A DNA stretch of 64,000 nucleotides from Nitrospirota bacterium. GTDB lineage: Bacteria; Nitrospirota; UBA9217. The DNA is taken from assembly GCA_020052615.1 (NCBI GenBank), contig JAGVOT010000134.1, positions 62,001 to 126,000 on the forward strand, in the 5' to 3' direction. Below, one piece after another: positions 1 to 64,000 of the stretch. The translations under genes and the position numbers were made by a program. The number at the start of each line of letters is the position of its first letter. Positions within the stretch are counted from its first letter, which is position 1. The notes under the pieces are model-generated. The model was not told the DNA's origin, did not search any database, and saw nothing but the letters and a program-made list of their open reading frames with translations.

Positions 1-799
1 TGGCGGCGACCTTGCCCAGCTCGGCGATCCAGTGGAACTCGACCTTGGCGCGGAGCTGCTGAAGTCGATAACGGTCAAGAAATACTACATCCCGGGCGAA
101 CACGACTGGTACCTGGACATGGGCGACAAATGGATGAAGCTGTTCGGAAAACCGAACTGGACCTTCGACCATAAAGGCGTCCGGATCATCGGGCTCGACA
201 CCATAAGCCGCGGACCGGACTACTGGTCGGCAAAGAAGATGTCGCAGCAGGAGCGTATGGGGCACATGGCGACCCTGGATGGCTCGGTGGCTGGGCCCTG
301 GGCGGGCGTCGGCAGGGACCAGCTTGACTGGATGAGCAAGACGCTGTCCGACTGGCCCAAGGACAAGCCCGTGATCGTGTTCAGTCACAACCCGCTCTAC
401 GAGTACTACCCGCCGTGGAACTTCTGGGTGAGGGACTGGCGGGAGGTGCAGGCGATTCTCAAACCGTACTCCAAAGTCACGAACGTCCACGGCCATACCC
501 ACCAGGTGCTTTATAACGAGATCGGCAGCATGAGGTCCATCGGCATGCTCGCTACGTCCTGGAACTGGCCGTACCCGCCTGAGGGCGTGCCGGTATTGAC
601 AACGCCGATGGTCCGCGTCGATCCCGGAGACCACTTTGACGGCGTCGGTTGGTCTAAACTGGCCATGACAGCGGCCGACAAGGTGAACAATGAGTACATG
701 ATGTGGAGGAAAGATGTTTTTGCCCAGACCCAGGTCGATTCGGGGACCGGAGACAATACCAATCAGATATTGAGTCCCCGTTTCGCCGACCGTCCCTGA
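1..799 (+). CDS. Calcineurin-like metallophosphoesterase, 3' part only
   Basis: The frame is open from base 2, so the true start lies upstream of the window; the first possible start inside, a GTG at 32, is probably not the real one. The visible 265 residues carry the later metallophosphoesterase motifs: GEHDW near base 93, SHNPLYEYYPP near 382 and the metal-ligand motif HGHTH near 490. This family uses a two-metal site to hydrolyse phosphate esters. The substrate cannot be told, and any signal peptide would lie outside the window. A haem protein gene follows 50 bases downstream on the same strand, so a periplasmic redox setting is possible but inferred. The family call is firm; the function is not. 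Confidence 0.85.
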   Translation, partial: GGDLAQLGDPVELDLGAELLKSITVKKYYIPGEHDWYLDMGDKWMKLFGKPNWTFDHKGVRIIGLDTISRGPDYWSAKKMSQQERMGHMATLDGSVAGPWAGVGRDQLDWMSKTLSDWPKDKPVIVFSHNPLYEYYPPWNFWVRDWREVQAILKPYSKVTNVHGHTHQVLYNEIGSMRSIGMLATSWNWPYPPEGVPVLTTPMVRVDPGDHFDGVGWSKLAMTAADKVNNEYMMWRKDVFAQTQVDSGTGDNTNQILSPRFADRP

Positions 800-849
800 G
801 GCTCTGCACAGGTCAGATGACGAACTCTCTACGTGAGGAGGAATCTATC

Positions 850-1302
850 ATGAAAAGAACACTGCTCTATCTCGCGGTGCCGGCCCTTTGTCTGGCACTG
901 TTCATACTCTTGAGCGCCACACCCGGGATGGCGCACAAGGCAAAACATGCACCCGAGCAGCTCAAGGCCTTTGACGATGTGTTCATGGAACAGGTGCGAA
1001 TCGGCGATCTGCTCTTCCATGGAGACGCAGCCACGGAAAAGAAGATGAAGACCAAGCTTTCCCGGACCGGCATGGCATGCGCCATGTGCCACCCCTTCGC
1101 GGTCGACAACCATCCCCATGAGTTCCCCAAGTTCCAGGAGCAGATCAACAAGTTCTCCACGCTTCGGGACATGATCAATTGGTGCATCGAGAAGCCGAAC
1201 GAGGGTGAAAAGCTCGATCCCGATTCGGACGCCATGAAGGCGCTTGAGGCTTACATCTACTGGTCCAACCGGGGCAGCAAGCTCGACCCGGGAAGACATT
1301 GA
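850..1302 (+). CDS. Small periplasmic c-type cytochrome, one haem
   Basis: The ATG at 850 is chosen because GAGGAG ends about 8 bases upstream and a classic signal peptide follows (basic MKRT, hydrophobic to about residue 26, then GMA). An upstream start at 703 would run through the preceding gene. The 150-residue product has one haem-binding CxxCH (C77-A-M-C80-H81). A further cysteine lies in the segment INWCIEKP near residue 110, and the tail is KALEAYIYWSNRG. This layout resembles SoxA-like or TsdA-like monohaem domains, in which a short helix packs behind the haem; that likeness is by eye. It is probably a periplasmic electron carrier. A second haem protein gene follows 81 bases later, so the two may be co-transcribed. 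Confidence 0.85.
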   Translation: MKRTLLYLAVPALCLALFILLSATPGMAHKAKHAPEQLKAFDDVFMEQVRIGDLLFHGDAATEKKMKTKLSRTGMACAMCHPFAVDNHPHEFPKFQEQINKFSTLRDMINWCIEKPNEGEKLDPDSDAMKALEAYIYWSNRGSKLDPGRH

Positions 1303-1311
1303 TTTAGAAAA

Positions 1312-1342
1312 GTGCGGGGTGCGGAGTGTGAAGTGCGGAATA
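1312..1342 (+). repeat. Degenerate tandem repeat, unit GTGCGGRN
   Basis: Between the two haem protein genes lies a run of imperfect short units (GTGCGGG, GTGCGGA, GTGTGAA, GTGCGGAA). It is not coding in any convincing frame. Short degenerate satellites of this type sit between genes in many environmental genomes. No function is evident. Confidence 0.5.
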
Positions 1343-1383
1343 AAATGATGATACCAGGCCGGAATGCGAAGAGGGGAGTTCTC

Positions 1384-1896
1384 ATGAACCGCATTCTGGC
1401 CCTTCTTATTGCATGCTGCCTTTCCGGTGGAGGCGTTGCTGCGTTGGCACAGGATAAGAGAGAGCCGCTCCCCTGCGACTACAAACAGATGGGCCTCGAC
1501 GCCGTAAAGTTCTACATTTATCTGACCCAGGATACTCCCTATCGATCATGGTCCCTCTGGCCGGGTAGGAGCGAGTTCTCGCCAGGCAAGGCGCCGCACG
1601 GCAGATACGTGACGACCTATGTGAATCCCGCTGCCCTGCGTTCTCTTGAGAACGGGGAAGGAATGGCCTTTGGCTCCCTTCTCGTAACTGAAAACTTCGA
1701 TGCCGACAAAAAACCGACTGGTCTTATGGTGAAGCTGAAGATCAAGGGATACGATCCTCCGGAAGGGGACTGGTACTGGTTTCATTACGACCATCATGGC
1801 GCCGCGCTCGCTTCGGGGCGTGTGGACAGCTGCATAATCTGTCATCGCTCAAAGGCCGGAAAAGAAGATCTCACGATAAAGCCGGTCAATAGATGA
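1384..1896 (+). CDS. Cytochrome P460-like periplasmic haem protein
   Basis: The start at ATG 1384 is supported by GAGGGGAG upstream and by a signal peptide (MNRILALLIACCLSGGGVAALAQ). The longer frame from 1312 runs through satellite repeat and is unlikely. The 170-residue protein ends in a single CxxCH (C150-I-I-C153-H154). It contains a beta-rich body with ..GRYVTTYVNPAA.., GSLLVTENF and DWYWFHY, the pattern of the cytochrome P460 family (pfam cytochrome_P460-like). Known members oxidise hydroxylamine or bind NO, but most relatives have no known substrate. It probably works in the periplasm alongside the cytochrome encoded upstream. Family membership is likely; activity is unknown. Confidence 0.75.
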   Translation: MNRILALLIACCLSGGGVAALAQDKREPLPCDYKQMGLDAVKFYIYLTQDTPYRSWSLWPGRSEFSPGKAPHGRYVTTYVNPAALRSLENGEGMAFGSLLVTENFDADKKPTGLMVKLKIKGYDPPEGDWYWFHYDHHGAALASGRVDSCIICHRSKAGKEDLTIKPVNR

Positions 1897-1974
1897 CCGC
1901 ATCATGAACGTCGAGTGTCAAATTTCCCGCTGGGGATTCTTTGAAGGAGCCCCGTTCACCGTTCCCTCCGGCAC

Positions 1975-2850
1975 CTAAGTGTTCTCCTGGTCCTCCTGTT
2001 CCGTGAACTCGCCAAGATAAGCCTCATCATTTTCATCGATCTCATATACGAGCTCTTCCTCATCACTGACTAATTGCTCGGGGTCCTCTCCCCGATCAAG
2101 CAATTCGCGATGGACCAACGGCCGGACGCCGGGAGGCAGGTGCGGGTCCCGGTAGAGTTCCCTCAAATCCCCGATCTTGAGATCGGTAAGGAATAGAGTG
2201 CTTCGGGCAAGGGGGGTGTGTTCGTTGCGAATAAGGGCGAACTTGATGTGATAGCGGCAGGTCCAATTCCTGTTCTCCGCAATGGTCCGGATGGTCCCGG
2301 GTGTGGTTGTCTTGTGGCTGATCACCTTGTAGAGATGGGCTTCCACGAGATGAGGATTTTCGAGACAGAGTTTGATCACGTCGGGATAGCCGTCCTTGAT
2401 CAGCGAGATCAGGATCTCACCTGCGGCAACCTTGGCAAGGGTCTTTTTTACGCCGAGGGCCAGGGTGGGGATCTTCTCAATGACGATCGCCTCCAGTTTT
2501 TTTCGATAAATGACGGGGAGCAGGTGGTTGCGCGCAAGATCGGTCAGATCGAAGAGACGAAGGAACCGGGCGATGGAAAGGGCGGCGAACAGGGGCGTTT
2601 TCGGGTTCTTCGCCAGGGCAAGCCGCACCGGATAGCTCTCGGTCCAGCGCGGGTCCTTAACGATTGTGTTCAGAACCTCCGGGGAAAGGTTCTTCCGGTT
2701 CGCGATGATCAATATGTGCTCTTCCGTGAGGTTCCGGTTCTCGAACAACGCCCGTATCACCTTGGAGGACGGATCGTGGACAAAGAGCTTGAGCTCTTCG
2801 TCTGATGCGCGCACAGCCTGCGCTGCCCTTGATTCCTCGGTATCGATCAT
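1975..2850 (-). CDS. Helical-repeat protein of unknown function
   Basis: This 291-residue protein has no signal peptide and a very acidic C-terminus (EELVYEIDENDEAYLGEFTEQEDQ). The body is built from recurring helical units with the phrases ALFENRNLTEEHILIIANRKNL, ..KDPRWTESYPVRLALAKNPKTP and TIAENRNWTCRYHIKFALIRNEHTP. The pattern N-x-x-T/N followed by two helices is like HEAT or LRV-type repeats, in which residues lost to a protein surface bind partners. No catalytic motif is visible. It is transcribed divergently from the HNH endonuclease gene from an overlapping promoter pair. The product is probably a cytosolic scaffold; the name of the family is not known to me. Confidence 0.8.
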   Translation of the reverse strand: MIDTEESRAAQAVRASDEELKLFVHDPSSKVIRALFENRNLTEEHILIIANRKNLSPEVLNTIVKDPRWTESYPVRLALAKNPKTPLFAALSIARFLRLFDLTDLARNHLLPVIYRKKLEAIVIEKIPTLALGVKKTLAKVAAGEILISLIKDGYPDVIKLCLENPHLVEAHLYKVISHKTTTPGTIRTIAENRNWTCRYHIKFALIRNEHTPLARSTLFLTDLKIGDLRELYRDPHLPPGVRPLVHRELLDRGEDPEQLVSDEEELVYEIDENDEAYLGEFTEQEDQENT

Positions 2851-2855
2851 GTCCT

Positions 2856-2884
2856 ATTATAGCGTGATTGAACCCTATTGACAA
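2856..2884 (-). promoter_or_regulatory. Sigma-70 promoter for the helical-repeat gene, apparently leaderless
   Basis: On the minus strand TTGTCA (2884-2879) is followed after 17 bases by TATAAT (2861-2856). Transcription would begin near 2849, which is the start codon itself, so the transcript would be leaderless unless a later start is used. The -35 overlaps the -35 of the opposite promoter. Confidence 0.7.
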
Positions 2885-2906
2885 TTACGGCCTTTTTCGG
2901 TATTTT
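2878..2906 (+). promoter_or_regulatory. Sigma-70 promoter candidate for the HNH gene
   Basis: TTGACA at 2878-2883, 17 bases, then TATTTT at 2901-2906. The -35 hexamer shares five bases with the -35 of the minus-strand promoter, so only one polymerase could bind at a time. Confidence 0.5.
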
Positions 2907-3004
2907 TATGCATTCATTGCTCGTTTTTTTGGTATGGTTTCCCCGGCACAATCGGACAGGGGCTGCATCGAACCTGTCAGGTGTTCATGGAAAGCGCGAT
3001 TACC

Positions 3005-3541
3005 ATGGAACGGACACTTCTCCTGAATTCTACGTTCGAACCGCTCAAGATCATTTCATGGCAGCGGGCCATCACTCTGCTCACTCAAGGGAAAGTGGAG
3101 GTCATCGACTTCTACGACCGGGAAGTGCGGGGAGTTTCCGTCACGTTCCGGCTTCCTTCCATCCTTCGTCTCCTTAAGCTCGTGAAGATCCGGCGCGCAA
3201 GCCGCGAGGTCCGGTTCTCTCGTGCCAATATCTATCAGCGCGACAAACACACCTGCCAGTATTGCGGAAACCGGTACTCCACCGAAGAGCTCACCTTTGA
3301 CCATGTGGTTCCCCAGGTGCAGGGAGGCGGGGCCACGTGGGAGAATATCGTGACGGCCTGTCTTACCTGCAACAACAAAAAAGGCGGCAGGACCCCCCGG
3401 GAGGCCAGGATGCGGTTGATCCGGCAACCGGTCAGACCGAAATGGACGCCTGTTGTCACGTTCCGTCTGGGGGTCAGGAATGCTCCCATGAGCTGGCGTG
3501 ACTATCTATATTGGAACGTTGAACTCGACAAAGGCGGTTAA
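3005..3541 (+). CDS. HNH endonuclease family protein
   Basis: The 178-residue protein begins MERTLLLNSTFEPL, the usual start of this widespread bacterial family, so ATG 3005 is preferred over the GTG at 2981. The HNH domain lies in residues 80-130: a first zinc pair C84-x2-C87, the catalytic DH at 99-100 (TFDHVVPQ), N115 and a second zinc pair C119-x2-C122 followed by NNKKG. All expected residues are present. Relatives are mostly uncharacterised single-domain nucleases found outside restriction operons. No methylase or specificity gene lies nearby. The upstream neighbour is divergent and the downstream gene has its own promoter, so this is a single-gene unit. Confidence 0.88.
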   Translation: MERTLLLNSTFEPLKIISWQRAITLLTQGKVEVIDFYDREVRGVSVTFRLPSILRLLKLVKIRRASREVRFSRANIYQRDKHTCQYCGNRYSTEELTFDHVVPQVQGGGATWENIVTACLTCNNKKGGRTPREARMRLIRQPVRPKWTPVVTFRLGVRNAPMSWRDYLYWNVELDKGG

Positions 3542-3650
3542 TGATCACCAGCGCTGGAGCCAGGCCTTACTGTCGCATCCTGTCCCGTCGTTCCCTGAGA
3601 TTTCCTCGCACATAACAGTGCTTTCCGTGATCAGGAATCCATTTTTTCTC

Positions 3651-3679
3651 TTGTCAATCAGGGTACTACATGGTATAGT
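3651..3679 (+). promoter_or_regulatory. Strong extended -10 sigma-70 promoter
   Basis: TTGTCA at 3651-3656, a 17-base spacer, then TGG-TATAGT (hexamer 3674-3679) with the extended -10 TG. It lies 50 bases before the start of the outer-membrane protein gene at 3729. Confidence 0.75.
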
Positions 3680-3728
3680 CTGTTTCGCAAAAAGGTCAGT
3701 TTATCTGCTACCTGGAGGAATAAGGCAC

Positions 3729-4361
3729 ATGAAACGCATTGTCACGGTCGCAGTGCTTGTTCTTCTGATGTTCTCTGCGCGCAATGCAGTGGCGGACAGC
3801 TTCAAGACGTTGAACCAGAACGAGTTCATGACAGCGGAGAGCATCGATGCGGGCATGACCCAGGCTGGAATTCATTTTACTCTCGGCGAAAACTATCGGA
3901 GCTACTATCCTGCATTTCGCTTCGGTCTGGGAGCGTTGGCGGAGATCGGCGTCAAGGCAGGTGCGTCTACGATAGACGTCGGTTCCGAGGACAAAGCGGC
4001 TATTTTGCTCGGCGCAGACATTAAGTACCAGCTTATCAAGCAGACCGAGGATGTACCGGTGGACATGGCGATCGATCTCGGTTTCGATACCCATCTTCTC
4101 AGCGGAAAGAATGTCAGCGAGGTGTCCTTCTCGACCATCTTCAGCAGGTCGTTCCCTCTTACCGAGCGGGGATACAAGGTTACGCCCTATGGCGGAATTG
4201 AGCTTTCAGTTCTCAACGGTTCCTATCTGTCCGATCGAGAAACGGACTATTATGTATTTGCGGGCGTCGAATGGAAGCTGTCTCAGAAGGCCATGCTCTA
4301 TGGAGAGTTGAAGGCCGGTGATAATACGCTGGGCGGCATCGGCATCCGTTTTGAGTATTAA
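3729..4361 (+). CDS. Outer-membrane beta-barrel protein, putative
   Basis: Start ATG 3729 has GGAGGA about 10 bases upstream and opens a clean signal peptide (MKRIVTVAVLVLLMFSARNAVA). The mature part, about 188 residues, alternates hydrophobic and polar residues in short strands separated by turns: ..MTQAGIHFTLG.., ..PAFRFGLGALAEIGVKAG.., ..ADIKYQLI.., ..YYVFAGVEWKLS... It ends GGIGIRFEY, a terminal strand closing on an aromatic residue, as expected of proteins inserted by the BAM complex. Size fits an eight-stranded barrel. No ligand or enzyme motif is visible. It stands alone behind its own strong promoter. Confidence 0.75.
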   Translation: MKRIVTVAVLVLLMFSARNAVADSFKTLNQNEFMTAESIDAGMTQAGIHFTLGENYRSYYPAFRFGLGALAEIGVKAGASTIDVGSEDKAAILLGADIKYQLIKQTEDVPVDMAIDLGFDTHLLSGKNVSEVSFSTIFSRSFPLTERGYKVTPYGGIELSVLNGSYLSDRETDYYVFAGVEWKLSQKAMLYGELKAGDNTLGGIGIRFEY

Positions 4362-4453
4362 GTTCGGTCGCGGAACACACAAGGCCTGAGCCGACTTCCG
4401 GACGATCATCGGGATCGTGCCGAGCAGGGCGAATATATTTTTGACAGGAACCT

Positions 4454-4942
4454 ATGGTATTATCACTCTCCGGCAATCTGCTCGAGACATCATTTTACGA
4501 CGTCATTGCCGTTCTGCGCCAGCAGAAGGCGACCGGGACCCTGACCTGCGGGACTGGCGCCGACGAGAAATCATTATATGTGAAGAGCGGTCATATCATC
4601 TTCGCCACCTCGAAGAACGAGCGGGACCGGCTCGGCGAGATCATGGTGAAGGACGGCAAGATCACCAGGAGCCAGCTCGATCGGGCGCTGAAACTTCACC
4701 AAAACAGCGCGGGCCTCAAGAAGATCGGCGCAATATTCGTGGAAAACGGCTTTGTTTCGCCGAAAGACCTTTTCAACGGGCTGAAAATGCAAGTGCGCGG
4801 TATCATCCACAGTCTGTTCCTTCTGACCGAGGGGCCCTACAAATTCGAAGAGGTCTTGCCCGCCGATGTCATCCCGCTCCAGATCAACATAGAAGAGCTG
4901 TTGAGGGAAGTCATCGAAAAGATGAAACAGGGGATGCAGTAA
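4454..4942 (+). CDS. DUF4388 (PATAN-like) domain protein
   Basis: The ATG at 4454 follows CAGGAACCT. The 162-residue product opens LSGNLLETSFYDVIAVLRQQKATGTLTC, the hallmark of DUF4388: an effect on gliding, fimbriation or signalling output has been reported for related domains in cyanobacteria and myxobacteria. Then comes a short strand pair with GHIIFATSKNERDRLGE and a second half, IGAIFVENGFVSPKDLF.., which repeats the helix-rich MglA-adaptor-like element. No receiver or kinase domain is attached. The next gene starts 6 bases after the stop, so the two are co-transcribed. Its role is probably signal adaptation, by inference. Confidence 0.78.
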   Translation: MVLSLSGNLLETSFYDVIAVLRQQKATGTLTCGTGADEKSLYVKSGHIIFATSKNERDRLGEIMVKDGKITRSQLDRALKLHQNSAGLKKIGAIFVENGFVSPKDLFNGLKMQVRGIIHSLFLLTEGPYKFEEVLPADVIPLQINIEELLREVIEKMKQGMQ

Positions 4943-4948
4943 CCGTAG

Positions 4949-5548
4949 ATGGCCACTACCATCAGGTCCACCATGATGAAGAAGGCGCTGGAGCAAACTT
5001 CTTTTCCCGCACTGGCTGAACGGGTCAACGCCTTGTACAATGAGGAAGAGGACGCGTTGCTCCTCGCGATGCTCGGTCAGGAATACGTCATCAAGCACAC
5101 CGGAATAAGCCTGCGGGGCCAGAAGGCACCCGATACCCACGAAGCGGTCCTCCGCGATTATCTTTCCTCTTCGGGAACATCCTTGTGCACTTCGCCGTGG
5201 CGAGCAATCGGTGATTTTACGAAACAACCGGCGGCGGAGTTCAGAAAACTGGCCGAATTTCCACTTGCGCAGTATGTTGATGAGTTCTTAACGCGTGCAG
5301 GCACGCTATTGCCGCTCTTCGATGCCGTCCAAACGCCGAGCCTGATCGGAAGCGACATGGCGATCACCGTGCGTGCGCTTCCCAAGGTTTACCTTCACGT
5401 GGAGCTGTCTCAGGAAAGCCAGGAATTTCCCGCGGAGGTGTGGGTCCTTTTTTCTAACAATGCTGGTGACTTCCTGAAAGGCGAGAATTTGCAGCTCCTT
5501 GCCGAGCTATTCAAAGACCGGCTCCTGAGCCTGCTCAGGATCTACTAG
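4949..5548 (+). CDS. DUF3786 family protein
   Basis: The 199-residue, cytosolic protein shows the features of DUF3786: the early LYNEEEDALLLAMLGQEYVIKHTG block, then ..EAVLRDYLSSSGT.. and the closing ELSQESQEFPAEVWVLFSNNAGDFL. Many relatives are fused to or adjacent to Fe-S proteins in anaerobes, but this copy has only one cysteine and no cluster motif. Spacing to the DUF4388 gene is 6 bases and to pyrF again 6 bases, so it lies in the middle of a tight plus-strand operon. The ATG at 4949 lacks a strong Shine-Dalgarno, suggesting translational coupling. Function is unknown. Confidence 0.75.
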   Translation: MATTIRSTMMKKALEQTSFPALAERVNALYNEEEDALLLAMLGQEYVIKHTGISLRGQKAPDTHEAVLRDYLSSSGTSLCTSPWRAIGDFTKQPAAEFRKLAEFPLAQYVDEFLTRAGTLLPLFDAVQTPSLIGSDMAITVRALPKVYLHVELSQESQEFPAEVWVLFSNNAGDFLKGENLQLLAELFKDRLLSLLRIY

Positions 5549-5554
5549 CTCCCC

Positions 5555-6310
5555 ATGAGACCATCTGCCGCGCACAACGCCCCCCTGACCCCGAAAGAAC
5601 GGATCATCATCGCTCTGGACCTCGATAGCGACCGTGAGGCCCTTGGCCTTGTGGATGAGTTGACCGGCGAGGTCGGTATGTTCAAGGTCGGACATCAGCT
5701 ATTCACAGCCTATGGCCCCGACATCGTGCGCAGGATCAGGGACAAGGGCGGGCGTGTGTTCCTGGACCTGAAATACCATGATATTCCAAATACCGTTGCC
5801 AAGGCCTCCGCGGAAGCGGTAAAGCTCGGCGTCAGTATTTTCAATGTTCATGCCCTCGGTGGTCTCGATATGATGAAAGCCGCGGTATCTGCCGCGAAGG
5901 AGGAGGCGGACCGGCAGGGCTCGCCTCTGCCGTTTGTCCTTGCGGTCACCATTCTGACGAGCATGGATGATACGGCACTCCGGCGCGACCTCAAGATCAA
6001 CCGCTCCCTGCGGAGGGAGGTTTCCCATCTGGCGGAACTTGCACGGCGGGCTGGCATGAGCGGCGTTGTCGCGTCGCCGCAGGAGATCACGATGCTCCGC
6101 AAGGCCATCCGAGGGCGGTTCGTGGTCCTTACCCCCGGCGTACGGCCGTCGTGGGCAGGCAAGGATGATCAGAAGAGGATCATGAGTCCTGGCGAGGCCG
6201 TTGCAGCAGGTGCGGATTACCTCGTTGTGGGAAGGCCGGTGCTCAGGTCGCCGGACCGGAGAGCGGCCGTTCACAAGATCATTTACGAAATAGAACAGGG
6301 ACCGGCGTAA
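5555..6310 (+). CDS. pyrF: Orotidine 5'-phosphate decarboxylase
   Basis: The enzyme catalyses the last step of UMP synthesis, orotidine 5'-phosphate to UMP. The 251-residue TIM barrel has the catalytic block D71-L-K73-Y-H-D76-I-P-N-T, the first strand ALDLD (D22), K44 in FKVGHQ and the phosphate-binding end VTPGVRPSWAGKDDQKR followed by GADYLVVGRPV. Length and motifs fit the bacterial type 1 form. The first 12 residues are an extra tail and a later start is possible, though none is better placed. It is followed 44 bases later by pyrE, so the last two steps of the pathway are encoded together, downstream of two unrelated small genes. Confidence 0.96.
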   Translation: MRPSAAHNAPLTPKERIIIALDLDSDREALGLVDELTGEVGMFKVGHQLFTAYGPDIVRRIRDKGGRVFLDLKYHDIPNTVAKASAEAVKLGVSIFNVHALGGLDMMKAAVSAAKEEADRQGSPLPFVLAVTILTSMDDTALRRDLKINRSLRREVSHLAELARRAGMSGVVASPQEITMLRKAIRGRFVVLTPGVRPSWAGKDDQKRIMSPGEAVAAGADYLVVGRPVLRSPDRRAAVHKIIYEIEQGPA

Positions 6311-6354
6311 AGTAAGCCCCTGCGGGGGCGATCATTCCATAGGCAGGGAGACTC

Positions 6355-6933
6355 ATGACGACACAGGAAGAAGTTCTGGATATCTACCGAAGGACCGGAG
6401 CGCTGCTTTCCGGCCATTTTCTCCTTTCGTCGGGGCTCCACAGCGACCGATATTTGCAAAGCGCCCTGGTGCTGCAGTATCCGGATATTGCGACGAAGCT
6501 TTGCGCGGCGCTGGCTGACAACTTTAAAGACCAGAAGGTCGAGGTCGTGATCGCCCCGGCGCTTGGCGGCGTCTTCGTCTCCCACGAGACAGCCCGCGCT
6601 CTGGGCGTGCGCTCACTGTTCGCGGAACGAGTGAATGGGGAACTTACCCTCAGACGCGGTTTTGTGATCAATCCGGGCGAACGAGTACTTGTCGTGGAGG
6701 ACGTCATTACAACCGGAAAGTCCACCCGCGAGACCATCGATGTTGTGAAGAAGGCAGGCGGATCGGTCATCGCGGCCGCATCACTGGTGGACCGCTCGGG
6801 CGGGAAGGCCGATTTAGGCGTGCCTTATAGGTCATTGGTGACGCTGGATGTCCCTACCTATGCTGCCGAAAACTGCCCTTTGTGCCGTGCAGGAAGCGCA
6901 CCTGTGAAGCCGGGTAGCAGAGGATTGAAGTAA
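6355..6933 (+). CDS. pyrE: Orotate phosphoribosyltransferase
   Basis: It transfers the phosphoribosyl group of PRPP to orotate, making the substrate of PyrF. The 192-residue sequence has the PRPP loop VLVVEDVITTGKST (E115, D116, T119-S123), the flexible loop around ERVNGELTLRRGF, and the substrate segment SSGLHSDRY. The ATG at 6355 has AGGGAG upstream. The C-terminal phrase CPLCRAGSAPVKPGSR, with two cysteines, is typical of the longer form found in thermophilic and many deep-branching bacteria. It forms an operon with pyrF. No transcription attenuator is obvious between the two. Confidence 0.96.
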   Translation: MTTQEEVLDIYRRTGALLSGHFLLSSGLHSDRYLQSALVLQYPDIATKLCAALADNFKDQKVEVVIAPALGGVFVSHETARALGVRSLFAERVNGELTLRRGFVINPGERVLVVEDVITTGKSTRETIDVVKKAGGSVIAAASLVDRSGGKADLGVPYRSLVTLDVPTYAAENCPLCRAGSAPVKPGSRGLK

Positions 6934-7139
6934 AGAGGAGGAACATCCTATCGGACGAGAGTGATGAGAATTAGCGAGATCGACATGGTGCCACTAGCAG
7001 CAAAAAGATGATTCCCTGGCGCCGCCGATCAATCAGCACGACAGCAGCGACAGGCCCCCGCTATTATCTTCCTGCAGTCCATATTTTCGTTTCAAGCGAA
7101 CATCATCGGCTTTTCCTGAAAACCACTAAACCACTCTAT

Positions 7140-7560
7140 TCAGCAAAATACGGGTAACTATATCTGACGATAGGGACAGATCAGGATCCCGAGAATGACC
7201 TCGATGTGCCTCTGAGGGACACATTTCTGGAGGCGGGCTCCAACATACATGCCTCCGACCCGCCGAGGCCGAACAGGAATCCCAGTGCCCAGTGGTGTGA
7301 TGTGGATATCCCGCCGGATGCAGAAGACCAATGTAAGATGATAGAGTAACGAGAAGCGCGGCGCCTGTAACAGTATCGACCGGTAGAGGGAACATCGTAA
7401 CACGGAACGGAGCGAGGATTGCGCCTCCTCCGATGCCGTAGGTGCCACCGATGATCCCAACGACACAGGAGGGCAGGAACATTGCCGGAGCGCTTAACCG
7501 GAACCGCTCTCCCCAGAACTCATTTGCGAAGCAGGGGCTGCGAACCTTCTGTCCAAAGCA
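7140..7560 (-). pseudogene. Decayed TauE/SafE-family permease
   Basis: Fragments of one membrane protein appear on the minus strand in three frames. From about 7560 to 7345 the frame reads IIGGTYGIGGGAILAPF and TVTGAALLVTL, the signature start of TauE/SafE (sulfite/organosulfonate exporter) proteins. From about 7310 to 7260 another frame gives ALGFLFGLGG. From about 7255 to 7160 a third gives GGMYVGARLQKCVP and ILGILI, the family's next segments in the right order. At least two frameshifts and loss of the N-terminal helices make it non-functional. It fills the gap between pyrE and rpoD, and the rest of that gap (6934-7140 and 7560-7830) shows no gene. Confidence 0.8.
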
Positions 7561-7833
7561 CCTGAGACCCCTCCCGAGGACGTGAAGGCAGAAATGATCA
7601 AGGCAATGTGAAACGTGATCTAAACCTGGTTGTTGCCCGGAGAAGGGAAAAAATGCGTCGACAATATCCATTTTGCCATGAAGTTAACAAATCGATTGAC
7701 ACCATTCAAGATATTTATTTCGGACAATAAAGGTCCTTTATAAAACAACGTTTCGCATCGGGTCCTCTTTGCGGTTTTCGGCCGCTTATTTCTGAAGTGC
7801 ATATTTTGTGCGAGGCCTCGATGAAATAATAGT

Positions 7834-7861
7834 TTGACCTGATTGGTGGTTTTGATATAAT
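7834..7861 (+). promoter_or_regulatory. Strong extended -10 promoter of rpoD
   Basis: TTGACC at 7834-7839, 16 bases, then TGA-TATAAT with the hexamer at 7856-7861. Transcription would begin near 7868, leaving a leader of about 17 bases with the ribosome site AGAAAGG before ATG 7885. Confidence 0.8.
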
Positions 7862-7884
7862 TGAATCAAACAGAAAGGCACCTT

Positions 7885-9246
7885 ATGAGCAAGGCAACAG
7901 TATCAGAAGAAAAAAACAGCAATGTCTATCCGGAAGGGATTCCCGAAGGCTTGATGGATGAGATAGCCGACGATCTCCTTGAGGACGAGGAGGTCGAGGA
8001 ACCGGCTGCTGCTGAAGTGCAGGAAGCGGCGGAGGAGGTTGGCGGCGCCGATCTTGTAGACACTTATCTCAAGTCGGTGGGAAGACATCCGATGCTTAAG
8101 ATCGAGGAGGAGCAGGAGTATGTCCGCACGCTTGAGGGGGGAAAGGCTGCGCTCAAAGAAATCGCGCTTAGTTCTCCTCTCGCCATACCCCGCATCCTTA
8201 CGCTGGGGCAGAACATCAAGGATGGGCTGGTCAAGGCTCCGGATGTCCTCCGGTTCCCGGGGGAGTGGCATGAACGGTTCGAAGCCGAGTTCATGCGTCT
8301 TTACAGCCGACTCAAGCGGCAACTTGCTCGCGGCGACATGGAACGGGTCAACACTACCATCCGCGAAATGAGCCTCTCCTTCCGTGAAGTTGAGAAGATC
8401 ATCAAGCGTATCCTGTTCCTGGGGAAGCAGTATGAGCGCGGCAGTACAGCGGAAGCCGTGAAGCTCGGTTTTGACCAGGCGGTCCTGAAGGAACTGGTCA
8501 TCCGCATCGAAAGTGAGGAGGAGAAGGTAAAGATCGCCAAAGATGAACTGATCAAGGCGAACCTCAGGCTGGTCGTGTCCATTGCAAAGAAGTATGTCAA
8601 CCGGGGCCTGACGCTCCTGGACCTCATTCAGGAGGGGAACATCGGCCTGATGAAGGCGGCCGACCGGTATGAGTCCGGGAAGGGGACCAAGTTCAGCACC
8701 TATTCCACCTGGTGGATCAGGCAGCGGATCACCCGTGCGATACTCGACCAGGCGCGGACCATCCGGCTGCCGGTACACCTCATCGAGGAAAGCACCCGTA
8801 TCAGCCGGATCTATGCAAAGTTCATGAGAGAGAAAGGCCGCGAGCCGTCGGCGGAAGAGGTCTCAAAACTGATGGGACTTTCCGTGGTTCGCGTGAATGA
8901 GATCCTTCGGGCCATTCAGGAACCGGTCTCGCTTGAGACGCCGATCCTGTCGGAAGAGAAGGAGCTCAAAGACGTCATTATCGACGAAAAAGCCGCGTCG
9001 CCGTTCAAAACCCTGGAGAACAGCGAGGCCTCCCAGCGAATAGAACAGGTCCTGTCGTCGCTGACGGAACGGGAAGAGAAGATCATTCGCATGCGGTTCG
9101 GGATAGGAGTGAACAGTGAGCATACCCTGGAGGAGGTTGGCAAGTATTTCAACCTGACCCGAGAGCGGATCCGTCAGATCGAGATCAAGGCGCTCAAGAA
9201 ACTTCGTCATCCAGCCAGGAGCAAGCAGCTGAAGGAATATGTGTAG
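7885..9246 (+). CDS. rpoD: Primary RNA polymerase sigma factor (RpoD/SigA type)
   Basis: The ATG at 7885 (AGAAAGG upstream) is preferred to the TTG at 7861, which lies in the promoter. The 453-residue protein has region 1.2 (DLVDTYLKSVGRHPML, near residue 55). A non-conserved insert of about 120 residues follows. Regions 2.1-2.4 come next, from NLRLVVSIAKKYVNRG through DLIQEGNIGLMKAADRYE to FSTYSTWWIRQRITRAI, then region 3 and region 4 with MRFGIGVNSEHTLEEVGKYF and the helix-turn-helix TRERIRQIEIKALKKLRHP. The ending LRHPARSKQLKEYV is typical of RpoD. Region 1.1 is short, as in many non-enteric phyla. It directs housekeeping transcription. It is a single-gene unit with its own promoter and terminator. 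Confidence 0.93.
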   Translation: MSKATVSEEKNSNVYPEGIPEGLMDEIADDLLEDEEVEEPAAAEVQEAAEEVGGADLVDTYLKSVGRHPMLKIEEEQEYVRTLEGGKAALKEIALSSPLAIPRILTLGQNIKDGLVKAPDVLRFPGEWHERFEAEFMRLYSRLKRQLARGDMERVNTTIREMSLSFREVEKIIKRILFLGKQYERGSTAEAVKLGFDQAVLKELVIRIESEEEKVKIAKDELIKANLRLVVSIAKKYVNRGLTLLDLIQEGNIGLMKAADRYESGKGTKFSTYSTWWIRQRITRAILDQARTIRLPVHLIEESTRISRIYAKFMREKGREPSAEEVSKLMGLSVVRVNEILRAIQEPVSLETPILSEEKELKDVIIDEKAASPFKTLENSEASQRIEQVLSSLTEREEKIIRMRFGIGVNSEHTLEEVGKYFNLTRERIRQIEIKALKKLRHPARSKQLKEYV

Positions 9247-9263
9247 CGGCAATGAAAAGGACA

Positions 9264-9301
9264 AAAAAAGGGGATGGAGCATGTTCTCCATCCCCTTTTT
9301 T
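9264..9301. terminator. Bidirectional rho-independent terminator
   Basis: A run of A, the arm GGGGATGGAG, a short loop, CTCCATCCCC and a run of T form a perfect hairpin flanked by A and T tracts. It can end rpoD from the left and the minus-strand gene 9319-9764 from the right. Confidence 0.92.
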
Positions 9302-9317
9302 GTGCCACAAGAACACA

Positions 9318-9764
9318 TCAAGTGTTAGCGTTAGCGATGAACTCCAGGTCGGCAATGATGGCCGACGCTTCTTCGAGCTCATGGCCGTCATGCTCGGGAT
9401 CGCAGATGTAGGCGGCAAGGATGGCGCGTGACTTGTCGACAAGGAACCATACCCTCCAGTGAGTGGGTTCCTTGGAGTTCTTGTCTGTATAATCAATGAC
9501 TGCCCTGCCGATGTTGCCGCTATTTTCGACCTTGATGGCTTCCCGGGGGAAGGGAATATCCCGTTCCTCCAACGTATCTTCAAGGTACATCTTCGCTGCT
9601 TCTGATGGCGAGGTCTTGGTCTCGTCACGCTCAATGAACGATATCTGGATCATCCCCGGCCAGTTATCCTTCTCCAAAAGCACAAAGCCCATTTCTTCTC
9701 GTTCATGCCAGCCGTCAGGAAGAAAGAGGTTGATCCATCGCTCGTATGTTACTTTTTTCCCCAT
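9318..9764 (-). CDS. Conserved hypothetical protein, about 148 residues
   Basis: The protein is cytosolic, without signal peptide or membrane segment. It opens MGKKVTYERWINLFLPDGWHEREEMGFVLLEKDNWPGMIQISFIERD. This alternating pattern, with TKTSPSEAAKMYLEDTLEERDI in the middle and THWRVWFLVDKSRAILAAYICD.. near the end, resembles the small domain seen in PsbP/DUF1795-like proteins that read as strand-helix-strand. That likeness is only by eye. The ATG at 9764 lacks a strong ribosome site. It is convergent with rpoD and shares its terminator. Nothing nearby explains its role. Confidence 0.7.
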   Translation of the reverse strand: MGKKVTYERWINLFLPDGWHEREEMGFVLLEKDNWPGMIQISFIERDETKTSPSEAAKMYLEDTLEERDIPFPREAIKVENSGNIGRAVIDYTDKNSKEPTHWRVWFLVDKSRAILAAYICDPEHDGHELEEASAIIADLEFIANANT

Positions 9765-9834
9765 AGTTGAGTAATACTATCGGAAGGTCAGCAGACAGTC
9801 AAATGAGTTTCGCAAATAGGTAGGAAAAAACTCT

Positions 9835-10362
9835 TTATATGTCGCCACGTTCCCTGAGGCGTCGGAATATGGCATCTGCGTTGATTAGAGGATCTTCGCG
9901 GCAATCGACAATTACATCCGGTTGGAGGGGCGGTTCGAAGGGCACCTGAACGCCGGGAACGCTTGAGGTCCTTCCCTCATCCGCCGCAGCATAGATGCCC
10001 TTAGGATCCCGCTTTCGGCATATCTCGAGGGGGCACTCGACGAGGACCTCAAGAAATGAAGCGATCCGGGCCCGCGCATGGTTACGGTAATCCCGACGGT
10101 TCGCAGTAGCATCGAAGATGACCGGTATCCCCTCCCGGCAGAGCATTTCTCCGATCCGGGCCATCTGTAAGTAGAACCGGTCGCGTTCCTCAGGACCGTA
10201 AGAGGGCTCCGGTGTCAGGATCGATCTCAAAGCATCGGATTCCAGTATTGCAGGCACAACTCCCTCGTCCTTCAATTTCCCGACCAGCTCCCGGGTTATG
10301 CTGCTCTTCCCTGAAGCCGGGAGCCCTGTTATCCAGATGGCGAAACCCTGCCTCTCCTTCAT
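9835..10362 (-). CDS. Adenylylsulfate-kinase-like P-loop kinase
   Basis: The 175-residue protein has the Walker A motif G13-LPASGKS-20 preceded by WITG, then ..ESDALRSILTPEPSYGPEERDRFY.., ..IPVIFDATANRRDYRNHAR.. and a C-terminal ..DPKGIYAAADEG.. and P-F-E-P-P segment. The layout is that of APS kinase (CysC), but the usual LDGD-x-R region is changed to ESDALR and the APS-specific FISP motif is not seen. It may phosphorylate some other small molecule. The start codon overlaps the stop of the upstream kinase gene by 4 bases, so the two are translationally coupled. In some bacteria homologous domains are fused in one protein. No sulfate-assimilation genes are nearby, so a role as APS kinase is not supported. 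Confidence 0.75.
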   Translation of the reverse strand: MKERQGFAIWITGLPASGKSSITRELVGKLKDEGVVPAILESDALRSILTPEPSYGPEERDRFYLQMARIGEMLCREGIPVIFDATANRRDYRNHARARIASFLEVLVECPLEICRKRDPKGIYAAADEGRTSSVPGVQVPFEPPLQPDVIVDCREDPLINADAIFRRLRERGDI

Positions 10363-11444
10363 TTCAGGTACCTGTTGACCGCTGATACATCGAACCGATC
10401 ATCGGCCAGGACATTCACGATAAAATTGAAGATGGTCCTGCGAACGGACACGGGCAGGCGAGGATACCAGAGGGGACTGGCGATCACGAGACCGCGCCAG
10501 GCAAAGAAGGGGGCCGCAACGTCCAGGAGTTCTGCATCGTTCGTGCCTTCCAGATAATTATTCCAGAAATCCATAAATATCCGTTCAAAGGGACCCTCAA
10601 GCCTTCCCGATCGAAGCAGGGACGCGAACAGGTAGTTGATGGTCATGGAGGTCACATCGTCGGCAGGCTCTCCCCATTCACCGCGCGACCTATCGAGGAG
10701 CGTAAAATCGCATCCTTCCCGGAACAAGATGTTCCAGGGATGAAAATCTCCATGGACCTGGCACAGACGATGAACGCGGTCCTTGATCTTCCACCGCCAG
10801 GCGAGGCAGGACGATTCTATCTTTTTCAATAGACCCTGGTCAATGAACTCATATCGGTCGGGATAATTGTCGATCAGGCCCATGATGCACTCGCCATGTC
10901 CCAGCAGGTCACGGATGCGCCGTGTATACAGTCCGGCGACCGTATGCTTACCGGCGTGGATATCCACGAGGTAATTGGACAGGGCCTTGGCGCGTCCGAG
11001 GTCGGTTTCGCTGGCGCTGCCGCTTTCCCGCATGCGGTCAAGGTCCTTGAAATAGCCATGCCCCTGCACGAATTCCGTGAGCAGAAAGAACTCTTCCGCA
11101 TCGCCCGTGGATACGATCGCCCCGGAGTTCAGGAAGGCCCCGCTGTCGAGAGAGCGCACATGGCGCGGCAGCCTGTTGAATGCGGAATGTTCCCAAAGGA
11201 CAGCTGCTGCGCGGTCTGAGAAATGGTCGTGGCCGAAGGGGGAGGGGGACATCGTTTCGAGGACAGCCTGGTTACGCTTACCGCCGGACTCATATTCGAT
11301 GAATAGCGGCGTGCCGTAGCCGAAGGCCTTGAGATCGCCGGCAAGCTCCTGTTTGTCATGTCCACCCATGGACAGGATGTGCACCGGTTTTCGCAGAAGC
11401 CGCTCAAGATACTCTCTGACAGCCTCGGTTGATACCGTCGGCAT
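10359..11444 (-). CDS. Aminoglycoside phosphotransferase-like kinase
   Basis: This 361-residue protein has the APH/choline-kinase fold signature: H231-G-D233-FHPWN238 (catalytic Asp and Asn) and, in place of the usual DxD magnesium loop, LLDRSRGEWGEPADD with D251. N-terminal segments ..LFIEYESGGKRNQAVLETMSPSPFGHDHFSDRA.. fit the nucleotide-binding lobe, though the invariant lysine is not certain. The family phosphorylates hydroxyl groups on sugars, choline, amino acids or antibiotics; resistance is not implied. It overlaps the P-loop kinase gene downstream (10362) by 4 bases, and the pair resembles the known APH plus AAA-kinase fusion split into two genes. Confidence 0.75.
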   Translation of the reverse strand: MPTVSTEAVREYLERLLRKPVHILSMGGHDKQELAGDLKAFGYGTPLFIEYESGGKRNQAVLETMSPSPFGHDHFSDRAAAVLWEHSAFNRLPRHVRSLDSGAFLNSGAIVSTGDAEEFFLLTEFVQGHGYFKDLDRMRESGSASETDLGRAKALSNYLVDIHAGKHTVAGLYTRRIRDLLGHGECIMGLIDNYPDRYEFIDQGLLKKIESSCLAWRWKIKDRVHRLCQVHGDFHPWNILFREGCDFTLLDRSRGEWGEPADDVTSMTINYLFASLLRSGRLEGPFERIFMDFWNNYLEGTNDAELLDVAAPFFAWRGLVIASPLWYPRLPVSVRRTIFNFIVNVLADDRFDVSAVNRYLK

Positions 11445-11549
11445 AGATACCTCGACGTCAAGGAATAGTGATCATATCCTGCAGTTCTATTATGGCACAG
11501 ATCGGCGCAAGACGGGGAAGGAACGAACGTTTTTGCAAGGGAGGGGGAC

Positions 11550-12548
11550 TTACTGTTCCGCGCCGATCTTTTTCAGGCCCATTGAATGGATCGGCAGCGG
11601 ATCACCGGGATCAAATATTTCGCTGCCGAAGGCGATGCGGCGAACCTGGCCCGGGACCTGCTTGCTGTAGGTGATGATCAGCCTGCCGATGGCCTGTTTT
11701 ATTTCCGCGTCCGGCGTTCCGGAAAGGATGGCCACCGGTCCCGGGAATCCATGGGGCATGAAGAGGTGGTATCCATGGGGCGCCAGCGACATCAGGACAT
11801 GGTTCTCACGGTTGTTGCGGCCAAGTACGATCCTGACGCCGTTATCGAACTTAAAATGACGGCCGACGGTCAGGAGCTGGATGTCGCGGGACGTGATCGT
11901 TCGCTGGTCCCGGAAACTGTCACGGAGCTTTTCGGCGAAGTTCTTGTCCGTGAGCAGACAGCCGCCGGCCGGGGTGGAAAAACCCTGGATCCTGTATCGC
12001 TCGGCGAGCTGCAGCTGGACCATGCGGCTGCGTCCGCTGATGCCAAGGAGCTTTTCTCGGTCGATGAGACCGTCCTGCTCGGCACGGGTCGGAGGGAGAA
12101 GCGTCGCTGAAAGCGGTCTGAGGATAAGGCCCTTCAGTCCCGAGTCCCGTTCGATGACATGGAGCGCGTCGCGGCGCTGGGACATGGGCCGCTGGCCCAG
12201 GACCTCGCCGGTTATCAGGAAAGGTGCACCCAACTCGTCCATGACGGACCGTGCCCGCGACAGCATGTGGATCTTGCAGTCGATGCAGGGATTGATGTTC
12301 TTCCCGTAGCCGTGCTTCGGGTCCCGTATCAGGTCGATGTAATCCTGTCCCAGGTCCGTGATGCGGAGGCCGATCCCGATGGTCCTGGAAACCACTGCGG
12401 CCGGAGTGCGATTTTCCTTCCCATAGGACTTAGAGAAGGCTGACGTGAAATACAGCCCGGTCACCTCATAGCCCTGCTCCATAACGATGCGTGCCGCTAG
12501 GACACTGTCAAGTCCGCCTGATATAAGTGCGACTGCTTTCCTGCTCAA
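11550..12548 (-). CDS. PP-loop ATPase with C-terminal NFACT-R-like (DUF814) region
   Basis: The 332-residue protein opens with the PP-loop S10-GGLDS-15 near the N-terminus, typical of adenylating ATPases such as MnmA and ThiI. Cysteines C88-x2-C91 follow in NINPCIDCKIHM, then ITGEVLGQRPMSQRRDAL.. The C-terminal third (..TVGRHFKFDNGVRIVLGRNNRENHVL..) resembles the DUF814 RNA-binding region. Relatives are annotated as tRNA 2-thiouridine or 4-thiouridine-type synthases, but this C-terminus does not match MnmA or ThiI. It probably thiolates a tRNA, by inference. The gene is alone on the minus strand and divergent from the rhodanese gene. Confidence 0.82.
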   Translation of the reverse strand: MSRKAVALISGGLDSVLAARIVMEQGYEVTGLYFTSAFSKSYGKENRTPAAVVSRTIGIGLRITDLGQDYIDLIRDPKHGYGKNINPCIDCKIHMLSRARSVMDELGAPFLITGEVLGQRPMSQRRDALHVIERDSGLKGLILRPLSATLLPPTRAEQDGLIDREKLLGISGRSRMVQLQLAERYRIQGFSTPAGGCLLTDKNFAEKLRDSFRDQRTITSRDIQLLTVGRHFKFDNGVRIVLGRNNRENHVLMSLAPHGYHLFMPHGFPGPVAILSGTPDAEIKQAIGRLIITYSKQVPGQVRRIAFGSEIFDPGDPLPIHSMGLKKIGAEQ

Positions 12549-12720
12549 AAAAACCCCCGATGATCTGTCAAAAGCGGTGAATGAAGGAACGCGCGATGAG
12601 AATAACGAAAATAATATTGATGCTATTAAAATCCCTGAAGCGTGCTGCTGAGCGAGTCAATAATACCCCTTGAACGAGACATAAGGCAAGAGTGAATATA
12701 TGATCAATATCTTATTTATC

Positions 12721-12749
12721 TTGACAAATCTGGCTGGCTGGTTTAAAAA
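12721..12749 (+). promoter_or_regulatory. Candidate sigma-70 promoter for the rhodanese gene
   Basis: TTGACA at 12721-12726, 17 bases, then TAAAAA at 12744-12749, a weak -10. It lies 35 bases before ATG 12784, within an AT-rich stretch. Confidence 0.5.
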
Positions 12750-12783
12750 ATAAACAGTTGTTTTAAAAAAGAAGGAGGTGCCA

Positions 12784-13245
12784 ATGAAAAAATATATCAG
12801 AAATATTATGATCTTAACGCTACTGTCGCTTCTTTTTACCAACACTGTTCTGGCGCAACACCTTGTCGTTAGCTTAGAACAGGTGCAGAGCCTGATGACA
12901 GGGAAGAAGAATGTCATGCTCATCGATGTCCGCATGCCCGAGGAGTATCAGGCTGCCCATATCCCCGGGGCCATCAATATCCCCGCTGACAGAATGAGGG
13001 CAGACCGGAACCTGCTGCCCAAAGACAAGTCGACACAACTTATCATATACTGCCGCGGCGTTGGCTGAACGCTCAGCAAGGCCGCCGCGGGATCGGCGAC
13101 AGAAATGGGTTATACGAATATCACGATCTTCCAGGGCGGAATGCCCGAGTGGAGCGGAAAGGGCCTGCCGGTGCAAAAAGGCAACAAGCCCGGGGCGCTA
13201 CCCAAATCGCAGCGATCGCAGCAGAGGAGAATTAACGGGCAATGA
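12784..13245 (+). CDS. Periplasmic rhodanese with in-frame UGA, candidate selenoprotein
   Basis: ATG 12784 has GGAGG 5 bases upstream and opens a signal peptide (MKKYIRNIMILTLLSLLFTNTVLA). The frame then reads a rhodanese domain: VMLIDVRMPEEYQAAHIPGA, LIIYC90-RGVG, a UGA at codon 95 (13066-13068), then TLSKAAAGSATEMGY and IFQGGMPEWSGKG, to a natural UGA at 13243-13245. That final stop overlaps the ATG of the next gene (ATGA). Rhodaneses of this subfamily have Cys at this position (YC-x4-C), so the UGA would replace Cys, as selenocysteine does. A SECIS-like hairpin follows. If the UGA is a plain nonsense mutation, this is a pseudogene with its downstream half untranslated. Reported Sec-containing rhodanese-like proteins exist, as I recall. 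Confidence 0.68.
13081..13100 (+). promoter_or_regulatory. SECIS-like hairpin after the in-frame UGA
   Basis: CGCCG at 13083-13087 pairs with CGGCG at 13094-13098 around the six-base loop CGGGAT (13088-13093); a mismatch and one more pair (13081-13100) extend it. The loop starts 19 bases after the UGA and has G in its second position. As I recall the bacterial SECIS rules, both fit. The stem is short, so support is moderate. Confidence 0.5.
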
Positions 13246-14030
13246 AGAGAGAAAAGGCAAATTACCTGATCCAGTCAGTATCCCATGGGCTGGACATTCT
13301 GGAGTCATTCACGAAGACCGAGGACGAACTGGGCGTGACGGAACTGTCGAAGCGGCTGGGATTGCACAAGAACAATGTATTCCGACTGCTCGCCACGCTC
13401 GAACATCGCGGATACATCGAGCAGAACCGGACGACAGAGAATTACCGTCTCGGTCCCAAGACCCTTCAGCTTGGTTCGATATTCATCGAACAGCGGGAGT
13501 GCAGGCGGCAGGCGCGGCCTGTTCTGGAGGACCTTACGGCGTGGACCGGTGAGACGGCCGTGGTTGCCGTTTTGCGTGCGAACAAGGTCATCTATATGGA
13601 CAGCGTTGAATCGAGCCGGACGGTAAGGGCTGTTTCGCGGATCGGCGCGATGCTCCCCGCTCATTGCACCGCCGTGGGCAAGGTCCAGCTTTCCTTTCTG
13701 CCCTCTGCAGAGATCGAGCGGCTCTATCCGGACCGTGAACTTGCCCCGAAGACCGCACTCACCCTACAGACCCGCGATGCGCTCGTGAGCGCCCTTGCGG
13801 CAATACGGGAAAAGGGATACGCCGTCGAGAACGAGGAGTGTGATCTGGACGTGAAAAGCATCGCGGCACCGGTGAGGGACTTTTCGAAGAACGTTATCGC
13901 CGCGGTCGGGATCGTCGCACCGGTGCACCGGCTCAGCGATGAGCTCCTTGAAAAGAACGGTTTCATCGCACAGGTCCAGAAAGCGGCGACGGCGCTTTCC
14001 GCTAAGCTGGGGTATTCCACGGGGCAATAA
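13242..14030 (+). CDS. IclR-family transcriptional regulator
   Basis: The 262-residue protein has an N-terminal winged helix-turn-helix (residues 9-75: SVSHGLDILESFTK, VTELSKRLGLHKNNVFRLLATLEHRGYI) and the IclR effector domain with ARPVLEDLTAWTGETAVVAV, RVSRIGAMLPAHCTAVGK (as AVSRIGAMLPAHCTAVGK) and ENEECDLDVKSIAAPVRDF. The family senses small carbon acids and usually represses an adjacent operon. The ATG overlaps the rhodanese stop (ATGA), which couples their translation and may mean it regulates its own operon or the LarE-like gene downstream. No operator is proven. The rest is the usual length and complete. Confidence 0.9.
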   Translation: MKREKANYLIQSVSHGLDILESFTKTEDELGVTELSKRLGLHKNNVFRLLATLEHRGYIEQNRTTENYRLGPKTLQLGSIFIEQRECRRQARPVLEDLTAWTGETAVVAVLRANKVIYMDSVESSRTVRAVSRIGAMLPAHCTAVGKVQLSFLPSAEIERLYPDRELAPKTALTLQTRDALVSALAAIREKGYAVENEECDLDVKSIAAPVRDFSKNVIAAVGIVAPVHRLSDELLEKNGFIAQVQKAATALSAKLGYSTGQ

Positions 14031-14089
14031 AGGAAAGAGATCCCGCGGGTCCTCAACGGACATCACAAAGACACAACGCAAGGACTTTA

Positions 14090-14119
14090 TTGACACTTCC
14101 GTTCGTGCTGTGTTATTAT
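14090..14119 (+). promoter_or_regulatory. Extended -10 promoter, leaderless start for larE
   Basis: TTGACA at 14090-14095, 18 bases, then TGT-TATTAT (hexamer 14114-14119). Transcription would begin near 14126, two bases before ATG 14128, and no Shine-Dalgarno is present. The transcript would be leaderless. Confidence 0.65.
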
Positions 14120-14127
14120 CGCCGCAA

Positions 14128-14961
14128 ATGCAGATTGACCAAAAGTGGGACCTCCTTCGGTCCCTGCTCAGCGAGATGCGATCCGTCATACTTGCGTATT
14201 CCGGCGGCGTTGACAGCTCTGTTCTGCTCAGGGCTGCCTCCGAGACGCTGGGACAGAACGTCATCGCGGTCACTTCTGTTTCCGAAACCTACCCGGCAGA
14301 GGAACTCCAACTCGCAGAGAGGTTCGCCGCCTCGCTGGGCGTGCGGCATCGCATCCTTCCAACCGAAGAACTCGGCAGGGAAGAGTTCACCAGGAACTCT
14401 GAGGACCGTTGTTATTACTGCAAACGGGAACTCTTCGGAAAACTCAGGCAGATGGCATCGGCAGAGGGCATCTCCTGGATACTGGACGGATCGAACACCG
14501 ATGACCAGCGGGATTTCCGTCCCGGCAGGAAGGCTGCCGGCGAATTTTCCGTCCGCAGCCCTCTTGCGGAAACGGGTCTGTCAAAACAGGAGATCCGAGA
14601 TCTTGCCCGACGCCTGAACTTGCCCATGTGGGACAAACCGTCCCTTGCCTGCCTTTCTTCCCGAATTCCCTATGGAACCCGGATCACCCCCGCGCTGGTC
14701 AGGAACATCAAGGCCGCAGAAGACATCGTACGGGGCCTTGGCATCCGCCAGGTTCGGGTCCGTCATCACGGAGATACGGCACGGATCGAGGTGGATCAGG
14801 ATGACCTGATCCGGCTCGTATCGGAAGAGGCGAAGCTGAAGATCGTGGACGCCTTCAAGACGTTGGGTTATGCTTATATCTGTGTTGATCTCGAGGGGTA
14901 CCGGACGGGGAGAATGAACGAGGTATTGCCGAAAGAAAAACGGCGACAGGCGCGCCCTTAA
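14128..14961 (+). CDS. larE: LarE-like ATP-dependent sulfur transferase
   Basis: The 277-residue protein has the PP-loop S25-GGVDS-30, an NTDD element at 123-126 (GSNTDDQRDF), C95-YY-C98 in EDRCYYCKRELF, and LAC175LSSRIPYGTRI. In lactobacilli LarE gives up the sulfur of one cysteine to build the nickel-pincer cofactor of lactate racemase. Enzymes with three cysteines (CxxC and a third, as here) have been reported to bind a [4Fe-4S] cluster and to be catalytic rather than sacrificial. No larA, larB or larC is nearby, so the real acceptor is not known. The start is chosen at ATG 14128 because the family begins close to the PP-loop. Confidence 0.82.
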   Translation: MQIDQKWDLLRSLLSEMRSVILAYSGGVDSSVLLRAASETLGQNVIAVTSVSETYPAEELQLAERFAASLGVRHRILPTEELGREEFTRNSEDRCYYCKRELFGKLRQMASAEGISWILDGSNTDDQRDFRPGRKAAGEFSVRSPLAETGLSKQEIRDLARRLNLPMWDKPSLACLSSRIPYGTRITPALVRNIKAAEDIVRGLGIRQVRVRHHGDTARIEVDQDDLIRLVSEEAKLKIVDAFKTLGYAYICVDLEGYRTGRMNEVLPKEKRRQARP

Positions 14962-15022
14962 AGAACGTCCAGTATTCAAGTCGTACGCGGCATACGTATT
15001 TATCCAGGTAAGGAGCTAATGC

Positions 15023-16300
15023 ATGAAGGTATTGGTCGTCGGCGGGGGAGGCAGGGAGCATGCCCTGGTGTGGAAGGTCTCTCAGAGTCCCCGGGTGAAG
15101 AAGATCTATGCAGCGCCCGGGAATGCCGGCATGGCGCAGCTCGCGGAATGTGCGCCGATCAAGGCTGAGGATATCTCCGGTCTCCTGGCCTTCGCGAGAG
15201 CGAATGCCGTTGACCTGACCATTGTGGGGCCCGAGGGGGCACTTTCGATGGGTATCGTGGACGAGTTCCAGAAGGCGGGGCTCAGGATCTTCGGCCCTGC
15301 CCGGAACGCGGCCGAGATCGAGGCGAACAAGGCCTTTACCAAGGACCTTATGAAGAACTACCATATTCCCTCGGCGGACTATGGAACGTTCACGGAACGG
15401 GCGGCGGCAGAAGCCTATGTGCGGAGCAAAGGCGCGCCGATCGTCGTGAAGGCCGCGGGGCTTGCCGCTGGCAAGGGTGTCGTGGTCGCGGAGTCCGTTG
15501 ATGAGGCGATCAATGCCCTGGATATGATCATGACGAAAAAGATCTTCGGCGCGGCAGGCGATGTCGTGGTCGTCGAGGAATGCCTCAAGGGAGAAGAAGC
15601 TTCGTTCATGGCGTTCACCGACGGGAAGACCGTCGTCCCCATGGCGTCGTCGCAGGACCACAAACGGGTGTTCGATGCCGATAAGGGACCGAATACCGGC
15701 GGCATGGGCGCCTATTCTCCGGCGCCCGTCGTGACGAAGCAGATCGAAAAGCAGGTGATGGACAAGGTGATGAACCCGACGGTCCGCGCCATGGAGAAGG
15801 AAGGCCGGATGTTCAAGGGCATCCTGTACGCCGGATTGATGATCCATAAGGGCGAGGCCAAAGTGCTGGAGTTTAACGCCCGCTTCGGCGATCCCGAGAC
15901 CCAGCCCATCGTGGCGCGTCTCGACAGCGACCTTGTTGACATCATCGAGGCAATTCTGGACGGCAAACTCGCGACGGTCCCGATCAAATGGAAGGCCGAT
16001 TCGGCTGTCTGCGTGGTCATGGCATCGGGCGGGTATCCGGGGAATTACGAGAAGGGCTGCGAGATCAGGGGACTTGAGCAGGCAGCGGCGCACAAGAACG
16101 TCATGGTCTTCCATTCCGGGACCTCGTTGAAGAACGGGAAGATCGTCACCGACGGCGGCAGGGTGCTCGGCGTCACCGGCCTGGGACCGACCGTGGCGGC
16201 GGCCATCGACACCGCTTATGCCGGTGTGCGGGAGATATCCTTTGACGGGGCGCACTTCCGCCGTGACATTGGGGCGCGGGCGCTGGAGACCGGGAGTTGA
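15023..16300 (+). CDS. purD: Phosphoribosylamine-glycine ligase
   Basis: This purine enzyme joins glycine to phosphoribosylamine with ATP. The 425-residue sequence has the expected ATP-grasp layout: VVGGGGREHALVWKV at the N-terminus, the TIVGPEGALSMGIVDEF segment, ..PIVVKAAGLAAGKGVVVAE.., the signature DHKRVFDADKGPNTGGMGAY near residue 212-231, and ARFGDPETQPIV with the magnesium-binding residues. Length matches bacterial PurD. ATG 15023 has AAGGAGC upstream. The stop overlaps the next gene by 4 bases (TTGA), and purE follows, so part of the purine pathway is encoded as a unit. Confidence 0.96.
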   Translation: MKVLVVGGGGREHALVWKVSQSPRVKKIYAAPGNAGMAQLAECAPIKAEDISGLLAFARANAVDLTIVGPEGALSMGIVDEFQKAGLRIFGPARNAAEIEANKAFTKDLMKNYHIPSADYGTFTERAAAEAYVRSKGAPIVVKAAGLAAGKGVVVAESVDEAINALDMIMTKKIFGAAGDVVVVEECLKGEEASFMAFTDGKTVVPMASSQDHKRVFDADKGPNTGGMGAYSPAPVVTKQIEKQVMDKVMNPTVRAMEKEGRMFKGILYAGLMIHKGEAKVLEFNARFGDPETQPIVARLDSDLVDIIEAILDGKLATVPIKWKADSAVCVVMASGGYPGNYEKGCEIRGLEQAAAHKNVMVFHSGTSLKNGKIVTDGGRVLGVTGLGPTVAAAIDTAYAGVREISFDGAHFRRDIGARALETGS

Positions 16301-17067
16301 CCGTAAAATCAGACACCTGTGCCCGGATCGCCGGCGTATTGAACACGACGCTTCGAGTAGGAAAAATAAAGGACGCATCAGTGAACGGCCTGCAAGTTTG
16401 TCCGCGCAGGAGAGGGCGGGTCCGGAAGGTGGGTTTTGCCGTTGATGCCTGCATCTCCACCTTCGAAAAGGCATCCGCTCTGGACGTTGATCTCCTCATT
16501 GTCCACCACGGCATAAAGTGGAGACCGCAAAAGGACAGAGAGCTGGAACACCGGCGAACGGCCTATCTGAAGAAGCGCAATATGGCCCTCTACGCAGCGC
16601 ATCTGCCGCTGGACCTCCATGCCGAGTACGGCAACAACATGCAAATATGCCGTCTGTTGGATGTGCAGGAACCGCGGAAGTTCGGCAGGTATCATGGGAT
16701 TAAGATCGGCTACGCAGGGAGGTTCAGCACGGCAACGGATCTCGATGACCTGTCAGCGAAGCTGAAAAAACAGCTGCGGTCTTCGTGCCGTGTTCACCGA
16801 TTTGGAAAGACCCGCATCCATTCCATCGGCATCGTCTCCGGCGGGGGCGGCAGCATGCTGAGAGAGGCCTTCGAGTCAGGGCTTGACTGTTTTCTCGTCG
16901 GGGAGATCGATCTTGCCGTATATAATGCCGCCAAGGAATACGGCATGAACCTTATTGTTGCGGGCCACTATGCCACGGAAACGGTCGGCGTGCGGGCACT
17001 GATGCCGCTCGTCAGGGATACGTTCGGCGTAGATACGGTATTTATAGATGATAAAAAGGACCTGTAA
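16297..17067 (+). CDS. Nif3-like (DUF34) metal-binding protein
   Basis: The start is the TTG at 16297, overlapping the purD stop, unusual but consistent with coupling. The 256-residue protein matches the NIF3/YbgI family: ..SVNGLQVC.., DLLIVHHGIKW near residue 70, ..LYAAHLPLDLHAEYGNN.., IGIVSGGGGSMLREAFESGLDCFLVGEID and the C-terminal ..LIVAGHYATETVGV.. Histidines and acids in these blocks bind a pair of metals. Family members are annotated as GTP cyclohydrolase I type 2, but the true role is disputed. Location in the middle of purine genes may be incidental. Confidence 0.88.
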   Translation: MTVKSDTCARIAGVLNTTLRVGKIKDASVNGLQVCPRRRGRVRKVGFAVDACISTFEKASALDVDLLIVHHGIKWRPQKDRELEHRRTAYLKKRNMALYAAHLPLDLHAEYGNNMQICRLLDVQEPRKFGRYHGIKIGYAGRFSTATDLDDLSAKLKKQLRSSCRVHRFGKTRIHSIGIVSGGGGSMLREAFESGLDCFLVGEIDLAVYNAAKEYGMNLIVAGHYATETVGVRALMPLVRDTFGVDTVFIDDKKDL

Positions 17068-17119
17068 CAGGGAGGTCCGGGCCTGTACGATCAGGAATAA
17101 GTGAACGAAGGGAGATTGT

Positions 17120-17818
17120 ATGGCTAAACCAGTTGTCGGGATATTGATGGGGAGCGATTCGGACCTGCCGGTGATGCAGGAGGCAGGCGCCATGCTCCAG
17201 GAGTTCGGCATCGAATACGAGATGACGATCGCGTCGGCGCACCGCACGCCGAAGAAGGTCCTCGAATACAGTTCAAGCGCAGAGAAACGCGGGTTGAAGG
17301 TGCTCATCGCCGGGGCAGGGTGGGCGGCGCACCTGGCGGGCGTGGTTGCGTCGCAGACCACGCTGCCGGTGATCGGCGTGCCGATCGATTCTTCGGCGCT
17401 CAAGGGGATTGACGCGCTGCTGTCCACGGTCCAGATGCCGGGAGGCGTCCCGGTGGCCACGATGTCTCTCGGGAAGGCGGGCGCGAAGAACGCGGGGATC
17501 TTCGCCGCGCAGATCCTTGCAGCCATGGACGTAAAGATCGCCAACCGTCTCAAGGTCTACAAGGTGGAGATGGAGCGCGAGGTCGAGGAAAAGGCCAAGC
17601 GGCTCGTGACAATCACATCCATGGCAGCGACTGTCAAGGCATCGTCACCAACCAAGACTTCCACACCGTCAAGGGTCGCCGCACCCCTCAAGGTTGCCGT
17701 ACCCGCAAGGGACGAGGAGCCGGCAGCAGAGGGCGCCCCGGCAAAGAAAAAATCAAGGCGGAGACGATGGAAAAAGAAACCGAGCGGCGCTGCCCCGGCT
17801 CAAGGACCGGCAGCTTGA
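17120..17818 (+). CDS. purE: N5-carboxyaminoimidazole ribonucleotide mutase with a basic tail
   Basis: Residues 1-165 are a complete PurE: GSDSDLPVMQEAG (substrate loop), SAHRTPKKVLEY (catalytic His), GAGWAAHLAGVVAS and PVIGVPIDSSALKG. The enzyme moves the carboxyl group in N5-CAIR to C4 in purine synthesis. After the usual end, about 60 more residues follow, of low complexity and rich in Ala, Pro, Ser, Thr and Lys, with AKKKSRRRRWKKKPS near the end. PurE normally stops near 160-170 residues. The tail may bind nucleic acid or another enzyme, or may be a frame-extended end; the last 52 bases overlap the next gene. ATG 17120 has AGGGAG upstream. Confidence 0.9.
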   Translation: MAKPVVGILMGSDSDLPVMQEAGAMLQEFGIEYEMTIASAHRTPKKVLEYSSSAEKRGLKVLIAGAGWAAHLAGVVASQTTLPVIGVPIDSSALKGIDALLSTVQMPGGVPVATMSLGKAGAKNAGIFAAQILAAMDVKIANRLKVYKVEMEREVEEKAKRLVTITSMAATVKASSPTKTSTPSRVAAPLKVAVPARDEEPAAEGAPAKKKSRRRRWKKKPSGAAPAQGPAA

Positions 17819-18678
17819 AGACCGACCTGGCGTGCCTGCCCTGCTTTTACGGGCAGGTTGCGCGAACGCTGAAACACGCAGGGGTGAACGGCGACCGCGG
17901 CCGCGAAATACTCCGCAGGGCGGAAAAGGTCATCGAAAAGGCCTCGCTCGACGAGGTCCCGGCGAGGACGACCACGATCATTCACCGGATGCTCCGGGAA
18001 GAGACCGGCCTTGATCCGTACAGTAAGGTCAAGGTTGCCTATAACCGCATCGCGCTCGAGATGCTGCCGGCACTCAGGCAGAGATCGGAGCGCGCCGATG
18101 ACCGTTTGGAATGCGGCGTACGCGCCGCGATCGCAGGGAACGTGATCGACTTCGGCATTTACGAGTCCATAGACCTGGACCGCTCCCTGGAAGAGTCGTT
18201 CCACATGCCCCTGACCGGCGGTGTGTATCCGGCCTTTTCAAAGGCGGTCAAGAATGGCCGCAGGATCCTCTACCTCTGCGATAATGCCGGAGAGATCGTG
18301 TTCGACCGGTTCCTGATCGAGATCCTGCGGGACATGGGCAAAGAGGTGGCTGCGGTCGTCAAGGGTTCTCCGGTGATCAACGATGCCACGCTTGACGATG
18401 CCCGCGCTGCCGGGCTGCACGAGTGTGCCACGGTCATCGATAACGGGAACGACGGCATCGGAACGCTGCTCGAAGCCTGCTCCCCCCTGTTTGGAGAGCA
18501 TTACCGGAAGGCCGATCTGATCATCAGCAAAGGACAGGCGAACTACGAAACGCTTGTTCAGGAAGGAGACGAACGCATCTTTTTCCTGTTCAAAGTGAAA
18601 TGCCCGGTCGTAGCGGCATTCATGGGACGTTCGAACGGGGACATCGTGCTTTCGCGGGGGAGCGCAGCGACAACGTGA
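17767..18678 (+). CDS. DUF89 (ARMT1-like) damage-control phosphatase
   Basis: The 303-residue product has the DUF89 core: CDNAGEIVFD at 171-180 with D172 and N173, ..VKGSPVINDATLDDA.. and ..ISKGQANYETL.. near the C-terminus. An N-terminal C23-LP-C26 in a short segment and GNVIDFG near 124-130 are also typical of the prokaryotic subfamily I form. The family is thought to be metal-dependent phosphatases that clear damaged or over-phosphorylated metabolites, often beside sugar or cofactor genes. It begins inside the purE tail (52-base overlap, GGAGAC upstream of ATG 17767) and is followed by tsaC at 5 bases. A later start is possible near residue 20. Confidence 0.83.
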   Translation: MEKETERRCPGSRTGSLKTDLACLPCFYGQVARTLKHAGVNGDRGREILRRAEKVIEKASLDEVPARTTTIIHRMLREETGLDPYSKVKVAYNRIALEMLPALRQRSERADDRLECGVRAAIAGNVIDFGIYESIDLDRSLEESFHMPLTGGVYPAFSKAVKNGRRILYLCDNAGEIVFDRFLIEILRDMGKEVAAVVKGSPVINDATLDDARAAGLHECATVIDNGNDGIGTLLEACSPLFGEHYRKADLIISKGQANYETLVQEGDERIFFLFKVKCPVVAAFMGRSNGDIVLSRGSAATT

Positions 18679-18682
18679 ACCG

Positions 18683-19312
18683 GTGGTGAATATCGCGGAG
18701 ATCATCAAACTGGAAAAGGGCCGCTCAGGCAATGCCTTCGCACGCTGTGCTGAAGTGATCAAAGCTGGCGGTGTGATCGCCTATCCGACGGACACGTTCT
18801 ACGGATTGGGCGCAGACCCCAGGGACCCCGGTGCGGTCAACAAAGTGTTCGCGATAAAAGGCCGGAATACAGACCAGCCGATCCTCCTGCTGTTGCACGA
18901 CCGCTCTGAGGTAGCCGCATGGACATCCGTCATATCAGCTGCCGCTGAAAGACTGATGGACCGGTTCTGGCCCGGCCCTCTTACACTGGTGTTCACCGCG
19001 CGCCCTGGTATCGTATCGGAGTTGACCGGCGGCACGGGAACCATCGGACTGCGCGTTCCGGGCAACGAAATAACGCGGGCGCTGCTTCGTCAGATGGGGC
19101 ATGCCCTGACCGGAACGAGCGCGAATCGTTCCGGATCCTCCAGTCCCCGGACCGCTGAGGAGGTCGTGCGGGAACTCGGCGCACTGGTCGATTTGGTCCT
19201 CGACGGCGGCGTTTCTGCCGCGGATCGGCCATCGACCGTTGTCGATGTAACCGCGGAGCCGCCCCGGATCATACGGACGGGTGCTGTCAACGTTTCCGCC
19301 GAACTTGCCTGA
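18683..19312 (+). CDS. tsaC: L-threonylcarbamoyladenylate synthase (Sua5/YrdC)
   Basis: It makes the threonylcarbamoyl-AMP used for the t6A modification of tRNAs that read ANN codons. The 209-residue protein has the YrdC core: GGVIAYPTDTFYGLGADPRDPGAV (ATP/threonine site), FAIKGRNTDQPILLLL, ..RFWPGPLTLVF.. and the SANRSGSSSPRTAEEV lid. It is the short form without the Sua5 C-terminal domain. The start is a GTG at 18683, 5 bases after the DUF89 stop, with coupling likely. The tail lies before a 160-base gap with no visible feature. Confidence 0.92.
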   Translation: MVNIAEIIKLEKGRSGNAFARCAEVIKAGGVIAYPTDTFYGLGADPRDPGAVNKVFAIKGRNTDQPILLLLHDRSEVAAWTSVISAAAERLMDRFWPGPLTLVFTARPGIVSELTGGTGTIGLRVPGNEITRALLRQMGHALTGTSANRSGSSSPRTAEEVVRELGALVDLVLDGGVSAADRPSTVVDVTAEPPRIIRTGAVNVSAELA

Positions 19313-19473
19313 TAGTGAACATTGATACTCCCTACAGCAAGCGACAGGGAATCTTCGATCCTCAAGATAATTAATCCTGATCGCATGCTGACCTCGCAAC
19401 AAGATACGGGGAATGCGCTCGCTCCTGGATTCACGATCACTGATCGACGATCAATTGAAATAAAGGAAGGTCT

Positions 19474-20796
19474 ATGAAAAAGATATTCGTACTGGACACC
19501 AACGTGCTGCTTCACGACCCGAGGGCGATCTTCTCTTTCGAGGACAACGACGTGGTGGTTCCCATCGTCGTGATCGAGGAACTCGACAAGTTCAAGAAGG
19601 GCATCGACGAAATGGGCAGGAACGCCCGCCAGGTATCGAGGATCCTCGATGAATACCGTCAAAAGGGCAAGCTCTCCCAGGGGGTGAAGCTTGAGGGCGG
19701 GGGATGCCTGCGGGTGGAGCTGAACCACCAATCGCCTGAGCGCCTCCCGAGCGAGCTCATTGCGACGAAGGCCGACAACCGCATTCTCGCGACAGCGTTG
19801 AACCTGAAGCATGACAACCTGCCGGTCATCCTGGTGACCAAGGACACGAACCTTCGCATCAAGGCAGACGCGCTCGGCATGAAGGCCGAGGACTACGAAT
19901 CCGACACGATCACACTCGATGAGCTCTATTCCGGTGAAGTGGAGATCTCCGTTGACCCGGGGGCCATCGAGGAGTTCTATACGCGGGGTGAACTGCCGGC
20001 CGCCGATCCCAAACCCCACCCGAACGAGTTCGCCCTCATCAAGAACAGCGCCAATCCGTCCCAGACCGCGCTTGCCCGGTTCAATCATCATAAGAACGCG
20101 TTCGTACCGATCGCCAACACGAAGCACGGCATCTGGGGGATCTCGGCCCGGAACAAGCAGCAGCAATACGCGCTCGATCTGCTCCTGAACGACGATATTC
20201 GTCTCGTGACGCTCGTGGGACGGGCCGGAACCGGAAAGACGCTCATCGCCCTGGCGGCGGGCCTGGAAAAGACCATCGAGAACCGGGCATTCCAGCGCCT
20301 CGTCGTCTCCCGCCCCGTGTTCCCTCTGGGCAAGGACATCGGGTTCCTGCCCGGCGACATCGAAGAGAAGCTCAGGCCCTGGATGCAGCCTATCCGCGAC
20401 AATCTTGATTTCCTCATGGGCGCTTCCGCATCGGCGGTTGCGGGACGGGCGAAAGGCAAGAAGGACCTTCAAAGCCTTTTCGACCTGGGCATGATCGAAG
20501 TGGAGCCGCTCACCTACATCCGCGGAAGGAGCATGCCGAACCAGTACCTCATTGTCGATGAGGCGCAGAACCTGACGCCTCACGAGATCAAGACCATTAT
20601 CACACGCGCAGGCGAGGGAACCAAGGTCGTGTTGACAGGTGACCCGTATCAGATCGATAATCCCTACATCGACTCGTCCAGCAATGGGCTCACCTTTGTG
20701 GTCGATCGTTTCAAGGATGAGCCCATTGCCGGTCACATCACCCTGGTGAAGGGCGAGCGCTCGGACCTCGCTGAACTGGCAGCCACGCTGCTCTAA
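19474..20796 (+). CDS. phoH: PIN-PhoH family ATPase (YlaK-type)
   Basis: The 440-residue protein fuses an N-terminal PIN ribonuclease domain (FVLDTNVLLHDP, with D8 and further acids, to about residue 140) to a PhoH ATPase. The second half has Walker A GRAGTGKT near residue 250 and Walker B YLIVDEAQNLTPHE near 355, with LTGDPYQIDNPYID following. Relatives are thought to unwind and cut RNA, and are linked to stress. No toxin-antitoxin partner is seen. ATG 19474 has AAGGAAGG upstream. It stands alone with no clear promoter in the preceding 160 bases. Confidence 0.9.
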   Translation: MKKIFVLDTNVLLHDPRAIFSFEDNDVVVPIVVIEELDKFKKGIDEMGRNARQVSRILDEYRQKGKLSQGVKLEGGGCLRVELNHQSPERLPSELIATKADNRILATALNLKHDNLPVILVTKDTNLRIKADALGMKAEDYESDTITLDELYSGEVEISVDPGAIEEFYTRGELPAADPKPHPNEFALIKNSANPSQTALARFNHHKNAFVPIANTKHGIWGISARNKQQQYALDLLLNDDIRLVTLVGRAGTGKTLIALAAGLEKTIENRAFQRLVVSRPVFPLGKDIGFLPGDIEEKLRPWMQPIRDNLDFLMGASASAVAGRAKGKKDLQSLFDLGMIEVEPLTYIRGRSMPNQYLIVDEAQNLTPHEIKTIITRAGEGTKVVLTGDPYQIDNPYIDSSSNGLTFVVDRFKDEPIAGHITLVKGERSDLAELAATLL

Positions 20797-20835
20797 TGCT
20801 CGTCACGGCCGGGTAACGGCCTGCAAGGAACAGAA

Positions 20836-21058
20836 GTGCATATCAAATCGCAGAAGGTCCTGGGGAACAAGGTGTCCTGGAATATGGTCTGCGTAGACAA
20901 GAACGGTACGATGGAAAGCCGGGGGGAGATCACCTATGCCGGGAACAGCTATCTCAGGGTGTTGTCAAGACCAAGGCCACGACCAAGGACGGGCCTGGCA
21001 AGCCCATGACCTCATCGATGAAGATGATGGGAAAACGGCTTGGCCCGTGCGCTAAATA
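20836..21058 (+). pseudogene. Broken DUF3617-family gene
   Basis: One frame reads HIKSQKVLGNKVSWNMVC, then DKNGTMESRGEITYAGNSY, matching the DUF3617 consensus (the W-x-x-x-C strand and the GE-x-x-Y-x-G-x-S-Y hairpin). After about 20953 the homology continues one frame over: GVVKTKATTKDGPGKP, MTSSMKMMGKRLGPC and AK, stop. The N-terminal half with the signal peptide is absent. So it is a truncated remnant with at least one frameshift. It sits behind phoH and before a terminator, and shows no sign of function. Confidence 0.78.
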
Positions 21059-21090
21059 ACCGGCGTCGAACGGTTCCCATGAAGAACGAA

Positions 21091-21124
21091 GGGGTCCGCG
21101 GAATTCCGCTGGTCCCTTTTTTTT
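21091..21124 (+). terminator. Rho-independent terminator
   Basis: GGGTCCGCGGAA pairs, with one bulge, with TTCCGCTGGTCCC and is followed by eight T. It would end transcription from phoH and the broken gene before nfnA. Confidence 0.75.
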
Positions 21125-21189
21125 ACTTGAATCTCGGCGCTGCAAATTTTACTATAAATATAACTTATAGTGTGGTACTATTCCGCGCC

Positions 21190-22062
21190 ATGGCAAGAAT
21201 ACTGGAAAAACGGCTGCTTCGCCAGCCCGATGTCTTTTATTTCAAGGTCGCTGCCCCGCTCATCTCGAAGAAAGCGAAAGCGGGTCAGTTCGTCATCGTC
21301 CGCCTCCATGAGAAGGGGGAGCGCATCCCCCTGTCCCTCGCCGATATCGATCCGGGGGCCGGGACGATCAGCCTCATCGTCATGGCAGTAGGGAAGACGA
21401 CGAACGAAATGGTCCTGCTGAAGCAAGGCGACGACATCCTCGACCTCTGCGGCCCCCTCGGCCAGCCGACGCACATCGAAAGCGCCGGACGGGTGGTTCT
21501 GGTGGGTGGAGGGTTCGGCGTGGCGCCGCTCTATCCCATCGCCCGCGCCTTCAAGGCCGCCAGCAACGAGGTCACGGTCATCATGGGCGCCCGCAGCAAA
21601 GACCTGCTTATTTATGAGCAGGAGATGCAGGGGGTAGCTGACACCGTCATAGTCACGACCGATGACGGCAGCAAGGGAGCAAAAGGACTGGTCACCGACG
21701 CGCTGACGAAGGACCTGGGGTGCCGGCTGCCGGGACTCGTGATCTGCGTGGGACCGGCGATCATGATGAAATTCGTCGCCGAGGCGACAAAGCCCTTCGG
21801 CGTCAAGACCGTGGTCAGCCTGAATCCCATCATGGTGGACGGCACGGGCATGTGCGGCGGATGCCGGGTCAACGTGGGCGGACGATCGATGTTCGCCTGC
21901 GTTGACGGCCCGGAGTTCGACGGCCATCTCGTCGACTGGTCCGTGCTCATGAACCGGCAGAAAAGCTACACCGCCGAAGAAAAAGAATCCTTCGAGGCCT
22001 GGAAGAAGCGGCATGAGCTGATGCTCGGAAGCGCCGCTCCGGTCTGCGAACTGAAGAGCTGA
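21190..22062 (+). CDS. nfnA: Sulfide dehydrogenase/NfnA-type FAD-NAD subunit
   Basis: The ATG at 21190 is chosen because the family starts MARILEKR; the frame open to 21040 runs through the terminator. The 290-residue protein has a ferredoxin-reductase-like flavin domain (..AGQFVIVRLHEKGERIPLSLAD..), an NAD-binding domain from VVLVGGGFGVAPLYPIA and GARSKDLL, and a [2Fe-2S] site in GTGMCGGCRVNVGGRSMFACVDGPEF. With the next gene it should form the electron-bifurcating NADH-dependent ferredoxin:NADP oxidoreductase (or the related sulfide dehydrogenase SudB). It is 5 bases from nfnB. AT-rich DNA upstream (21127-21175) holds several TATA-like boxes. Confidence 0.9.
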   Translation: MARILEKRLLRQPDVFYFKVAAPLISKKAKAGQFVIVRLHEKGERIPLSLADIDPGAGTISLIVMAVGKTTNEMVLLKQGDDILDLCGPLGQPTHIESAGRVVLVGGGFGVAPLYPIARAFKAASNEVTVIMGARSKDLLIYEQEMQGVADTVIVTTDDGSKGAKGLVTDALTKDLGCRLPGLVICVGPAIMMKFVAEATKPFGVKTVVSLNPIMVDGTGMCGGCRVNVGGRSMFACVDGPEFDGHLVDWSVLMNRQKSYTAEEKESFEAWKKRHELMLGSAAPVCELKS

Positions 22063-22067
22063 CCATC

Positions 22068-23495
22068 ATGACCGATACCGCAGCCGATCAAAAGCGATCT
22101 GCGAAGAAGATCGTTCCCCGCAAAACACCCATCCCCGAACAGGACCCGAAGACGCGAAGCAGGAACTTCAAAGAGGTGTCCCTCGGCTATTCGCCCGAAC
22201 TGGCTATGCAGGAGGCGGAGCGCTGCCTCGAGTGCTCCAAACCGACCTGCGTGTCGGGCTGCCCGGTCTCGGTTCCCATCCCGCGGTTCATCAAGCTGGT
22301 GAAGGAGGGAAAGTTCAAGGAAGCCCTCGATACGATCAAGGAGGCCAACCTTCTTCCCGCTGTCTGCGGGAGGGTCTGTCCGCAGGAGAAACAGTGCGAA
22401 CAGCGCTGCATCGTCGGAAAGAAGTTCGATCCCGTGGGCATCGGGCGGTTGGAGCGGTTCGCTGCCGACTGGGTGATGCAGCACGACCTGGTGGATGCCC
22501 CTCCCGTTGCGCCGTCCACGGGAAAGAGGGTCGCAATCGTTGGCAGCGGGCCCGCTGGTCTTGCCTGCGCCTACGAGCTGGCAAAACTCGGCCACGGCGT
22601 CACTATCCTTGAGGCATTCCACGAGCCGGGCGGCGTCCTGCTCTACGGCATTCCCGAGTTCCGGCTGCCGAAGAAGATCGTCAGCCGGGAGATCGACCTG
22701 CTGAAACAAATGGGCGTCGAGATCTCGTTGAACATTGTCGTGGGCAAACTGATCACCGTCGACGAGATCCTCGAACAATACGACGCCTGTTTCGTCGCCA
22801 CCGGCGCCGGTACGCCCAAGTTCATGGGCATCGAGGGAGAGGAACTGAACGGGGTCTATTCCGCCAACGAGTTCCTGACCAGGATGAACATCATGCGCGC
22901 CTATTTGCCCGAGTTCGACACGCCCATCCGGAAAGGGGAGCGGGTCGCGGTGGTCGGCGGCGGCAACGTTGCCATGGATTCGGTGAGGACCGCGCTCCGG
23001 CTCGGGGCATCGGAGGGCATCATCATTTACCGCCGCACCGAAGAGGATATGCCGGCGAGGCGCGAAGAGGTGCACCACGCAAAGGAAGAGGGTGTGCGCT
23101 TCGAGGTCCTGGCCGAACCGGTGCGGATCCTTGGTGAGAACGGGGCGGTCACGGAGGTGGAATGCCTTCACATGGAACTCGGCGAACCGGACAAGAGTGG
23201 ACGAAGGAGCCCCCGTCCCATCAAAGGTTCGGAGTTCAGGATCCCCATCGATACCGTCATCATGGCCATCGGCACCAACGCCAATCCCCTGGTTCCCCAG
23301 AGCACAAAAGATCTGGCTCTCCACAAGTGGGGATACATCGTAGCCGATGAAAGGACCGGCCAGACCAGCCGCGACCGTCTTTTCGCCGGAGGCGACATCG
23401 TGACCGGGTCCGCCACGGTCATATCGGCGATGGGGGCGGGCAGAAGGGCCGCTCAAGCTATGCACGAGTATCTCGTTGGCGCGCCCTCCAAATAA
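22068..23495 (+). CDS. nfnB: NfnB/glutamate synthase beta-like subunit
   Basis: The 475-residue protein has two N-terminal [4Fe-4S] sites (ERCLECSKPTCVSGCPVSVPIP and CGRVCPQEKQCEQRC), an FAD site VAIVGSGPAGLACAYELAK, NADP site VAVVGGGNVAMDSVRTALRLG and the ending FAGGDIVTGSATVISAMGAGRRAAQAM. This is the large subunit in NfnAB, SudA and GltD. Pairing with nfnA, 5 bases upstream, favours NfnB over GltD since no glutamate synthase large subunit is present. The complex couples NADH and ferredoxin oxidation to NADPH supply in strict anaerobes. The common annotation gltA refers to the same family. Confidence 0.9.
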   Translation: MTDTAADQKRSAKKIVPRKTPIPEQDPKTRSRNFKEVSLGYSPELAMQEAERCLECSKPTCVSGCPVSVPIPRFIKLVKEGKFKEALDTIKEANLLPAVCGRVCPQEKQCEQRCIVGKKFDPVGIGRLERFAADWVMQHDLVDAPPVAPSTGKRVAIVGSGPAGLACAYELAKLGHGVTILEAFHEPGGVLLYGIPEFRLPKKIVSREIDLLKQMGVEISLNIVVGKLITVDEILEQYDACFVATGAGTPKFMGIEGEELNGVYSANEFLTRMNIMRAYLPEFDTPIRKGERVAVVGGGNVAMDSVRTALRLGASEGIIIYRRTEEDMPARREEVHHAKEEGVRFEVLAEPVRILGENGAVTEVECLHMELGEPDKSGRRSPRPIKGSEFRIPIDTVIMAIGTNANPLVPQSTKDLALHKWGYIVADERTGQTSRDRLFAGGDIVTGSATVISAMGAGRRAAQAMHEYLVGAPSK

Positions 23496-23719
23496 CGTCG
23501 CTTTGACAGCATAACTGTGCCCCGTTCTAGATGCTCATCCCGCTCTGTGATCTCATCGCAGCCTCTCTCTGGACGATCCCACAGATCCCTCATACGGTCC
23601 ATCTGAAAAGTAAATCAGTCTGAACCATAAAAACCTGTATCTTGCATATTTCGGGCAACGTGCGCGCCATACCTGTCCGGTATCCTCCTTTGCAGTAAAT
23701 CATTCCCAGGAGGTGAACC

Positions 23720-24241
23720 ATGCGTAACCTTGGCAGGAAGGGCTTCTCCATGCTTGAGATGTTGACCGTGCTGATGATTATGGGGGTTTTAAGCTCGATC
23801 GCTTTTTCGGCGATGCACGGATACTTCGCGAGAACGAAGCTCAGGAACACGGTCGAGATCGTCGCAGCAGACATCCGGCAGGCACGGTGGCTGGCCCGTA
23901 CCCGCTCTGCCCCATGCACGATTGTTTTTGACGCGGCATCACAGGCCTATGTCATAAGCGGCGAAAAGTCATCCTTGCTGCCCGAAGGTATACGGTTCGG
24001 CATTGACCCCACGGTGAGCGGCAAACCTTCCAATCCCTACTCGGCCCCGCCCCAGGACGGGATCTCTTTCGACAGCGGCAGCAAGAAGAACTTCGCACGG
24101 TTCTTTCCTTCCGGCACGGTAGCGCCTACCGGGGCGGTCTATATCACTGACGGAAAAGAGACGATGGCGATCACCGTTGCCATAACGGGCAGACCAAAGA
24201 TCTGGAAGTCCCACGGCGGGCATAAGTGGGTCTCGCTGTAG
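23720..24241 (+). CDS. FimT-like minor pseudopilin
   Basis: The 173-residue protein begins MRNLGRKG-FSMLEMLTVLMIMGVLS, a class III prepilin leader cut after Gly8, followed by the conserved E at position 5 and a hydrophobic helix. The C-terminal part has the GspH/FimT pattern (..LRNTVEIVAADIRQARWLARTRSAP.. and ..SFDSGSKKNFARFFPSG..). These proteins prime type IV pilus assembly. The ATG at 23720 has CAGGAGGTGAACC upstream. Its own terminator follows, and the sigma-54 promoter of the next operon lies beyond it, so it is transcribed on its own. Confidence 0.85.
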   Translation: MRNLGRKGFSMLEMLTVLMIMGVLSSIAFSAMHGYFARTKLRNTVEIVAADIRQARWLARTRSAPCTIVFDAASQAYVISGEKSSLLPEGIRFGIDPTVSGKPSNPYSAPPQDGISFDSGSKKNFARFFPSGTVAPTGAVYITDGKETMAITVAITGRPKIWKSHGGHKWVSL

Positions 24242-24335
24242 GTTGTAGGTTCCTGTGGCCTGGTCGTTTTATTGATTGATGTCAAGTCGACGTTACACGA
24301 ATGATCCAGGTTCCCCCGTACCAATGGTATCGGTT

Positions 24336-24386
24336 AAAGGCAGGTCGCGTTGCGGTATTTGATAATACCGGGGGCGGCCTGCCTTT
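24336..24386 (+). terminator. Rho-independent terminator
   Basis: AAAGGCAGG (from 24337) pairs with CCTGCCTTT and an inner stem CGGTATT/AATACCG closes the loop TGAT; T-rich bases follow. It separates the single pseudopilin gene from the pilus operon downstream. Confidence 0.78.
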
Positions 24387-24500
24387 TGTATATAATCAGG
24401 TCAACAAGAGATTGGGTAATGCATTACACAGGTTGGATGAGGAGGTTATTAAAATCAGCTGAAATGTCTTCCAATATATTGATATTACAACAAAATATAA

Positions 24501-24516
24501 TGGCATGCGGTTTGCT
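24501..24516 (+). promoter_or_regulatory. Sigma-54 promoter for the minor pilin operon
   Basis: TGGCATGCGGTTTGCT matches the -24/-12 consensus TGGCACG-N4-TTGCW with a single mismatch, and GG and GC are exactly 12 bases apart. Transcription would begin near 24527, about 29 bases before the first gene. An NtrC-type activator is required for such promoters; one is encoded at 54803. The rest of the gap 24242-24500 is AT-rich with no gene visible. Confidence 0.8.
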
Positions 24517-24555
24517 TTATTAGTCATACTAATTGGACAATGAAAGGCGGAAAGC

Positions 24556-24747
24556 ATGCCAAAATTCCGGCTCATATGCCCTGAATGCAGTGCAGCGGTC
24601 ATTACGACATACCCGGAGGCTGCGGTCTGGGAACTGTGCCCTGCCTGCAGACGACACATGTGGGACCTCTATGACGCGCGCATGGCTGACAAGGTGGATG
24701 CGAAGTCGGCGATAGGGACGGGAAGGAGCACTCATGCTGAGAATTAG
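24556..24747 (+). CDS. Small zinc-ribbon protein in the pilin operon
   Basis: The 63-residue protein has two CPxC knuckles, C8-PE-C11 and C28-PA-C31, 17 residues apart, the spacing of a zinc ribbon. It is cytosolic, with no leader. The last 14 bases overlap the next pseudopilin gene, so the two are translationally coupled, and it is the first gene after the sigma-54 promoter. No described pilus protein that I recall has this form. It may bind RNA or DNA or be a regulatory partner of the operon. Confidence 0.65.
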   Translation: MPKFRLICPECSAAVITTYPEAAVWELCPACRRHMWDLYDARMADKVDAKSAIGTGRSTHAEN

Positions 24748-25345
24748 CAGAAAGCCGATGATTCGGTCCCAACAGGCTTTCACCATAGTAGAGCTGCTGG
24801 TGGTCATCGGCATCATGGCGACCCTCATCACCATTGCTTCGGTCTCCATTTCCAACTCATTGCGCAACGCACGATTGAAGGATTCCACGCGTGAGCTTCA
24901 GGGGGAGTTGGTGACGATCAGGAACAGGGCGCGGACCCAGCAGCGGATAGTTGTGGTCCAGATGACCGCGACGAGTATCACTGCGTTCTATGATATGAAC
25001 AATGACAAGGTCTACGATGCAGCCGTGGATTTCATTGATGTCAGCAATCCACCCAACGGTGTATTTGATGCCGGCGTTGACACGCCCGGGCTGTTTTTTC
25101 AACATACCTATACGAATGGCATCCAGTTCACTGTGTCCAGTATCCCCGGTGCTGCTGCCCTGGTTCCTCTGACTACTTTCCGATTCAATGCTGCGGGCAA
25201 CATCGACGATGACAACCGCGTCATAACCGTCAGCCTCAACACGGAGCCGAAACGACAGTATCGGATCTGGCTCTTCACCACCGGCAACACCCGGGTGGAG
25301 CGAAGCGAAGATGCCGGCGTTACCTGGCCCACAAGACCGTGGTAG
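24734..25345 (+). CDS. fimU: FimU/GspH-type minor pseudopilin
   Basis: The 203-residue protein has a long leader MLRISRKPMIRSQQA-FTIVELLVVIGIMATLITIASV. The prepilin peptidase site is A|F rather than the usual G|F. E5 of the mature protein is present. The rest follows the GspH pattern, ..LRNARLKDSTRELQGELVTIRNRARTQQR.., and the ending ..NAAGNIDDDNRVITVSLNTEPKRQYRIWLFTTGNTRVER.. GGAAGGAG precedes ATG 24734. It belongs with pilV, pilW and pilX below. Confidence 0.83.
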   Translation: MLRISRKPMIRSQQAFTIVELLVVIGIMATLITIASVSISNSLRNARLKDSTRELQGELVTIRNRARTQQRIVVVQMTATSITAFYDMNNDKVYDAAVDFIDVSNPPNGVFDAGVDTPGLFFQHTYTNGIQFTVSSIPGAAALVPLTTFRFNAAGNIDDDNRVITVSLNTEPKRQYRIWLFTTGNTRVERSEDAGVTWPTRPW

Positions 25346-25369
25346 TAATAGCCGGCCAAGGAGGATATC

Positions 25370-25927
25370 GTGGTACGTTCAGACTTTACAAAGGACCGTC
25401 AGGGCGGTTTCACCCTCTTGGAAACCCTGATCGCGGTCGCGATACTGGCCTTCGGACTGTTATCTGTCGTTACCATGGTGGAGGTATCCTACTCGGCCGG
25501 CGCGCTCGCCAAGAACACGACCAAGGCCACGGAACTGGCGGGCTGGATGATGGACCGTATCCTTCAGGACACATCACTGGCGACCCAGCCCTATACGGCG
25601 AGCATAACCAGCATTCGATCATACGACAACGATGGAACGACTGCCGTGAAACTCATCACCAATAGTGCTGTGGACCCGTTGAACGAGCCGGGCAGAACGG
25701 CCCTTCAGCAGTGGCGGTCGTTGATTCAGGGCACTGCCATCGCGACTTACATCGGCGCGGACCAACTGCGCGGCGACCGGCTCCCCGGGGGGCTGGGTGA
25801 AGTGATCATCGTTCCCTATGACGCCAGCAAGGGCGGAAACCACTCGGTGATGGTTCAGGTGACGTGGAGCAAGGGGCTTATAGAGCATCGTGTTCGCCTG
25901 GAAAATGTCCTGGCGACATCGGAATAA
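25370..25927 (+). CDS. pilV: PilV-type minor pilin
   Basis: The start is GTG 25370 with AAGGAGGATATC upstream. The leader MVRSDFTKDRQGG-FTLLETLIAVAILAFGLLSVVTM is typical of PilV (LLETLIA-x-x-IL-x-x-GLL). The 185-residue protein continues with a helix ..AGALAKNTTKATELAGWMMDRI.. and ..VMVQVTWSKGLIEHRVRLENVL, like type II pseudopilin I/V. With FimU, PilW and PilX it should form the tip complex of the pilus that presents PilY1. The spacing to the next gene is 13 bases. Confidence 0.86.
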   Translation: MVRSDFTKDRQGGFTLLETLIAVAILAFGLLSVVTMVEVSYSAGALAKNTTKATELAGWMMDRILQDTSLATQPYTASITSIRSYDNDGTTAVKLITNSAVDPLNEPGRTALQQWRSLIQGTAIATYIGADQLRGDRLPGGLGEVIIVPYDASKGGNHSVMVQVTWSKGLIEHRVRLENVLATSE

Positions 25928-25940
25928 TAAGGGAGGCGGT

Positions 25941-26909
25941 ATGGGTGCTCATGGACACGATCGGGGCTTCACGCTGGTCGAACTGCTGATCGCGATCTTC
26001 CTTGGCATGCTGGTCATGTCCGGCGGGTACATGGTTTTCCAGGCCAGCAACCGAGCCACGCGGGAACAGAACCTGGACAACCGCATGCAGGACAATGCGC
26101 GGGTCGCCATGGACGTGCTCTCGAGGAACTTCCGGCGCGCCGGTTTCCTGGTCAACTTCACCAGCTATCCCATAGGCCAGTCGGTGGACGGCATGACATC
26201 CAAACTGACCACGACGAATTCCGACGCAGGCCCCGACAGTGTGTCCATACTGGGTGGGACGCTCTCTACGGTCAGGTTCCTCCAGCGGTCCGCGGACCAG
26301 GGAGCATCAACGCTGATCGTGAACGACATCACGGGCATAAATGTGAACAACGTCATCGGTGTGGGGCTCACTTTCAGCAGTGTTGTCTCCGCGGTGAACG
26401 CCGGGTCAAATACTATTACGTTGAACACAACCGTCCCGACCGGGGCCACCAACATGTACTATCCCGGTGTGGTCCTGCAGGACAATGTTACGCCGTCGAA
26501 CCAGACACCTGCGCCAGTGCGCCTGTTGACGGCAATCCGCTACCAGATCAATTCTGCGAACGCCGCTCACCCGCAGCTGGAACAGGTGACCCAGGGGACG
26601 ACCGAGCCGGTGGCCGAGGACGTCGAGGATCTGCAGATCGCCTACGGAGTGGACCGGAACAACAACCGCATTATCGAGGCAGGAGAGTGGACCTACATGC
26701 CAACGACCAACGAGATCGACAAGATCCGGCTGGTGCGCGTCACCCTGGTGGCGCGGACCGCCACTCCCGATCCCCTGCTCCTGAACGTGCCGCAGACCGT
26801 TCCGTCCATCGAGGACCGCCCGCAGCGGATCGTCAACGACGGATACCGGCGGTATATCCTGACGCGGATCATTAAGACGAAGAATCTCGACGCGATCTTT
26901 ACGCTGTAG
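25941..26909 (+). CDS. pilW: PilW-type minor pilin
   Basis: ATG 25941 has GGGAGGCGGT upstream, which favours it over the in-frame start at 25890 inside pilV. The leader MGAHGHDRG-FTLVELLIAIFLGMLVMSG is a classical prepilin site. The 322-residue mature body has ..NLDNRMQDNARVAMDVLSRNFRRAGFL.., the PilW hallmark, and a C-terminal ..YRRYILTRIIKTKNL. It should connect PilV to PilX in the minor pilin complex. No frameshift or missing part is seen. Confidence 0.86.
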   Translation: MGAHGHDRGFTLVELLIAIFLGMLVMSGGYMVFQASNRATREQNLDNRMQDNARVAMDVLSRNFRRAGFLVNFTSYPIGQSVDGMTSKLTTTNSDAGPDSVSILGGTLSTVRFLQRSADQGASTLIVNDITGINVNNVIGVGLTFSSVVSAVNAGSNTITLNTTVPTGATNMYYPGVVLQDNVTPSNQTPAPVRLLTAIRYQINSANAAHPQLEQVTQGTTEPVAEDVEDLQIAYGVDRNNNRIIEAGEWTYMPTTNEIDKIRLVRVTLVARTATPDPLLLNVPQTVPSIEDRPQRIVNDGYRRYILTRIIKTKNLDAIFTL

Positions 26910-26923
26910 AAGAGAGGTGACCT

Positions 26924-27502
26924 ATGCTTACGATCATGAGCAACAAAAAAGGCATTGCCCTGGTGAGCACGCTGTTCTTCCTGATCATCGTGACGATGCT
27001 CTCGACTGCGGCGATCATGCTCTCCACGGTGCAGATGAAGGTGTCGAGCAGCATGTCTCGGTGGGAACGGGGACTTTCAGCGGCCGAGGGCGGTATCAAC
27101 TACGTCGTTCCGCTCCTTCAGTATGTACATTTTGACAGGAAGATCCCGACTCAGTACTGCACGTCTCTCGCTGCGGTAGCGCCCTGCGTTGTTCCTCCGA
27201 ACGTCCACACCCTTATCACGGAGCTTCAGACACTGGTGGAAGACGACGACACGGAGAACCTTCGCATCGCGGCCGCCCCCGCTCCGAGCATGTCCCAGGA
27301 TTTCAATCTCAGCATCGACCTCGACATGGTCGGGACCACCATAACGTCGGGCGGCGGCGTGGAAGCCTCCTGGGCCTATCATGGCGGCGCGTACAGCAGT
27401 TCGCTGCTGCGGGCGTACCGGGTGAGAAGCGAAGCCGCGGTCCCCGGCGGGACCAGCAGGACCGCTGTCTGTCAGGTTATCTGGCTGCGGGCCATCATGT
27501 AG
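26924..27502 (+). CDS. pilX: PilX-type minor pilin
   Basis: The 192-residue protein begins MLTIMSNKKG-IALVSTLFFLIIVTMLSTAAIML, the PilX/PilX_N pattern: a G|I prepilin site with no Glu at position 5. It continues with ..VSSSMSRWERGLSAAEGGIN.., typical of PilX. It lies 15 bases after pilW and 47 bases before the next small gene, so it is in the same operon. The long frame is intact. Confidence 0.8.
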   Translation: MLTIMSNKKGIALVSTLFFLIIVTMLSTAAIMLSTVQMKVSSSMSRWERGLSAAEGGINYVVPLLQYVHFDRKIPTQYCTSLAAVAPCVVPPNVHTLITELQTLVEDDDTENLRIAAAPAPSMSQDFNLSIDLDMVGTTITSGGGVEASWAYHGGAYSSSLLRAYRVRSEAAVPGGTSRTAVCQVIWLRAIM

Positions 27503-27549
27503 GGATAGGATCCTGTAAAAGGACGTCAACCGGTATAAGGAGTAGTGCC

Positions 27550-27900
27550 ATGAACAGACAGGGAAAGATAAGATTCACTTTGGTGTTGACGCTGTTCGCA
27601 GTTCTTCTGACGATAACGAACATGGTCATGGCAGGCGCAAATATCAAAGTCAGCGGAACACTCGACGCTGTCGAGGAACAGGGTAAAGTCGTCATCATAA
27701 CGACCAAGAGCGACAGAATTGATAAGACGGAGAGAGAACATCCTGCCGCATATCAGGTATCCCCATATGCCCTGATCCTTGACGGGAGGGGGCGTAAGAC
27801 AAAACTGGATACCTATGTGATCCCGACCAAGGTGGAATTTGAAGTGGAGTATACCCCGAGCGCAGCGGTGATCAAGAAGATCAGGGAAATTCCTCAGTAA
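27550..27900 (+). CDS. Small secreted protein before pilY1
   Basis: The 116-residue protein has a signal peptide (MNRQGKIRFTLVLTLFAVLLTITNMVMAGA) and a short beta-rich body: VSGTLDAVEEQGKVVIIT, YQVSPYALILDGRGRKTKL and VPTKVEFEVEYTPSAAVIKKI. The ribosome site AAGGAG lies 9 bases upstream of ATG 27550. Its stop is 30 bases before the pilY1 start, so it is part of the operon. I do not recognise the family. It may be a pilus accessory protein acting in the periplasm or with PilY1. Confidence 0.72.
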   Translation: MNRQGKIRFTLVLTLFAVLLTITNMVMAGANIKVSGTLDAVEEQGKVVIITTKSDRIDKTEREHPAAYQVSPYALILDGRGRKTKLDTYVIPTKVEFEVEYTPSAAVIKKIREIPQ

Positions 27901-27930
27901 GTGGCGCAAGTGAAAAGGACGGTGAACGGT

Positions 27931-30900
27931 ATGAGATATTTCATGAAATATAAAAGAACGATCCTGGCGCTGGTGGTCCTGACGATCACGGCCTGGCATG
28001 GCGGCGCCTATGGGGGCGACGCCTGGCTCGATGCGAACGGCATCCGCATCGACAATGTCAACCTGAACGGCCTGCACGTCACGAACAACACCTACTGGAT
28101 CGATCCGCCGTTCCTGAGTGCCAAGGTCAGGCCGAACGTGCTGTTCGTGCTCGACAACTCCGGAAGCATGAACGAACCCGCGTACCGGAGCGACTTCGAT
28201 CCCACGCAGTTCGTGAACGGGCATTACTTCGGGTATTTTGATCCCACGACCTGGTACGAGTATGCGAGCAACCAGTGGACGCCGACGACCAAGGACCCCG
28301 CGACCGCGACCAGCGCGAACCCCATCGCGAAGGGGGATATCCTAAACTGGGCTTACACTGCGAAGATCGAGGCCGCCAAAAAGCTGCTGCTCGGCGGCAA
28401 GGCGAATCCCCGTTCCATGACCACGGGCTGCTGCGTGAAGCTCACGGGAGAGACCTCTGCAAGCAGTTACTCCAAGAACTATGACAGCACGCTGGTCCCT
28501 GTTGCCGACAAGGTCATCTATCCATTTGACGGGAACTATCTGTACAGGAGAAGCGGAGGGTCGCTCACCATTTCTCCGATCACGGCGGGAACGACATTGT
28601 ATGCTTACCCGGCCGGAGAGCTCAGCGCGCCCGTTTCCTGGCTCAGGGGAGGTTCGAGCGTTCAGCCGACCCTCTGGCAGTCCGTCGATGAAACAGCAGC
28701 AGACAACGGCACAACCACCATCCTGAACCAGTCCAAAAAAGACATTGTCCTGTTCGATTATCTTTATGCCGATCCGGTGCCCGCTCTCAACATAGCCAAC
28801 ATCTCGATCTCGGTGGTCGCAAGAGAGAGCAGCAGCAGCAGCAGCAGAAGGGCATATCTTGCGGGAGCGCTTCAGGTGAATGGAGAAACCTACTCAGCGG
28901 GGACCGTCCAAATCACGAGCACAAGCTATCGCACTTATACCATCGGCTCCTGGGATGCCAATCCTGATTCGGGAGCGGCTTGGACGTGGGCGGATATTAA
29001 GACCGCGGGCGCTGCCGCGCTGGAGGGATTCGGGATGTCCGCGAGTATCAACAACGGAGGAGTCCCTACCACCACGAACTATCCGACCGTCACACGGGTC
29101 CAGCTCGTCATCACGCTCGATGTCCCGGCCGGCGGAACATACGGCTTGACGGTTGATACGAACAGATCTGATGTTCGGGGTATTCTGGACGATCTGAGCA
29201 ATGATGCCCGGTTCGGATTGGCATATTATAACACCAGTAACCAGGGTGGTCGTATCGAGACCTATGTGGATTTTGGAACACCGACCAGCATGATCACCTC
29301 CATCGGCAACCTGACCCCGAGCACCTGGACGCCTCTTGCAGAAACGCTTCACGAGATGGTGCGCTATTTCCGTCAGGAGGCGCCCTATTACAACAACAAT
29401 CCCGGCGACTATATAGTTGCACAGAAAAATGATCCTTATTATTTCCAGTATACAAAGCTGGCCGGCTCCGGGCTCACGGACCAGTACGTGCCCTGCGCAA
29501 AATCCTTCATTCTGATGATGACCGACGGTGAACCGACGCAGGACCTGAGCATCCCTGCAGCGCTGCAGGATTATGATAATGACGGCAAGGATCCCGGCAC
29601 GTATCCGAGCAACGGATCCGATTATCTCGATGATGTCGCATACTGGGCGCGGCAGCTCGACCATCGAGCGGACCTTACCGGCGTACAGAACATCATCACC
29701 TACCCCGTGTTCATGTTTGGAAAGGGTTCGAACATTCTCATGGATACGGCGATCAACGGCGGTTATGAGGATCTCGACGGCAATAATAAGCCGGGATGTA
29801 TATATCCGAAGGTCGCCGGTGCGCCCACGCAGGACGAACTTCGGGAATGCTACCGGAATTCCAACGGAAATTTGAATGCGAGCGGCGATGATCTCCTGGA
29901 TCCTTATAATAGCGTCACGAACCCTGACGGCGACGTGCCGCTAACCTATTTTCAGGGTGACGACGGTTATGAACTGCAGACGAGTATCATCGACGCTATC
30001 GCGGCAATACTGAAGCGCGCGGCCTCGGGGACCAGCGTGTCCGTGCTCGGTTCGTCATGGAAGGGCGAAGGCTCTATGTATCAGGCCTACTTCTACCCGG
30101 AGAAGGTGGAGGGACTGCGCAGGATAAAATGGACCGGCTACTTCCATTCGCTCTTTGTTGACCGGAACGGCCTGATCCACGAGGACACGAACGGCGACGG
30201 GAAAATGATACCCTCCGATGACTATGTCGTTGAGTTCGAATTTCAAGCCGGCAACGACACCAAGATAAAGTACTTCAAGGATGAGGTGAACAACGTCGAC
30301 ATGAGCGATCCACATCCCGACGGGAAAGTGGATGGGACTGTGCCGATCAAGACTGTTGGGATCACCGATGCTCATCCGATCTGGGACGGCGGCAAGATGC
30401 TGGCCAAACGCGACCCGGCCGACCGCGCGATCTACACGTCTCTCGATGCATTTACGGCGACACCTCCGGCCACGAATCCGACACTCATTGATTTCAAGGA
30501 CACCAATGCCTCGTCGCTCCGGCCCTATCTACGCGCAAAGACCGATGCGGCAGCAACGAACCTGATCAACTTCGTCCGCGGCGCCGAGATCCCGGGATGG
30601 AGGGACCGGAGGTTGACTGTCGATGGGACTGTCATGACCTGGAAGCTCGGCGACATCGTCTTTTCTGACCCGGTTGTGGTCGCGACGCCGAAAGAGCGTT
30701 TCGACGTTATCTACAACGACAAGACTTACGCGGAATTCTACAACCAGTATGCCAATCGGCGCAGCGTCGTTTATGTCGGCGTGAACGACGGAGTGCTCCG
30801 TGCCTTTAACGGGGGGTTCTTCCTTTCGACGACCGAGACGAACCCGGACAAGGACACCGCGCAGATAACCTTCTGCACAAGTCTGGATCCTAACGACGAC

Positions 30901-32442
30901 ACAAAGTGCGGGCCCGATGATCCTGACAAACCGCTGGGCAAGGAACTGTGGGGCTTCATTCCGCCTGATGTTCTTCCGCACCTGGCGTGGATGGCAGACC
31001 CGGATTACCAACATACATACTACGTTGACAACATGGTAAGGGTCACCGACGCGCGCATCTTCGCCGATGACAAAGACCATCCGAAAGGGTGGGGCACCGT
31101 CATCATTGTCAGCCTTAGGTTCGGTGGCGGCGAGATCGACGTGACCGATGATTTCGGCTCTGGTTCGACGACCAAACAGTTCAAGTCGGCGTACTATGCC
31201 CTTGATGTGACCAATCCCGACCTGCCGCCGAAGCTGTTGTGGAGATTCACAGATTATAATATGGGCTTCACATGGAGCGTGCCGACGTTTGTGCGTGAAG
31301 AAGCCGGTGGGGCCGATACATGGTACATTGCTATGGGATCGGGACCAAGCAACTATCGCGGGGGAAAAGCGATCGATAATACTATAGTGAATACAAAGTT
31401 CACTAAAGATACTGTTGTGGCAGGACTGAAGGGGATGGATTATATTGGAGGTTTTCTCTATGTGATGAATTTGGCGACAGGGGCGCCAGATGCAGCCTGG
31501 ACAGTTCATCCCTCATCTGGAAGGAGAGGCGTTATAAAAGGTAGCGCTGTTCCTCTTTTTATTACTAGTCCTACAGCGGTTGACTATCCTTTAGATTTTA
31601 AATATGACATGCTGTATTTAAGCTATATCTATTGCTCTGCTGGCTGTTCTGCAGATGGCTATGGGACCTGGTCAGGAGATGTGCAGCGCGTAAAAACATT
31701 TAATTCTGTTGATCCGGGAAAATGGGTATGGTCCAGGTTGTTCGCGACAAATCAACCGGTTACAGTGAAACCGGCTGTCGGCATTGACCAGCGAGGGAAT
31801 ATCTGGGTTTACTATGGAACAGGGAGATTTTTACATATCGATGATCGATTTAATACAGTTGCGCAAAATTATTATGGAATAAAGGATCCTTGTTACACTG
31901 CCAACTGTTCCTCGACTGTTTTGAATGGCATAAACATCTTGAATTCGAGCAGTATCACAGTCAACAGTGACGGGACGATAACGCCAGTCCTTGCAACGAA
32001 TGCCTTGGGTACGGGGAAACCGTCTGCAAATATCAGCAGATTTGATGATCTTGCTAATTTTATGCGTGATCAGGCTGATGGATGGAAGATCACTCTTGCT
32101 GCCAGCGAACGGGTCATTGTAAATGGGTTCGTCGTGGGCGGCGTTGCAGGGTTCGGTAGTTACACGCCGACGCAGAGTCTTTGCGAGTTTGAGGGACGGT
32201 CGAAGCAGTATTATCCGTACTATCTGACCGGTACTGTTCCGTACATCCCCGGCGGCACGTTCCTCAACTCAGTTTGGGTGGATTCCGGCGGCGGTCTGCC
32301 ATCCATTCCTGCGGTGCGCGTCGGTTACGACGGGAAAGTAACACTCTATCTGCAGAAGAGTACTGGCGAGATACAAGTGCTGGAGATGCAGGCGGCGCAG
32401 ACCGTGTCAGGCGGATTAGGGTCCGGCGGGGAGTGCGATTGA
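27931..32442 (+). CDS. pilY1: PilY1-like pilus tip adhesin/assembly protein
   Basis: The ATG at 27931 is chosen over GTG 27901, because GGTGA sits 5 bases upstream and a signal peptide follows (MKYKRTILALVVLTITAWHGGAYG). The protein, about 1503 residues, has a von Willebrand A-like N-terminal region with the MIDAS DNSGSMNE, FILMMTDGEPTQDL and a C-terminal PilY1/PilC beta-propeller (VVYVGVNDGVLRAFNG, ELWGFIPPDVLPHLAWM, NIWVYYGTGRFL). Calcium-like loops such as DTNGDGKMIPSDD occur. PilY1 sits at the tip of type IV pili and mediates adhesion and surface sensing. A six-serine CAG run lies near base 28830. From about 31370 to 32110 the base composition is visibly poorer in GC than the rest. Confidence 0.9.
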   Translation: MRYFMKYKRTILALVVLTITAWHGGAYGGDAWLDANGIRIDNVNLNGLHVTNNTYWIDPPFLSAKVRPNVLFVLDNSGSMNEPAYRSDFDPTQFVNGHYFGYFDPTTWYEYASNQWTPTTKDPATATSANPIAKGDILNWAYTAKIEAAKKLLLGGKANPRSMTTGCCVKLTGETSASSYSKNYDSTLVPVADKVIYPFDGNYLYRRSGGSLTISPITAGTTLYAYPAGELSAPVSWLRGGSSVQPTLWQSVDETAADNGTTTILNQSKKDIVLFDYLYADPVPALNIANISISVVARESSSSSSRRAYLAGALQVNGETYSAGTVQITSTSYRTYTIGSWDANPDSGAAWTWADIKTAGAAALEGFGMSASINNGGVPTTTNYPTVTRVQLVITLDVPAGGTYGLTVDTNRSDVRGILDDLSNDARFGLAYYNTSNQGGRIETYVDFGTPTSMITSIGNLTPSTWTPLAETLHEMVRYFRQEAPYYNNNPGDYIVAQKNDPYYFQYTKLAGSGLTDQYVPCAKSFILMMTDGEPTQDLSIPAALQDYDNDGKDPGTYPSNGSDYLDDVAYWARQLDHRADLTGVQNIITYPVFMFGKGSNILMDTAINGGYEDLDGNNKPGCIYPKVAGAPTQDELRECYRNSNGNLNASGDDLLDPYNSVTNPDGDVPLTYFQGDDGYELQTSIIDAIAAILKRAASGTSVSVLGSSWKGEGSMYQAYFYPEKVEGLRRIKWTGYFHSLFVDRNGLIHEDTNGDGKMIPSDDYVVEFEFQAGNDTKIKYFKDEVNNVDMSDPHPDGKVDGTVPIKTVGITDAHPIWDGGKMLAKRDPADRAIYTSLDAFTATPPATNPTLIDFKDTNASSLRPYLRAKTDAAATNLINFVRGAEIPGWRDRRLTVDGTVMTWKLGDIVFSDPVVVATPKERFDVIYNDKTYAEFYNQYANRRSVVYVGVNDGVLRAFNGGFFLSTTETNPDKDTAQITFCTSLDPNDDTKCGPDDPDKPLGKELWGFIPPDVLPHLAWMADPDYQHTYYVDNMVRVTDARIFADDKDHPKGWGTVIIVSLRFGGGEIDVTDDFGSGSTTKQFKSAYYALDVTNPDLPPKLLWRFTDYNMGFTWSVPTFVREEAGGADTWYIAMGSGPSNYRGGKAIDNTIVNTKFTKDTVVAGLKGMDYIGGFLYVMNLATGAPDAAWTVHPSSGRRGVIKGSAVPLFITSPTAVDYPLDFKYDMLYLSYIYCSAGCSADGYGTWSGDVQRVKTFNSVDPGKWVWSRLFATNQPVTVKPAVGIDQRGNIWVYYGTGRFLHIDDRFNTVAQNYYGIKDPCYTANCSSTVLNGINILNSSSITVNSDGTITPVLATNALGTGKPSANISRFDDLANFMRDQADGWKITLAASERVIVNGFVVGGVAGFGSYTPTQSLCEFEGRSKQYYPYYLTGTVPYIPGGTFLNSVWVDSGGGLPSIPAVRVGYDGKVTLYLQKSTGEIQVLEMQAAQTVSGGLGSGGECD

Positions 32443-32470
32443 TCCGACTGTATCAGTGATGTAATAGTCG

Positions 32471-32504
32471 AACGGGCAAGGATTCATACCTTGCCCGTTT
32501 TTTT
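32471..32504 (+). terminator. Rho-independent terminator of the pilus operon
   Basis: CGGGCAAGG pairs with CCTTGCCCG around ATTCATA and is followed by seven T. It lies 30 bases after the pilY1 stop. Confidence 0.92.
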
Positions 32505-32521
32505 ATGTATGCCAGGCATGA

Positions 32522-32625
32522 CGTTCTGTACTTTGGTACAGGCCGGTCAGATGTGGTGCCTGACCGGCGACTCGAAGGTGCAAGTCCTTTACGGGCCTTG
32601 ATGGAAGGAACCGTTAGCCTTCTTC
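32522..32625 (+). ncRNA. Possible structured RNA or decayed group II intron end
   Basis: Three hairpins follow in order: CTGTAC/GTACAG, then GCCGGTCAG/CTGACCGGC (nine pairs around ATGTGGTGC), then small stems in GAAGGTGCAAGTCCTTTACGG and ACGG..CCGT. The motif resembles sequence I associate with the 5' domain of group II introns, without certainty. No reverse transcriptase gene and no tRNA fold are present. It lies between a terminator and a promoter. Confidence 0.4.
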
Positions 32626-32631
32626 GCAAAG

Positions 32632-32659
32632 TTGTATTTTTATTAAAAATCGGTATAAT
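32632..32659 (+). promoter_or_regulatory. Sigma-70 promoter of the lipoprotein gene
   Basis: TTGTAT at 32632-32637, 16 bases, then a perfect TATAAT at 32654-32659. Transcription would start near 32666, 24 bases before GTG 32690. Confidence 0.7.
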
Positions 32660-32689
32660 TAGCACTATACCAATTTAGGAGGCCTGCCG

Positions 32690-33628
32690 GTGAAAGGAAT
32701 ACTTTTGGTTTTGATCACACTTCTTGTCTGTTGGGGGTGTACGAAAGAGCAGGCCACCCAGGATGGACCAGGTGCATCCGGTGCCGCGACCGACGGCATC
32801 CCGCCTCAGCCGGTGGTAAACTACGCCGAGATACTTTCTCAAACCATGACCTCAGAAAGCCCCTTGACCCTTCAGTTCACCACGGAAAGCGGGGTGACCA
32901 GGCCTGATCTGTTCATTATCACCTGGTATGTCGATGGGACCGTTGTAGAAGGAGCAAAGGGGAACATCCTGGAACCGCAGAACTTCCGCAAAGGATCGAC
33001 AGTGGAGGCTGAGGTCACCCCGACCGACGGAAAGGTCCTCGGCGCACCATTCCGCGCTAAAGATGTGATTGTGAAGAACACGCCGCCTATGGCTACTGCG
33101 GCGGCGCTTAGACCGGTGCCTGCCTTCGCGGGCGATACGCTTTCTATAGCTGCCGAAGGGACCGACAGGGATGGCGACACGATCACCTTCGAGGTCCAGT
33201 GGCTTGTCAATAATGCGAACGCGGCGGGAAAAGACAAGGGCCAATTGGAAACGACTGGCCTCAGAAAAAATGATCGGATCACGGCAATGGTGACTCCTTA
33301 CGATGGCGAGGACCGTGGGACGCCCTATCCTTCGACCTATCTCACCCTTTCGAACCGCAATCCTGATATCACGTCCGTGCCGCCCGAGGGCTTGCAGGAT
33401 GGGGTCTATGTCTACCAGGTAGTGGTCAAGGACCTGGACGGAGACCCTGTCACGTTCAGTTTGGTTACGGCTCCCGCGGGAATGACCATCGATAAGAATA
33501 GCGGCTTGATCCGGTGGCAGCCTCCGGTCAGCGATTCCCGTCAGCAGATGTCGGTCAAGATCGCCGCGAATGACGGCGATGGGGGTGTGGTTTATCAGGA
33601 ATATTCGGTAGTCCTCGACGTGAAATAG
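32690..33628 (+). CDS. Lipoprotein with Ig-like/cadherin-like domains
   Basis: The start is a GTG with AGGAGG about 7 bases upstream. The signal peptide ends at LLVCWGC-TKEQ, a lipobox with an unusual Cys at -3. The mature protein, about 295 residues, has three beta-sandwich modules. The last is a He_PIG-like Ig domain: GLQDGVYVYQVVVKDLDGDPVTFSL, followed by APAGMTIDKNSGLIRWQP and QMSVKIAANDGDGG. The first two use the same -VDGTVVEGAKG- and -TPYDGEDRGTPY- loops. These modules bind proteins or sugars at the cell surface. It follows the pilus operon but has its own promoter, so a link to pili is possible but not shown. Confidence 0.8.
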   Translation: MKGILLVLITLLVCWGCTKEQATQDGPGASGAATDGIPPQPVVNYAEILSQTMTSESPLTLQFTTESGVTRPDLFIITWYVDGTVVEGAKGNILEPQNFRKGSTVEAEVTPTDGKVLGAPFRAKDVIVKNTPPMATAAALRPVPAFAGDTLSIAAEGTDRDGDTITFEVQWLVNNANAAGKDKGQLETTGLRKNDRITAMVTPYDGEDRGTPYPSTYLTLSNRNPDITSVPPEGLQDGVYVYQVVVKDLDGDPVTFSLVTAPAGMTIDKNSGLIRWQPPVSDSRQQMSVKIAANDGDGGVVYQEYSVVLDVK

Positions 33629-33660
33629 TATCCACAAGAATATAAAGTGATATGAGAAGA

Positions 33661-33683
33661 GCGTCTCCGGACGCTTTTTTTTG
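33661..33683 (+). terminator. Rho-independent terminator
   Basis: GCGTC, loop TCCG, GACGC and eight T form a short GC hairpin 33 bases after the lipoprotein stop. The remaining bases to 33860 include CTTCGTGAACTTCGTAG-type degenerate repeat and no gene. Confidence 0.8.
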
Positions 33684-33863
33684 TGGAAGAGATGGGATGA
33701 GTACCTTTATCCACGAGGGCGCGACCCAAAGCAGGAGTTTCTAGGCGAGAACGCAAGGAAAACGAGAATGGAAGTTGCTGTCACATTTCTGAATATATTT
33801 ACTTCGCTGACTTCGTGAACTTCGTAGTAACTGACCTTAGCTTAAGATGCTTTCTTGAATTTT

Positions 33864-34439
33864 ATGACCCCAAAGATCATTCTAGCATCGAACTCTCCGC
33901 GGCGTCGTGAACTACTGAGGCAGATCGGTCTGTCCTTCACCGTTTCTCCGGCCGATGTCGATGAGAGCATCCTCCCCGGGGAGTCGCCTGAGGACTACGC
34001 GGTCAGGGTTGCCCTCGACAAGGCGCGTATCGCGGCGGTACGCGCAGGGGAGGGGATCGTCATCGCGGCCGACACTATTGTGGTCGTAGGAGATTCCATC
34101 CTCGGGAAGCCGGCCGATGCCCGTGAGGCAGCAGACATGCTGGCGTTGCTTGCCGGAAAGGAGCATCGTGTCGTTACCTCACTTGCCGTCATGGACGCGG
34201 GAACGGCGAGGAGCGTGACCCGTACGTCGGTAACGAAGGTTTGGTTCAGGGACCTGACGAAGCGGGAGATAGAAGCCTATGTGGCAACCGGCGAACCTAT
34301 GGATAAGGCAGGTGCATATGGTATCCAGGAACGAGGCGCATTGCTGGTGGATAGAATAGAAGGATGTTATTCGAATGTTGTGGGACTGCCGTTGTCGCTC
34401 CTGGGTGAGATGCTGCGGGAATTTGACGTTAACCTTTAA
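33864..34439 (+). CDS. maf: Maf-family nucleotide pyrophosphatase
   Basis: The 191-residue protein starts at ATG 33864 (a TTG three codons earlier is possible). It has the Maf signature IILASNSPRRRELL, then VDESILPGESPEDYAVRVALDKA, VIAADTIVVVGDSILGKP (catalytic Asp) and YVATGEPMDKAGAYGIQERGALLVDRIEGCYSNVVGLP. Maf proteins hydrolyse non-canonical or excess nucleoside triphosphates to monophosphates and affect septum formation in some species. No partner gene is nearby; it may be a single transcription unit. Function is secure at family level. Confidence 0.94.
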   Translation: MTPKIILASNSPRRRELLRQIGLSFTVSPADVDESILPGESPEDYAVRVALDKARIAAVRAGEGIVIAADTIVVVGDSILGKPADAREAADMLALLAGKEHRVVTSLAVMDAGTARSVTRTSVTKVWFRDLTKREIEAYVATGEPMDKAGAYGIQERGALLVDRIEGCYSNVVGLPLSLLGEMLREFDVNL

Positions 34440-34999
34440 CGGGAGAGGTTGTTGATCCTTTTAATAGCGGCACGTACTGCGGATTAATGCAATCTCATGT
34501 TGTATTTAAGAAAGAACGACCTTTCACGAAGCAATTCTCTGCAATTGAGAAAAATATCCCTGTGAACCCTTGACAGGTTCATTGCTCTTGCTATGATTAA
34601 TTTAATGGTGTCATTGTCTGACATGCCGGCAATGCAGCATGCGTCTATCCTCCCCCCTAATTCGATACGCATGAAGCATTGAATCTAAGGGTCCTCCAGC
34701 AAGGATCTCCGGCATGAGGGAGATAATGCTTCTTCCGGTAGATCCCCCAAAAAGACAGCGGCGCCATAAGGCGTCCCGATGCCCCGTTGAATTAAGGGCA
34801 ACGGGGCGCCTGGTTTTTCCAGCCTTGCTGTTTCTTGAAGAGCAGTTCGTTCTTTATCCGCCTCTATCATTAAGTTGATCCGCTTCTTCAGTGTCCAAAT
34901 AGTCTTTCTCTGTTCATTCCCCCCCGTACTTGCAATTCCTCTGTTAATCACCTACAATAGTATCAAGGCTGTAATCTCCTGATATTTATCGGAAAATGC
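34440..34999. other. Intergenic region with structured segments, no firm gene
   Basis: Two minus-strand frames, 62 residues (34484-34672) and 88 residues (34685-34951), show no family I know, and neither has a clear ribosome site. A long stem, GCCCCGTT (34781-34788) with AACGGGGC (34800-34807) plus flanking GGCGCC matches, may be an RNA element on either strand. Near 34960 the DNA is AT-rich, presumably the xerD promoter area. I cannot assign a function. Confidence 0.45.
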
Positions 35000-35881
35000 A
35001 TGGATAATGATCTTCTAAAACGCTTTCTGAACTACCTCGCCGTTGAAAAGGGGCTTTCCCGGAACACCCTTGAATCCTACGAACGCGACCTGAAAAAATA
35101 TTTCTTGTTCATGGAAGGCAAGGCGCCTGATGGCATCAGGCAGCACGATGTGCTGGACTTTCTTTCCCGATTGTCATCGGACGGGATGGCAGTACCGTCG
35201 GCCGCGAGGTGCCTCTCGGCGGTCAGAGGGTTCCACAAGTACCTGCTGATCGACGGCCTGTCCAAGAGCGAACCGACGGGGAATATCGAGACGCCGCACG
35301 GTTGGAAACGGCTCCCGAAAACCTTGAGCAGCAGCGAGGTGGAATCGCTGTTGGCACAGCCGGAACGGACATCGCCGCTGGGCATCCGGGACAAGGCGAT
35401 GCTTGAGCTCCTCTATGCCACCGGCCTGCGTGCGAGCGAACTGGTCGGATTGAGACTGCAGGACATCAACCTGGAGCGGGGATTCGTCATCGTTGTCGGA
35501 AAAGGATCCAAGGAGCGCGCGGTGCCGCTCGGCGAGGTTGCCGGCTCCCGGGTAAGGGAATATTGCGACCGGACAAGACCGCTGCTTCTTAAAGGAAGTG
35601 AATCCGAGTTTCTGTTCATCAGTTCCCGTCACCGGCAGATCACCCGTCAGATGTTCTGGGAGCGGATCAAACACTATGTGCGGAAGGCCGGCATCATGAA
35701 GAGTGTTTCTCCCCACACGCTGCGCCACTCCTTTGCCACTCACCTTCTGGACAACGGCGCCGACCTTCGCGCTGTACAGGCCATGCTCGGCCATTCCGAC
35801 ATATCGACCACCCAGATCTATACATACGTGTCCCGTGAGCGGCTGAAGCAGATCCACGAAAGATATCATCCGAGGGGGTGA
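35000..35881 (+). CDS. xerD: Site-specific tyrosine recombinase XerD/XerC
   Basis: The 293-residue protein resolves chromosome dimers. It has the N-terminal SAM-like DNA-binding domain (..FLNYLAVEKGLSRNTLESYERDLKKY..) and the catalytic residues R144 (ATGLRASELVGL), K168, H239 (HTLRHSFATHLL, R242), H265 (LGHSDISTTQIY) and the nucleophile Y274. Length and order are those of XerD. ATG 35000 has TCGGAAAATGC upstream, no strong site. It lies next to the tRNA nucleotidyltransferase gene, not in a phage or transposon, so it should be the housekeeping form. Confidence 0.92.
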   Translation: MDNDLLKRFLNYLAVEKGLSRNTLESYERDLKKYFLFMEGKAPDGIRQHDVLDFLSRLSSDGMAVPSAARCLSAVRGFHKYLLIDGLSKSEPTGNIETPHGWKRLPKTLSSSEVESLLAQPERTSPLGIRDKAMLELLYATGLRASELVGLRLQDINLERGFVIVVGKGSKERAVPLGEVAGSRVREYCDRTRPLLLKGSESEFLFISSRHRQITRQMFWERIKHYVRKAGIMKSVSPHTLRHSFATHLLDNGADLRAVQAMLGHSDISTTQIYTYVSRERLKQIHERYHPRG

Positions 35882-35887
35882 ATCAAT

Positions 35888-35978
35888 CGCGGATTGTGGA
35901 TTGCGAATTGGGGATATGAAATGGGCCAAAAGTAGATATACTCCGGAATGTTCCAATCCGTAATCCGAAATCCGAAAT
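35888..35978. repeat. Inverted degenerate ATTGCGGATT-type repeat
   Basis: The left part ATTGTGGATTGCGAATTG and the right part CAATCCGTAATCCGAAATCCGAAAT are imperfect reverse complements built of 10-base units. They lie between xerD and the next gene. This intergenic satellite may form a hairpin that ends the xerD transcript. Confidence 0.5.
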
Positions 35979-35984
35979 AGATCT

Positions 35985-38609
35985 ATGGAGATCATCACCA
36001 GTCATACGAACGCCGACTTCGACGCCCTTGCCTCCATGGTGGCGGCGAAGAAGCTGTACCCCGGCGCCAAACTGGTCTTCGCCGGCTCCCAGGAAAAGAG
36101 CATGCGGGACTTCTTTGTTGAATCTACCGCTTACACCATCGAGACCGAACGGCTTCGCAACATCGACGTGGAGAAGATCACCCGGCTGATCGTCGTTGAT
36201 AACCGTAATCCCCGCCGCCTGGGAAAGCTCGAAGGCGCGCTCGGCCGTCCCGGCGTCACGGTCCATATCTACGACCATCATCCCCCCACGGAAGGCGACA
36301 TACGGGGAGAGGTCGAGGTGATCGAGGAGGTCGGCGCCACGACGACGCTGATGATCGAGCTGCTGCGGAAACAGGACATAGGAATATCGCCCTTCGAGGC
36401 AACTATCTTCGCTCTCGGCATTTATGAAGAGACCGGCTCACTTACCTACCATTCGACCACCGAGCGGGACGCCCTGGCCGCAGCCTACCTCATTGGCCAG
36501 GGGGCGAACCTGAACGTCGTTGCCGACTTCATCTCGCGCGACCTTACGCCCGAACAGGCCGGCGTGCTGGCCGATCTCATGACCGCTGCGAAACGGTATG
36601 ACATCAACGGCGTGGAGATCGTTATCGCCGCCGTTGCAACACCCCACTTCATCCCCGATCTCGCGGCACTGGCCCACCAGATGCAGACGAATGGCGGCCT
36701 GGACGCGTTGTTCCTCGTTGTGCAGTCGGGAGAGAAGACCCATGTCATCGGCCGCACGAGGATCCCCCAGGTGAACGCGGGCAAGGTTCTGGAACCTCTG
36801 GGCGGCGGCGGCCACCTGACCGCAGCGTCCGCTGTGGCGCGGGACCTCACGTATCTTGAGGCGCGTGAGCGCCTCATCGAAATCCTGAAACATCACATAA
36901 AACCCGGCAAGATCGCCGCAGACATCATGACGTCGCCGGTCAAGACGATCGCCTCGGGGACCCCCATCGTAGAGGCGAACGAGGACATGACGAGATTCAG
37001 CGTGAACGTCCTTCCCGTCCTGGAGGGCCGCCGCTTCCTGGGGATCATCACCCGCGAAGTGGTCCAGAAGGCACTGTTCCACGGCCTCGGTAAGCGCAGC
37101 GTGGACGAGTTCATGTCGACGGGCGTCTCGATCGTCGGCCCGGACATGCCCATGGGCAGTGTCGAGCAGATCATGATCGGAGAACGCCAGCGGTTCATGC
37201 CGGTCATCGACCGGGACGGGGTCCTTACCGGCGCTATAACCCGGACCGACCTGCTCCGGTCACTGCACGAGGAGCGCTTCAGCCGGAACGGCCGGCTGTC
37301 GTCCGAGACCGAGCCGCATCAGATCCGGAACATCCGGAACATGATCGAGGAACGGGTGCCGCCTCGCGTGCGCGCCGCGCTGAAGAGCGTGGGCGACATG
37401 GCCGATGAATCGGGTTTTCCCGTCTATCTCGTAGGGGGGATCATCCGCGACCTGTTCCTCAGGAAAGCGAACTATGACGTCGATATCGTCGTGGAGGGGG
37501 ACGGCATCACTTTCGCGGGGATGCTGATCAAGAAGATGGGCGGTCGGATGAAAACGCACCAGAAGTTCGGCACCGCGATCGTTGTTCTTCCCGACGGCCT
37601 GAAGATCGACATAGCCACGGCGCGGCTCGAATATTATGATTCTCCGGCAGCCCTGCCGACGGTCGAGCTTTCCTCCATCAAGAAGGACCTCTACCGGCGG
37701 GATTTTACGATCAACACCCTCGCGGTCCGGCTGAACGGCAGCCATTTCGGGGAGCTCATTGATTTCTTCGGCGGTCAGCGGGACATCAAGGAGCGGACCC
37801 TACGCATCCTGCATAATCTCTCCTTCGTCGAGGACCCCACCCGCGTGTTCCGGGCGATACGTTTCGAACAACGGTTCGACTTTGTCATCAGCAAACACAC
37901 CCAGAACCTGATCAAGAGCGCGGTAAGCCTGAAGCTGTTCGACCGCCTGACGGGCGAACGGATCTACGACGAACTGGTGCTCATGTTCTCCGAGCTGGAC
38001 CCCCTGAAGGTCCTCAAACGCATGCGGGAACTGGACCTTCTGAAATTCCTGCATCCCGGACTGCGGTTCAGCGCAGAGCTGGAACGGCTCTTCATCAGCA
38101 TCGGCGAGACCCTCACCTGGTACCGGCTGCTCTATCTCAACAGGGAGGCGGAACGCTGGTTCGTCTACTTTATGGGCCTGTTCGATCGGCTGAAGGACGA
38201 TGCGGTCCAGGAGACCCTCGAACGGCTGGCCGTGCCGCCGCGCGTCGGGAAGCGGATCATGGTCTCACGGCAGCACTGCCGGGACGTTCTGTTCGAGTTC
38301 TATCGGAACGACCATATCGCCGCAAGCCGTGTCTATGACCTTCTGCGGCCGTTGGACATCGAGCAGGTCCTCATCATGATGGCAAAGGCCAGGAAGGAAC
38401 CCGCCAAGAGGTACATCTCGCTCTACCTGACGCGCCTTCGGGAGATAAAGGTAACGCTTACCGGCGATTCCCTCAAGGAACTGGGGCTTCCGCCGGGACC
38501 CCGGTACAAGAAGATCCTTACGGCGCTCCTTGACGCGAAACTGGACGGGAAGATCAGCACCGATGAGGATGAGATCGAATTCGTGAAGAAGGCCGTCAAG
38601 AAGCTGTGA
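35985..38609 (+). CDS. DHH-CBS-tRNA nucleotidyltransferase fusion (A- or CCA-adding)
   Basis: The 874-residue protein fuses three parts. First is a DHH phosphoesterase (SHTNADFDALASM at residues 5-17, VDNRN, YDHHPP and the DHHA1-like GGGGHLTAASAV). Then come two CBS repeats (about residues 305-430: DIMTSPVKTIASGTPIVEAN, DEFMSTGVSIVGPDMP). Last is a class II nucleotidyltransferase (VYLVGGIIRDLFLR, YDVDIVVEGD, RRDFTINTLAV, EDPTRVFRAIRF). This architecture is known in Aquifex, Geobacter and others as an A-adding or CCA-adding enzyme, where the DHH part may be an exonuclease. The ATG at 35985 has few Shine-Dalgarno features. The base composition is normal. Confidence 0.9.
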   Translation: MEIITSHTNADFDALASMVAAKKLYPGAKLVFAGSQEKSMRDFFVESTAYTIETERLRNIDVEKITRLIVVDNRNPRRLGKLEGALGRPGVTVHIYDHHPPTEGDIRGEVEVIEEVGATTTLMIELLRKQDIGISPFEATIFALGIYEETGSLTYHSTTERDALAAAYLIGQGANLNVVADFISRDLTPEQAGVLADLMTAAKRYDINGVEIVIAAVATPHFIPDLAALAHQMQTNGGLDALFLVVQSGEKTHVIGRTRIPQVNAGKVLEPLGGGGHLTAASAVARDLTYLEARERLIEILKHHIKPGKIAADIMTSPVKTIASGTPIVEANEDMTRFSVNVLPVLEGRRFLGIITREVVQKALFHGLGKRSVDEFMSTGVSIVGPDMPMGSVEQIMIGERQRFMPVIDRDGVLTGAITRTDLLRSLHEERFSRNGRLSSETEPHQIRNIRNMIEERVPPRVRAALKSVGDMADESGFPVYLVGGIIRDLFLRKANYDVDIVVEGDGITFAGMLIKKMGGRMKTHQKFGTAIVVLPDGLKIDIATARLEYYDSPAALPTVELSSIKKDLYRRDFTINTLAVRLNGSHFGELIDFFGGQRDIKERTLRILHNLSFVEDPTRVFRAIRFEQRFDFVISKHTQNLIKSAVSLKLFDRLTGERIYDELVLMFSELDPLKVLKRMRELDLLKFLHPGLRFSAELERLFISIGETLTWYRLLYLNREAERWFVYFMGLFDRLKDDAVQETLERLAVPPRVGKRIMVSRQHCRDVLFEFYRNDHIAASRVYDLLRPLDIEQVLIMMAKARKEPAKRYISLYLTRLREIKVTLTGDSLKELGLPPGPRYKKILTALLDAKLDGKISTDEDEIEFVKKAVKKL

Positions 38610-38679
38610 ATTGGCGTTTTTCGTTGACGAGAAAACACAATTGCGGCATAGTATGATCGTGATCTGAACATTACGGAGC

Positions 38680-38850
38680 AAACAGCTGTCTCGCGCAAAG
38701 CCGCAAAAACCGCAAAGGTAGGTAAGAAATCTGAGGTTCAAGAAAGTGTAGACTGTAAATCTAAAGTTTAGATAAACGACTAATTATCTGGATTTCTTGT
38801 CTATTTTTTCTTGGCGTCTTTGCGGCTTTGCGCGATATGATCTGCTGTTT
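38680..38850. repeat. Nested palindromic element, about 170 bases
   Basis: Arms occur in mirror order. AAACAGC (38680-38686) pairs with GCTGTTT (38844-38850). TCGCGCAAAGCCGCAAA (38691-38707) pairs perfectly with the sequence at 38819-38835. AAGAAATC (38714-38721) pairs with GATTTCTT (38791-38798). A central ATCTAAA-G-TTTAGAT lies at 38759-38773. It holds no gene. It looks like a miniature mobile or satellite element able to form a cruciform or a long hairpin RNA. Confidence 0.75.
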
Positions 38851-38900
38851 CTTTGACGTTAGTGCTTTTTGGTCACTGAAAAGAAAACGACATTTTACCT

Positions 38901-40541
38901 ATGATCTACCTTAACCTATTCGGCGGCGTACTGCTCCTCCTGTACGGCATCAAGCTGGTGAACGACGGGCTCCAGAACGCGGCCGGTCCGCGCATCCGAT
39001 CGCTCCTCCGGTCCCTGACGAGCAATCGTCTGGCCGCCGTCGGTGCCGGGGCATTCATCACCGGCCTCATCCAGTCCAGCAGCGCCACATCGGTCATGCT
39101 CGTGGGATTCGTCAGCGCCGGGCTGATGAGCTTCCGCCAGACCCTGGCCGTCATCCTGGGGGCGGACATCGGAGCGACGCTCACCGTCCAGTTGATCGCG
39201 TTCCACGTAGCGGACTACGCCGTGCCGCTCATCGGCGCCGGCCTCTCCCTATTTCTGTTCGCCAAGCGGGGCCATCTCAAGACCATTGGCGCCGGACTGG
39301 TGGGTTTCGGCTTCGTATTTCTCTCGATACGCATCATGTCCGAAGCCATGGCGCCGCTCCAGCAGAGCGTGCTGTTCAAAGATGTGCTGGTTGCGCTCGT
39401 CGGCGCTCCCTTTACCGGCATCATCCTGTCGGCGGCATTTACCGCCTTGATCCACAGCAGCGCGGCCACCATCGGCATTGCGCTCGCCCTTGCCGTCAAT
39501 GGACTGATCCCGCTTGGCGGGGCGATCCATATCGTCCTGGGCGCCAACATCGGGACCTGCTCCACGGCGCTTATGGCGAGCCTGCGGTCGCCCGCGGAGG
39601 CGCGGCGCGTCGCCTGGGCCCATGTCCTGTTCAAGGTGGTCGGCGTCGTGCTCCTTCTGCCGTTCCTTCCGTCCTTTGAACGGATCGTCAGCGCTGCCGG
39701 GACCGAGCCGGTACGGCAGATCGCGAACGCCCACACGCTGTTCAACGTCATCATGGCGTTCTTCTTCCTGCCGTTCCTCGGTCTTTTCGCCAAATTGCTG
39801 GTCAAGCTCGTACCGGATTCTCCCGAGGAAAAGAAGTTCGGCCCCCGGTATCTCGACAACCATGTCCTCAAGACACCCTCCCTGGCGCTGGGTCAGGCTA
39901 CGAGGGAAACGCTCCGCGAATCGGACCTGGTGCGCGAAATGCTGGTCGACTCCATCAAGGTGCTGCAGGTGGACGACCAGGCGCTGATCAATTCCATCAA
40001 GGACAAGGACAACCTCGTCGATATTCTGGACCGTCAGATACGCCTGTACCTCACGCGTCTGTCGTCGTCGACGCTTACGGAGGTCCAGTCACGGCGCGCC
40101 GTGGCGCTGCTCGAGGCGAGCCGCGATCTGGAAAGCATCGGAGACATCGTGGACCGGAACCTCATGCCGCTTGCCCTCAAGAGGATCACCAAGGGGCTCA
40201 TGTTCTCCGAAGAGGGCATCAACGAGATCATCGGCTATCACAAGAAACTCGTCGAGAACTTCGATCTGGCGATCTCCGCGTTTACGAGCAACGACAGCGA
40301 TATCGGACGAAGGGTCCTCAGGAACAAGGAGGAACTGGACGGTCTGGAACGGGAGCTTACCCAGGCGCACCTGGAACGCCTCAGAAAGGGCCTCCGTGAA
40401 TCCATTGAGACGAGCCATATTCACCTGGACATTATCGGCAATTTCGCGCGCATCCATTCCCTGAGCACCCACATGATCTACCCGATATTCGAGGACACAC
40501 GGAGCAAAGGCAGGGAAGAGGCTTTTGTCGTTGGGGTGTAG
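38901..40541 (+). CDS. Na+/phosphate cotransporter (NptA/PNaS family) with PhoU-like tail
   Basis: The 546-residue membrane protein has two repeats of the Na/Pi cotransporter motif, GAFITGLIQSSSATSVMLVG (near residues 50-70) and ALIHSSAATIGIALALAVNG, each with the QSS/HSS sodium site and about eight membrane helices. A soluble C-terminal helical bundle with PhoU-like features begins near residue 340 (..RETLRESDLVREMLVDSIKV.., ..SRDLESIGDIVDRNL..). The pair uses the sodium gradient to move phosphate, with a possible regulatory PhoU part. It follows the palindrome with little space. No phosphate-regulon box is apparent. Confidence 0.9.
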   Translation: MIYLNLFGGVLLLLYGIKLVNDGLQNAAGPRIRSLLRSLTSNRLAAVGAGAFITGLIQSSSATSVMLVGFVSAGLMSFRQTLAVILGADIGATLTVQLIAFHVADYAVPLIGAGLSLFLFAKRGHLKTIGAGLVGFGFVFLSIRIMSEAMAPLQQSVLFKDVLVALVGAPFTGIILSAAFTALIHSSAATIGIALALAVNGLIPLGGAIHIVLGANIGTCSTALMASLRSPAEARRVAWAHVLFKVVGVVLLLPFLPSFERIVSAAGTEPVRQIANAHTLFNVIMAFFFLPFLGLFAKLLVKLVPDSPEEKKFGPRYLDNHVLKTPSLALGQATRETLRESDLVREMLVDSIKVLQVDDQALINSIKDKDNLVDILDRQIRLYLTRLSSSTLTEVQSRRAVALLEASRDLESIGDIVDRNLMPLALKRITKGLMFSEEGINEIIGYHKKLVENFDLAISAFTSNDSDIGRRVLRNKEELDGLERELTQAHLERLRKGLRESIETSHIHLDIIGNFARIHSLSTHMIYPIFEDTRSKGREEAFVVGV

Positions 40542-40610
40542 GGCAAGGATTAGGGCAGACGACAGACAGGATCAACGTCCAGGGGAATACTCACATAACA
40601 GGAGACATCC

Positions 40611-41009
40611 ATGATCAGGCAATTGCGTGTTAAGACGAATTCCAGGACCGAACTGGTGGACATCACCCAGGGAGTGCAGAGGCTGGTGACCGAGAGCGGG
40701 ATCAGGTCAGGTCTGTGCTATGTCTACGTACCGCATACGACCTCAGGGGTGACGATCAACGAAAACACGGACCCGAACGTGGGGCGCGATATCCTGAAGG
40801 AATTGAACAAGGTGATCCCTTTTGAGGACAATTATGGCCATAACGAGGGGAATTCAGCGGCCCATATCAAATCGACGATCGTCGGAATATCGAAGGCGGT
40901 CATCGTCGATGAGGGAAGGCTTGCTCTCGGTACCTGGCAATCGATCTTTTACTGTGAGTTCGACGGCCCGCGGGACAGGCGGGTGTACGTTAAGGTGATG
41001 AAGGATTAA
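40611..41009 (+). CDS. YjbQ/UPF0047 family protein
   Basis: The 132-residue protein has the whole signature: ..RTELVDITQGVQRLV.., GLCYVYVPHTTSGVTINENTDPNVGRDILK, YGHNEGNSAAHIKSTIVG and LALGTWQSIFYCEFDGPRDRRVYVKVM. The conserved histidines may bind a metal. Some members have a thiamine-phosphate synthase activity in assays, but the role in cells is unclear. ATG 40611 has CAGGAGAC about 8 bases upstream. It is 69 bases after the transporter and 69 before the next gene. Confidence 0.9.
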   Translation: MIRQLRVKTNSRTELVDITQGVQRLVTESGIRSGLCYVYVPHTTSGVTINENTDPNVGRDILKELNKVIPFEDNYGHNEGNSAAHIKSTIVGISKAVIVDEGRLALGTWQSIFYCEFDGPRDRRVYVKVMKD

Positions 41010-41078
41010 GCCAGGGGTCAGGAAACATCACTTTCTGAACCACAACACAATAAGCTGTTTTCCGGAGAAATACTATTG

Positions 41079-42209
41079 ATGCCACTTCGTTCTATTTACG
41101 CTGTTCTTGTGTTCTTCCTTGTCCTTGCCGGCCTGCCGTTCGCAGTTCACGCCCAGTCCTCCGAGCGAAACACCTACGATCGTCTGGTGATGACCGGCGC
41201 AGAACTGCTCAAGCAGGGCGATCATCGGGGCGCCCGCAACGCATTTGAAGAGGCGGTAAGGTACTTCGACACCGACCCTGCCGCGCATCTCGGCCTGGGC
41301 ATTGCAAGCGTTCATTTGAAGGACGACCGTGCCGCAGAACGGGAACTCCAGCGCGCGTTGGAACTGAATCCCCGGGATAAGACCGCGTACCAGGTCCTGG
41401 GTGATATCGCCCAGCGTAAGGATGACCTGGGGGCGGCTGAAGCCTACTGGGAACATGCCCTGGAACTGGATCCCTCGGACGGCGCGCTCAGGGCGCGTCT
41501 GGAGAGGATCCGCCGAGAACTCCGGACAGAGCAGGACTTTAATCGGGAGGTTACCAGCCATTTTTCCGTCAAATACGAGGGGCGGGAAAAGATCGAGGCA
41601 GGCAGGATCGTCCTGCGGATCCTGGAGGACGCATACGGCGAGGTTGGAAGGGGGTTGTCCTATTATCCCGAGCACGAGATCGCGGTCATTCTCTATTCTA
41701 ACCAGCAGTATCAGGATGTGACCGATGCCCCCGGCTGGAGCGGCGGCATCTATGACGGAAAGATACGCCTTCCCATCGGCGGCATCGAGCACGAGACGCC
41801 GGGGCTGCGAAGACTTCTGTTCCACGAATACACCCATGCCGTGGTCCGCGCTATCACTCCCCGGCGCGTGCCTACCTGGCTGAATGAGGGGCTGGCCCAG
41901 TATTTCGAAGGAAGGGATCTGGACACGCGCCAGAAGGAAATGCTCAGGCAATTTGCCCAGGCGGGCAAGGTTCCTGGGCTCGCCGAACTGGAAGGCTCCT
42001 TCCTGGGTCTGAACGGATCCCAGGCGTCCTATGCCTACCTGCTCAGTCTGTCAGCCGTCCGCCACATGGTCGACCGCTACGGCATGTACCGCGTCAAGAT
42101 GGTGCTTGAGGAACTGGCCTCAGGCGCCGACGCCTCCCGGGCGATCTCAAATGCGCTCTCCCTGTCGCCCCAGGACTTCGAGCGGGGATGGAATCGATCG
42201 CTGGAATAG
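41079..42209 (+). CDS. Periplasmic TPR-metallopeptidase (peptidase MA-like)
   Basis: The 376-residue protein has a signal peptide (MPLRSIYAVLVFFLVLAGLPFAVHAQ), then three TPR units (about residues 25-140: ..YDRLVMTGAELLKQGDHRGARNAFEEAVRY.., ..AHLGLGIASVHLKDDRAAERELQRALELNP.., ..YQVLGDIAQRKDDLGAAEAYWEHALELDP..) and a gluzincin protease domain: H249-EYTH-253, then L-NE270-GLAQYFE. All zinc ligands and the catalytic Glu are present. It should bind proteins through the TPR and cut them or an envelope peptide. ATG 41079 has TCCGGAGAAA upstream; a TTG one codon earlier is less likely. It stands apart from queA by 112 bases. Confidence 0.82.
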   Translation: MPLRSIYAVLVFFLVLAGLPFAVHAQSSERNTYDRLVMTGAELLKQGDHRGARNAFEEAVRYFDTDPAAHLGLGIASVHLKDDRAAERELQRALELNPRDKTAYQVLGDIAQRKDDLGAAEAYWEHALELDPSDGALRARLERIRRELRTEQDFNREVTSHFSVKYEGREKIEAGRIVLRILEDAYGEVGRGLSYYPEHEIAVILYSNQQYQDVTDAPGWSGGIYDGKIRLPIGGIEHETPGLRRLLFHEYTHAVVRAITPRRVPTWLNEGLAQYFEGRDLDTRQKEMLRQFAQAGKVPGLAELEGSFLGLNGSQASYAYLLSLSAVRHMVDRYGMYRVKMVLEELASGADASRAISNALSLSPQDFERGWNRSLE

Positions 42210-42321
42210 GCTTGCCTGAAGGGTGTACTGCGGTCCGTCGCCGGTATTTCGCTATTGTTCTTCCCGACACACATCTTCCGATGCCGTCAACAATGATTTC
42301 TCTTTATCAAGGTGGGACGTT

Positions 42322-43380
42322 ATGGTAGTATTGCCCATGACGTCGCCTGTTTCCGAACAACTCAAACTCTCCGATTTCGATTATGATCTTCCCGGCGATC
42401 TCATCGCGCAGACACCCGCCGAGGACCGCGACCGCTCCCGGCTGCTGGTCATGGACCGGCGGACCGGCGCTGTCAGCCACCGAGTTTTTTCCGATATCGA
42501 CGCGCTGCTCATCCCCGGCGATCTCCTGGTCCTGAACGATACGAAGGTGTTTCCTTGCCGCATTCCGGCGAAAAAGTCGGGCGGCGGCAAGGCGGAGATA
42601 TTTCTGCTCGAGGAAAAGGGGCTCAACCTGTGGCATGCCCTGGTACGGGGCGGGATCGATGCGGGGAAACGAGCGGCAGTGGCGGCCGGTATCGAGGCCG
42701 AGGTCGTTGGAGAGGCAGCGGAAGGCGTCAAGGTGGTACGGTTCCTCGGTGTTCCGGACATCCGGGCGAGGCTCGATGAGCTTGGGAGAACGCCGCTTCC
42801 TCCTTATATCAAGCGGGAGCCCGTGGCTGGAGACGTTGGACGGTATCAGACCGTCTACGCCCGCACAGAAGGCGCCGTGGCAGCACCGACGGCAGGACTG
42901 CATTTCACCCCGGCACTGCTGCAGAGGCTCCAGGAACGGGGTGTTGAGGCCGCCATGATCACGCTCCACGTCGGCCCCGGGACGTTCCAGCCGGTGCGCG
43001 CGGCGAACATCGCCGAACACCGTATGCATCCCGAACGGTTCTCGGTCCCGGTCGACGCGGCGCGGCGGATCGAGCGGGCGAGGTCGGAAGGCAGGCGGAT
43101 CATCGCCGTGGGCACCACCAGTGTGCGGACGCTCGAAACAGCGGCACAGGCCTGCGGGAACGTCCCCGCAGGGGGGGGGACATCGGAGCTTTTCATCTAT
43201 CCGGGTTACCGGTTCCGGGTCATCGAAGGAATGATCACGAACTTCCATCTGCCGAAATCGACGCTCCTGATGCTCGTAGCCGCGTTCGCGGGACGGGAGA
43301 GCATGCTGAAGGCATATCGAACGGCGATCAGGCAGAGATACCGGTTCTACAGTTATGGCGACGCGATGCTCATCATTTGA
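42322..43380 (+). CDS. queA: tRNA preQ1 34 S-adenosylmethionine ribosyltransferase-isomerase
   Basis: This queuosine-pathway enzyme transfers the ribosyl of SAM to preQ1 in tRNA. The 352-residue protein has DFDYDLPGDLIAQTPAEDRDRSRLLV, LVLNDTKVFPCRI, TEGAVAAPTAGLHFTPALL, ITLHVGPGTFQPVRAANIAEHRMHPE and IEGMITNFHLPKSTLLMLVAAFAG. The start at 42322 has GGTGGGACG upstream; ATG 42337 is also possible. A run of nine G (43171-43179) lies inside and keeps frame. The stop overlaps a TTG of the next frame. The window has no other queuosine gene. Confidence 0.94.
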   Translation: MVVLPMTSPVSEQLKLSDFDYDLPGDLIAQTPAEDRDRSRLLVMDRRTGAVSHRVFSDIDALLIPGDLLVLNDTKVFPCRIPAKKSGGGKAEIFLLEEKGLNLWHALVRGGIDAGKRAAVAAGIEAEVVGEAAEGVKVVRFLGVPDIRARLDELGRTPLPPYIKREPVAGDVGRYQTVYARTEGAVAAPTAGLHFTPALLQRLQERGVEAAMITLHVGPGTFQPVRAANIAEHRMHPERFSVPVDAARRIERARSEGRRIIAVGTTSVRTLETAAQACGNVPAGGGTSELFIYPGYRFRVIEGMITNFHLPKSTLLMLVAAFAGRESMLKAYRTAIRQRYRFYSYGDAMLII

Positions 43381-43412
43381 CGACAAGGGACCAGGATGAT
43401 ACAGGGAGATCT

Positions 43413-44048
43413 ATGAACAATCAGCGGGGCGGCATCATCTCAAAGGTATTTCTCATACCGGCAGGCGTCGTAGTGATCATCGGTACATTCATCGCCGGTT
43501 ACTACGTCGGACGGGACCAGGCCAAACAGTCGGCCTCGGCAGAGAAACTGCCGGCACTGCCCGAGGTTGTCTCCGACTATCTTCCCAATAAAGAAGATTT
43601 TACCTTCTACAAGACCCTGACGGAAAAAGGGGACAAGACCATTTCCATCGAACTTAAGACGAAGCAGAGGCCCGAGGAAACCGCAACGGCAAAAAACAAA
43701 CAGGAAGTGAAGAATGAGCGGCCGGCTGCACCGCAGTTGAAGCCTCCGGCTGCAAGACCTCAGCCCCTGGCTGCCAAAAAGGAAACTGCCTCTGCGAAGA
43801 ATGCCGTCTCGAAGCTCCGATATACGATCCAGGTCGGTTCCTATCCCGAGAAGGCAATGGCGGACGATGAAGCGCGGAACATGAAAAAGAAGGGATATGT
43901 GGCATTCGTCGTGGCGACGGACCTTGCCGACAAGGGGAAGTGGTACCGCGTGCGGATCGGGAGTTTCTCCGGCAGGCAGTCGGCCGAGAGACTGGCGAAC
44001 GAACTGAAGTCAAAGGAAGGCATCGACGGTTTCATTACAACGGAGTAA
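43413..44048 (+). CDS. SPOR-domain membrane protein
   Basis: The ATG at 43413 has CAGGGAGATCT upstream. The 211-residue protein has one membrane anchor (residues 8-30: SKVFLIPAGVVVIIGTFIAGYYVG), a Lys, Pro and Ala-rich linker (residues 60-140) and a C-terminal SPOR domain (LRYTIQVGSYPEKAMADDEARNMKKKGY and WYRVRIGSFSGRQSAERLANELKSKEG), which binds glycan strands of septal peptidoglycan. It is the FtsN/DedD-like architecture and should act in cell division or envelope shaping. It follows queA by 32 bases, and a convergent gene lies downstream. No terminator is clear. Confidence 0.88.
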   Translation: MNNQRGGIISKVFLIPAGVVVIIGTFIAGYYVGRDQAKQSASAEKLPALPEVVSDYLPNKEDFTFYKTLTEKGDKTISIELKTKQRPEETATAKNKQEVKNERPAAPQLKPPAARPQPLAAKKETASAKNAVSKLRYTIQVGSYPEKAMADDEARNMKKKGYVAFVVATDLADKGKWYRVRIGSFSGRQSAERLANELKSKEGIDGFITTE

Positions 44049-44150
44049 GTGGAAGGGAGAAGGTAGGAGGGTAGTAAGGTAGGTTGCTTTTATCTTTTTT
44101 CTAGAGTCTTTTCCCACCTTCGTAGATTCCCTACCTCTCAACTTCCGGTG

Positions 44151-44561
44151 TCAATGCACCGTCTGCTGGTTGACCTGCTGAACGGGGAGGGGAACCAGGG
44201 CTATCTGTTCATTGTCGAGGAGCATCTCGATCCAGTAGGTGCCCGGAGCGGGGAAGGTCGTATTGAACCGGAGCGAGATGTCTCGATGATGCTGGGTCTC
44301 ATTGAACAGCGTCAATTTAGCTTCCGATTCGGAAATGACCGTTTTCCGGTCCGGCGCAAGGAGCCGGATCTTTGCCGTGAACTCACCTCGCCCGCCGGTC
44401 CATTCGTTCATAATGGCGAACCGCGGGTGGACGGCAGGAAAGGCGCCGGAAGAGATGGTTTCGAAGAGCCCCATGAGACTGAACTTGCCGCCCATCTCCC
44501 GCCGAACGTCGTCGCACAGGATGGTATGGACCAATAGTGGCTTCACGTTGATCACTGCCAT
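44151..44561 (-). CDS. Hypothetical protein with a beta-sandwich fold (DUF6941-like)
   Basis: The 136-residue protein opens MAVINVKPLLVHTILCDDVRREMGGKFSLMGLFETI, the start of the DUF6941 pattern as I recall it. The rest is beta-rich: ..GRGEFTAKIRLLAPDRKTVI.., ..ISLRFNTTFPAPGTYWIEMLLDN.. The longer start at 44579 adds six residues and is no better placed. It has no signal peptide. It is transcribed toward the SPOR gene and divergent from pheS. The function is unknown; the fold suggests binding of a ligand or protein. Confidence 0.7.
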   Translation of the reverse strand: MAVINVKPLLVHTILCDDVRREMGGKFSLMGLFETISSGAFPAVHPRFAIMNEWTGGRGEFTAKIRLLAPDRKTVISESEAKLTLFNETQHHRDISLRFNTTFPAPGTYWIEMLLDNEQIALVPLPVQQVNQQTVH

Positions 44562-44710
44562 AGCGGCAAATACTAACACAGTTCATCCCGCAGGTCAACC
44601 GGTTTTCCCTTGACAAATCCCTGTTATATCAGTAATCTTAGCCCCACGAGACCAGCCGATACCGCGGTTCTTATCTCGATCACCCAAAGCGCTACGGGCA
44701 TTTTCCCCAT

Positions 44711-46279
44711 ATGACACCGTCGGAACAGAACAAACTTATTGAAAGCTTCCATCCCCTCGAGAACAAGCTGCTCCTGAGCTTCTCCCGCTCGGCGAACCTT
44801 GCCGCTGCTGATATCATCGCAGCCTCGGGCCTCGACGAGTCGCGCCTCGACATGGCGACAGGCTGGCTGACTGCCAAGGGATTGCTTGCCGTCACCGCCG
44901 AAGAGGTCTCGTCCCTCGTCTCGTTGACCGAGACCGGCGCTGATTACCTGAAGAACGGCACGCCCGAGGTCCGGATCATCGCGGCCCTGAGAGAAGGCAA
45001 ACAGTTCACGGTCAAGGACATCATCCAATCCTGGGGCATGGATCCCTCCGAGGTGAGCTCGGCTGTCGGCGCGCTCAAGGAGAGCAAGGTCGTCCGTGTC
45101 GTGCAGGGCGGCCTGCTCGAGCTCAACCCGGCCGTCGATGTCTCGGCGTATGATGCCTTGATGACCGTCATCAGGCATGCAGCATCGATCGGTAAGGGCG
45201 ACCTGACGGCGTTCCCCGCCGAAGAACGGTCCCTGATCCAGGGAAATTTCCACAAGCGCGGCAAGGGCAAGGGGATCTTCAGGATCACCGAAAAGAAGAA
45301 CCGCACCTACAGCCTCACGCCGGACGGGAAAGACGTGCTGCGCCTCATTCAGGAGCGCGGCGCGGTGACCGATGAAGCCTCCGCGCTCACGCCGGAGATG
45401 CTGAAACAGGGCGCCTGGAAGAACGTCCGGTTCCGTGCCTACAACATATCGCTCAGCCCGCCCCGGGCAAGCATCGGCAGGAAACATCCCTACCGGGAGT
45501 TCCTCGACTACGTCAAATACCAGTTCGTCAGCATGGGTTTCGAAGAGATGCGCGGACCCCTCGTGGAGAACGAGTTCTGGGACATGGACGCGCTGTTCAT
45601 GCCGCAGTTCCATCCCGCGCGGAACATCCACGACGTATACTTCGTGAAGGAACCGTCGCAATGCCGGGAGATCGAAGCACCCTTCGGGAAGCAGGTCGCC
45701 GCGGCGCACAAGGACGGCGGCAAGACCGGGTCCAGCGGCTGGCGGTACGCCTTCGATGTGGAGCGGGCCAAACGGCTCATCCTCCGCAGCCAGGGAACAG
45801 CGGTTTCCGCCCGGACGATGGCGGCAGGGCCGAAGGTCCCCGGGAAATATTTTTCCATCGCCCGCTGCTTCCGGTATGATTCCGTCGACGCGACCCACGC
45901 CCCCGACTTCAATCAGGTGGAAGGGATCGTCCTGGGCAGCGACATCAACTTCACGACCCTGCTCGGGCTTCTGAAGCTCTTCGGCCAGGAGGTCGCCAAA
46001 GCGAAGGAGTTCCAGTTCAGGCCGGCCTATTTCCCCTTCACCGAACCGTCGGTAGAGCTCCACGTAAAGCATCCCGATCTGGGATGGATGGAGCTGGGCG
46101 GCGCCGGCATTTTCCGGCCCGAAGTGACGCTGCCGCTCGGCGTCGATGTACCGGTGATCGCCTGGGGGCTTGGCCTGGACCGCATGGCCATGATCGCGAT
46201 GGAAATAAAGGATATCCGGGACCTCTTCTCGCGGGACCTGGATTTTGTAAGAACGAAGAAAATACAATTAAATAAATAA
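44711..46279 (+). CDS. pheS: Phenylalanyl-tRNA synthetase alpha chain, archaeal/eukaryotic type
   Basis: The 522-residue chain is much longer than the usual bacterial form (about 340). It has about 200 N-terminal residues made of winged-helix units (..LLLSFSRSANLAAADIIAASGL.., ..VRIIAALREGKQFTVKDIIQSWGM..), as in archaeal PheS. The class II core has FRYDSVDATHAPDFNQVEG, GWMELGGAGIFRPEVTLPLG and motif 3 GLGLDRMAMI. A TTGACA lies at 44610-44615 but the -10 is weak. It pairs with pheT 78 bases downstream. The bacterial form is absent here. Confidence 0.93.
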   Translation: MTPSEQNKLIESFHPLENKLLLSFSRSANLAAADIIAASGLDESRLDMATGWLTAKGLLAVTAEEVSSLVSLTETGADYLKNGTPEVRIIAALREGKQFTVKDIIQSWGMDPSEVSSAVGALKESKVVRVVQGGLLELNPAVDVSAYDALMTVIRHAASIGKGDLTAFPAEERSLIQGNFHKRGKGKGIFRITEKKNRTYSLTPDGKDVLRLIQERGAVTDEASALTPEMLKQGAWKNVRFRAYNISLSPPRASIGRKHPYREFLDYVKYQFVSMGFEEMRGPLVENEFWDMDALFMPQFHPARNIHDVYFVKEPSQCREIEAPFGKQVAAAHKDGGKTGSSGWRYAFDVERAKRLILRSQGTAVSARTMAAGPKVPGKYFSIARCFRYDSVDATHAPDFNQVEGIVLGSDINFTTLLGLLKLFGQEVAKAKEFQFRPAYFPFTEPSVELHVKHPDLGWMELGGAGIFRPEVTLPLGVDVPVIAWGLGLDRMAMIAMEIKDIRDLFSRDLDFVRTKKIQLNK

Positions 46280-46340
46280 CCATGTAACCACAGATGAACA
46301 CGGATAAAGGCCAAAATGACAACGTTTGAACCGAAACGTT
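46280..46340 (+). repeat. ACCACAGATGAACACGGATAAA-type degenerate repeat
   Basis: The short gap between pheS and pheT has CCACAGATGAACACGGATAAAGG, a sequence commonly seen in intergenic satellites of environmental bacterial genomes. It is a single partial copy here, with no visible role. Confidence 0.45.
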
Positions 46341-46357
46341 GACGCTGTCTTGATACC

Positions 46358-48052
46358 ATGCCCACTATCGACATCAAAAAGAAAGACCTGGATTCGCTCA
46401 TCGGAAGGAAGCTTTCCGTTGAGGCGCTCGAAAAGCGCCTCATGCTGGCCAAGGCCGAGCTGAAGGAGTACAACGCCGCGACCGACGACCTGAAGGTGGA
46501 ACTATCGGACAGCAACCGGCCCGACCTGTGGTGCGCCGAAGGCGTCGCTCGCCAGATACGCATTGCCTTGACCGGCAAGCCGGAAGAGTATTCTTTTTTC
46601 AGACCGGGCCATAAGGCGACGCGCATCATCAGGGTAGCGAAGGACATGAAGCCCGTCCGTCCCTACATTGCCGCCTGCATCGCCTTCGGCATCAGGATGA
46701 ACGACGATGTCCTCGCCCAGATGATCCAGAGCCAGGACAAGCTCGCTGAGATCTTCGGCCGGCAGCGGAGCACCGTTTCCATCGGCATCTACGAGATGGA
46801 CAAGATCGCCTTCCCCATCGATTACCGTCTTGCCGCGCCCGACGAACTGTCGTTCACGCCCCTGGGCATGGACGAAAAGCTCACGCTCGGCCGGATCCTC
46901 GAACGGCATCCCAAGGGCGTCCAGTACGGCGGCATCGTGAAGCCCTTCAGGAAGTACCCGGTCCTCATCGACAGCATGAACCGCGTGCTGTCCTTCCCGC
47001 CCATCATCAACAGCGCCGAGATCGGCGAGGTGAAGACGAATACGCGTAATGTCCTCGTCGAGGTGACCGGGACTGACCAGCGGATGGCGGCGCTCACGCT
47101 GAACATCCTCGCCGTGAACTTCTACGACCGAGGCGCCGAGATCGATCCGGTGCAGATCGTGTATCCCTACGCAACGGACAAGGGGACCCGCGTCACCTGC
47201 CCCTATGACGCTCCGGCATCGATCAAACTGTCCCTGGCGAAGTTCTCCCAGGCCCTGGGGGAGGACGTATCGGTTGCCGATCTCAAGAAAAGGCTCACGG
47301 CATACGGCCACAAGGTCAAGGGATCAGCGACCGGCCTGTCGATCACCTACCCGCCCTATCGCGACGACATCATGCACCCCATGGACATGGTGGAAGATTA
47401 CGCCATCAGCAGGGGCTACGAATCCTTCGAACCGGTCATGCCCCAGGAATCCACGGTGGGCGGACTTTCGAAGATCGAGCTCATGTCCGATTCCGCGCGG
47501 GGGCACCTGGTCGGCGCGGGCTTCCAGGAATTCGTGTCGAACATCCTCTGCTCCCGGGAAGAGCTGGCAGACGGCCTGGCGGCGGGGGAGGGCCTGGTGG
47601 AAGTGGACAATGTCATGTCCCTTGCCTACTCGGTGCTCAGGAACCGAGTTTTGCCGTCGCTCCTGAACGTCGAGGCGGCGAGCTCCAAGGCGTTCTATCC
47701 GCACCGGACATTCGAGGCCGGCGAGGTTGCCGTCCTCGACCGGTCAGCGAACATGGGAACGCGGACGGACCTGAACCTCGCGGCCCTTATCGCCCATCCA
47801 ACGGCGAATTTCTCGGAAATGCATTCGACGCTCGACGTGCTGCTGTACTACCTTGGAGTGGAGTATAAACTGGAGCCGGCTGAGGACCCGCTCTTCCTGG
47901 CGGGGAGATGCGGGAAGATCGTGGTGAATGGCGACGCGCTAGGCTTCATCGGAGAGGTGCGGCCTGAGGTCCTGGAACGGCGGCAGATCAACATGCCCTG
48001 CGCTGCCTTCGAGATCAACCTGAACGCAGTACTGCGGTTGACGAAAAGGTAG
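46358..48052 (+). CDS. pheT: Phenylalanyl-tRNA synthetase beta chain, archaeal/eukaryotic type
   Basis: The 564-residue chain is short compared with the bacterial beta chain (about 800 residues): it lacks the N-terminal EMAP/tRNA-binding domain and the C-terminal anticodon-binding domain. It starts MPTIDIKKKDLDSLIGRKLSVEALEKRL, has the B3/B4 editing region (..ELSDSNRPDLWCAEGVARQIR.., ..RVLSFPPIINSAEIGEVKT..) and a B5 domain (..ITYPPYRDDIMHPMDMVEDYAISRGY..). This is the archaeal or spirochaetal pattern. Its editing pocket should hydrolyse Tyr-tRNA(Phe). It ends at a bidirectional terminator. Confidence 0.93.
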   Translation: MPTIDIKKKDLDSLIGRKLSVEALEKRLMLAKAELKEYNAATDDLKVELSDSNRPDLWCAEGVARQIRIALTGKPEEYSFFRPGHKATRIIRVAKDMKPVRPYIAACIAFGIRMNDDVLAQMIQSQDKLAEIFGRQRSTVSIGIYEMDKIAFPIDYRLAAPDELSFTPLGMDEKLTLGRILERHPKGVQYGGIVKPFRKYPVLIDSMNRVLSFPPIINSAEIGEVKTNTRNVLVEVTGTDQRMAALTLNILAVNFYDRGAEIDPVQIVYPYATDKGTRVTCPYDAPASIKLSLAKFSQALGEDVSVADLKKRLTAYGHKVKGSATGLSITYPPYRDDIMHPMDMVEDYAISRGYESFEPVMPQESTVGGLSKIELMSDSARGHLVGAGFQEFVSNILCSREELADGLAAGEGLVEVDNVMSLAYSVLRNRVLPSLLNVEAASSKAFYPHRTFEAGEVAVLDRSANMGTRTDLNLAALIAHPTANFSEMHSTLDVLLYYLGVEYKLEPAEDPLFLAGRCGKIVVNGDALGFIGEVRPEVLERRQINMPCAAFEINLNAVLRLTKR

Positions 48053-48070
48053 AGGCAGGGAAGCATAGAT

Positions 48071-48104
48071 AAAAAAAAGGCGCCTTTGCAGGCGCCTTTT
48101 TTTA
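48071..48104. terminator. Bidirectional rho-independent terminator
   Basis: AAAAAAAAGGCGCC, loop TTTGCA, GGCGCCTTTTTTT forms a perfect hairpin flanked by A and T runs. It serves pheT and the convergent cytochrome gene. Confidence 0.93.
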
Positions 48105-48123
48105 TTTGAGTATGCCGCCGGTC

Positions 48124-49935
48124 CTACCAGTTTTGCGAGCTGTGACAGCCGGACAGACCGCCGGCGCTGGGATTGCATGACGCGCCGTTGTAGTTCAGCG
48201 CTGTGGCGGTGGTAGCTGAAGCCGGACCCTCCATGACGGTCGTGTTCAACGTCGTGAAATGGTTCACGGCGAGCTTCGTCGTATCGTGGCAGACCGTGCA
48301 GGCAATGTTCCTGCCCACATGGAGCGTGTGTCTGCCGGAACTGAAGCTGTTAAATTGCGCCGTACCGGAAGCATGGCAGGACGTGCACTGGGTATTCACA
48401 TTTATGCTCCCGGTGAGCCAGCTCGGCGTGGTCTGTCCGCCGTGGCAGCTTACGTTCGAGCAGGTGTTTGCCGTATTGTCGAACGACGCAGCTCCTGATT
48501 CGGCATTATAGGCCGCGCTGCTGATGACCTCGGCTATGCCATTCTGGTGCAACGCCGTGCCCGAACCAGATCCGGAGTGGCATGCGCTGCAGTCGATGTA
48601 CGAACCCAATGCTGTGTGGGCAGTATGCCTGCCGGCCGTGTCAGGGAACGCAGCGCCTGCGGGCGGGATTCCATGACAGGTCCCGCAGCTTGCCGAGGTG
48701 AATGGCCAGGTATGGCACGTGGAGCAGGACGGTCCGGAGAGTGCCACGCCGGTCAACGTTGTCCCGTGGCAGTAGACATTGGCGCAGGAACCGGTCCCGT
48801 TCGCCAGGGCAAAGGCCCGGTGGTTCAATTGCACATTGGGATACCAGGCGAGCATGTGGACCTTCGTCTGATCCTGCATGTGACAGCTGTTGCAGGCGAT
48901 GTGCGAGCCGCCGCCGAGATAATCGGCGCCGTGGCATTTCTGGCAAACGACGCTGTCGGTCAGCGCGGCTGTCTCATGGGCCAGGACGACCCACGACGGG
49001 GCCGGATGGTCCAGACCCGGACCGTTATGGCATTGATAGCATGTGGTCGTCGCGCTTCCGCCCTGGTAGGTCTGGCCGTGGCAGGTCTTGCAGGCCGAGA
49101 AATCCTGTTCGGCGGTCACTCCATGCTGGGTCGAAGCGCTCCAGCCCGCGGGATGGCCCGATGCGGCGTGACAGAGCGTATTGTTAAAGCAGCCGGGAGG
49201 GGTTCCCGCTGCAGCCGGGGGAGAAGGCTGGACCGAGGAGTTCGCGCCGTTCGTATGGCACTGCGCGCAGACCGCCGCGTTACCCTGGTCGGTGTTCGTA
49301 TGGGTCCTCACGCCTCCCCTCCAGGGAGCGGGGGAATGGGGCGCGTTCGCGCCGTGGCAGGTGAAGCAGGATGTCAGGGCCGTGCCTCCCGAGAAGTCGG
49401 TCCCATGGCATGACTGACACTGGGAGAAACCGTTCGCCTGGGATTTTGCCGAGGCGCCATGCTGGGCGGGATCGCTCCAGCCAACGGGGTGCCCCGGCGT
49501 CGCGTGACAGAGCGTATTGTTGAAGCATCCCGGCGCTGCTCCCGCGGGAGCAGGCTGGGCCGGCTGGACCGTGGAGTTCGCGCCGTTCGAATGGCACTGC
49601 GCACAGACCGCCGCATTTCCCTCGGCGGTGTTCGTGTGGGTCCTCACGCCTCCCCTCCAGGGAGCGGGGGAATGGGGCGCCTGCGCGCCATGGCAGGTAA
49701 AGCAGGAAACGGCCGATAAGCCCCCGGCATATCCCGCGCCATGGCACTCCTGACAGGAGGAAAATCCCGCAGCCCGGGATTTTGCGTTGGCGCCATGGGC
49801 GGTTGGATCGGACCAGCCGGTCGGATGTTTCCCGGTAACGGGATCGAACGTTGATTCGTCGGTCCCGGCGCTGCATCCGGTGATGATGGCAGATAGTATC
49901 AGCAGGTACAGGGAGATTCTGGAGCGCATCGTCAT
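48124..49935 (-). CDS. Multihaem c-type cytochrome lipoprotein (CxxCH and CX4CH)
   Basis: The 603-residue protein starts with a lipobox (MTMRSRISLYLLILSAIITG-C). It has 15 CxxCH sites, two CX4CH (CANVYCH, CSNVSCH) and two CX5CH (CFNNTLCH), a mix known from Geobacter CxxxxCH/CxxCH proteins. The N-terminal third is a clear duplication: two near-identical 105-residue units (..GWSDP..HGA.AKS..GFS.C..CHG.., HSPAPWRGGVRTHTNT, CFNNTLCH) and a third, shortened one. It should be anchored to the outer membrane and carry electrons outside the cell. DNA repeats of the same units occur at about 49200-49340 and 49515-49660. It is alone on the minus strand. Confidence 0.92.
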   Translation of the reverse strand: MTMRSRISLYLLILSAIITGCSAGTDESTFDPVTGKHPTGWSDPTAHGANAKSRAAGFSSCQECHGAGYAGGLSAVSCFTCHGAQAPHSPAPWRGGVRTHTNTAEGNAAVCAQCHSNGANSTVQPAQPAPAGAAPGCFNNTLCHATPGHPVGWSDPAQHGASAKSQANGFSQCQSCHGTDFSGGTALTSCFTCHGANAPHSPAPWRGGVRTHTNTDQGNAAVCAQCHTNGANSSVQPSPPAAAGTPPGCFNNTLCHAASGHPAGWSASTQHGVTAEQDFSACKTCHGQTYQGGSATTTCYQCHNGPGLDHPAPSWVVLAHETAALTDSVVCQKCHGADYLGGGSHIACNSCHMQDQTKVHMLAWYPNVQLNHRAFALANGTGSCANVYCHGTTLTGVALSGPSCSTCHTWPFTSASCGTCHGIPPAGAAFPDTAGRHTAHTALGSYIDCSACHSGSGSGTALHQNGIAEVISSAAYNAESGAASFDNTANTCSNVSCHGGQTTPSWLTGSINVNTQCTSCHASGTAQFNSFSSGRHTLHVGRNIACTVCHDTTKLAVNHFTTLNTTVMEGPASATTATALNYNGASCNPSAGGLSGCHSSQNW

Positions 49936-50783
49936 TGTGTATTTCTACCTTTCTTGAGATTTGGACGACCGGTCATATCTACAGTACGGAAGATCGCCGC
50001 TTTGCCTGGTCCGGACGCCGTTTTAACTGCAGGCATGCTGGTGTTCCGATGTGAGTGTTCCTGCGCTTTGTATTTGCACTGTGCGCTAGTGATGGGTGAT
50101 GTAAGGACTGACGAAGTCTTGATTACGTGCGTATATGCTAACGCTTCGGCCAAGATCGTGTCAATACCAAATATTTTATGAGAATAATTATAGATAAGGC
50201 AATAAATAAACTACCTAGAAAACCAAAAACGAGGCTAACCAAAAAACGCCTCATATCGGGCACATGTGCCGCAGCCTTGTAAGCATACGAACAGTAAAGA
50301 AAGCCTACTTTATTTTTGCAAAGTGAATGCCACCAGGGCTGGGACCACATTAACTAACTGATTGTTTTAACCTTTAGGTGCTTTACCTGTATGATGGCCA
50401 GTCTTCCTGACAAGAAAAAGATTGTCTGTATTTTCATACGACGAAATCAGGCTGTATGCTGAAAAAGCGCGATTTGGCCAAATAAACAGATTGTTAGCCT
50501 GTTGGAGGAATTCACCTGCAGGGGAAGAGTCTGCGAAGGCACCGTCATACATTCATAGAACAGGTTGTCAGTTGAAGTCGTCCCCGTGGAGGAGAGAGCC
50601 CAATGCCTGTTAATATTCCCGGTGCTCCATTGCGCGGGGATAATCGATGCTTTTATCGCATTGTCAGACGCCCGACTGTCCGGTCGTCCTCCCCTTGATG
50701 CGCCGATCATGCCGGGGCCGATGTCATTGTTGAAAAGCGGTCGTTTATACAGGAGCGACGGGTTCTTTCTAAGTGCTGTTCAC
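49936..50783. other. AT-rich intergenic island without a firm gene
   Basis: The stretch is clearly poorer in GC than its neighbours, especially 50160-50360. A perfect palindrome GGCACATGTGCC lies at 50259-50270 and a hairpin GAGGC..GCCTC at 50231-50252. Small frames exist (for example a 38-residue membrane peptide from 50254 down to 50138) but lack ribosome sites and homology. It may hold control sites for the sensor kinase gene. Confidence 0.5.
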
Positions 50784-50812
50784 TTGACAATAGCGCGCCG
50801 GGTGGGTACAGT
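50784..50812 (+). promoter_or_regulatory. Sigma-70 promoter of the sensor kinase gene
   Basis: A perfect TTGACA at 50784-50789, 17 bases, then TACAGT at 50807-50812. It leaves a leader of about 70 bases to ATG 50891. Confidence 0.65.
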
Positions 50813-50890
50813 AATGAGGCTTTCTGAGGGGTGCTGGTCTCCCCGTTCTCATGCTTCCCGTGTTGAGCGTTTCGATCATTTTCTATTGTT

Positions 50891-53800
50891 ATGCCCATAC
50901 GAACTAAATTCATCCTGATCCTCCTCGCGTTCATTATCGTCCCCGGCGTATTGTTCAGCGCGATGGTATATTCGACGGCGCGAACATCGCTGATGGACGT
51001 GAGGATCGCGCAGCTGAACAACGTCGCCGCCCTTAAGAAGGACAGGATCGAGGCCTTTTTCAGCGCCTGGCGGTCACAGATCGCGATGGTCCAGCACAAT
51101 CCCGATATTGAGCATTTCCTCCCTGTTCTGGTCGCCAACGCCGGGAACAAGGAATCATCGGCCTACCGGCAGGCTTTCGCCGAACTGGAGGAGCAACTGC
51201 AGGTAATCCAGAGGGTCAATGGATATCTGAACGTCCTTCTGGTCGACCCCCGGGGAAGGATCGTATATTCAAGCAGCGATAGAAACCGTGCTCCGCTTTC
51301 CGAGGTATCGCCTCCCGTCAAATACTTCCACGAAGCGCGAAAAAATATCTTCTTTTCAGACATCTATCGAAGAACGTCGGATAGCGCGCCGCTGGCGATG
51401 ATCGGAGCAGCGCCCGTCCATGACGTTCAGGGCGTCTTTGTCGGTGAGATCGTGATCGAGCAGGCGATGGACCTTGTCTACCGGACCATCCTGGACACGA
51501 CCGGACTCGGGCGGACGGGAGAGGTCGTCATCAGCCGCCGGGAAGGAAACGCCGTCATGTTCCTGAGTCCCTTGAAGAGCGATCCTTACGCAGCGTTCGT
51601 CAGGAAGATCCCCTATGCCAGCAAGCAGGCTTACCCGTCGCAGCGGGCGTCCCGGGGAGAGACCGGCTCGGGGATCACCCTTGATTATCAGGGAACCGAG
51701 GTGCTGGCCGCGTGGCAGTACCTGCCATCTGTTCGCTGGGGGCTGGTGACCAAGATCCATGCGTCTGAAGCCTTCGCTCCGATCGAGCATATGAGAAACC
51801 TGATCATCCTGCTGGGCGGCGTCTTCCTGTTCCTCGCGGTCCTTGTCGCCTACGCAACAGCGCGGAGCGTCGCCGACCCGATCCTGGAACTGCAGAAGGG
51901 CACGGACGTCATCGGCCGCGGCAATCTCGACCATAGGGTCGGGACGACGGCGAAGGACGAGGTTGGAGATCTGTCGCGGATGATCGACGTGATGACCACA
52001 AACCTGAAAAGGGTGACAGCATCGCGCGACGAACTGGATGCGGAGATCACCGTGCGAAAAAGCGTCGAACTGTCGCTTGTCGAGCAGTCGCGGGTCCTGG
52101 AGGCCTACTTCAAGCATTCCGTGTCGCCCCTGGTGTTCCTCGACCGGGAGTTCAACTTCCTCAGGGTGAACGAGGCCTACGCACGGGTCTGTTCTCGTTC
52201 CGTGGAGGATTTTCCCGGCATAATCACTTTGTCGATTATCCTTCCGATGAACTGAAGCAGGAGTTCGAGAACGTCGTGAACACCGGCATTCCTTATTACA
52301 AAGATGCGCGGCCCTTCCGGTTCCCGGACCATCCCGAATGGGGGACCACGTACTGGGACCTCATCGTGAACCCCATCGTGGATGACGATGGAAAGGTCGA
52401 TTTTCTGGTGTTCTCGCTGAACGACGTGACCCATCGCACGGAAACGGAGCGCCGCATAGCCGTTACCAGCGCTCTCCTGAAGCAGTTCGCCGGGAAATAC
52501 GACAGGAAGGAATACCTCGACGCCGCTGTTGACCTCATCTGCGAATGGAGCGGCTGCCGGAACGCGGGTATCAGGATAACGGACGAGGAGGGCAACATCC
52601 CCTTCCGGGCGTGCCGCGGGTTCAGCGACGAGTTCCTGGCGTCGGAGAACGCCTTGTCCGCTGCTGTCGACCGGTGCACATGCACCCGGGTCATCACCGA
52701 AAAACCGGAGCTGCATGACCTGCCCGCGATGACGCAGAGCGGCTCGTTCGCGACCAACGACCTGAGGCTGTTCATGGAGGAGCTGACGCCCGAACAGCGG
52801 AATGCGTTCCGCGGCGCCTGCCTGCGGTGCGGGTTCGGGTCCCTCGCCGTGATCCCGGTGAAGCACCGTGGCCAGATGCTCGGCGCCATACACCTGGCTG
52901 ATGAACGGCAAGGCATGGTCCCTCTGAAGAACGTGGAATTCCTTGAACAGCTCGCTTTCATCATCGGCGAGGCGGTCTACCGGTTCGATATCGAGGACGA
53001 ACTGCGCAGGAACTATGACGCCCTCCGGCTGTCGGAAACACGCTACCGCGCGCTGGTCGAGGATATCCGCGACGTCATTTTCACCCTGACAGAAGGCGGT
53101 TCCATTGCTTCCCTGAACACCGCCTTCGATGTGAACACCGGGTTTTCACGGGATGAATACGTGGGGAGGCAGTTTGTCGAACTGATACATCCCTACGATC
53201 TGCCCCATGCCATGGAGATCTTCGCGAACATCCTGTCAGGACATCCAATGCCGCTGTTCGAACTGCGGGTGCGTACGCGCTCCGGGGAGTATCGCACCTT
53301 TGAGTTCAAGGTCGGCACGGACCGGACCGCCGAGGGGATGATCCTCGGGACCGCCCGCGATGTGACCGAGCGCAAACAGGCGGAAGAGCAGCTGAACCTC
53401 TTTATTGACCTCATCAACCAATCCATTGATGCCGTGTATGTGGCGGACCCGGCAACGGGCGCGATCGTGGAGTTCAACGAGGCTGCCTGCATCAGCACGG
53501 GATATTCCCGGCGGGAATTGCTGTCGATGAAGGTCTCCAATCTTTCCCGCAAACACTTCGACCGTGAACGCTGGAACGATCATGTCTCGGAAGTACGGAA
53601 CAAAGGGGCGCTGCTCCTGGAAGATGTCGTCTATCGCAAGGACGGGAGCGCGATTCCCGTGGAAGTGGCCGTTAAGTACATCTCCCGCGGGGAGCAGGAT
53701 TACCTGGTCGCGGTCATTCGTGATGTGACCGAACGAAAACAGGCCGAGGAGGAGCACGCCCGCCTGGTCTCCGCGGTCGAGTCGGCTGCCGACGCGATCG

Positions 53801-54816
53801 TGATCACGCACCCCGCCACCGGCGTGATCCAGTATGCCAATCGCGCATTCGAACAGATCACCGGATATGCCAGGCAGGATGCAGTGGGGAGGACGCTGCA
53901 TTTCCTTGAGAGCGGCGAGCATGGCGAGGAACATTTCCACGGCATCCGGGAGACCCTGGCAAACGATGGTGTCTGGAGTGGAAAACAAGTCAGCAGGCGG
54001 AAGGACGGCTCAACCTATTTCGAGGAATGCACGGTATGGCCGGTGAAGAACAGGAACAATGAGATCATCAACTACGTGTATATCAAGCGGGATGTAACGG
54101 AGCGTCTCCGGCTCGAAGCCATCGCCGAGTCGGTCAACACGATGGACAATATCGGCTACGTATTCTCGGGGGTCCGGCACGAGATCGGCAATCCCATCAA
54201 TTCGATCAACATGATCCTCGGCATCCTGCGGGCAAAGCTGGACACCCTGCCGACGGAGGCCGTGAAGGACTATCTGGCGAAGATGACGGAGCAGATAAGC
54301 CGGGTCGAATACATTTTGCGCTCGCTCAAGAGCTTCAACCTTTACGAGACCCAGCAGCCGCAGAACATCGACCTGTCAAGCTTCATGGGGAACTTTCTGC
54401 CGCTGATACGGAATGATCTCGCACGGAAGGGCATCACCGTCCAGGCCGCTGTCGAGCCGGACAGCACGGCTTATGCCGATGCCCGGGCGCTTCAGCAGGT
54501 GCTCCTGAACATCATAACCAACGCCGCTGACGCGGTGACGGACCGGGCGGACCCCGTCATTGTTCTCTCCCTGTCTTGCAGCGCCGGTTCGGCGCGGATC
54601 CGGGTGCGGGACAACGGACAGGGAATCCCCGAGGACAAGTTGAAGAACATCTACAGGCCGTTCTATACGACAAAGAAGCAGGGGACCGGGCTCGGCCTGG
54701 TCATCGTGCGGAAGATGCTTGCCCGGATGAACGGCCGCATCGATTTGACAAGCACCATGGGCGAAGGGACCACCGTGGAGATCACCATTCCGGAGGGAAC
54801 GCATGAAGTCCGCTAA
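50891..54816 (+). pseudogene. Multi-PAS sensor histidine kinase with one frameshift
   Basis: The first part (50891-52255) has a membrane helix (FILILLAFIIVPGVLFSAMV), an extracytoplasmic dCache-like sensor to about residue 290, a second helix near 303-325, a HAMP domain (..DPILELQKGTDVIGRGNLDHRVG..) and the start of a PAS domain. At about 52217 the frame shifts: reading +1 gives HNHFVDYPSDEL.. continuing the PAS domain to 52276 and on to 54816. One missing G after CCCGG would explain it. The second part has a GAF, three more PAS domains, the H-box FSGVRHEIGNPINSI and an ATPase with NIITNAADAV, RDNGQGIPEDKL and KKQGTGLGLVIV. It overlaps the response regulator gene by 14 bases. If the shift is a sequencing error the kinase is intact. 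Confidence 0.82.
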
Positions 54817-56155
54817 TACCAGAAAAACGCTGCTCGTCATCGATGATGACCGCGTATTTGGAGAGGCCATCAGGGACTACCTGTCAAGCGAGTCCGTGGA
54901 AGTGCTCATCGCCAACAAGGCGGCGGACGGCCTGACCCTCTGCTCCCTCCGGAAGATCGACGTCGTCGTGCTGGACCAGCAGCTTCCCGACGGGGAAGGG
55001 CATACCCTGTGCCCGGACATCCTGCGGTATAACGACCAGACCAAGATCATCTTTTCGACGGCCTTCCCCAGCTTTGAGAACGCCGTCAAAGCCATCCGGT
55101 TCGGGGCCCATGATTATCTTTCCAAACCCTATGATCTGGAGGAGCTTGCCCTGGCCGTTCGGCAGTCCTTCCGCACCCTGGAGTTGGAGCAGGTCGAACA
55201 GGTCCAGAACTATCAGCGCACGCGGGAAAAAGAGGGCGCCGTCATCATCGGCGGAGAGGGCATCGCCGATGTGCTTCAGCTCGTCGAGATCGCGGCGGTG
55301 TCTGATTCGCCGGTGCTCATAACCGGCGAGACGGGGACCGGCAAGACGCTCGTGGCCAAGGCCATCCACTTCAAGGGCAAGCCGAACAGCGCGCCTTTCG
55401 TGAGCATCAATTGCGCGTCGCTGCCGGAAAATCTCATCGAGGCGGAGCTCTTCGGCTTCGAGAAAGGCGCGTTCACCGGCGCGGTCAATGCCAAAAAAGG
55501 CCTGTTCGAAATGGCTGAGGGCGGTACGCTGTTCCTCGATGAGATCGGGGAAATGCCGTTTCACCTTCAGTCGAAATTGCTGAGCGCCCTGGAGGACCGG
55601 ATGATCCGCCGGCTCGGTGGGACTTCTTCCAAACCGATCAGTGTGCGGATCATCGCCGCCACGAGCGTGGAACTGGAGGACACCCTCGGCAAGAACTTCA
55701 GGAAAGACCTTTACTACCGCCTCAGCGTGGTCCGGATACACATCCCCCCCCTTCGTGAACGGAGAGGGGACATCCCCGTGCTGTGCGGCTATCTGCTCAA
55801 GACCATCACCACCCATCCGATCGAGATCCCCGACGACGACATGACGCTGCTCATGAAGTACGACTGGCCGGGAAACGTGCGCGAGCTCAAGAACATCCTT
55901 GAGCGTGCGCTCTTCATCCAGAAGGGCGCGACGCTGGAGCCGTCCCTCCTTCTGGAAAAGAGGGCTCCGGCACCGGCGAATTGCACGTTTCCCGTTGCTC
56001 CGGAAATGACCATCAAGACCCTCGATGAGTGTGAAAAAGAGATCATCGCCGCTGCGCTGGCCCAACTGAAAGGCAATCTCACTCAGACCGCGAAAGCGCT
56101 CGGCATATCGCTGTCTACGCTCAAGAGAAAGATACAGGAATACCATATAAAATAA
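54803..56155 (+). CDS. NtrC-type sigma-54-dependent response regulator
   Basis: The 450-residue protein has a receiver domain with D14-D16 acids and the phosphoacceptor D58 (VVVLDQQLPDG), then an AAA+ domain with Walker A GETGTGKT, the sigma-54 contact loop GAFTGA (intact), FLDEIGEMPFHLQSKLL, and the arginine finger region DLYYRLSVVRIHIPPLRER. A Fis-type helix-turn-helix ends it (..LTQTAKALGISLSTLKRKI..). It is overlapped by the kinase gene, so the two are a pair. It could activate the sigma-54 promoter at 24501, which is only a guess. A run of eight C (near 55745) keeps frame. Confidence 0.94.
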   Translation: MKSANTRKTLLVIDDDRVFGEAIRDYLSSESVEVLIANKAADGLTLCSLRKIDVVVLDQQLPDGEGHTLCPDILRYNDQTKIIFSTAFPSFENAVKAIRFGAHDYLSKPYDLEELALAVRQSFRTLELEQVEQVQNYQRTREKEGAVIIGGEGIADVLQLVEIAAVSDSPVLITGETGTGKTLVAKAIHFKGKPNSAPFVSINCASLPENLIEAELFGFEKGAFTGAVNAKKGLFEMAEGGTLFLDEIGEMPFHLQSKLLSALEDRMIRRLGGTSSKPISVRIIAATSVELEDTLGKNFRKDLYYRLSVVRIHIPPLRERRGDIPVLCGYLLKTITTHPIEIPDDDMTLLMKYDWPGNVRELKNILERALFIQKGATLEPSLLLEKRAPAPANCTFPVAPEMTIKTLDECEKEIIAAALAQLKGNLTQTAKALGISLSTLKRKIQEYHIK

Positions 56156-56401
56156 AAAATGGTCCAGAATGAACCATCCAGCCTGAACCTCCGCTTATCC
56201 ATGCCTTCTCAGCATACGACCTGAATATCCTCTAACCTGTTGAATCTACGATGTCCCTTCGTTGTGCTTTCTCCGGCACGGTATTTGCTCTCTGTTCCTA
56301 CGAGTCCAAGGCGGGATCCCGGGCTCCAGAGCGACGGGGCGCGGCGTCCCGGTTTCGACAAAGGCGCAGGCTGTATCCCGGAAATGCGTGAGGAGGCAGT
56401 G

Positions 56402-57349
56402 ATGAGCGAATGGGAAAACGGGGGCGAGATCGTCGCGCTTGCTGGTTCATTCGTCGAGGAGTTCGGGCAGGACCGGGAGACGAGGTCCCGCCGAGCACGC
56501 GAGGAAGAACTGGATCAGAAGGGCCTGGACGTCATCAAGTATTATCTGAAGGAGATCAGGGAAAGGCCGCTGCTCACCTTCGAACAGGAGCAGAGCCTGG
56601 CGAAGCGGATCTCCAGGGGCGACCAGGAGGCCCGCACGCTGATGATCGAGTCGAACCTGCGCCTCGTCGTGGCCTTCGGAAAGCGGTACATCAACAGGGG
56701 GATGCCCTTTGCCGATATCATCGCTGAAGGCAACATCGGACTCATCAGGGCGGTGGAGAAGTTCAACTATAGACTGGGATACCGGTTCAGCACCTATGCG
56801 TCCTGGTGGATCAGGCAGGCGATCGAACGGGCGATCATGAACCATGCAAGCATCATACGTTTGCCGGTCCACGTCGCCGAGTCTCTCAACGTCTATCTCA
56901 GGACCGTTCGCAGGCTGAAGCAGGAGCTGAACCGGGAGCCCTGGGTCGAAGAGGTCGCCAAGCGGATGGGGATCAGCGTCGAAAAAGCGCGGGGCCTGTC
57001 GCAGACCTCGCGCGACGTGCGGTCTCTCGATACGCTGGCAGGGGACGACGAGGAAAATTCTCCTTTCTATTATCTCGAAGACACCAGCACGCCGTCCCCG
57101 GCGAGCGGGCCGGACCATGCCGGCCGGCGCAGGCTCATTGCCGAACGGCTCGAGGCGCTTTCGCCAAATGAGCGCAAAGTCCTCCAGATGCGGTTTGGCC
57201 TGATCGATGACGAACCGGTCACTCTGGATACGATCGGGAAGGAACTTGGAATAACGAGGGAGCGGGTGAGGCAGATCGCGAACAATGCGCTCGGCAAGAT
57301 CCGGGCGATGATGAAAAAAAAGAACATTCTCGCCGAGGAAATGCTGTGA
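56402..57349 (+). CDS. RpoS-like sigma factor
   Basis: ATG 56402 is chosen for its GTGAGGAGGCAGT ribosome site; the longer frame to 56240 lacks one. The 315-residue sigma-70 family protein has region 1.2 (VIKYYLKEIRERPLLTFEQEQSLAKRI), region 2 (..NLRLVVAFGKRYINRGMPFADIIAEGNIGLIRAVEKFN.., ..FSTYASWWIRQAIERAI..), region 3 (RLPVHVAESLNVYLRTVRRLKQEL) and region 4 (..LQMRFGLIDDEPVTLDTIGKELGITRERVRQIANNAL). The sequence between, LAGDDEENSPFYYLEDTSTPSP, is RpoS-like. It should control stationary-phase or surface genes. It lies 246 bases after the regulator and is probably separate. Confidence 0.88.
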   Translation: MSEWENGGEIVALAGSFVEEFGQDRETRSRRAREEELDQKGLDVIKYYLKEIRERPLLTFEQEQSLAKRISRGDQEARTLMIESNLRLVVAFGKRYINRGMPFADIIAEGNIGLIRAVEKFNYRLGYRFSTYASWWIRQAIERAIMNHASIIRLPVHVAESLNVYLRTVRRLKQELNREPWVEEVAKRMGISVEKARGLSQTSRDVRSLDTLAGDDEENSPFYYLEDTSTPSPASGPDHAGRRRLIAERLEALSPNERKVLQMRFGLIDDEPVTLDTIGKELGITRERVRQIANNALGKIRAMMKKKNILAEEML

Positions 57350-57955
57350 CAAAGCCTCTATGCCATCCTCGTGCTCCGCTCAGCTGAAATCGGTGGGCTT
57401 TGTTAACGCAGCCGGAAGTACATGCCTCCAGACAGGGACGTAGAGGAATACGCGATCTTTGACACGGCCCAGGGTTTATTTGTTCGTGAAGATACCTATT
57501 GAGAATAAGACGGCATCTCTCCAATCTCGTTCTCGTTTGGCTGAAAAAGTTCCGATGCCATTACGAGGAGCGTTTCTGCGTCGAAGCAATCTTCAGCGAG
57601 TTGATATCTTAACACCGAGATTGTTTCGCTCCGCTCGCAAGGACCACTAAACGCAGGGGAATTTATTCGCGTCTACTTGCTTCTCCTGTCCGACAGCTCC
57701 CTTCCCGACGTAACCGCGTTTTCCGACTCCCGGTCTCCCGAGAGCTATTTGCCTTAATAACCACGGAAAAGGCCATATCACAAAATAGGCTGTTCAAAAT
57801 GATCGGTTTGACGGCATGCTCGAAGTACATTACCACTAAGTCCTTGAATTAAAATAAATATGCCATTCCATTTATTCGGGTATTGATATTGCAATATGGT
57901 GAGACATTCGGTATGCCGGCGGCTGTACGCAACCGCCTGCTACGACAAATATCTC
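57350..57955. other. Intergenic region with an REP-like repeat
   Basis: No gene is visible. Bases 57558-57653 form an imperfect inverted repeat detailed separately. The rest, 57655-57955, is moderately AT-rich and has no clear sigma-54 or sigma-70 box for the receiver gene. Confidence 0.5.
57558..57653. repeat. CATTACGAGGAGC..CGCTCGCAAGGAC inverted repeat
   Basis: The left half has CATTACGAGGAGCG and CGAAGCAATCTT; the right half has GAGATTGTTTCG and CTCCGCTCGCAAGGAC, their reverse complement with a few changes. This is the widespread GCGAGGAGC-N-GCAATCTC intergenic repeat found in many environmental bacteria. It may be a REP or a non-autonomous mobile unit. Confidence 0.7.
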
Positions 57956-58339
57956 ATGAAGAACATTCTCGTGGTTGATGACAATAAAGACATCCTGCAA
58001 GCCCTGCAGTTCGGGCTCGGCGGTCATTTGAAGGACTGCACGATCCTGACCGCCTTGAACGGACAGCAGGCAGCGGATATCATGAAGAGCACCACCATCG
58101 ATCTTATCCTGACGGACCTGGACATACCCGTGCAGATGGGGTACCGGTTCATCGAGGATTCCCGGAAAGCTCATGGGCTGGTGCCCATCTGTGTGATGAC
58201 GGGCAGCTGCACCGCAGCCGACCGGGAACGCCTGCAGGCGCTGGGTGTTAAAAAGATCCTCGAAAAACCATTTCAGGTCGAGCACCTGTCGAACCTGATA
58301 GCTTCGGAACTGGGGCTGGAGCGGCGTATTTCCGCGTAG
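57956..58339 (+). CDS. Stand-alone response-regulator receiver
   Basis: The 127-residue protein is a single receiver: ILVVDDNKDILQAL, phosphoacceptor D54 (LILTDLDIPVQ), T in VMTGS, and K near residue 104 (KILEKPFQ). No output domain is attached. ATG 57956 is the family start; the frame from 57896 adds 20 residues with no homology. It may shuttle phosphate or act on a flagellar, pilus or signalling partner. The kinase is not encoded here, unless it is the frameshifted one. It is separate from the large secreted protein gene downstream. Confidence 0.86.
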   Translation: MKNILVVDDNKDILQALQFGLGGHLKDCTILTALNGQQAADIMKSTTIDLILTDLDIPVQMGYRFIEDSRKAHGLVPICVMTGSCTAADRERLQALGVKKILEKPFQVEHLSNLIASELGLERRISA

Positions 58340-58413
58340 ATAGGTACTTCTGCGTAGATTCGTTGCCTTGAACGAAATTTTATTCTTTAGTTGAGCACTG
58401 ATCCCATGTTTGA

Positions 58414-58436
58414 CGGCCCTTCAATGACAAGGGCCG
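58414..58436 (+). promoter_or_regulatory. Hairpin before the giant secreted protein gene
   Basis: CGGCCCTT (58414-58421) pairs with AAGGGCCG (58429-58436) around CAATGAC. It ends 21 bases before the ATG, so it may protect or modulate the leader. There is no T run, so it is unlikely to be a terminator. Confidence 0.5.
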
Positions 58437-58457
58437 GAATGGAAAAAGGAGGACGAT

Positions 58458-61400
58458 ATGACGTACAACAGGCAAAGGGCAGCAAGTAAGGCAGTGCGCG
58501 CTATCGCGATGGTCTGTCTGATACTGGCCATCGGGTTCGCGTTGCCGGCCGGTCTTCTCGCGTTCACGCTGAACGTCGAGGGATGCGACGCCAGCAACGT
58601 GTGCACGGCTTACACCGGAAACTTCCGGTGGATCGTTGAAGAGGACAATACCACCCAGTCGCCTCCCGGCGTACGGGTGCCCGACAGCATCGGCCTCGTG
58701 ACCCACAACAGCCACGCGCCTGTTGTTGCGAACGGGTCCGGCACGGCAGGCAGCGCGGATGTGGCTGTAAATCCCGCCGGGCGGTACTATGTTTCCGTGC
58801 TTCCTGACTCGGGGTATTCGATCGGCGGCGCCATGGTCGCCGTCGGGGCGGGCAGCGCCACGGTCAGGGTGAACGCGAATGCCCTTCCCACCGCCCAGGT
58901 ATCGGTCCTGGTGTTCAAGGACCATGCGCCGATCAACAACATTTTCGACCAGGGCGAGCAGGGGATCGCCGGCGCGACCATCGTGATCTTCGATATCGGA
59001 GGCCAGATGTCCACGGACTTCTGCGGCAATCCGCTCGGCTCCGAGTATCCTGTGGGCCAGTCTGATTGTTCCATACCCCCGACGACCATGGGAACAGGGG
59101 TCATTCTGACCGACGCCAACGGAGTCGCCCACATCAAGAACCTCACGCCTGGCAAGTACGGCATCCGCGCTGTTCCTCCGGGAGCTCCGGCCAGCTATAT
59201 CCAGACATCGACCATTGAAGGCACCCCGGGCATCGACGCCTGGGTGAAGGCGAACGAACCGCCGATGTTCATTGAAGGGTTCGGCACCGGGTTTTATCAC
59301 GCCTTTATCGGCTTTGTGATGCCCGCGGAGCTTCCCTGGGCGGCAGGCGGCCCGGGCGCGAACACCATCAGCGGCCAGAACGTATTCAACCATTTCGGCC
59401 GTCCGCCGGTGAACCAGGGATTCTTCGCCGGCCCGCCGGTGGGCGAGTGCTGGGTCGGATTGAACGACATCGCGACGGGAACCGGCCTCATGGCCGTCCC
59501 CTGCGACGGGAACAGCAATTTCTCGCTGTCCGGCATCCCCGACGGGACCTATCAGCTTGCAACGTGGGACAAACCGCTGGATGCGCTGTTCGGATTCAAC
59601 ACCGTGGTCGTGAACGGCGGCAGCGTCAACCTCGGCCAGGTGATGTCCTTCCGCTGGTTCGGCACCTACGAGGGGAGCGTCTTCTATGATGCGGACGGGG
59701 ACGGCTTCCGCGATGCGACCGAGACCGGCCTCTCGGACCAGAACATCAACATCCGCTTCCGCGACGGTTCCATCTACCAGGCGCAGCCTACGGATGCTGC
59801 CGGCGAATACGGCTTCAGCGAGGTGTTCCCGTTCTTCAAATGGCTGGTTGTCGAGGTCGATTTCCTGCGGTACAAGGCCACGGGCATGACCGCCGCGGTG
59901 GATTACGGCGGCGCCATACCGCCGGCCAACGGCTGGATCACCCCTTCGTTCGACTCTCTCAATCCCCAGCCGCAGGCCTCGGTGAACCCGAACACAGGCA
60001 ACAACAAGTCCCGGACCGAGACCGGCCCGGTGCTCACCCAGAACATGATGCTGTTCCTGAACCAGACGAACGTGATGGATTGGGGCAAGGCGGCCTATGC
60101 GCCGGGAGAGAACGGAGGCATCTCGGGCGTCGTGTTCTACGATACGACCCGCGCCGAGAACGACCCCCGCTACAACGCCGGCGAGACATGGCAGCCGGGC
60201 ATTCCGAGGGTCCAGGTCTGCCTCTACCAGGATAACCTCACCAATGCCACGGGTCTGCCTGGACCGGACGGCATCATTGATGATATCAACGCCCCGGCTG
60301 GTGTACAGCTGTGCGACGTGGACAACGCCCCCTTCGGCGATTTCCCCGGCCCCGGCGACGTGGAACGCAGCGGCACTGCGGGCGTCCTCGATCTCGGCGA
60401 CGCGATCGACATGGCCACCACCGACAGCTTTGACGACAACAAGCCCACCGGCTGCATCCAGGACCTGCCGCCCATCGCGGGCGTGCAGCCCTGCTACGAC
60501 AACTACGGGACCTGGAACCAGATCCGTCCGGGCATCTTCGACGGCGGGTACGCCTTCGGACCGGACCTTCCGACGGGCACCTACATCGTCGAGTCCGTTC
60601 CGCCGACGGGATACCAGGTCGTGAAGGAAGAGGACAAGAACGTCGATTTCGGCGATGCATACCAGGTAAGCCCCCTGCTCCTTCCGCCGGTCTGCACGGG
60701 CACCGTGGACAACGGCATGCCGCTGCACATCGTTCCGGCGGAACTGGCACTCTTCCCGGGTGTGGCGATCGATCCGCCCCTGGCGGGATCGACAACGCCT
60801 CTGTGCAATATGAAGCAGATCGCCGTGGCTGACGGAAAGAATGCGGCGTCTGACTTCTTCTTCTTTACCGAGGTCCCGAAGGCCGCACGCGTGGTGGGAT
60901 TCTCGAACAACGATCTTGCGGCCGAGTTCAATGCAGGCAGCCCGGTCTTCGGCGAGAAGACCTCTCCCGCCTGGCTCCCGGTTTCCTTCCAGGACTGGCA
61001 GGGCAACGAGGTGGCGCGCGTGTACATGGACGAGTGGGGCTCCTACAACGCCATGCTGCCGTCTTCCTATACCATGAACGTGCCGATGCCTTCGGGCGTC
61101 TCACCCAATATGATAACGGCGGTCCTGAACCATCCGTTCCTTCCGAACGGCCAGCGGGACCCGTTCTATGATCCCCGGTACAGCGTGACCCCGTGGACGC
61201 TCGACTACTGGCCGGGCAAGACCACGTACGTTGACACGCCCCTCGTGCCGATCGCCGCATTCACCGGCTTCCCGCAGAATGGGCCGGATGTGGAACCGGC
61301 GACAGCAACACCGGTCATAAGCGCGGTTTCCAGCGCGAGCTCGGTCACCGGACCCGTGGTCTGCAGCACGCCGGATACGGTGACCTTGACCTCGCTCGGG

Positions 61401-64000
61401 ACCACGAGCGTCCCGAATCCCGATTTCGATCCGGCCATCCCGGGCAGCCAGCCCGAGATCTCCCGTGACTACGGCTTCGGCACCGGCGGGACGGTCTTCC
61501 TGAACGGGACGCCGGTCGACGCCGGAGACATCGTGAGCTGGACCAATACAGCCATCGTATTCACGCTTGCCGGCGGCACCGCCCCCGGTCAGTATCAGCT
61601 CAAGGTTACCCGGGCGGATTCCGGTTTGTCGACGCCCATAGGCATAACGCTGCAGGTGCTCGCGAGCTGCGCGAACGTGCAGTATGTTGCTCCCGGTCCG
61701 GGCGCGATCCAGGCCGCTGTTGACGCGGCTGCCGACGGCGACACGATCGTCGTGGCACCGGGGACCTATTCGGAGAATGTCATTCTGTACAAGAACGTGA
61801 AACTCCAGGGCTCGGGCGCCGGTTCGACGACGATCTTCGCGACCCCGCTTCCGGCGGAGCGTCTGAACGACTGGCACGCGAAGGTGCTGAGCATCAACGG
61901 TACCGATCCCTTCCTGGCTAACGAGGCCCCGGGCATCCTGGTCCTGGGCAGCGTGCCGGGCTTCGCGAACGGCCCTGATCTCATCGACGGGTTCCAGATC
62001 ATGGGCACGATCATGGGCGGCGGCATCACGGTCGACGACAACGCCCCCGGCATCGTGATCAGCAACAACCGGATCACGGCCAACCAGGGCAATTTCGGCG
62101 GCGGCATCACCGTAGGCGCACCCAACCGTGTATCGAACAATCCCGGCGTGGTCATCGCCAATAACGACATCGTCGGCAACGGCGGCGTGCAGGGCGGCGG
62201 CGGCGTCGCGCTGTATGCCGGTTCGGACAACTACGTCATCCAGAACAACATCATCGGGCGGAACTTCTCGCGCTTCAACGGCGGCGGCATCGCCCACGTC
62301 GGCCTGAGCAACGGAGGCCTGATCGAGAACAACAAGATCATCTTCAATGAGGTGGCCTTCGGCGGCGCGGCCTTCGGCGACGGCGCGGGCATCTACATCG
62401 GCGGTGACCAGCTGCTTGGCGTCCTGAGCGCGGGCACCGGCACCGTCACCGTCAACGCCAACCTGATCCAGGGCAACCTGGCGGGCGTGGGCAGCGGCGC
62501 GGGCATCAGGGCCTCGTCCGTGAACGGTCAGGACGTGCTGGCCGCTCCGGGCAACCCGGCTGCCTGGTATGGGCTCGTGATCACCAACAACATGATCGTG
62601 AACAACGTTGCGGGCTATACGGGCGGCGGCATCGCACTCCAGGATGTAGCCCGGGCAAACATCAGCAGCAACACGATCTCCAGCAACGACAGCACGGCAA
62701 CGGCGGCGAACGCCTTCCTGGCCGGCGCGGCCGATTCCACACCGCAGCCTGCGGGCATCGTGTCGAACGTGCACAGCGTGCTCCTGACGGCGGCAACGGG
62801 CACGACGCAGACCTTCTCGAATCCCGTGCTGGACAGCAACATCATCTGGTTCAACCGTTCGTTCTACACCACGAACGGCGGCGCCGGCGGTTTGGTGCCC
62901 AACCCGCTCGGGATCGTCTGGGACCTCGCGGTGACGGGAACGGCGGGTCAGCTGGCTCCGCAGAACAGCATCCTGACGAACCTTGCGCCCGCTCACGGCG
63001 GAACGTACGCAGGCAACGGGAACTTCTCCACGAACCCGCAGTTCACGAGCAGCTATGTCAACACCCTCGTGACAGCGGCGGTGATCGATGAGGGCGGCAA
63101 CTTCATCACCGTCCGGTTCACGCTTCTCGAGACCAACGCCGGCGACTATCACCTCAGGGCCACGTCGCCGGCCATCGACAAGGTGGTCACGGGACCGGCG
63201 ACGGACTATGACGGCGAGGCGCGTCCCGGCGGAGCGTCCTACGACATCGGCGCCGATGAGTTCGGCGCAGGCGCTCCGATCATCGCCATGCCTGCCGACA
63301 AGGTGGGCCTCTTCCGCGGGGCGGGCTTCTGGGCGCTGGACGCGAACGGGAACGGCGTGTGGGACCAGATCGCCGACTTCAGCTACCGGTTCGGCATCAC
63401 CGGCGACCTGCCGGTTGTCGGAGACTGGAACAGCGACGGCATCAGCAATCTGGGCGTGTTCCGGAACGGGTCCTGGTATCTGGATGCGAACGGGAACAAT
63501 GTCTGGGACGCCGGGGTCGACACAACGTACCGGTTCGGCATGACCGGTGACAAACCGGCGACGGGCGACTGGAACGGCGACGGCGTGACGGATATCGGCG
63601 TCTACCGGAACGGCGTCTGGTACCTGGACTTCAACGGCAACGGTGCATGGAACGGCGCTGTGACGGACCGTACGTACACCTTCGGCACTGCCGCTGACAC
63701 GCCGGTGACGGGCGACTGGAACGGCGACGGCGTGACGGACATCGGGACTTTCAATGCCGGGGCCTGGCAGCTCGACCTGAACGGCAACGGCATCTTCGAC
63801 GGCTGCGGGACCGATGCCTGCTACACCTTCGGGCAGGCCGGCGATGTTCCGGTGACCGGCGACTGGAATGCCGACGGTGTCAGCCAGGTGGGTATCTTCC
63901 GCGGGGCAGGCATGTGGTATCTCGACCTGAACGGCGACGGTCTCCTGAATGATGCTTCATTCAAGTTCGGCATCACAGGCGACAAACCGGTTGTCGGCAA
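58458..64000 (+). CDS. Giant secreted protein: SdrD-B modules, beta-helix, FG-GAP-like repeats
   Basis: The frame is open from ATG 58458 (AAAAAGGAGGACGAT upstream) to the window end, at least 1847 residues with no stop, so the 3' end is outside. A signal peptide (..AIAMVCLILAIGFALPAGLLA) is followed by SdrD-B-like Ca2+/Ig modules (SVLVFKDHAP, GSVFYDADGDGFRDATETGLS, GVVFYDTTRAENDP). A right-handed beta-helix of pectate-lyase type spans about 61680-63230 (..GGGITVDDNAPGIVISNNRI..). Five VCBS/FG-GAP-like repeats run from 63290 (GDWNGDGVTDIGVYRNG, period about 50 residues) to the end. Acidic DxDxDG loops should bind calcium. It is probably a surface adhesin, a cell-wall layer component, or a glycan-binding protein. 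The long minus-strand frames across it are shadows. Confidence 0.9.
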   Translation, partial: MTYNRQRAASKAVRAIAMVCLILAIGFALPAGLLAFTLNVEGCDASNVCTAYTGNFRWIVEEDNTTQSPPGVRVPDSIGLVTHNSHAPVVANGSGTAGSADVAVNPAGRYYVSVLPDSGYSIGGAMVAVGAGSATVRVNANALPTAQVSVLVFKDHAPINNIFDQGEQGIAGATIVIFDIGGQMSTDFCGNPLGSEYPVGQSDCSIPPTTMGTGVILTDANGVAHIKNLTPGKYGIRAVPPGAPASYIQTSTIEGTPGIDAWVKANEPPMFIEGFGTGFYHAFIGFVMPAELPWAAGGPGANTISGQNVFNHFGRPPVNQGFFAGPPVGECWVGLNDIATGTGLMAVPCDGNSNFSLSGIPDGTYQLATWDKPLDALFGFNTVVVNGGSVNLGQVMSFRWFGTYEGSVFYDADGDGFRDATETGLSDQNINIRFRDGSIYQAQPTDAAGEYGFSEVFPFFKWLVVEVDFLRYKATGMTAAVDYGGAIPPANGWITPSFDSLNPQPQASVNPNTGNNKSRTETGPVLTQNMMLFLNQTNVMDWGKAAYAPGENGGISGVVFYDTTRAENDPRYNAGETWQPGIPRVQVCLYQDNLTNATGLPGPDGIIDDINAPAGVQLCDVDNAPFGDFPGPGDVERSGTAGVLDLGDAIDMATTDSFDDNKPTGCIQDLPPIAGVQPCYDNYGTWNQIRPGIFDGGYAFGPDLPTGTYIVESVPPTGYQVVKEEDKNVDFGDAYQVSPLLLPPVCTGTVDNGMPLHIVPAELALFPGVAIDPPLAGSTTPLCNMKQIAVADGKNAASDFFFFTEVPKAARVVGFSNNDLAAEFNAGSPVFGEKTSPAWLPVSFQDWQGNEVARVYMDEWGSYNAMLPSSYTMNVPMPSGVSPNMITAVLNHPFLPNGQRDPFYDPRYSVTPWTLDYWPGKTTYVDTPLVPIAAFTGFPQNGPDVEPATATPVISAVSSASSVTGPVVCSTPDTVTLTSLGTTSVPNPDFDPAIPGSQPEISRDYGFGTGGTVFLNGTPVDAGDIVSWTNTAIVFTLAGGTAPGQYQLKVTRADSGLSTPIGITLQVLASCANVQYVAPGPGAIQAAVDAAADGDTIVVAPGTYSENVILYKNVKLQGSGAGSTTIFATPLPAERLNDWHAKVLSINGTDPFLANEAPGILVLGSVPGFANGPDLIDGFQIMGTIMGGGITVDDNAPGIVISNNRITANQGNFGGGITVGAPNRVSNNPGVVIANNDIVGNGGVQGGGGVALYAGSDNYVIQNNIIGRNFSRFNGGGIAHVGLSNGGLIENNKIIFNEVAFGGAAFGDGAGIYIGGDQLLGVLSAGTGTVTVNANLIQGNLAGVGSGAGIRASSVNGQDVLAAPGNPAAWYGLVITNNMIVNNVAGYTGGGIALQDVARANISSNTISSNDSTATAANAFLAGAADSTPQPAGIVSNVHSVLLTAATGTTQTFSNPVLDSNIIWFNRSFYTTNGGAGGLVPNPLGIVWDLAVTGTAGQLAPQNSILTNLAPAHGGTYAGNGNFSTNPQFTSSYVNTLVTAAVIDEGGNFITVRFTLLETNAGDYHLRATSPAIDKVVTGPATDYDGEARPGGASYDIGADEFGAGAPIIAMPADKVGLFRGAGFWALDANGNGVWDQIADFSYRFGITGDLPVVGDWNSDGISNLGVFRNGSWYLDANGNNVWDAGVDTTYRFGMTGDKPATGDWNGDGVTDIGVYRNGVWYLDFNGNGAWNGAVTDRTYTFGTAADTPVTGDWNGDGVTDIGTFNAGAWQLDLNGNGIFDGCGTDACYTFGQAGDVPVTGDWNADGVSQVGIFRGAGMWYLDLNGDGLLNDASFKFGITGDKPVVG

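Follow-up and report, generated by a model that had tools for sequence, protein, structure and literature searches.

A predicted sigma-54 promoter with a phased upstream palindrome at the minor-pilin/PilY1 operon of a Nitrospirota bacterium

The minor-pilin/PilY1 operon in the window (the whole stretch of 64,000 nucleotides of contig JAGVOT010000134.1 that we have analysed) is preceded by the sequence TGGCATGCGGTTTGCT, and the question is whether this short motif is a functional sigma-54 promoter and, if so, which activator would work on it. The operon is of the type IVa kind, with several N-methylated pilin-like genes, PilW, PilX and PilY1 all running in one direction, and is syntenic with its counterparts in the congener G001 and in G010 (Table 1). 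Its first gene encodes a zinc-ribbon-like protein with the conserved residues W25, W36 and D40, whose clear homologs occur in only 7 of the 396 Nitrospirota genomes, all from the window's own family. This protein has no significant Pfam family and no solved relative; no relative was found in the viral contigs searched. The plasmid collection gave no match. The small ORF in the PilX-PilY1 interval is found also in G010 and G005, and similar-looking small ORFs seem to stand directly 5' of PilY1 in other families (e.g., L118 and L179). On the other side, the first hairpin parts the upstream GspH-like pseudopilin gene (23720–24241) from the operon, and a similar hairpin occupies the same place in G001. 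This pseudopilin gene, just upstream of the hairpin, adjoins the operon also in G001, G002 and G010.

Table 1 Features at and around the minor-pilin/PilY1 operon, with positions in the window.
Feature	Position	Strand	Remarks
Terminator-like 13-bp inverted repeat, then TTTTG	24336–24386	+	Arms 24336–24348/24374–24386, 92% complementary
Putative enhancer (UAS) palindrome GTAATGCATTAC	24416–24427	.	Centre about -105; conserved
IHF consensus TATCAATATATTG, candidate site	24472–24484	-	Matches WATCAANNNNTTR; between palindrome and promoter; also in congener G001
Predicted sigma-54 -24/-12 promoter TGGCATGCGGTTTGCT	24501–24516	+	Exact match; kept in 7/7 family genomes that have the zinc-ribbon gene
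Zinc-ribbon-like protein, 63 aa, CPxC...CPxC, first gene of the operon	24556–24747	+	Homologs head the PilY1 operon in 7 family genomes
Minor pilin, FimU/GspH-like, N-methylation motif	24734–25345	+	PF07963
Minor pilin, PilV-like	25370–25927	+	PF07963
Minor pilin PilW	25890–26909	+	PF16074 and PF07963
Minor pilin PilX	26924–27502	+	PF14341
Small ORF with signal-like N-terminus, PilX-PilY1 interval	27550–27900	+	tblastn 52% identity in G001 (1e-35)
PilY1, 1513 aa	27901–32442	+	PF05567 at its cut-off; identity 68% to G001, 57% to G010
Terminator-like hairpin at the operon end	32470–32500	+	12-bp stem, then T run
NtrC-type activator, probably not acting on 24501–24516	54803–56155	+	PF00158, PF00072, HTH_8

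In TGGCATGCGGTTTGCT, GG (24502–24503) and GC (24514–24515) are ten bases apart within TGGCAYR-N4-TTGCW, which is the correct -24/-12 register, and a C to T change at the sixth base is the single difference from TGGCACG-N4-TTGCW. The predicted start lies at about 24527, and the first ATG (24556) is 29 bases downstream. The preliminary description of this DNA had given the same position, register and distance to the ATG, and all of them are confirmed. By itself within the window, the motif is weak evidence: TGGCAYN5TTGCW has two exact matches there, and with one mismatch allowed, 5 matches are found against 3.0 expected. A second exact -24/-12-like site, TGGCATTCACTTTGCA (50317–50332, minus strand), lies some 370 bases 5' of the gene for a multihaem cytochrome c (48124–49935, minus strand), and the sensor-kinase/NtrC-type pair adjoining it (52276–56155) may be the regulator of that site.

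We have scanned the source genome with fixed patterns, taking the reversed pattern as the control. The exact sigma-54 pattern is enriched, with 25 matches versus 8 for the reversed one. Every one of these 8 lies inside a long ORF; of the 25 real matches, about half are intergenic, among them sites 5' of nifH-like and amtB-like genes. The preliminary description had proposed such a genome-wide scan, together with a search for enhancer boxes 100–200 bases upstream, and had named the absence of rpoN as an observation that would speak against its claim. The rpoN gene is in fact present (PF04552, E 9e-60, G000:C17), and 34 PF00158 matches represent AAA+ activators in the genome.

The upstream search has found the palindrome GTAATGCATTAC, a predicted enhancer site for an AAA+ activator, conserved, phased and placed at -105 within the expected range of about -80 to -200. 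Among the 25 sigma-54 matches of the genome, that at 24501–24516 is the only one with a GTAAY-N2-RYTAC palindrome no more than 200 bp upstream. GTAATGCATTAC has one exact copy in the genome; because none of its near matches elsewhere there has a sigma-54 site downstream, the regulon in this genome may consist of the 24556–32442 operon alone. An IHF site between enhancer and promoter is common and not obligatory in this class, and here it is present as a strict consensus in the window's genus. Three HU/IHF-family genes are encoded in the genome.

In each of the 7 family genomes that carry the zinc-ribbon gene, the -24/-12 site and the GTAAY-N2-RYTAC palindrome stand 5' of it. The distance from the palindrome centre to the predicted start is 105–107 bp in all of them, with the intervening DNA largely diverged. 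We consider this conservation of the whole arrangement to be the decisive evidence for the predicted promoter. Along with the presence of rpoN and the recurrence across the phylum described below, it strongly supports the earlier claim of a sigma-54 promoter ahead of the minor-pilin/PilY1 operon. Judged from these comparisons, 24501–24516 should almost certainly be a functional sigma-54 promoter of this operon.

For the phylum-wide search, we have combined both elements in a composite pattern, GTAAYNNRYTAC-N60..89-GGYAYN5TTGCW, again with the reversed pattern as the control. The composite pattern occurs in 55 of the 396 Nitrospirota genomes, most of the compared genomes being draft assemblies, versus 4 matches of the reversed pattern. 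A further 51 regions were retrieved. At least 41 of the retrieved places lie directly 5' of PilY1 and/or minor-pilin genes, and they cover 15 families and 29 genera. The flanks of the palindrome, which are outside the search pattern, are also conserved (T-1 93%, A+12 91%, A+14 90%), giving the phylum consensus TATGTAAYNNRTTACATA. In addition, the gap from the palindrome to the -24 element clusters at 64–66, 73–78 and 82–87 bp, at intervals of one helical turn. When each genus contributes a single site (n=29), the concentration R of the phases is 0.74, which is reached in 0 of 200,000 uniform draws; since the search fixed the core letters and a gap of 60–89 bp, this result holds only inside that range. 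The IHF consensus is found in 14 of 59 palindrome-promoter gaps, compared with 0.7 expected from dinucleotide shuffles. Overall, the palindrome, the phased gaps and the IHF consensus are the features expected of a sigma-54 promoter that is activated from an enhancer by looping.

About ten composite matches lie 5' of other genes. In L213, L215 and L184, the palindrome and sigma-54 module stands 5' of genes for FecR-like proteins and lipoproteins, or of a comparable pair of genes, and these sites are possibly further targets of the regulon or matches by chance. Four Nitrospira-like genomes (L174–L177) have in common a composite match in which the palindrome is GTAACTCRTTAC and the gap is 65 bp; they have neither a pilus gene downstream nor an ortholog of the activator discussed below. 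These four sites are probably unrelated to the pilus regulon.

As to the activator, 4 genomes from 3 families have the gene of an NtrC-type regulator a short distance 5' of the module. For all four of these module-linked EBPs, the best relative in the source genome is the EBP on contig C85 (G000:C85:88522–89922, 466 aa), at 52–61% identity over about 450 aa. The module-linked activators carry the recognition helix SYKTLLTKI, and the C85 EBP has the same helix (SYKTLL). The gene of the latter is downstream of those of a PAS histidine kinase and the prepilin peptidase PilD, and it is unlinked to the minor-pilin/PilY1 operon in the source genome; in relatives from several other families, the PilD-kinase-EBP cluster often adjoins minor-pilin/PilY1 genes. 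Geobacter presumably has an EBP/HK/PilD cluster beside its minor pilins as well, which we take as a lead only. In a maximum-likelihood tree, the C85 EBP forms one clade, with a support of 100/100, with 24 EBPs that are either module-linked or were chosen by profile. The other 25 EBPs that the tree has from the source genome, among them L101 of the window and PilR (L081), fall outside this clade.

A profile of the C85-type HTH gives strong matches (E<=2e-16) in 195 of the 396 Nitrospirota genomes. The activator ortholog accompanies the module in 49 of its 55 genomes and is present in 146 of the 341 genomes that lack the module (Fisher p 3e-11, with phylogeny ignored). Six module genomes have no activator ortholog, and four of them are those with the Nitrospira-like sites that are not 5' of pilus genes. 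Conversely, a composite match occurs in just 49 of the 195 genomes having the activator ortholog, about a quarter; for the rest, the strict pattern, draft assemblies, other forms of the site or a truly absent site may be responsible. According to linkage, orthology and the tree, the activator of the 24501–24516 promoter is likely to be the C85 EBP rather than PilR or the EBP of the window.

The preliminary description had hinted that the NtrC-type regulator of the same window controls the operon, and this part is unsupported. It is true that the receiver, AAA+ and HTH domains of this regulator are complete, with GAFTGA, and that it is encoded on the operon's own contig, about 30 kb away. However, its recognition helix reads SLSTLKRKI instead of SYKTLLTKI, and its HTH score is 65 versus 150–178 for the module-linked activators. 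In the tree it sits on a long branch together with L098, a further EBP of the source genome. In relatives, no EBP of the window type was detected next to the module, and the second sigma-54-like site and a cytochrome gene are nearer to the window's regulator than the operon is. We have set it aside on its recognition helix, its place in the tree and its lack of linkage to the module, and activation of a true sigma-54 promoter by it is very unlikely. PilR of the PilSR system, under which minor pilins and pilin would respond together, has precedents: Geobacter sulfurreducens pilA has a mapped RpoN promoter that PilR switches on (PMC2725144), and in Pseudomonas, pilA is under the control of PilSR (PMC6058289). 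A pilB-pilT-pilC-pilS-pilR cluster, whose PilS has a 6TM_PilS domain, exists separately in the source genome. Nevertheless, the recognition helix of PilR here is LSFRSFRHRL, and PilR falls outside the module-linked clade; the module-linked EBPs are not PilR orthologs and group with L082, not with PilR L081. With the helix, the tree and the want of linkage to the module all against PilR, this version of a true sigma-54 promoter is quite unlikely. PilSR is encoded elsewhere, and therefore the tip genes can be regulated apart from the PilSR-controlled genes, so that it is plausible that the minor-pilin operon is controlled independently of the canonical pilus regulator. A sigma-54 site was also sought upstream of the C96 pilin, which is beside an NtrC-like gene, and none was found. 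A PilA-like pilin (L122:8123–8731, minus strand) adjoins an NtrC-like kinase/regulator pair, and the 500 bases upstream of it have no -24/-12 match with conserved GG/GC.

The two remaining alternatives question the promoter itself. If the main promoter were of the sigma-70 type, e.g., at the TATAAT of 24391–24396, the palindrome would be the operator of an ordinary repressor and the -24/-12 site secondary. Such a TATAAT is present just 3' of the hairpin in both the window and G001, but it has no acceptable -35, and a promoter scan gives no sigma-70-type site in the gap. Moreover, the coupling of the palindrome to the -24/-12 site with helical spacing over 15 families is not expected of an operator belonging to a separate promoter, which makes this alternative highly unlikely. 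That TGGCATGCGGTTTGCT is a chance match to a short consensus would agree with the near-chance number of one-mismatch matches in the window alone, but is refuted in practice by the 7/7 conservation and the recurrence at operons of this kind throughout the phylum, and has hardly any probability left.

Our explanation of the locus as a whole is thus a sigma-54 promoter with a palindrome at -105 and the C85 EBP, driving a pilus-tip operon, to which we give a probability of roughly 85%. From these sequences we infer the following course of events. RpoN polymerase would be parked at the -24/-12 site as a closed complex, and a phosphorylated NtrC-type response regulator, likely the C85 EBP, would bind the TGTAAY-N2-RTTACA palindrome at about -105. 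The DNA between palindrome and promoter should then loop, probably aided by IHF in the window's genus, and the activator, being on the same helical face, would spend ATP to open the promoter.

This arrangement can be compared with known systems. It resembles the NtrC-family enhancer promoters with IHF (nifH, glnA, and pilA of Geobacter sulfurreducens, PMC2725144) in the -24/-12 register, the upstream palindrome near -105, the intervening IHF consensus in the window's genus and the candidate AAA+ response regulator. It differs in its target, a minor-pilin/PilY1 operon, in the TATGTAAYNNRTTACATA box, and in the candidate activator, which belongs to a PilD-linked pair distinct from PilSR. PilS-PilR (PMC6058289, PMC6211767) likewise couples a PAS histidine kinase to a pilus regulator of the NtrC type; unlike the present candidate, it controls pilA, and the PilSR of the source genome is separate and has another recognition helix. 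In Myxococcus xanthus, the NtrC-like HsfA binds the promoters of pilY1/minor-pilin operons and alters their transcription, and in its absence one pilY1 falls while another rises (PMC9109919). The likeness to this HsfBA phosphorelay, i.e., NtrC-like control of pilY1 operons, is a functional analogy only, as HsfB is a hybrid kinase and HsfA also governs lonD and secondary-metabolite genes (PMC9109919). The fimU-pilVWXY1Y2E operon of Pseudomonas aeruginosa, which is of the same kind, is controlled by AlgZR and Vfr, and so has a dedicated two-component input apart from the control of pilin (PMC8787478). Its boxes and architecture differ from those described here. Neither AlgR nor Vfr is known to be a sigma-54 activator.

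In the literature, within an incomplete open-access coverage, we have found no report of this pilus-tip regulon or of the TATGTAAYNNRTTACATA box. A cross-phylum sigma-54 survey of 2025 names PilA, and does not name Nitrospirota, PilY1 or minor pilins (PMC12316311). Pilus-tip complexes decide the start of the type IV pilus and its adhesion target. Control of their supply is known in few bacteria, and in none of the Nitrospirota as far as the searched literature shows. The present case, likely a further one of enhancer-type pilY1-operon control outside Myxococcus, offers a testable pair, namely the TATGTAAYNNRTTACATA box near -105 and a single named activator gene together with its kinase, and since the pilus-linked sites extend over 15 families, cultivable relatives may permit a direct test.

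Beyond this locus, we somewhat favour the view that an ancient Nitrospirota regulon exists, in which a PilD-linked NtrC-type two-component system, not PilSR, would be dedicated to the pilus-tip operon through the fixed-phase TATGTAAYNNRTTACATA enhancer. If that is true, how many pilus tips are made, or of which type, would be tuned independently of the pilin supply, the signal may be pilin processing or surface contact, and the tiny zinc-ribbon protein encoded by the first gene would be a family-specific feedback element.

Follow-up and report, generated by a model that had tools for sequence, protein, structure and literature searches.

A small zinc-ribbon-like protein at the apparent head of a minor-pilin/PilY1 operon in one family of Nitrospirota

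Why should an operon for minor pilins and PilY1 begin with a gene for a small, cysteine-rich protein? The case that we followed lies in a 64,000-nucleotide stretch of a Nitrospirota genome (hereafter the window), in which an ORF with an ATG start, preceded by AAAGGCGGAAAGC, encodes a product of 63 residues (MPKFRLICPECSAAVITTYPEAAVWELCPACRRHMWDLYDARMADKVDAKSAIGTGRSTHAEN). An earlier note, drawn from the letters alone, had described this product as zinc-ribbon-like, devoid of a pilin leader and unlike any standard pilus protein known to its author, and each of these points stands. It has six homologues, and its four cysteines, arranged as CPEC-x16-CPAC, are among the residues invariant in all seven members (C8, P9, C11, P20, W25, C28, C31, W36 and D40, the start excluded). 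Many zinc-ribbon models match weakly, while no Pfam or NCBIfam cut-off is passed by the window protein. Neither a prepilin leader with its hydrophobic helix (no N_methyl match) nor any other hydrophobic stretch was found, the top 19-residue Kyte–Doolittle mean among the seven members being 1.25. Members are 63–67 residues long, with net charges from −4 to +2 and pI values of 4.9–8.4. We infer that Cys8, Cys11, Cys28 and Cys31 bind zinc, and that the ORF is translated and its product acts in the cytosol.

The core of the gene (residues 2–46) is under purifying selection. Between the genome of the window (G000) and G001, the sole pair among 21 with a core dS below 1.4 (three further pairs lie at 1.4–3.0 and 17 were not computable), dN is 0.039 and dS 1.08, giving a dN/dS of ~0.04, and changes at the three codon positions number 2, 2 and 17, the pattern of a forward frame. 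For the tail, the same pair yields a dN of 0.30 and a dS of 0.70. A structure model of the 63-residue protein (mean pLDDT 80.1, pTM 0.58) reaches pLDDT 88–93 in 10-residue blocks through residue 40 and drops below 50 in the tail, from residue 53 on. A chance ORF is ruled out by the homologues, the invariant cysteines and the dN/dS. Two overlapping ORFs were likewise rejected as real genes: the opposite-strand frame at 24529–24888 is open over the zinc-ribbon gene in 4/7 members, and the +1 frame at 24533–24715 in none of the seven.

How widely is the protein distributed? In its own genome it matches only itself, and a search of 61 genomes (its own and relatives) returned seven, including its own, at E ≤ 3.5e-13, all from its own GTDB family within the Nitrospirota (f1, 14 genomes), with the next best match at E 0.006. 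When the seven-row alignment was run against 395 genomes of the phylum, all 14 of f1 among them, the same seven matched at E ≤ 3.3e-30 and there was no strong match outside these carriers, which make up half of the family (7/14); weaker matches, in six more genomes (E 0.0013 to 0.01) and at another site in G004 (E 4.4e-4), were left uncounted. A degenerate-pattern scan over 84,980 species, one genome each, requires near-exact short patterns, such that remoter relatives could be missed; it returned the six other f1 loci and one Patescibacteria fragment. Those six loci come from Nitrospirota MAGs, one being isolate UBA9217; a GTDB class treated in the part of PMC11033732 considered here seemingly takes its name from this isolate. 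The Patescibacteria fragment, the sole match outside Nitrospirota, covers residues 3–25 only, lies inside an 819-residue ORF and was dropped. Also rejected as a member was the second ribbon of G004 (contig C85, 9205–9504, reverse orientation; E 4.4e-4), a protein of 99 residues with a basic N-terminal half, a sub-threshold Zn_ribbon_TFIIB match and weak likeness to the window family; no prepilin motif was found on its own strand within 19 kb around it. A viral or phage origin was dismissed: none of 56 pattern matches in viral contigs could be confirmed as a relative, and phage records yielded no relative either. The family is lineage-restricted and tied to the pilus operon.

In the window, the genes from the zinc-ribbon ORF through PilY1 look like a single operon with the zinc-ribbon gene at its head (Table 1). 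Further upstream lies another gspH-like gene (23720–24241), and the stable hairpin between it and the operon, which is absent from the sites of a consensus terminator scan, may end its transcript. The terminator-like site at the other end of the unit is to be read against a background of 12 such sites in the region, with 7.9 expected. The PilY1-like protein is matched in 11/14 genomes of the family (E ≤ 1e-10), and the 116-residue protein encoded just before it has relatives at five other loci (L032, L033, L035, L088 and L089; E ≤ 1.7e-7).

Table 1. Features in and around the putative pilus operon of the window
Feature	Coordinates	Strand	Evidence or remark
RNA hairpin with short T-rich tail, possible terminator	24335..24395	+	−34.6 kcal/mol; z −6.14; 0/200 shuffles as stable
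Palindrome GGTAATGCATTACA, candidate UAS for a sigma-54 activator	24415..24428	+	Starts 86 bases before the start of the sigma-54 site
Sigma-54 −24/−12 promoter-like site TGGCATGCGGTTTGCT	24501..24516	+	Pattern match
CPxC-CPxC zinc-ribbon-like protein, 63 aa, first gene of the operon	24556..24747	+	ORF, homologues, selection, model
gspH/fimT-like pseudopilin gene	24734..25345	+	24.2 bits for N_methyl (above cut-off); 17.2 bits for GspH (cut-off of 21 not reached)
pilV-like minor pilin	25370..25927	+	N_methyl 31.1 bits; named from position and size
pilW-like minor pilin	25941..26909	+	PilW 37.2 bits; start inferred from the ribosome site before it
pilX-like minor pilin	26924..27502	+	PilX_N 27.7 bits
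116-aa protein with N-terminal hydrophobic segment	27550..27900	+	No Pfam family above cut-off
PilY1-like protein, 1513 aa	27901..32442	+	28.1 bits, equal to the cut-off
Intrinsic-terminator-like site at the end of the unit	32470..32500	+	12 pairs, T-rich tail

A known counterpart of such a unit is the Pseudomonas minor pilin operon, fimU-pilVWXY1E, with which the window shares genes of the gspH/fimU type, pilV, pilW, pilX and pilY1. Unlike that operon, however, the one described here begins with a zinc-ribbon gene and has a sigma-54 site with a palindrome of its own. A search of the open-access literature for pilus operons with a zinc-ribbon gene returned nothing relevant among the matches listed; the kind of protein is already known, its pilus-operon setting was not found in the literature searched.

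Does the arrangement recur? At all seven loci a minor-pilin/PilY1 operon opens with the zinc-ribbon gene, first after the promoter as the earlier note had stated for the window, and the next gene lies on the same strand; the note's worry that homologues might always sit in unrelated places was not borne out. The identity of the next gene differs, being of the gspH type at four loci (G000, G001, G005 and G010) and pilY1-like at two (G004 and contig C267 of G007, where the ORF is cut by the contig end and matches the window PilY1 at E 1.2e-6), while in G002 a small ORF stands between the zinc-ribbon gene and pilY1. Since the neighbour varies and the promoter-adjacent place is kept, it is the promoter to which the zinc-ribbon gene keeps. 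The coupling to the next gene by a 14-base overlap, which the same note had also proposed, holds in the window, in G001 and in G010, but not as a feature of the family, the other four loci having gaps instead.

Counterparts without the gene are equally informative. In G003 and G008 the operon is of the same type and stands behind the same kind of promoter, yet the zinc-ribbon gene is lacking; counted from where the sigma-54 site starts, the pilin gene begins 31–77 bases on as judged by the first start codon (31 or 52 in G008). At a second place in G007 (contig C160), a gspH-type gene follows immediately on a sigma-54 site. Because two relatives have promoter and operon without it, the gene is accessory rather than a core pilus part. 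Our survey of operon heads comprised 30 loci, derived from matches in 140 of 198 genomes and assuming that each pilin gene stands first in its operon. Of its 22 pilin loci that belong to the phylum but lie outside f1 (three of them, L134, L135 and L152, doubtful, the pilin motif being placed away from the matched gene), none showed a Cys4 ORF within 700 bases upstream. Six of the 22 have a sigma-54 pattern, 73–151 bases before the pilin motif (L140, L146, L148, L150, L153 and L155), and the f1 palindrome was at 86–88 bases in none of these, although L148 matches it twice at 10 of 12 positions, 100 and 78 bases away. In an rpoB tree of 13 genomes, unrooted and without outgroup (G006 is missing for want of an rpoB match), a bootstrap of 100 supports a split with G003 and the seven carriers on one side and G008, G011, G009, G012 and G013 on the other. 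Read most simply, this unrooted split would reflect a single gain behind a pre-existing sigma-54 switch together with a single loss in G003.

The promoter itself deserves scrutiny. The zinc-ribbon gene starts 55 bases behind the start of a site matching the strict sigma-54 pattern, of which the window holds two matches (0.17 expected); the other, at 50317–50332 on the reverse strand, lies ~380 bases upstream of a 603-residue ORF (48124–49935, reverse strand). Genome-wide there are 31 matches as compared to 20 for the reversed control, so that any single site is weak evidence. Support for the site at the zinc-ribbon gene comes instead from its recurrence across heads: GG-N10-GC is present upstream of the gene in its strict form at six of seven heads, and in 10 of 11 positions at the seventh. 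A second element recurs with it. Ten of the 12 operon heads, comprising all seven with the zinc-ribbon gene and three without, carry a palindrome close to TGTAAYNNRTTACA (10–12 of 12 positions) that precedes the sigma-54 site by 86–88 bases, start to start; outside G000 these heads are found in G001–G005, G007, G008 and G010. The palindrome is absent at the heads of G012 and of G006, the head region of the latter being a guess. Single-base shuffles reached a mean of 0.76 and a maximum of four of the 12 heads, a control that is partly circular because the consensus was read from the same heads.

Palindrome and sigma-54 pattern combined, at a gap of 65–87 bases, gave six matches across the 14 f1 genomes and one for the reversed control. 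All six fall on zinc-ribbon heads, one each in G000, G001, G002, G004, G005 and G007; the seventh such head, in G010, misses the combined pattern by one base in the palindrome, which is also where the gene-free heads differ from it. As the combined pattern was written from these heads, its informative part is that no matches occur elsewhere. Searched for alone in its strict form, the palindrome goes unmatched in G000, where the copy deviates at a single position. The palindrome would seem to be an activator site whose targets in family f1 are very few, and the unit combines two sequence marks expected of sigma-54 dependence, a −24/−12 site and an activator-like site further upstream. Which activator might bind there? 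Sigma-54 activator domains give 31 matches in the genome. One of them (G000:C131:117259-117741) belongs to a gene on the forward strand of the window, at 54803–56155, ~30 kb downstream of the operon, which is a candidate regulator. It is preceded by two ORFs (50891–52255 and 52276–54816) that appear sensor-kinase-like from their order and first residues only.

As to kinship, the weak matches of the seven members spread over several zinc-ribbon models: Zn_ribbon_Top1 in 6/7, and Zn_ribbon_TFIIB, HVO_2753_ZBP and HVO_0758 in 3/7 each. Zn_ribbon_TFIIB (PF13453, cut-off 22 bits) does not list the window protein at E ≤ 1, and its best value among the three matching members is 6e-4. Both share the layout C-x2-C, ~16 residues, C-x2-C, followed by Trp and Asp. 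Compared profile to profile with Zn_ribbon_TFIIB segments taken from the same genomes, the family scored 34.49, with 60 cysteine-fixed shuffles at a mean of 17.4 and a maximum of 33.3, and with a smaller ribbon set it scored 34.17 against a shuffle maximum of 32.8. These values are at most suggestive of a distant kinship. LysW-like carriers (PF21344) match two of the seven members weakly (best E 0.0096), and LysW chains occur among the weak fold matches of the window model (Z 2.4–2.6). LysW ends in an EDWGE-type motif, and no such ending is present in the alignment of the seven. Solved structures gave nothing significant by sequence (best E 0.19 for eS27 and 0.24 for LysW) and neither did fold searches (best E 1.5 with Foldseek, Z at most 3.0 with VIA-align); in the model, the resemblance would amount to the general look of a small metal knuckle.

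By motif, the window protein fits the class of small 'CPxCG-related' zinc finger proteins, defined in the part of PMC2253796 drawn on here as having two Cys/His patterns 7–40 residues apart, at least one of them CPxCG-like (CPxCx allowed). It has CPECS and CPACR, with 16 residues between Cys11 and Cys28, all seven members lie below the small-class limit of 100 residues, and zinc binding is predicted. According to PMC2253796, Brz (bacteriorhodopsin-regulating zinc finger protein) of Halobacterium salinarum, also small and of the CPxC type, is encoded directly upstream of bop in the same orientation, and its deletion strongly lowers bop mRNA. The zinc-ribbon gene is placed in the same manner, directly upstream of the next gene and on the same strand at all seven loci, which would make that gene the presumed target. 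There are differences, however: Brz is archaeal and acts on the level of bop mRNA, whereas the window gene heads a bacterial operon with a sigma-54 site, and Brz depends on Cys and His of its motif (PMC2253796) where the window protein has four Cys. We take Brz as a possible working mode and claim no kinship. Haloferax one-domain zinc finger proteins, like ours below 70 residues but of other sequence and from another domain of life, offer a further parallel: in the parts of PMC6562870 covered here, 6/16 deletions raised biofilm formation and 6/16 abolished swarming, and a pilus-operon setting does not feature in those parts.

What, then, could the protein do? Its fixed place suggests that it helps to control or to build the pilus fibre. 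With a confidence just short of even, we favour a Brz-like, protein-binding regulator of its own operon, because the gene holds its place by the switch whichever gene comes next and its product is near-neutral in charge. Each time sigma-54 turns on the minor-pilin/PilY1 operon, the zinc-ribbon protein would be made first, and this cytosolic ribbon would then most likely feed back on operon expression through binding to a protein of the expression apparatus, such as the sigma-54 activator, RNA polymerase or the ribosome. The range of charge and pI given above argues for protein rather than DNA as the partner, and that partner would presumably be a regulator. Against such regulation stands that the promoters of G003, G008 and G007 C160 serve a pilin gene without the protein, and the promoter can thus manage without the gene in cis. 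In addition, the charge pattern is not that of a DNA-binding protein, cut-offs are reached by no family of known function and fold searches gave no significant match, and a role in pilus assembly predicts much of the same neighbourhood.

That role in assembly is the main competitor: a cytosolic adaptor would dock with a motor or platform of the PilB/PilM/PilC type, or with the cytosolic ends of minor pilins, and help to start assembly. The gene's place directly before minor pilin or PilY1 genes at 7/7 loci is consistent with this, as is a neutral to acidic protein in which the conserved Trp25, Trp36, Pro20 and Asp40 could form a protein interface. Minor pilins, however, have almost no cytosolic exposure, an adaptor would have no need to come first each time, and the gene is missing from the like operons of G003 and G008 as well as from the 700 bases upstream of each of the 22 other-family pilin loci. 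We regard an adaptor as less likely than the regulator. More improbable still is a zinc or redox sensor, whose Cys4 site would lose its metal on zinc starvation or oxidation and thereby switch pilus-tip production. The invariance of the four cysteines and a position right behind the switch would suit a sensor, but no known sensor family scores above cut-off and structural zinc ribbons are far commoner than sensors. Finally, translation of the ORF might matter through coupling or attenuation of the next gene, with the protein incidental. The tail evolves fast, and where the 14-base overlap is present the ribosome site of the next gene falls inside this tail. With the overlap confined to 3/7 loci and a core conserved at the amino-acid level across seven genomes, mere coupling is very improbable; nor was a stable leader hairpin detected in two window stretches folded (z −0.79 and −0.58).

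Returning to the regulator that we favour, it is conceivable, if rather doubtful, that this lineage has placed a dedicated zinc-ribbon gene as a built-in checkpoint at the front of its pilus-tip operon, reading zinc, redox state or a partner protein and setting the number of pilus tips. For type IV pili, no such zinc-ribbon checkpoint regulator is known to us. In the part of PMC5979040 considered here, the priming of assembly and the forming of the pilus tip are ascribed to minor pilins and PilY1. A conserved zinc ribbon behind an activator-like site and a promoter would provide a single-gene handle on pilus-tip control outside the Pseudomonas model. Moreover, a small gene that passes no family cut-off becomes recognisable here by its fixed place, and this in a little-known group of Nitrospirota.
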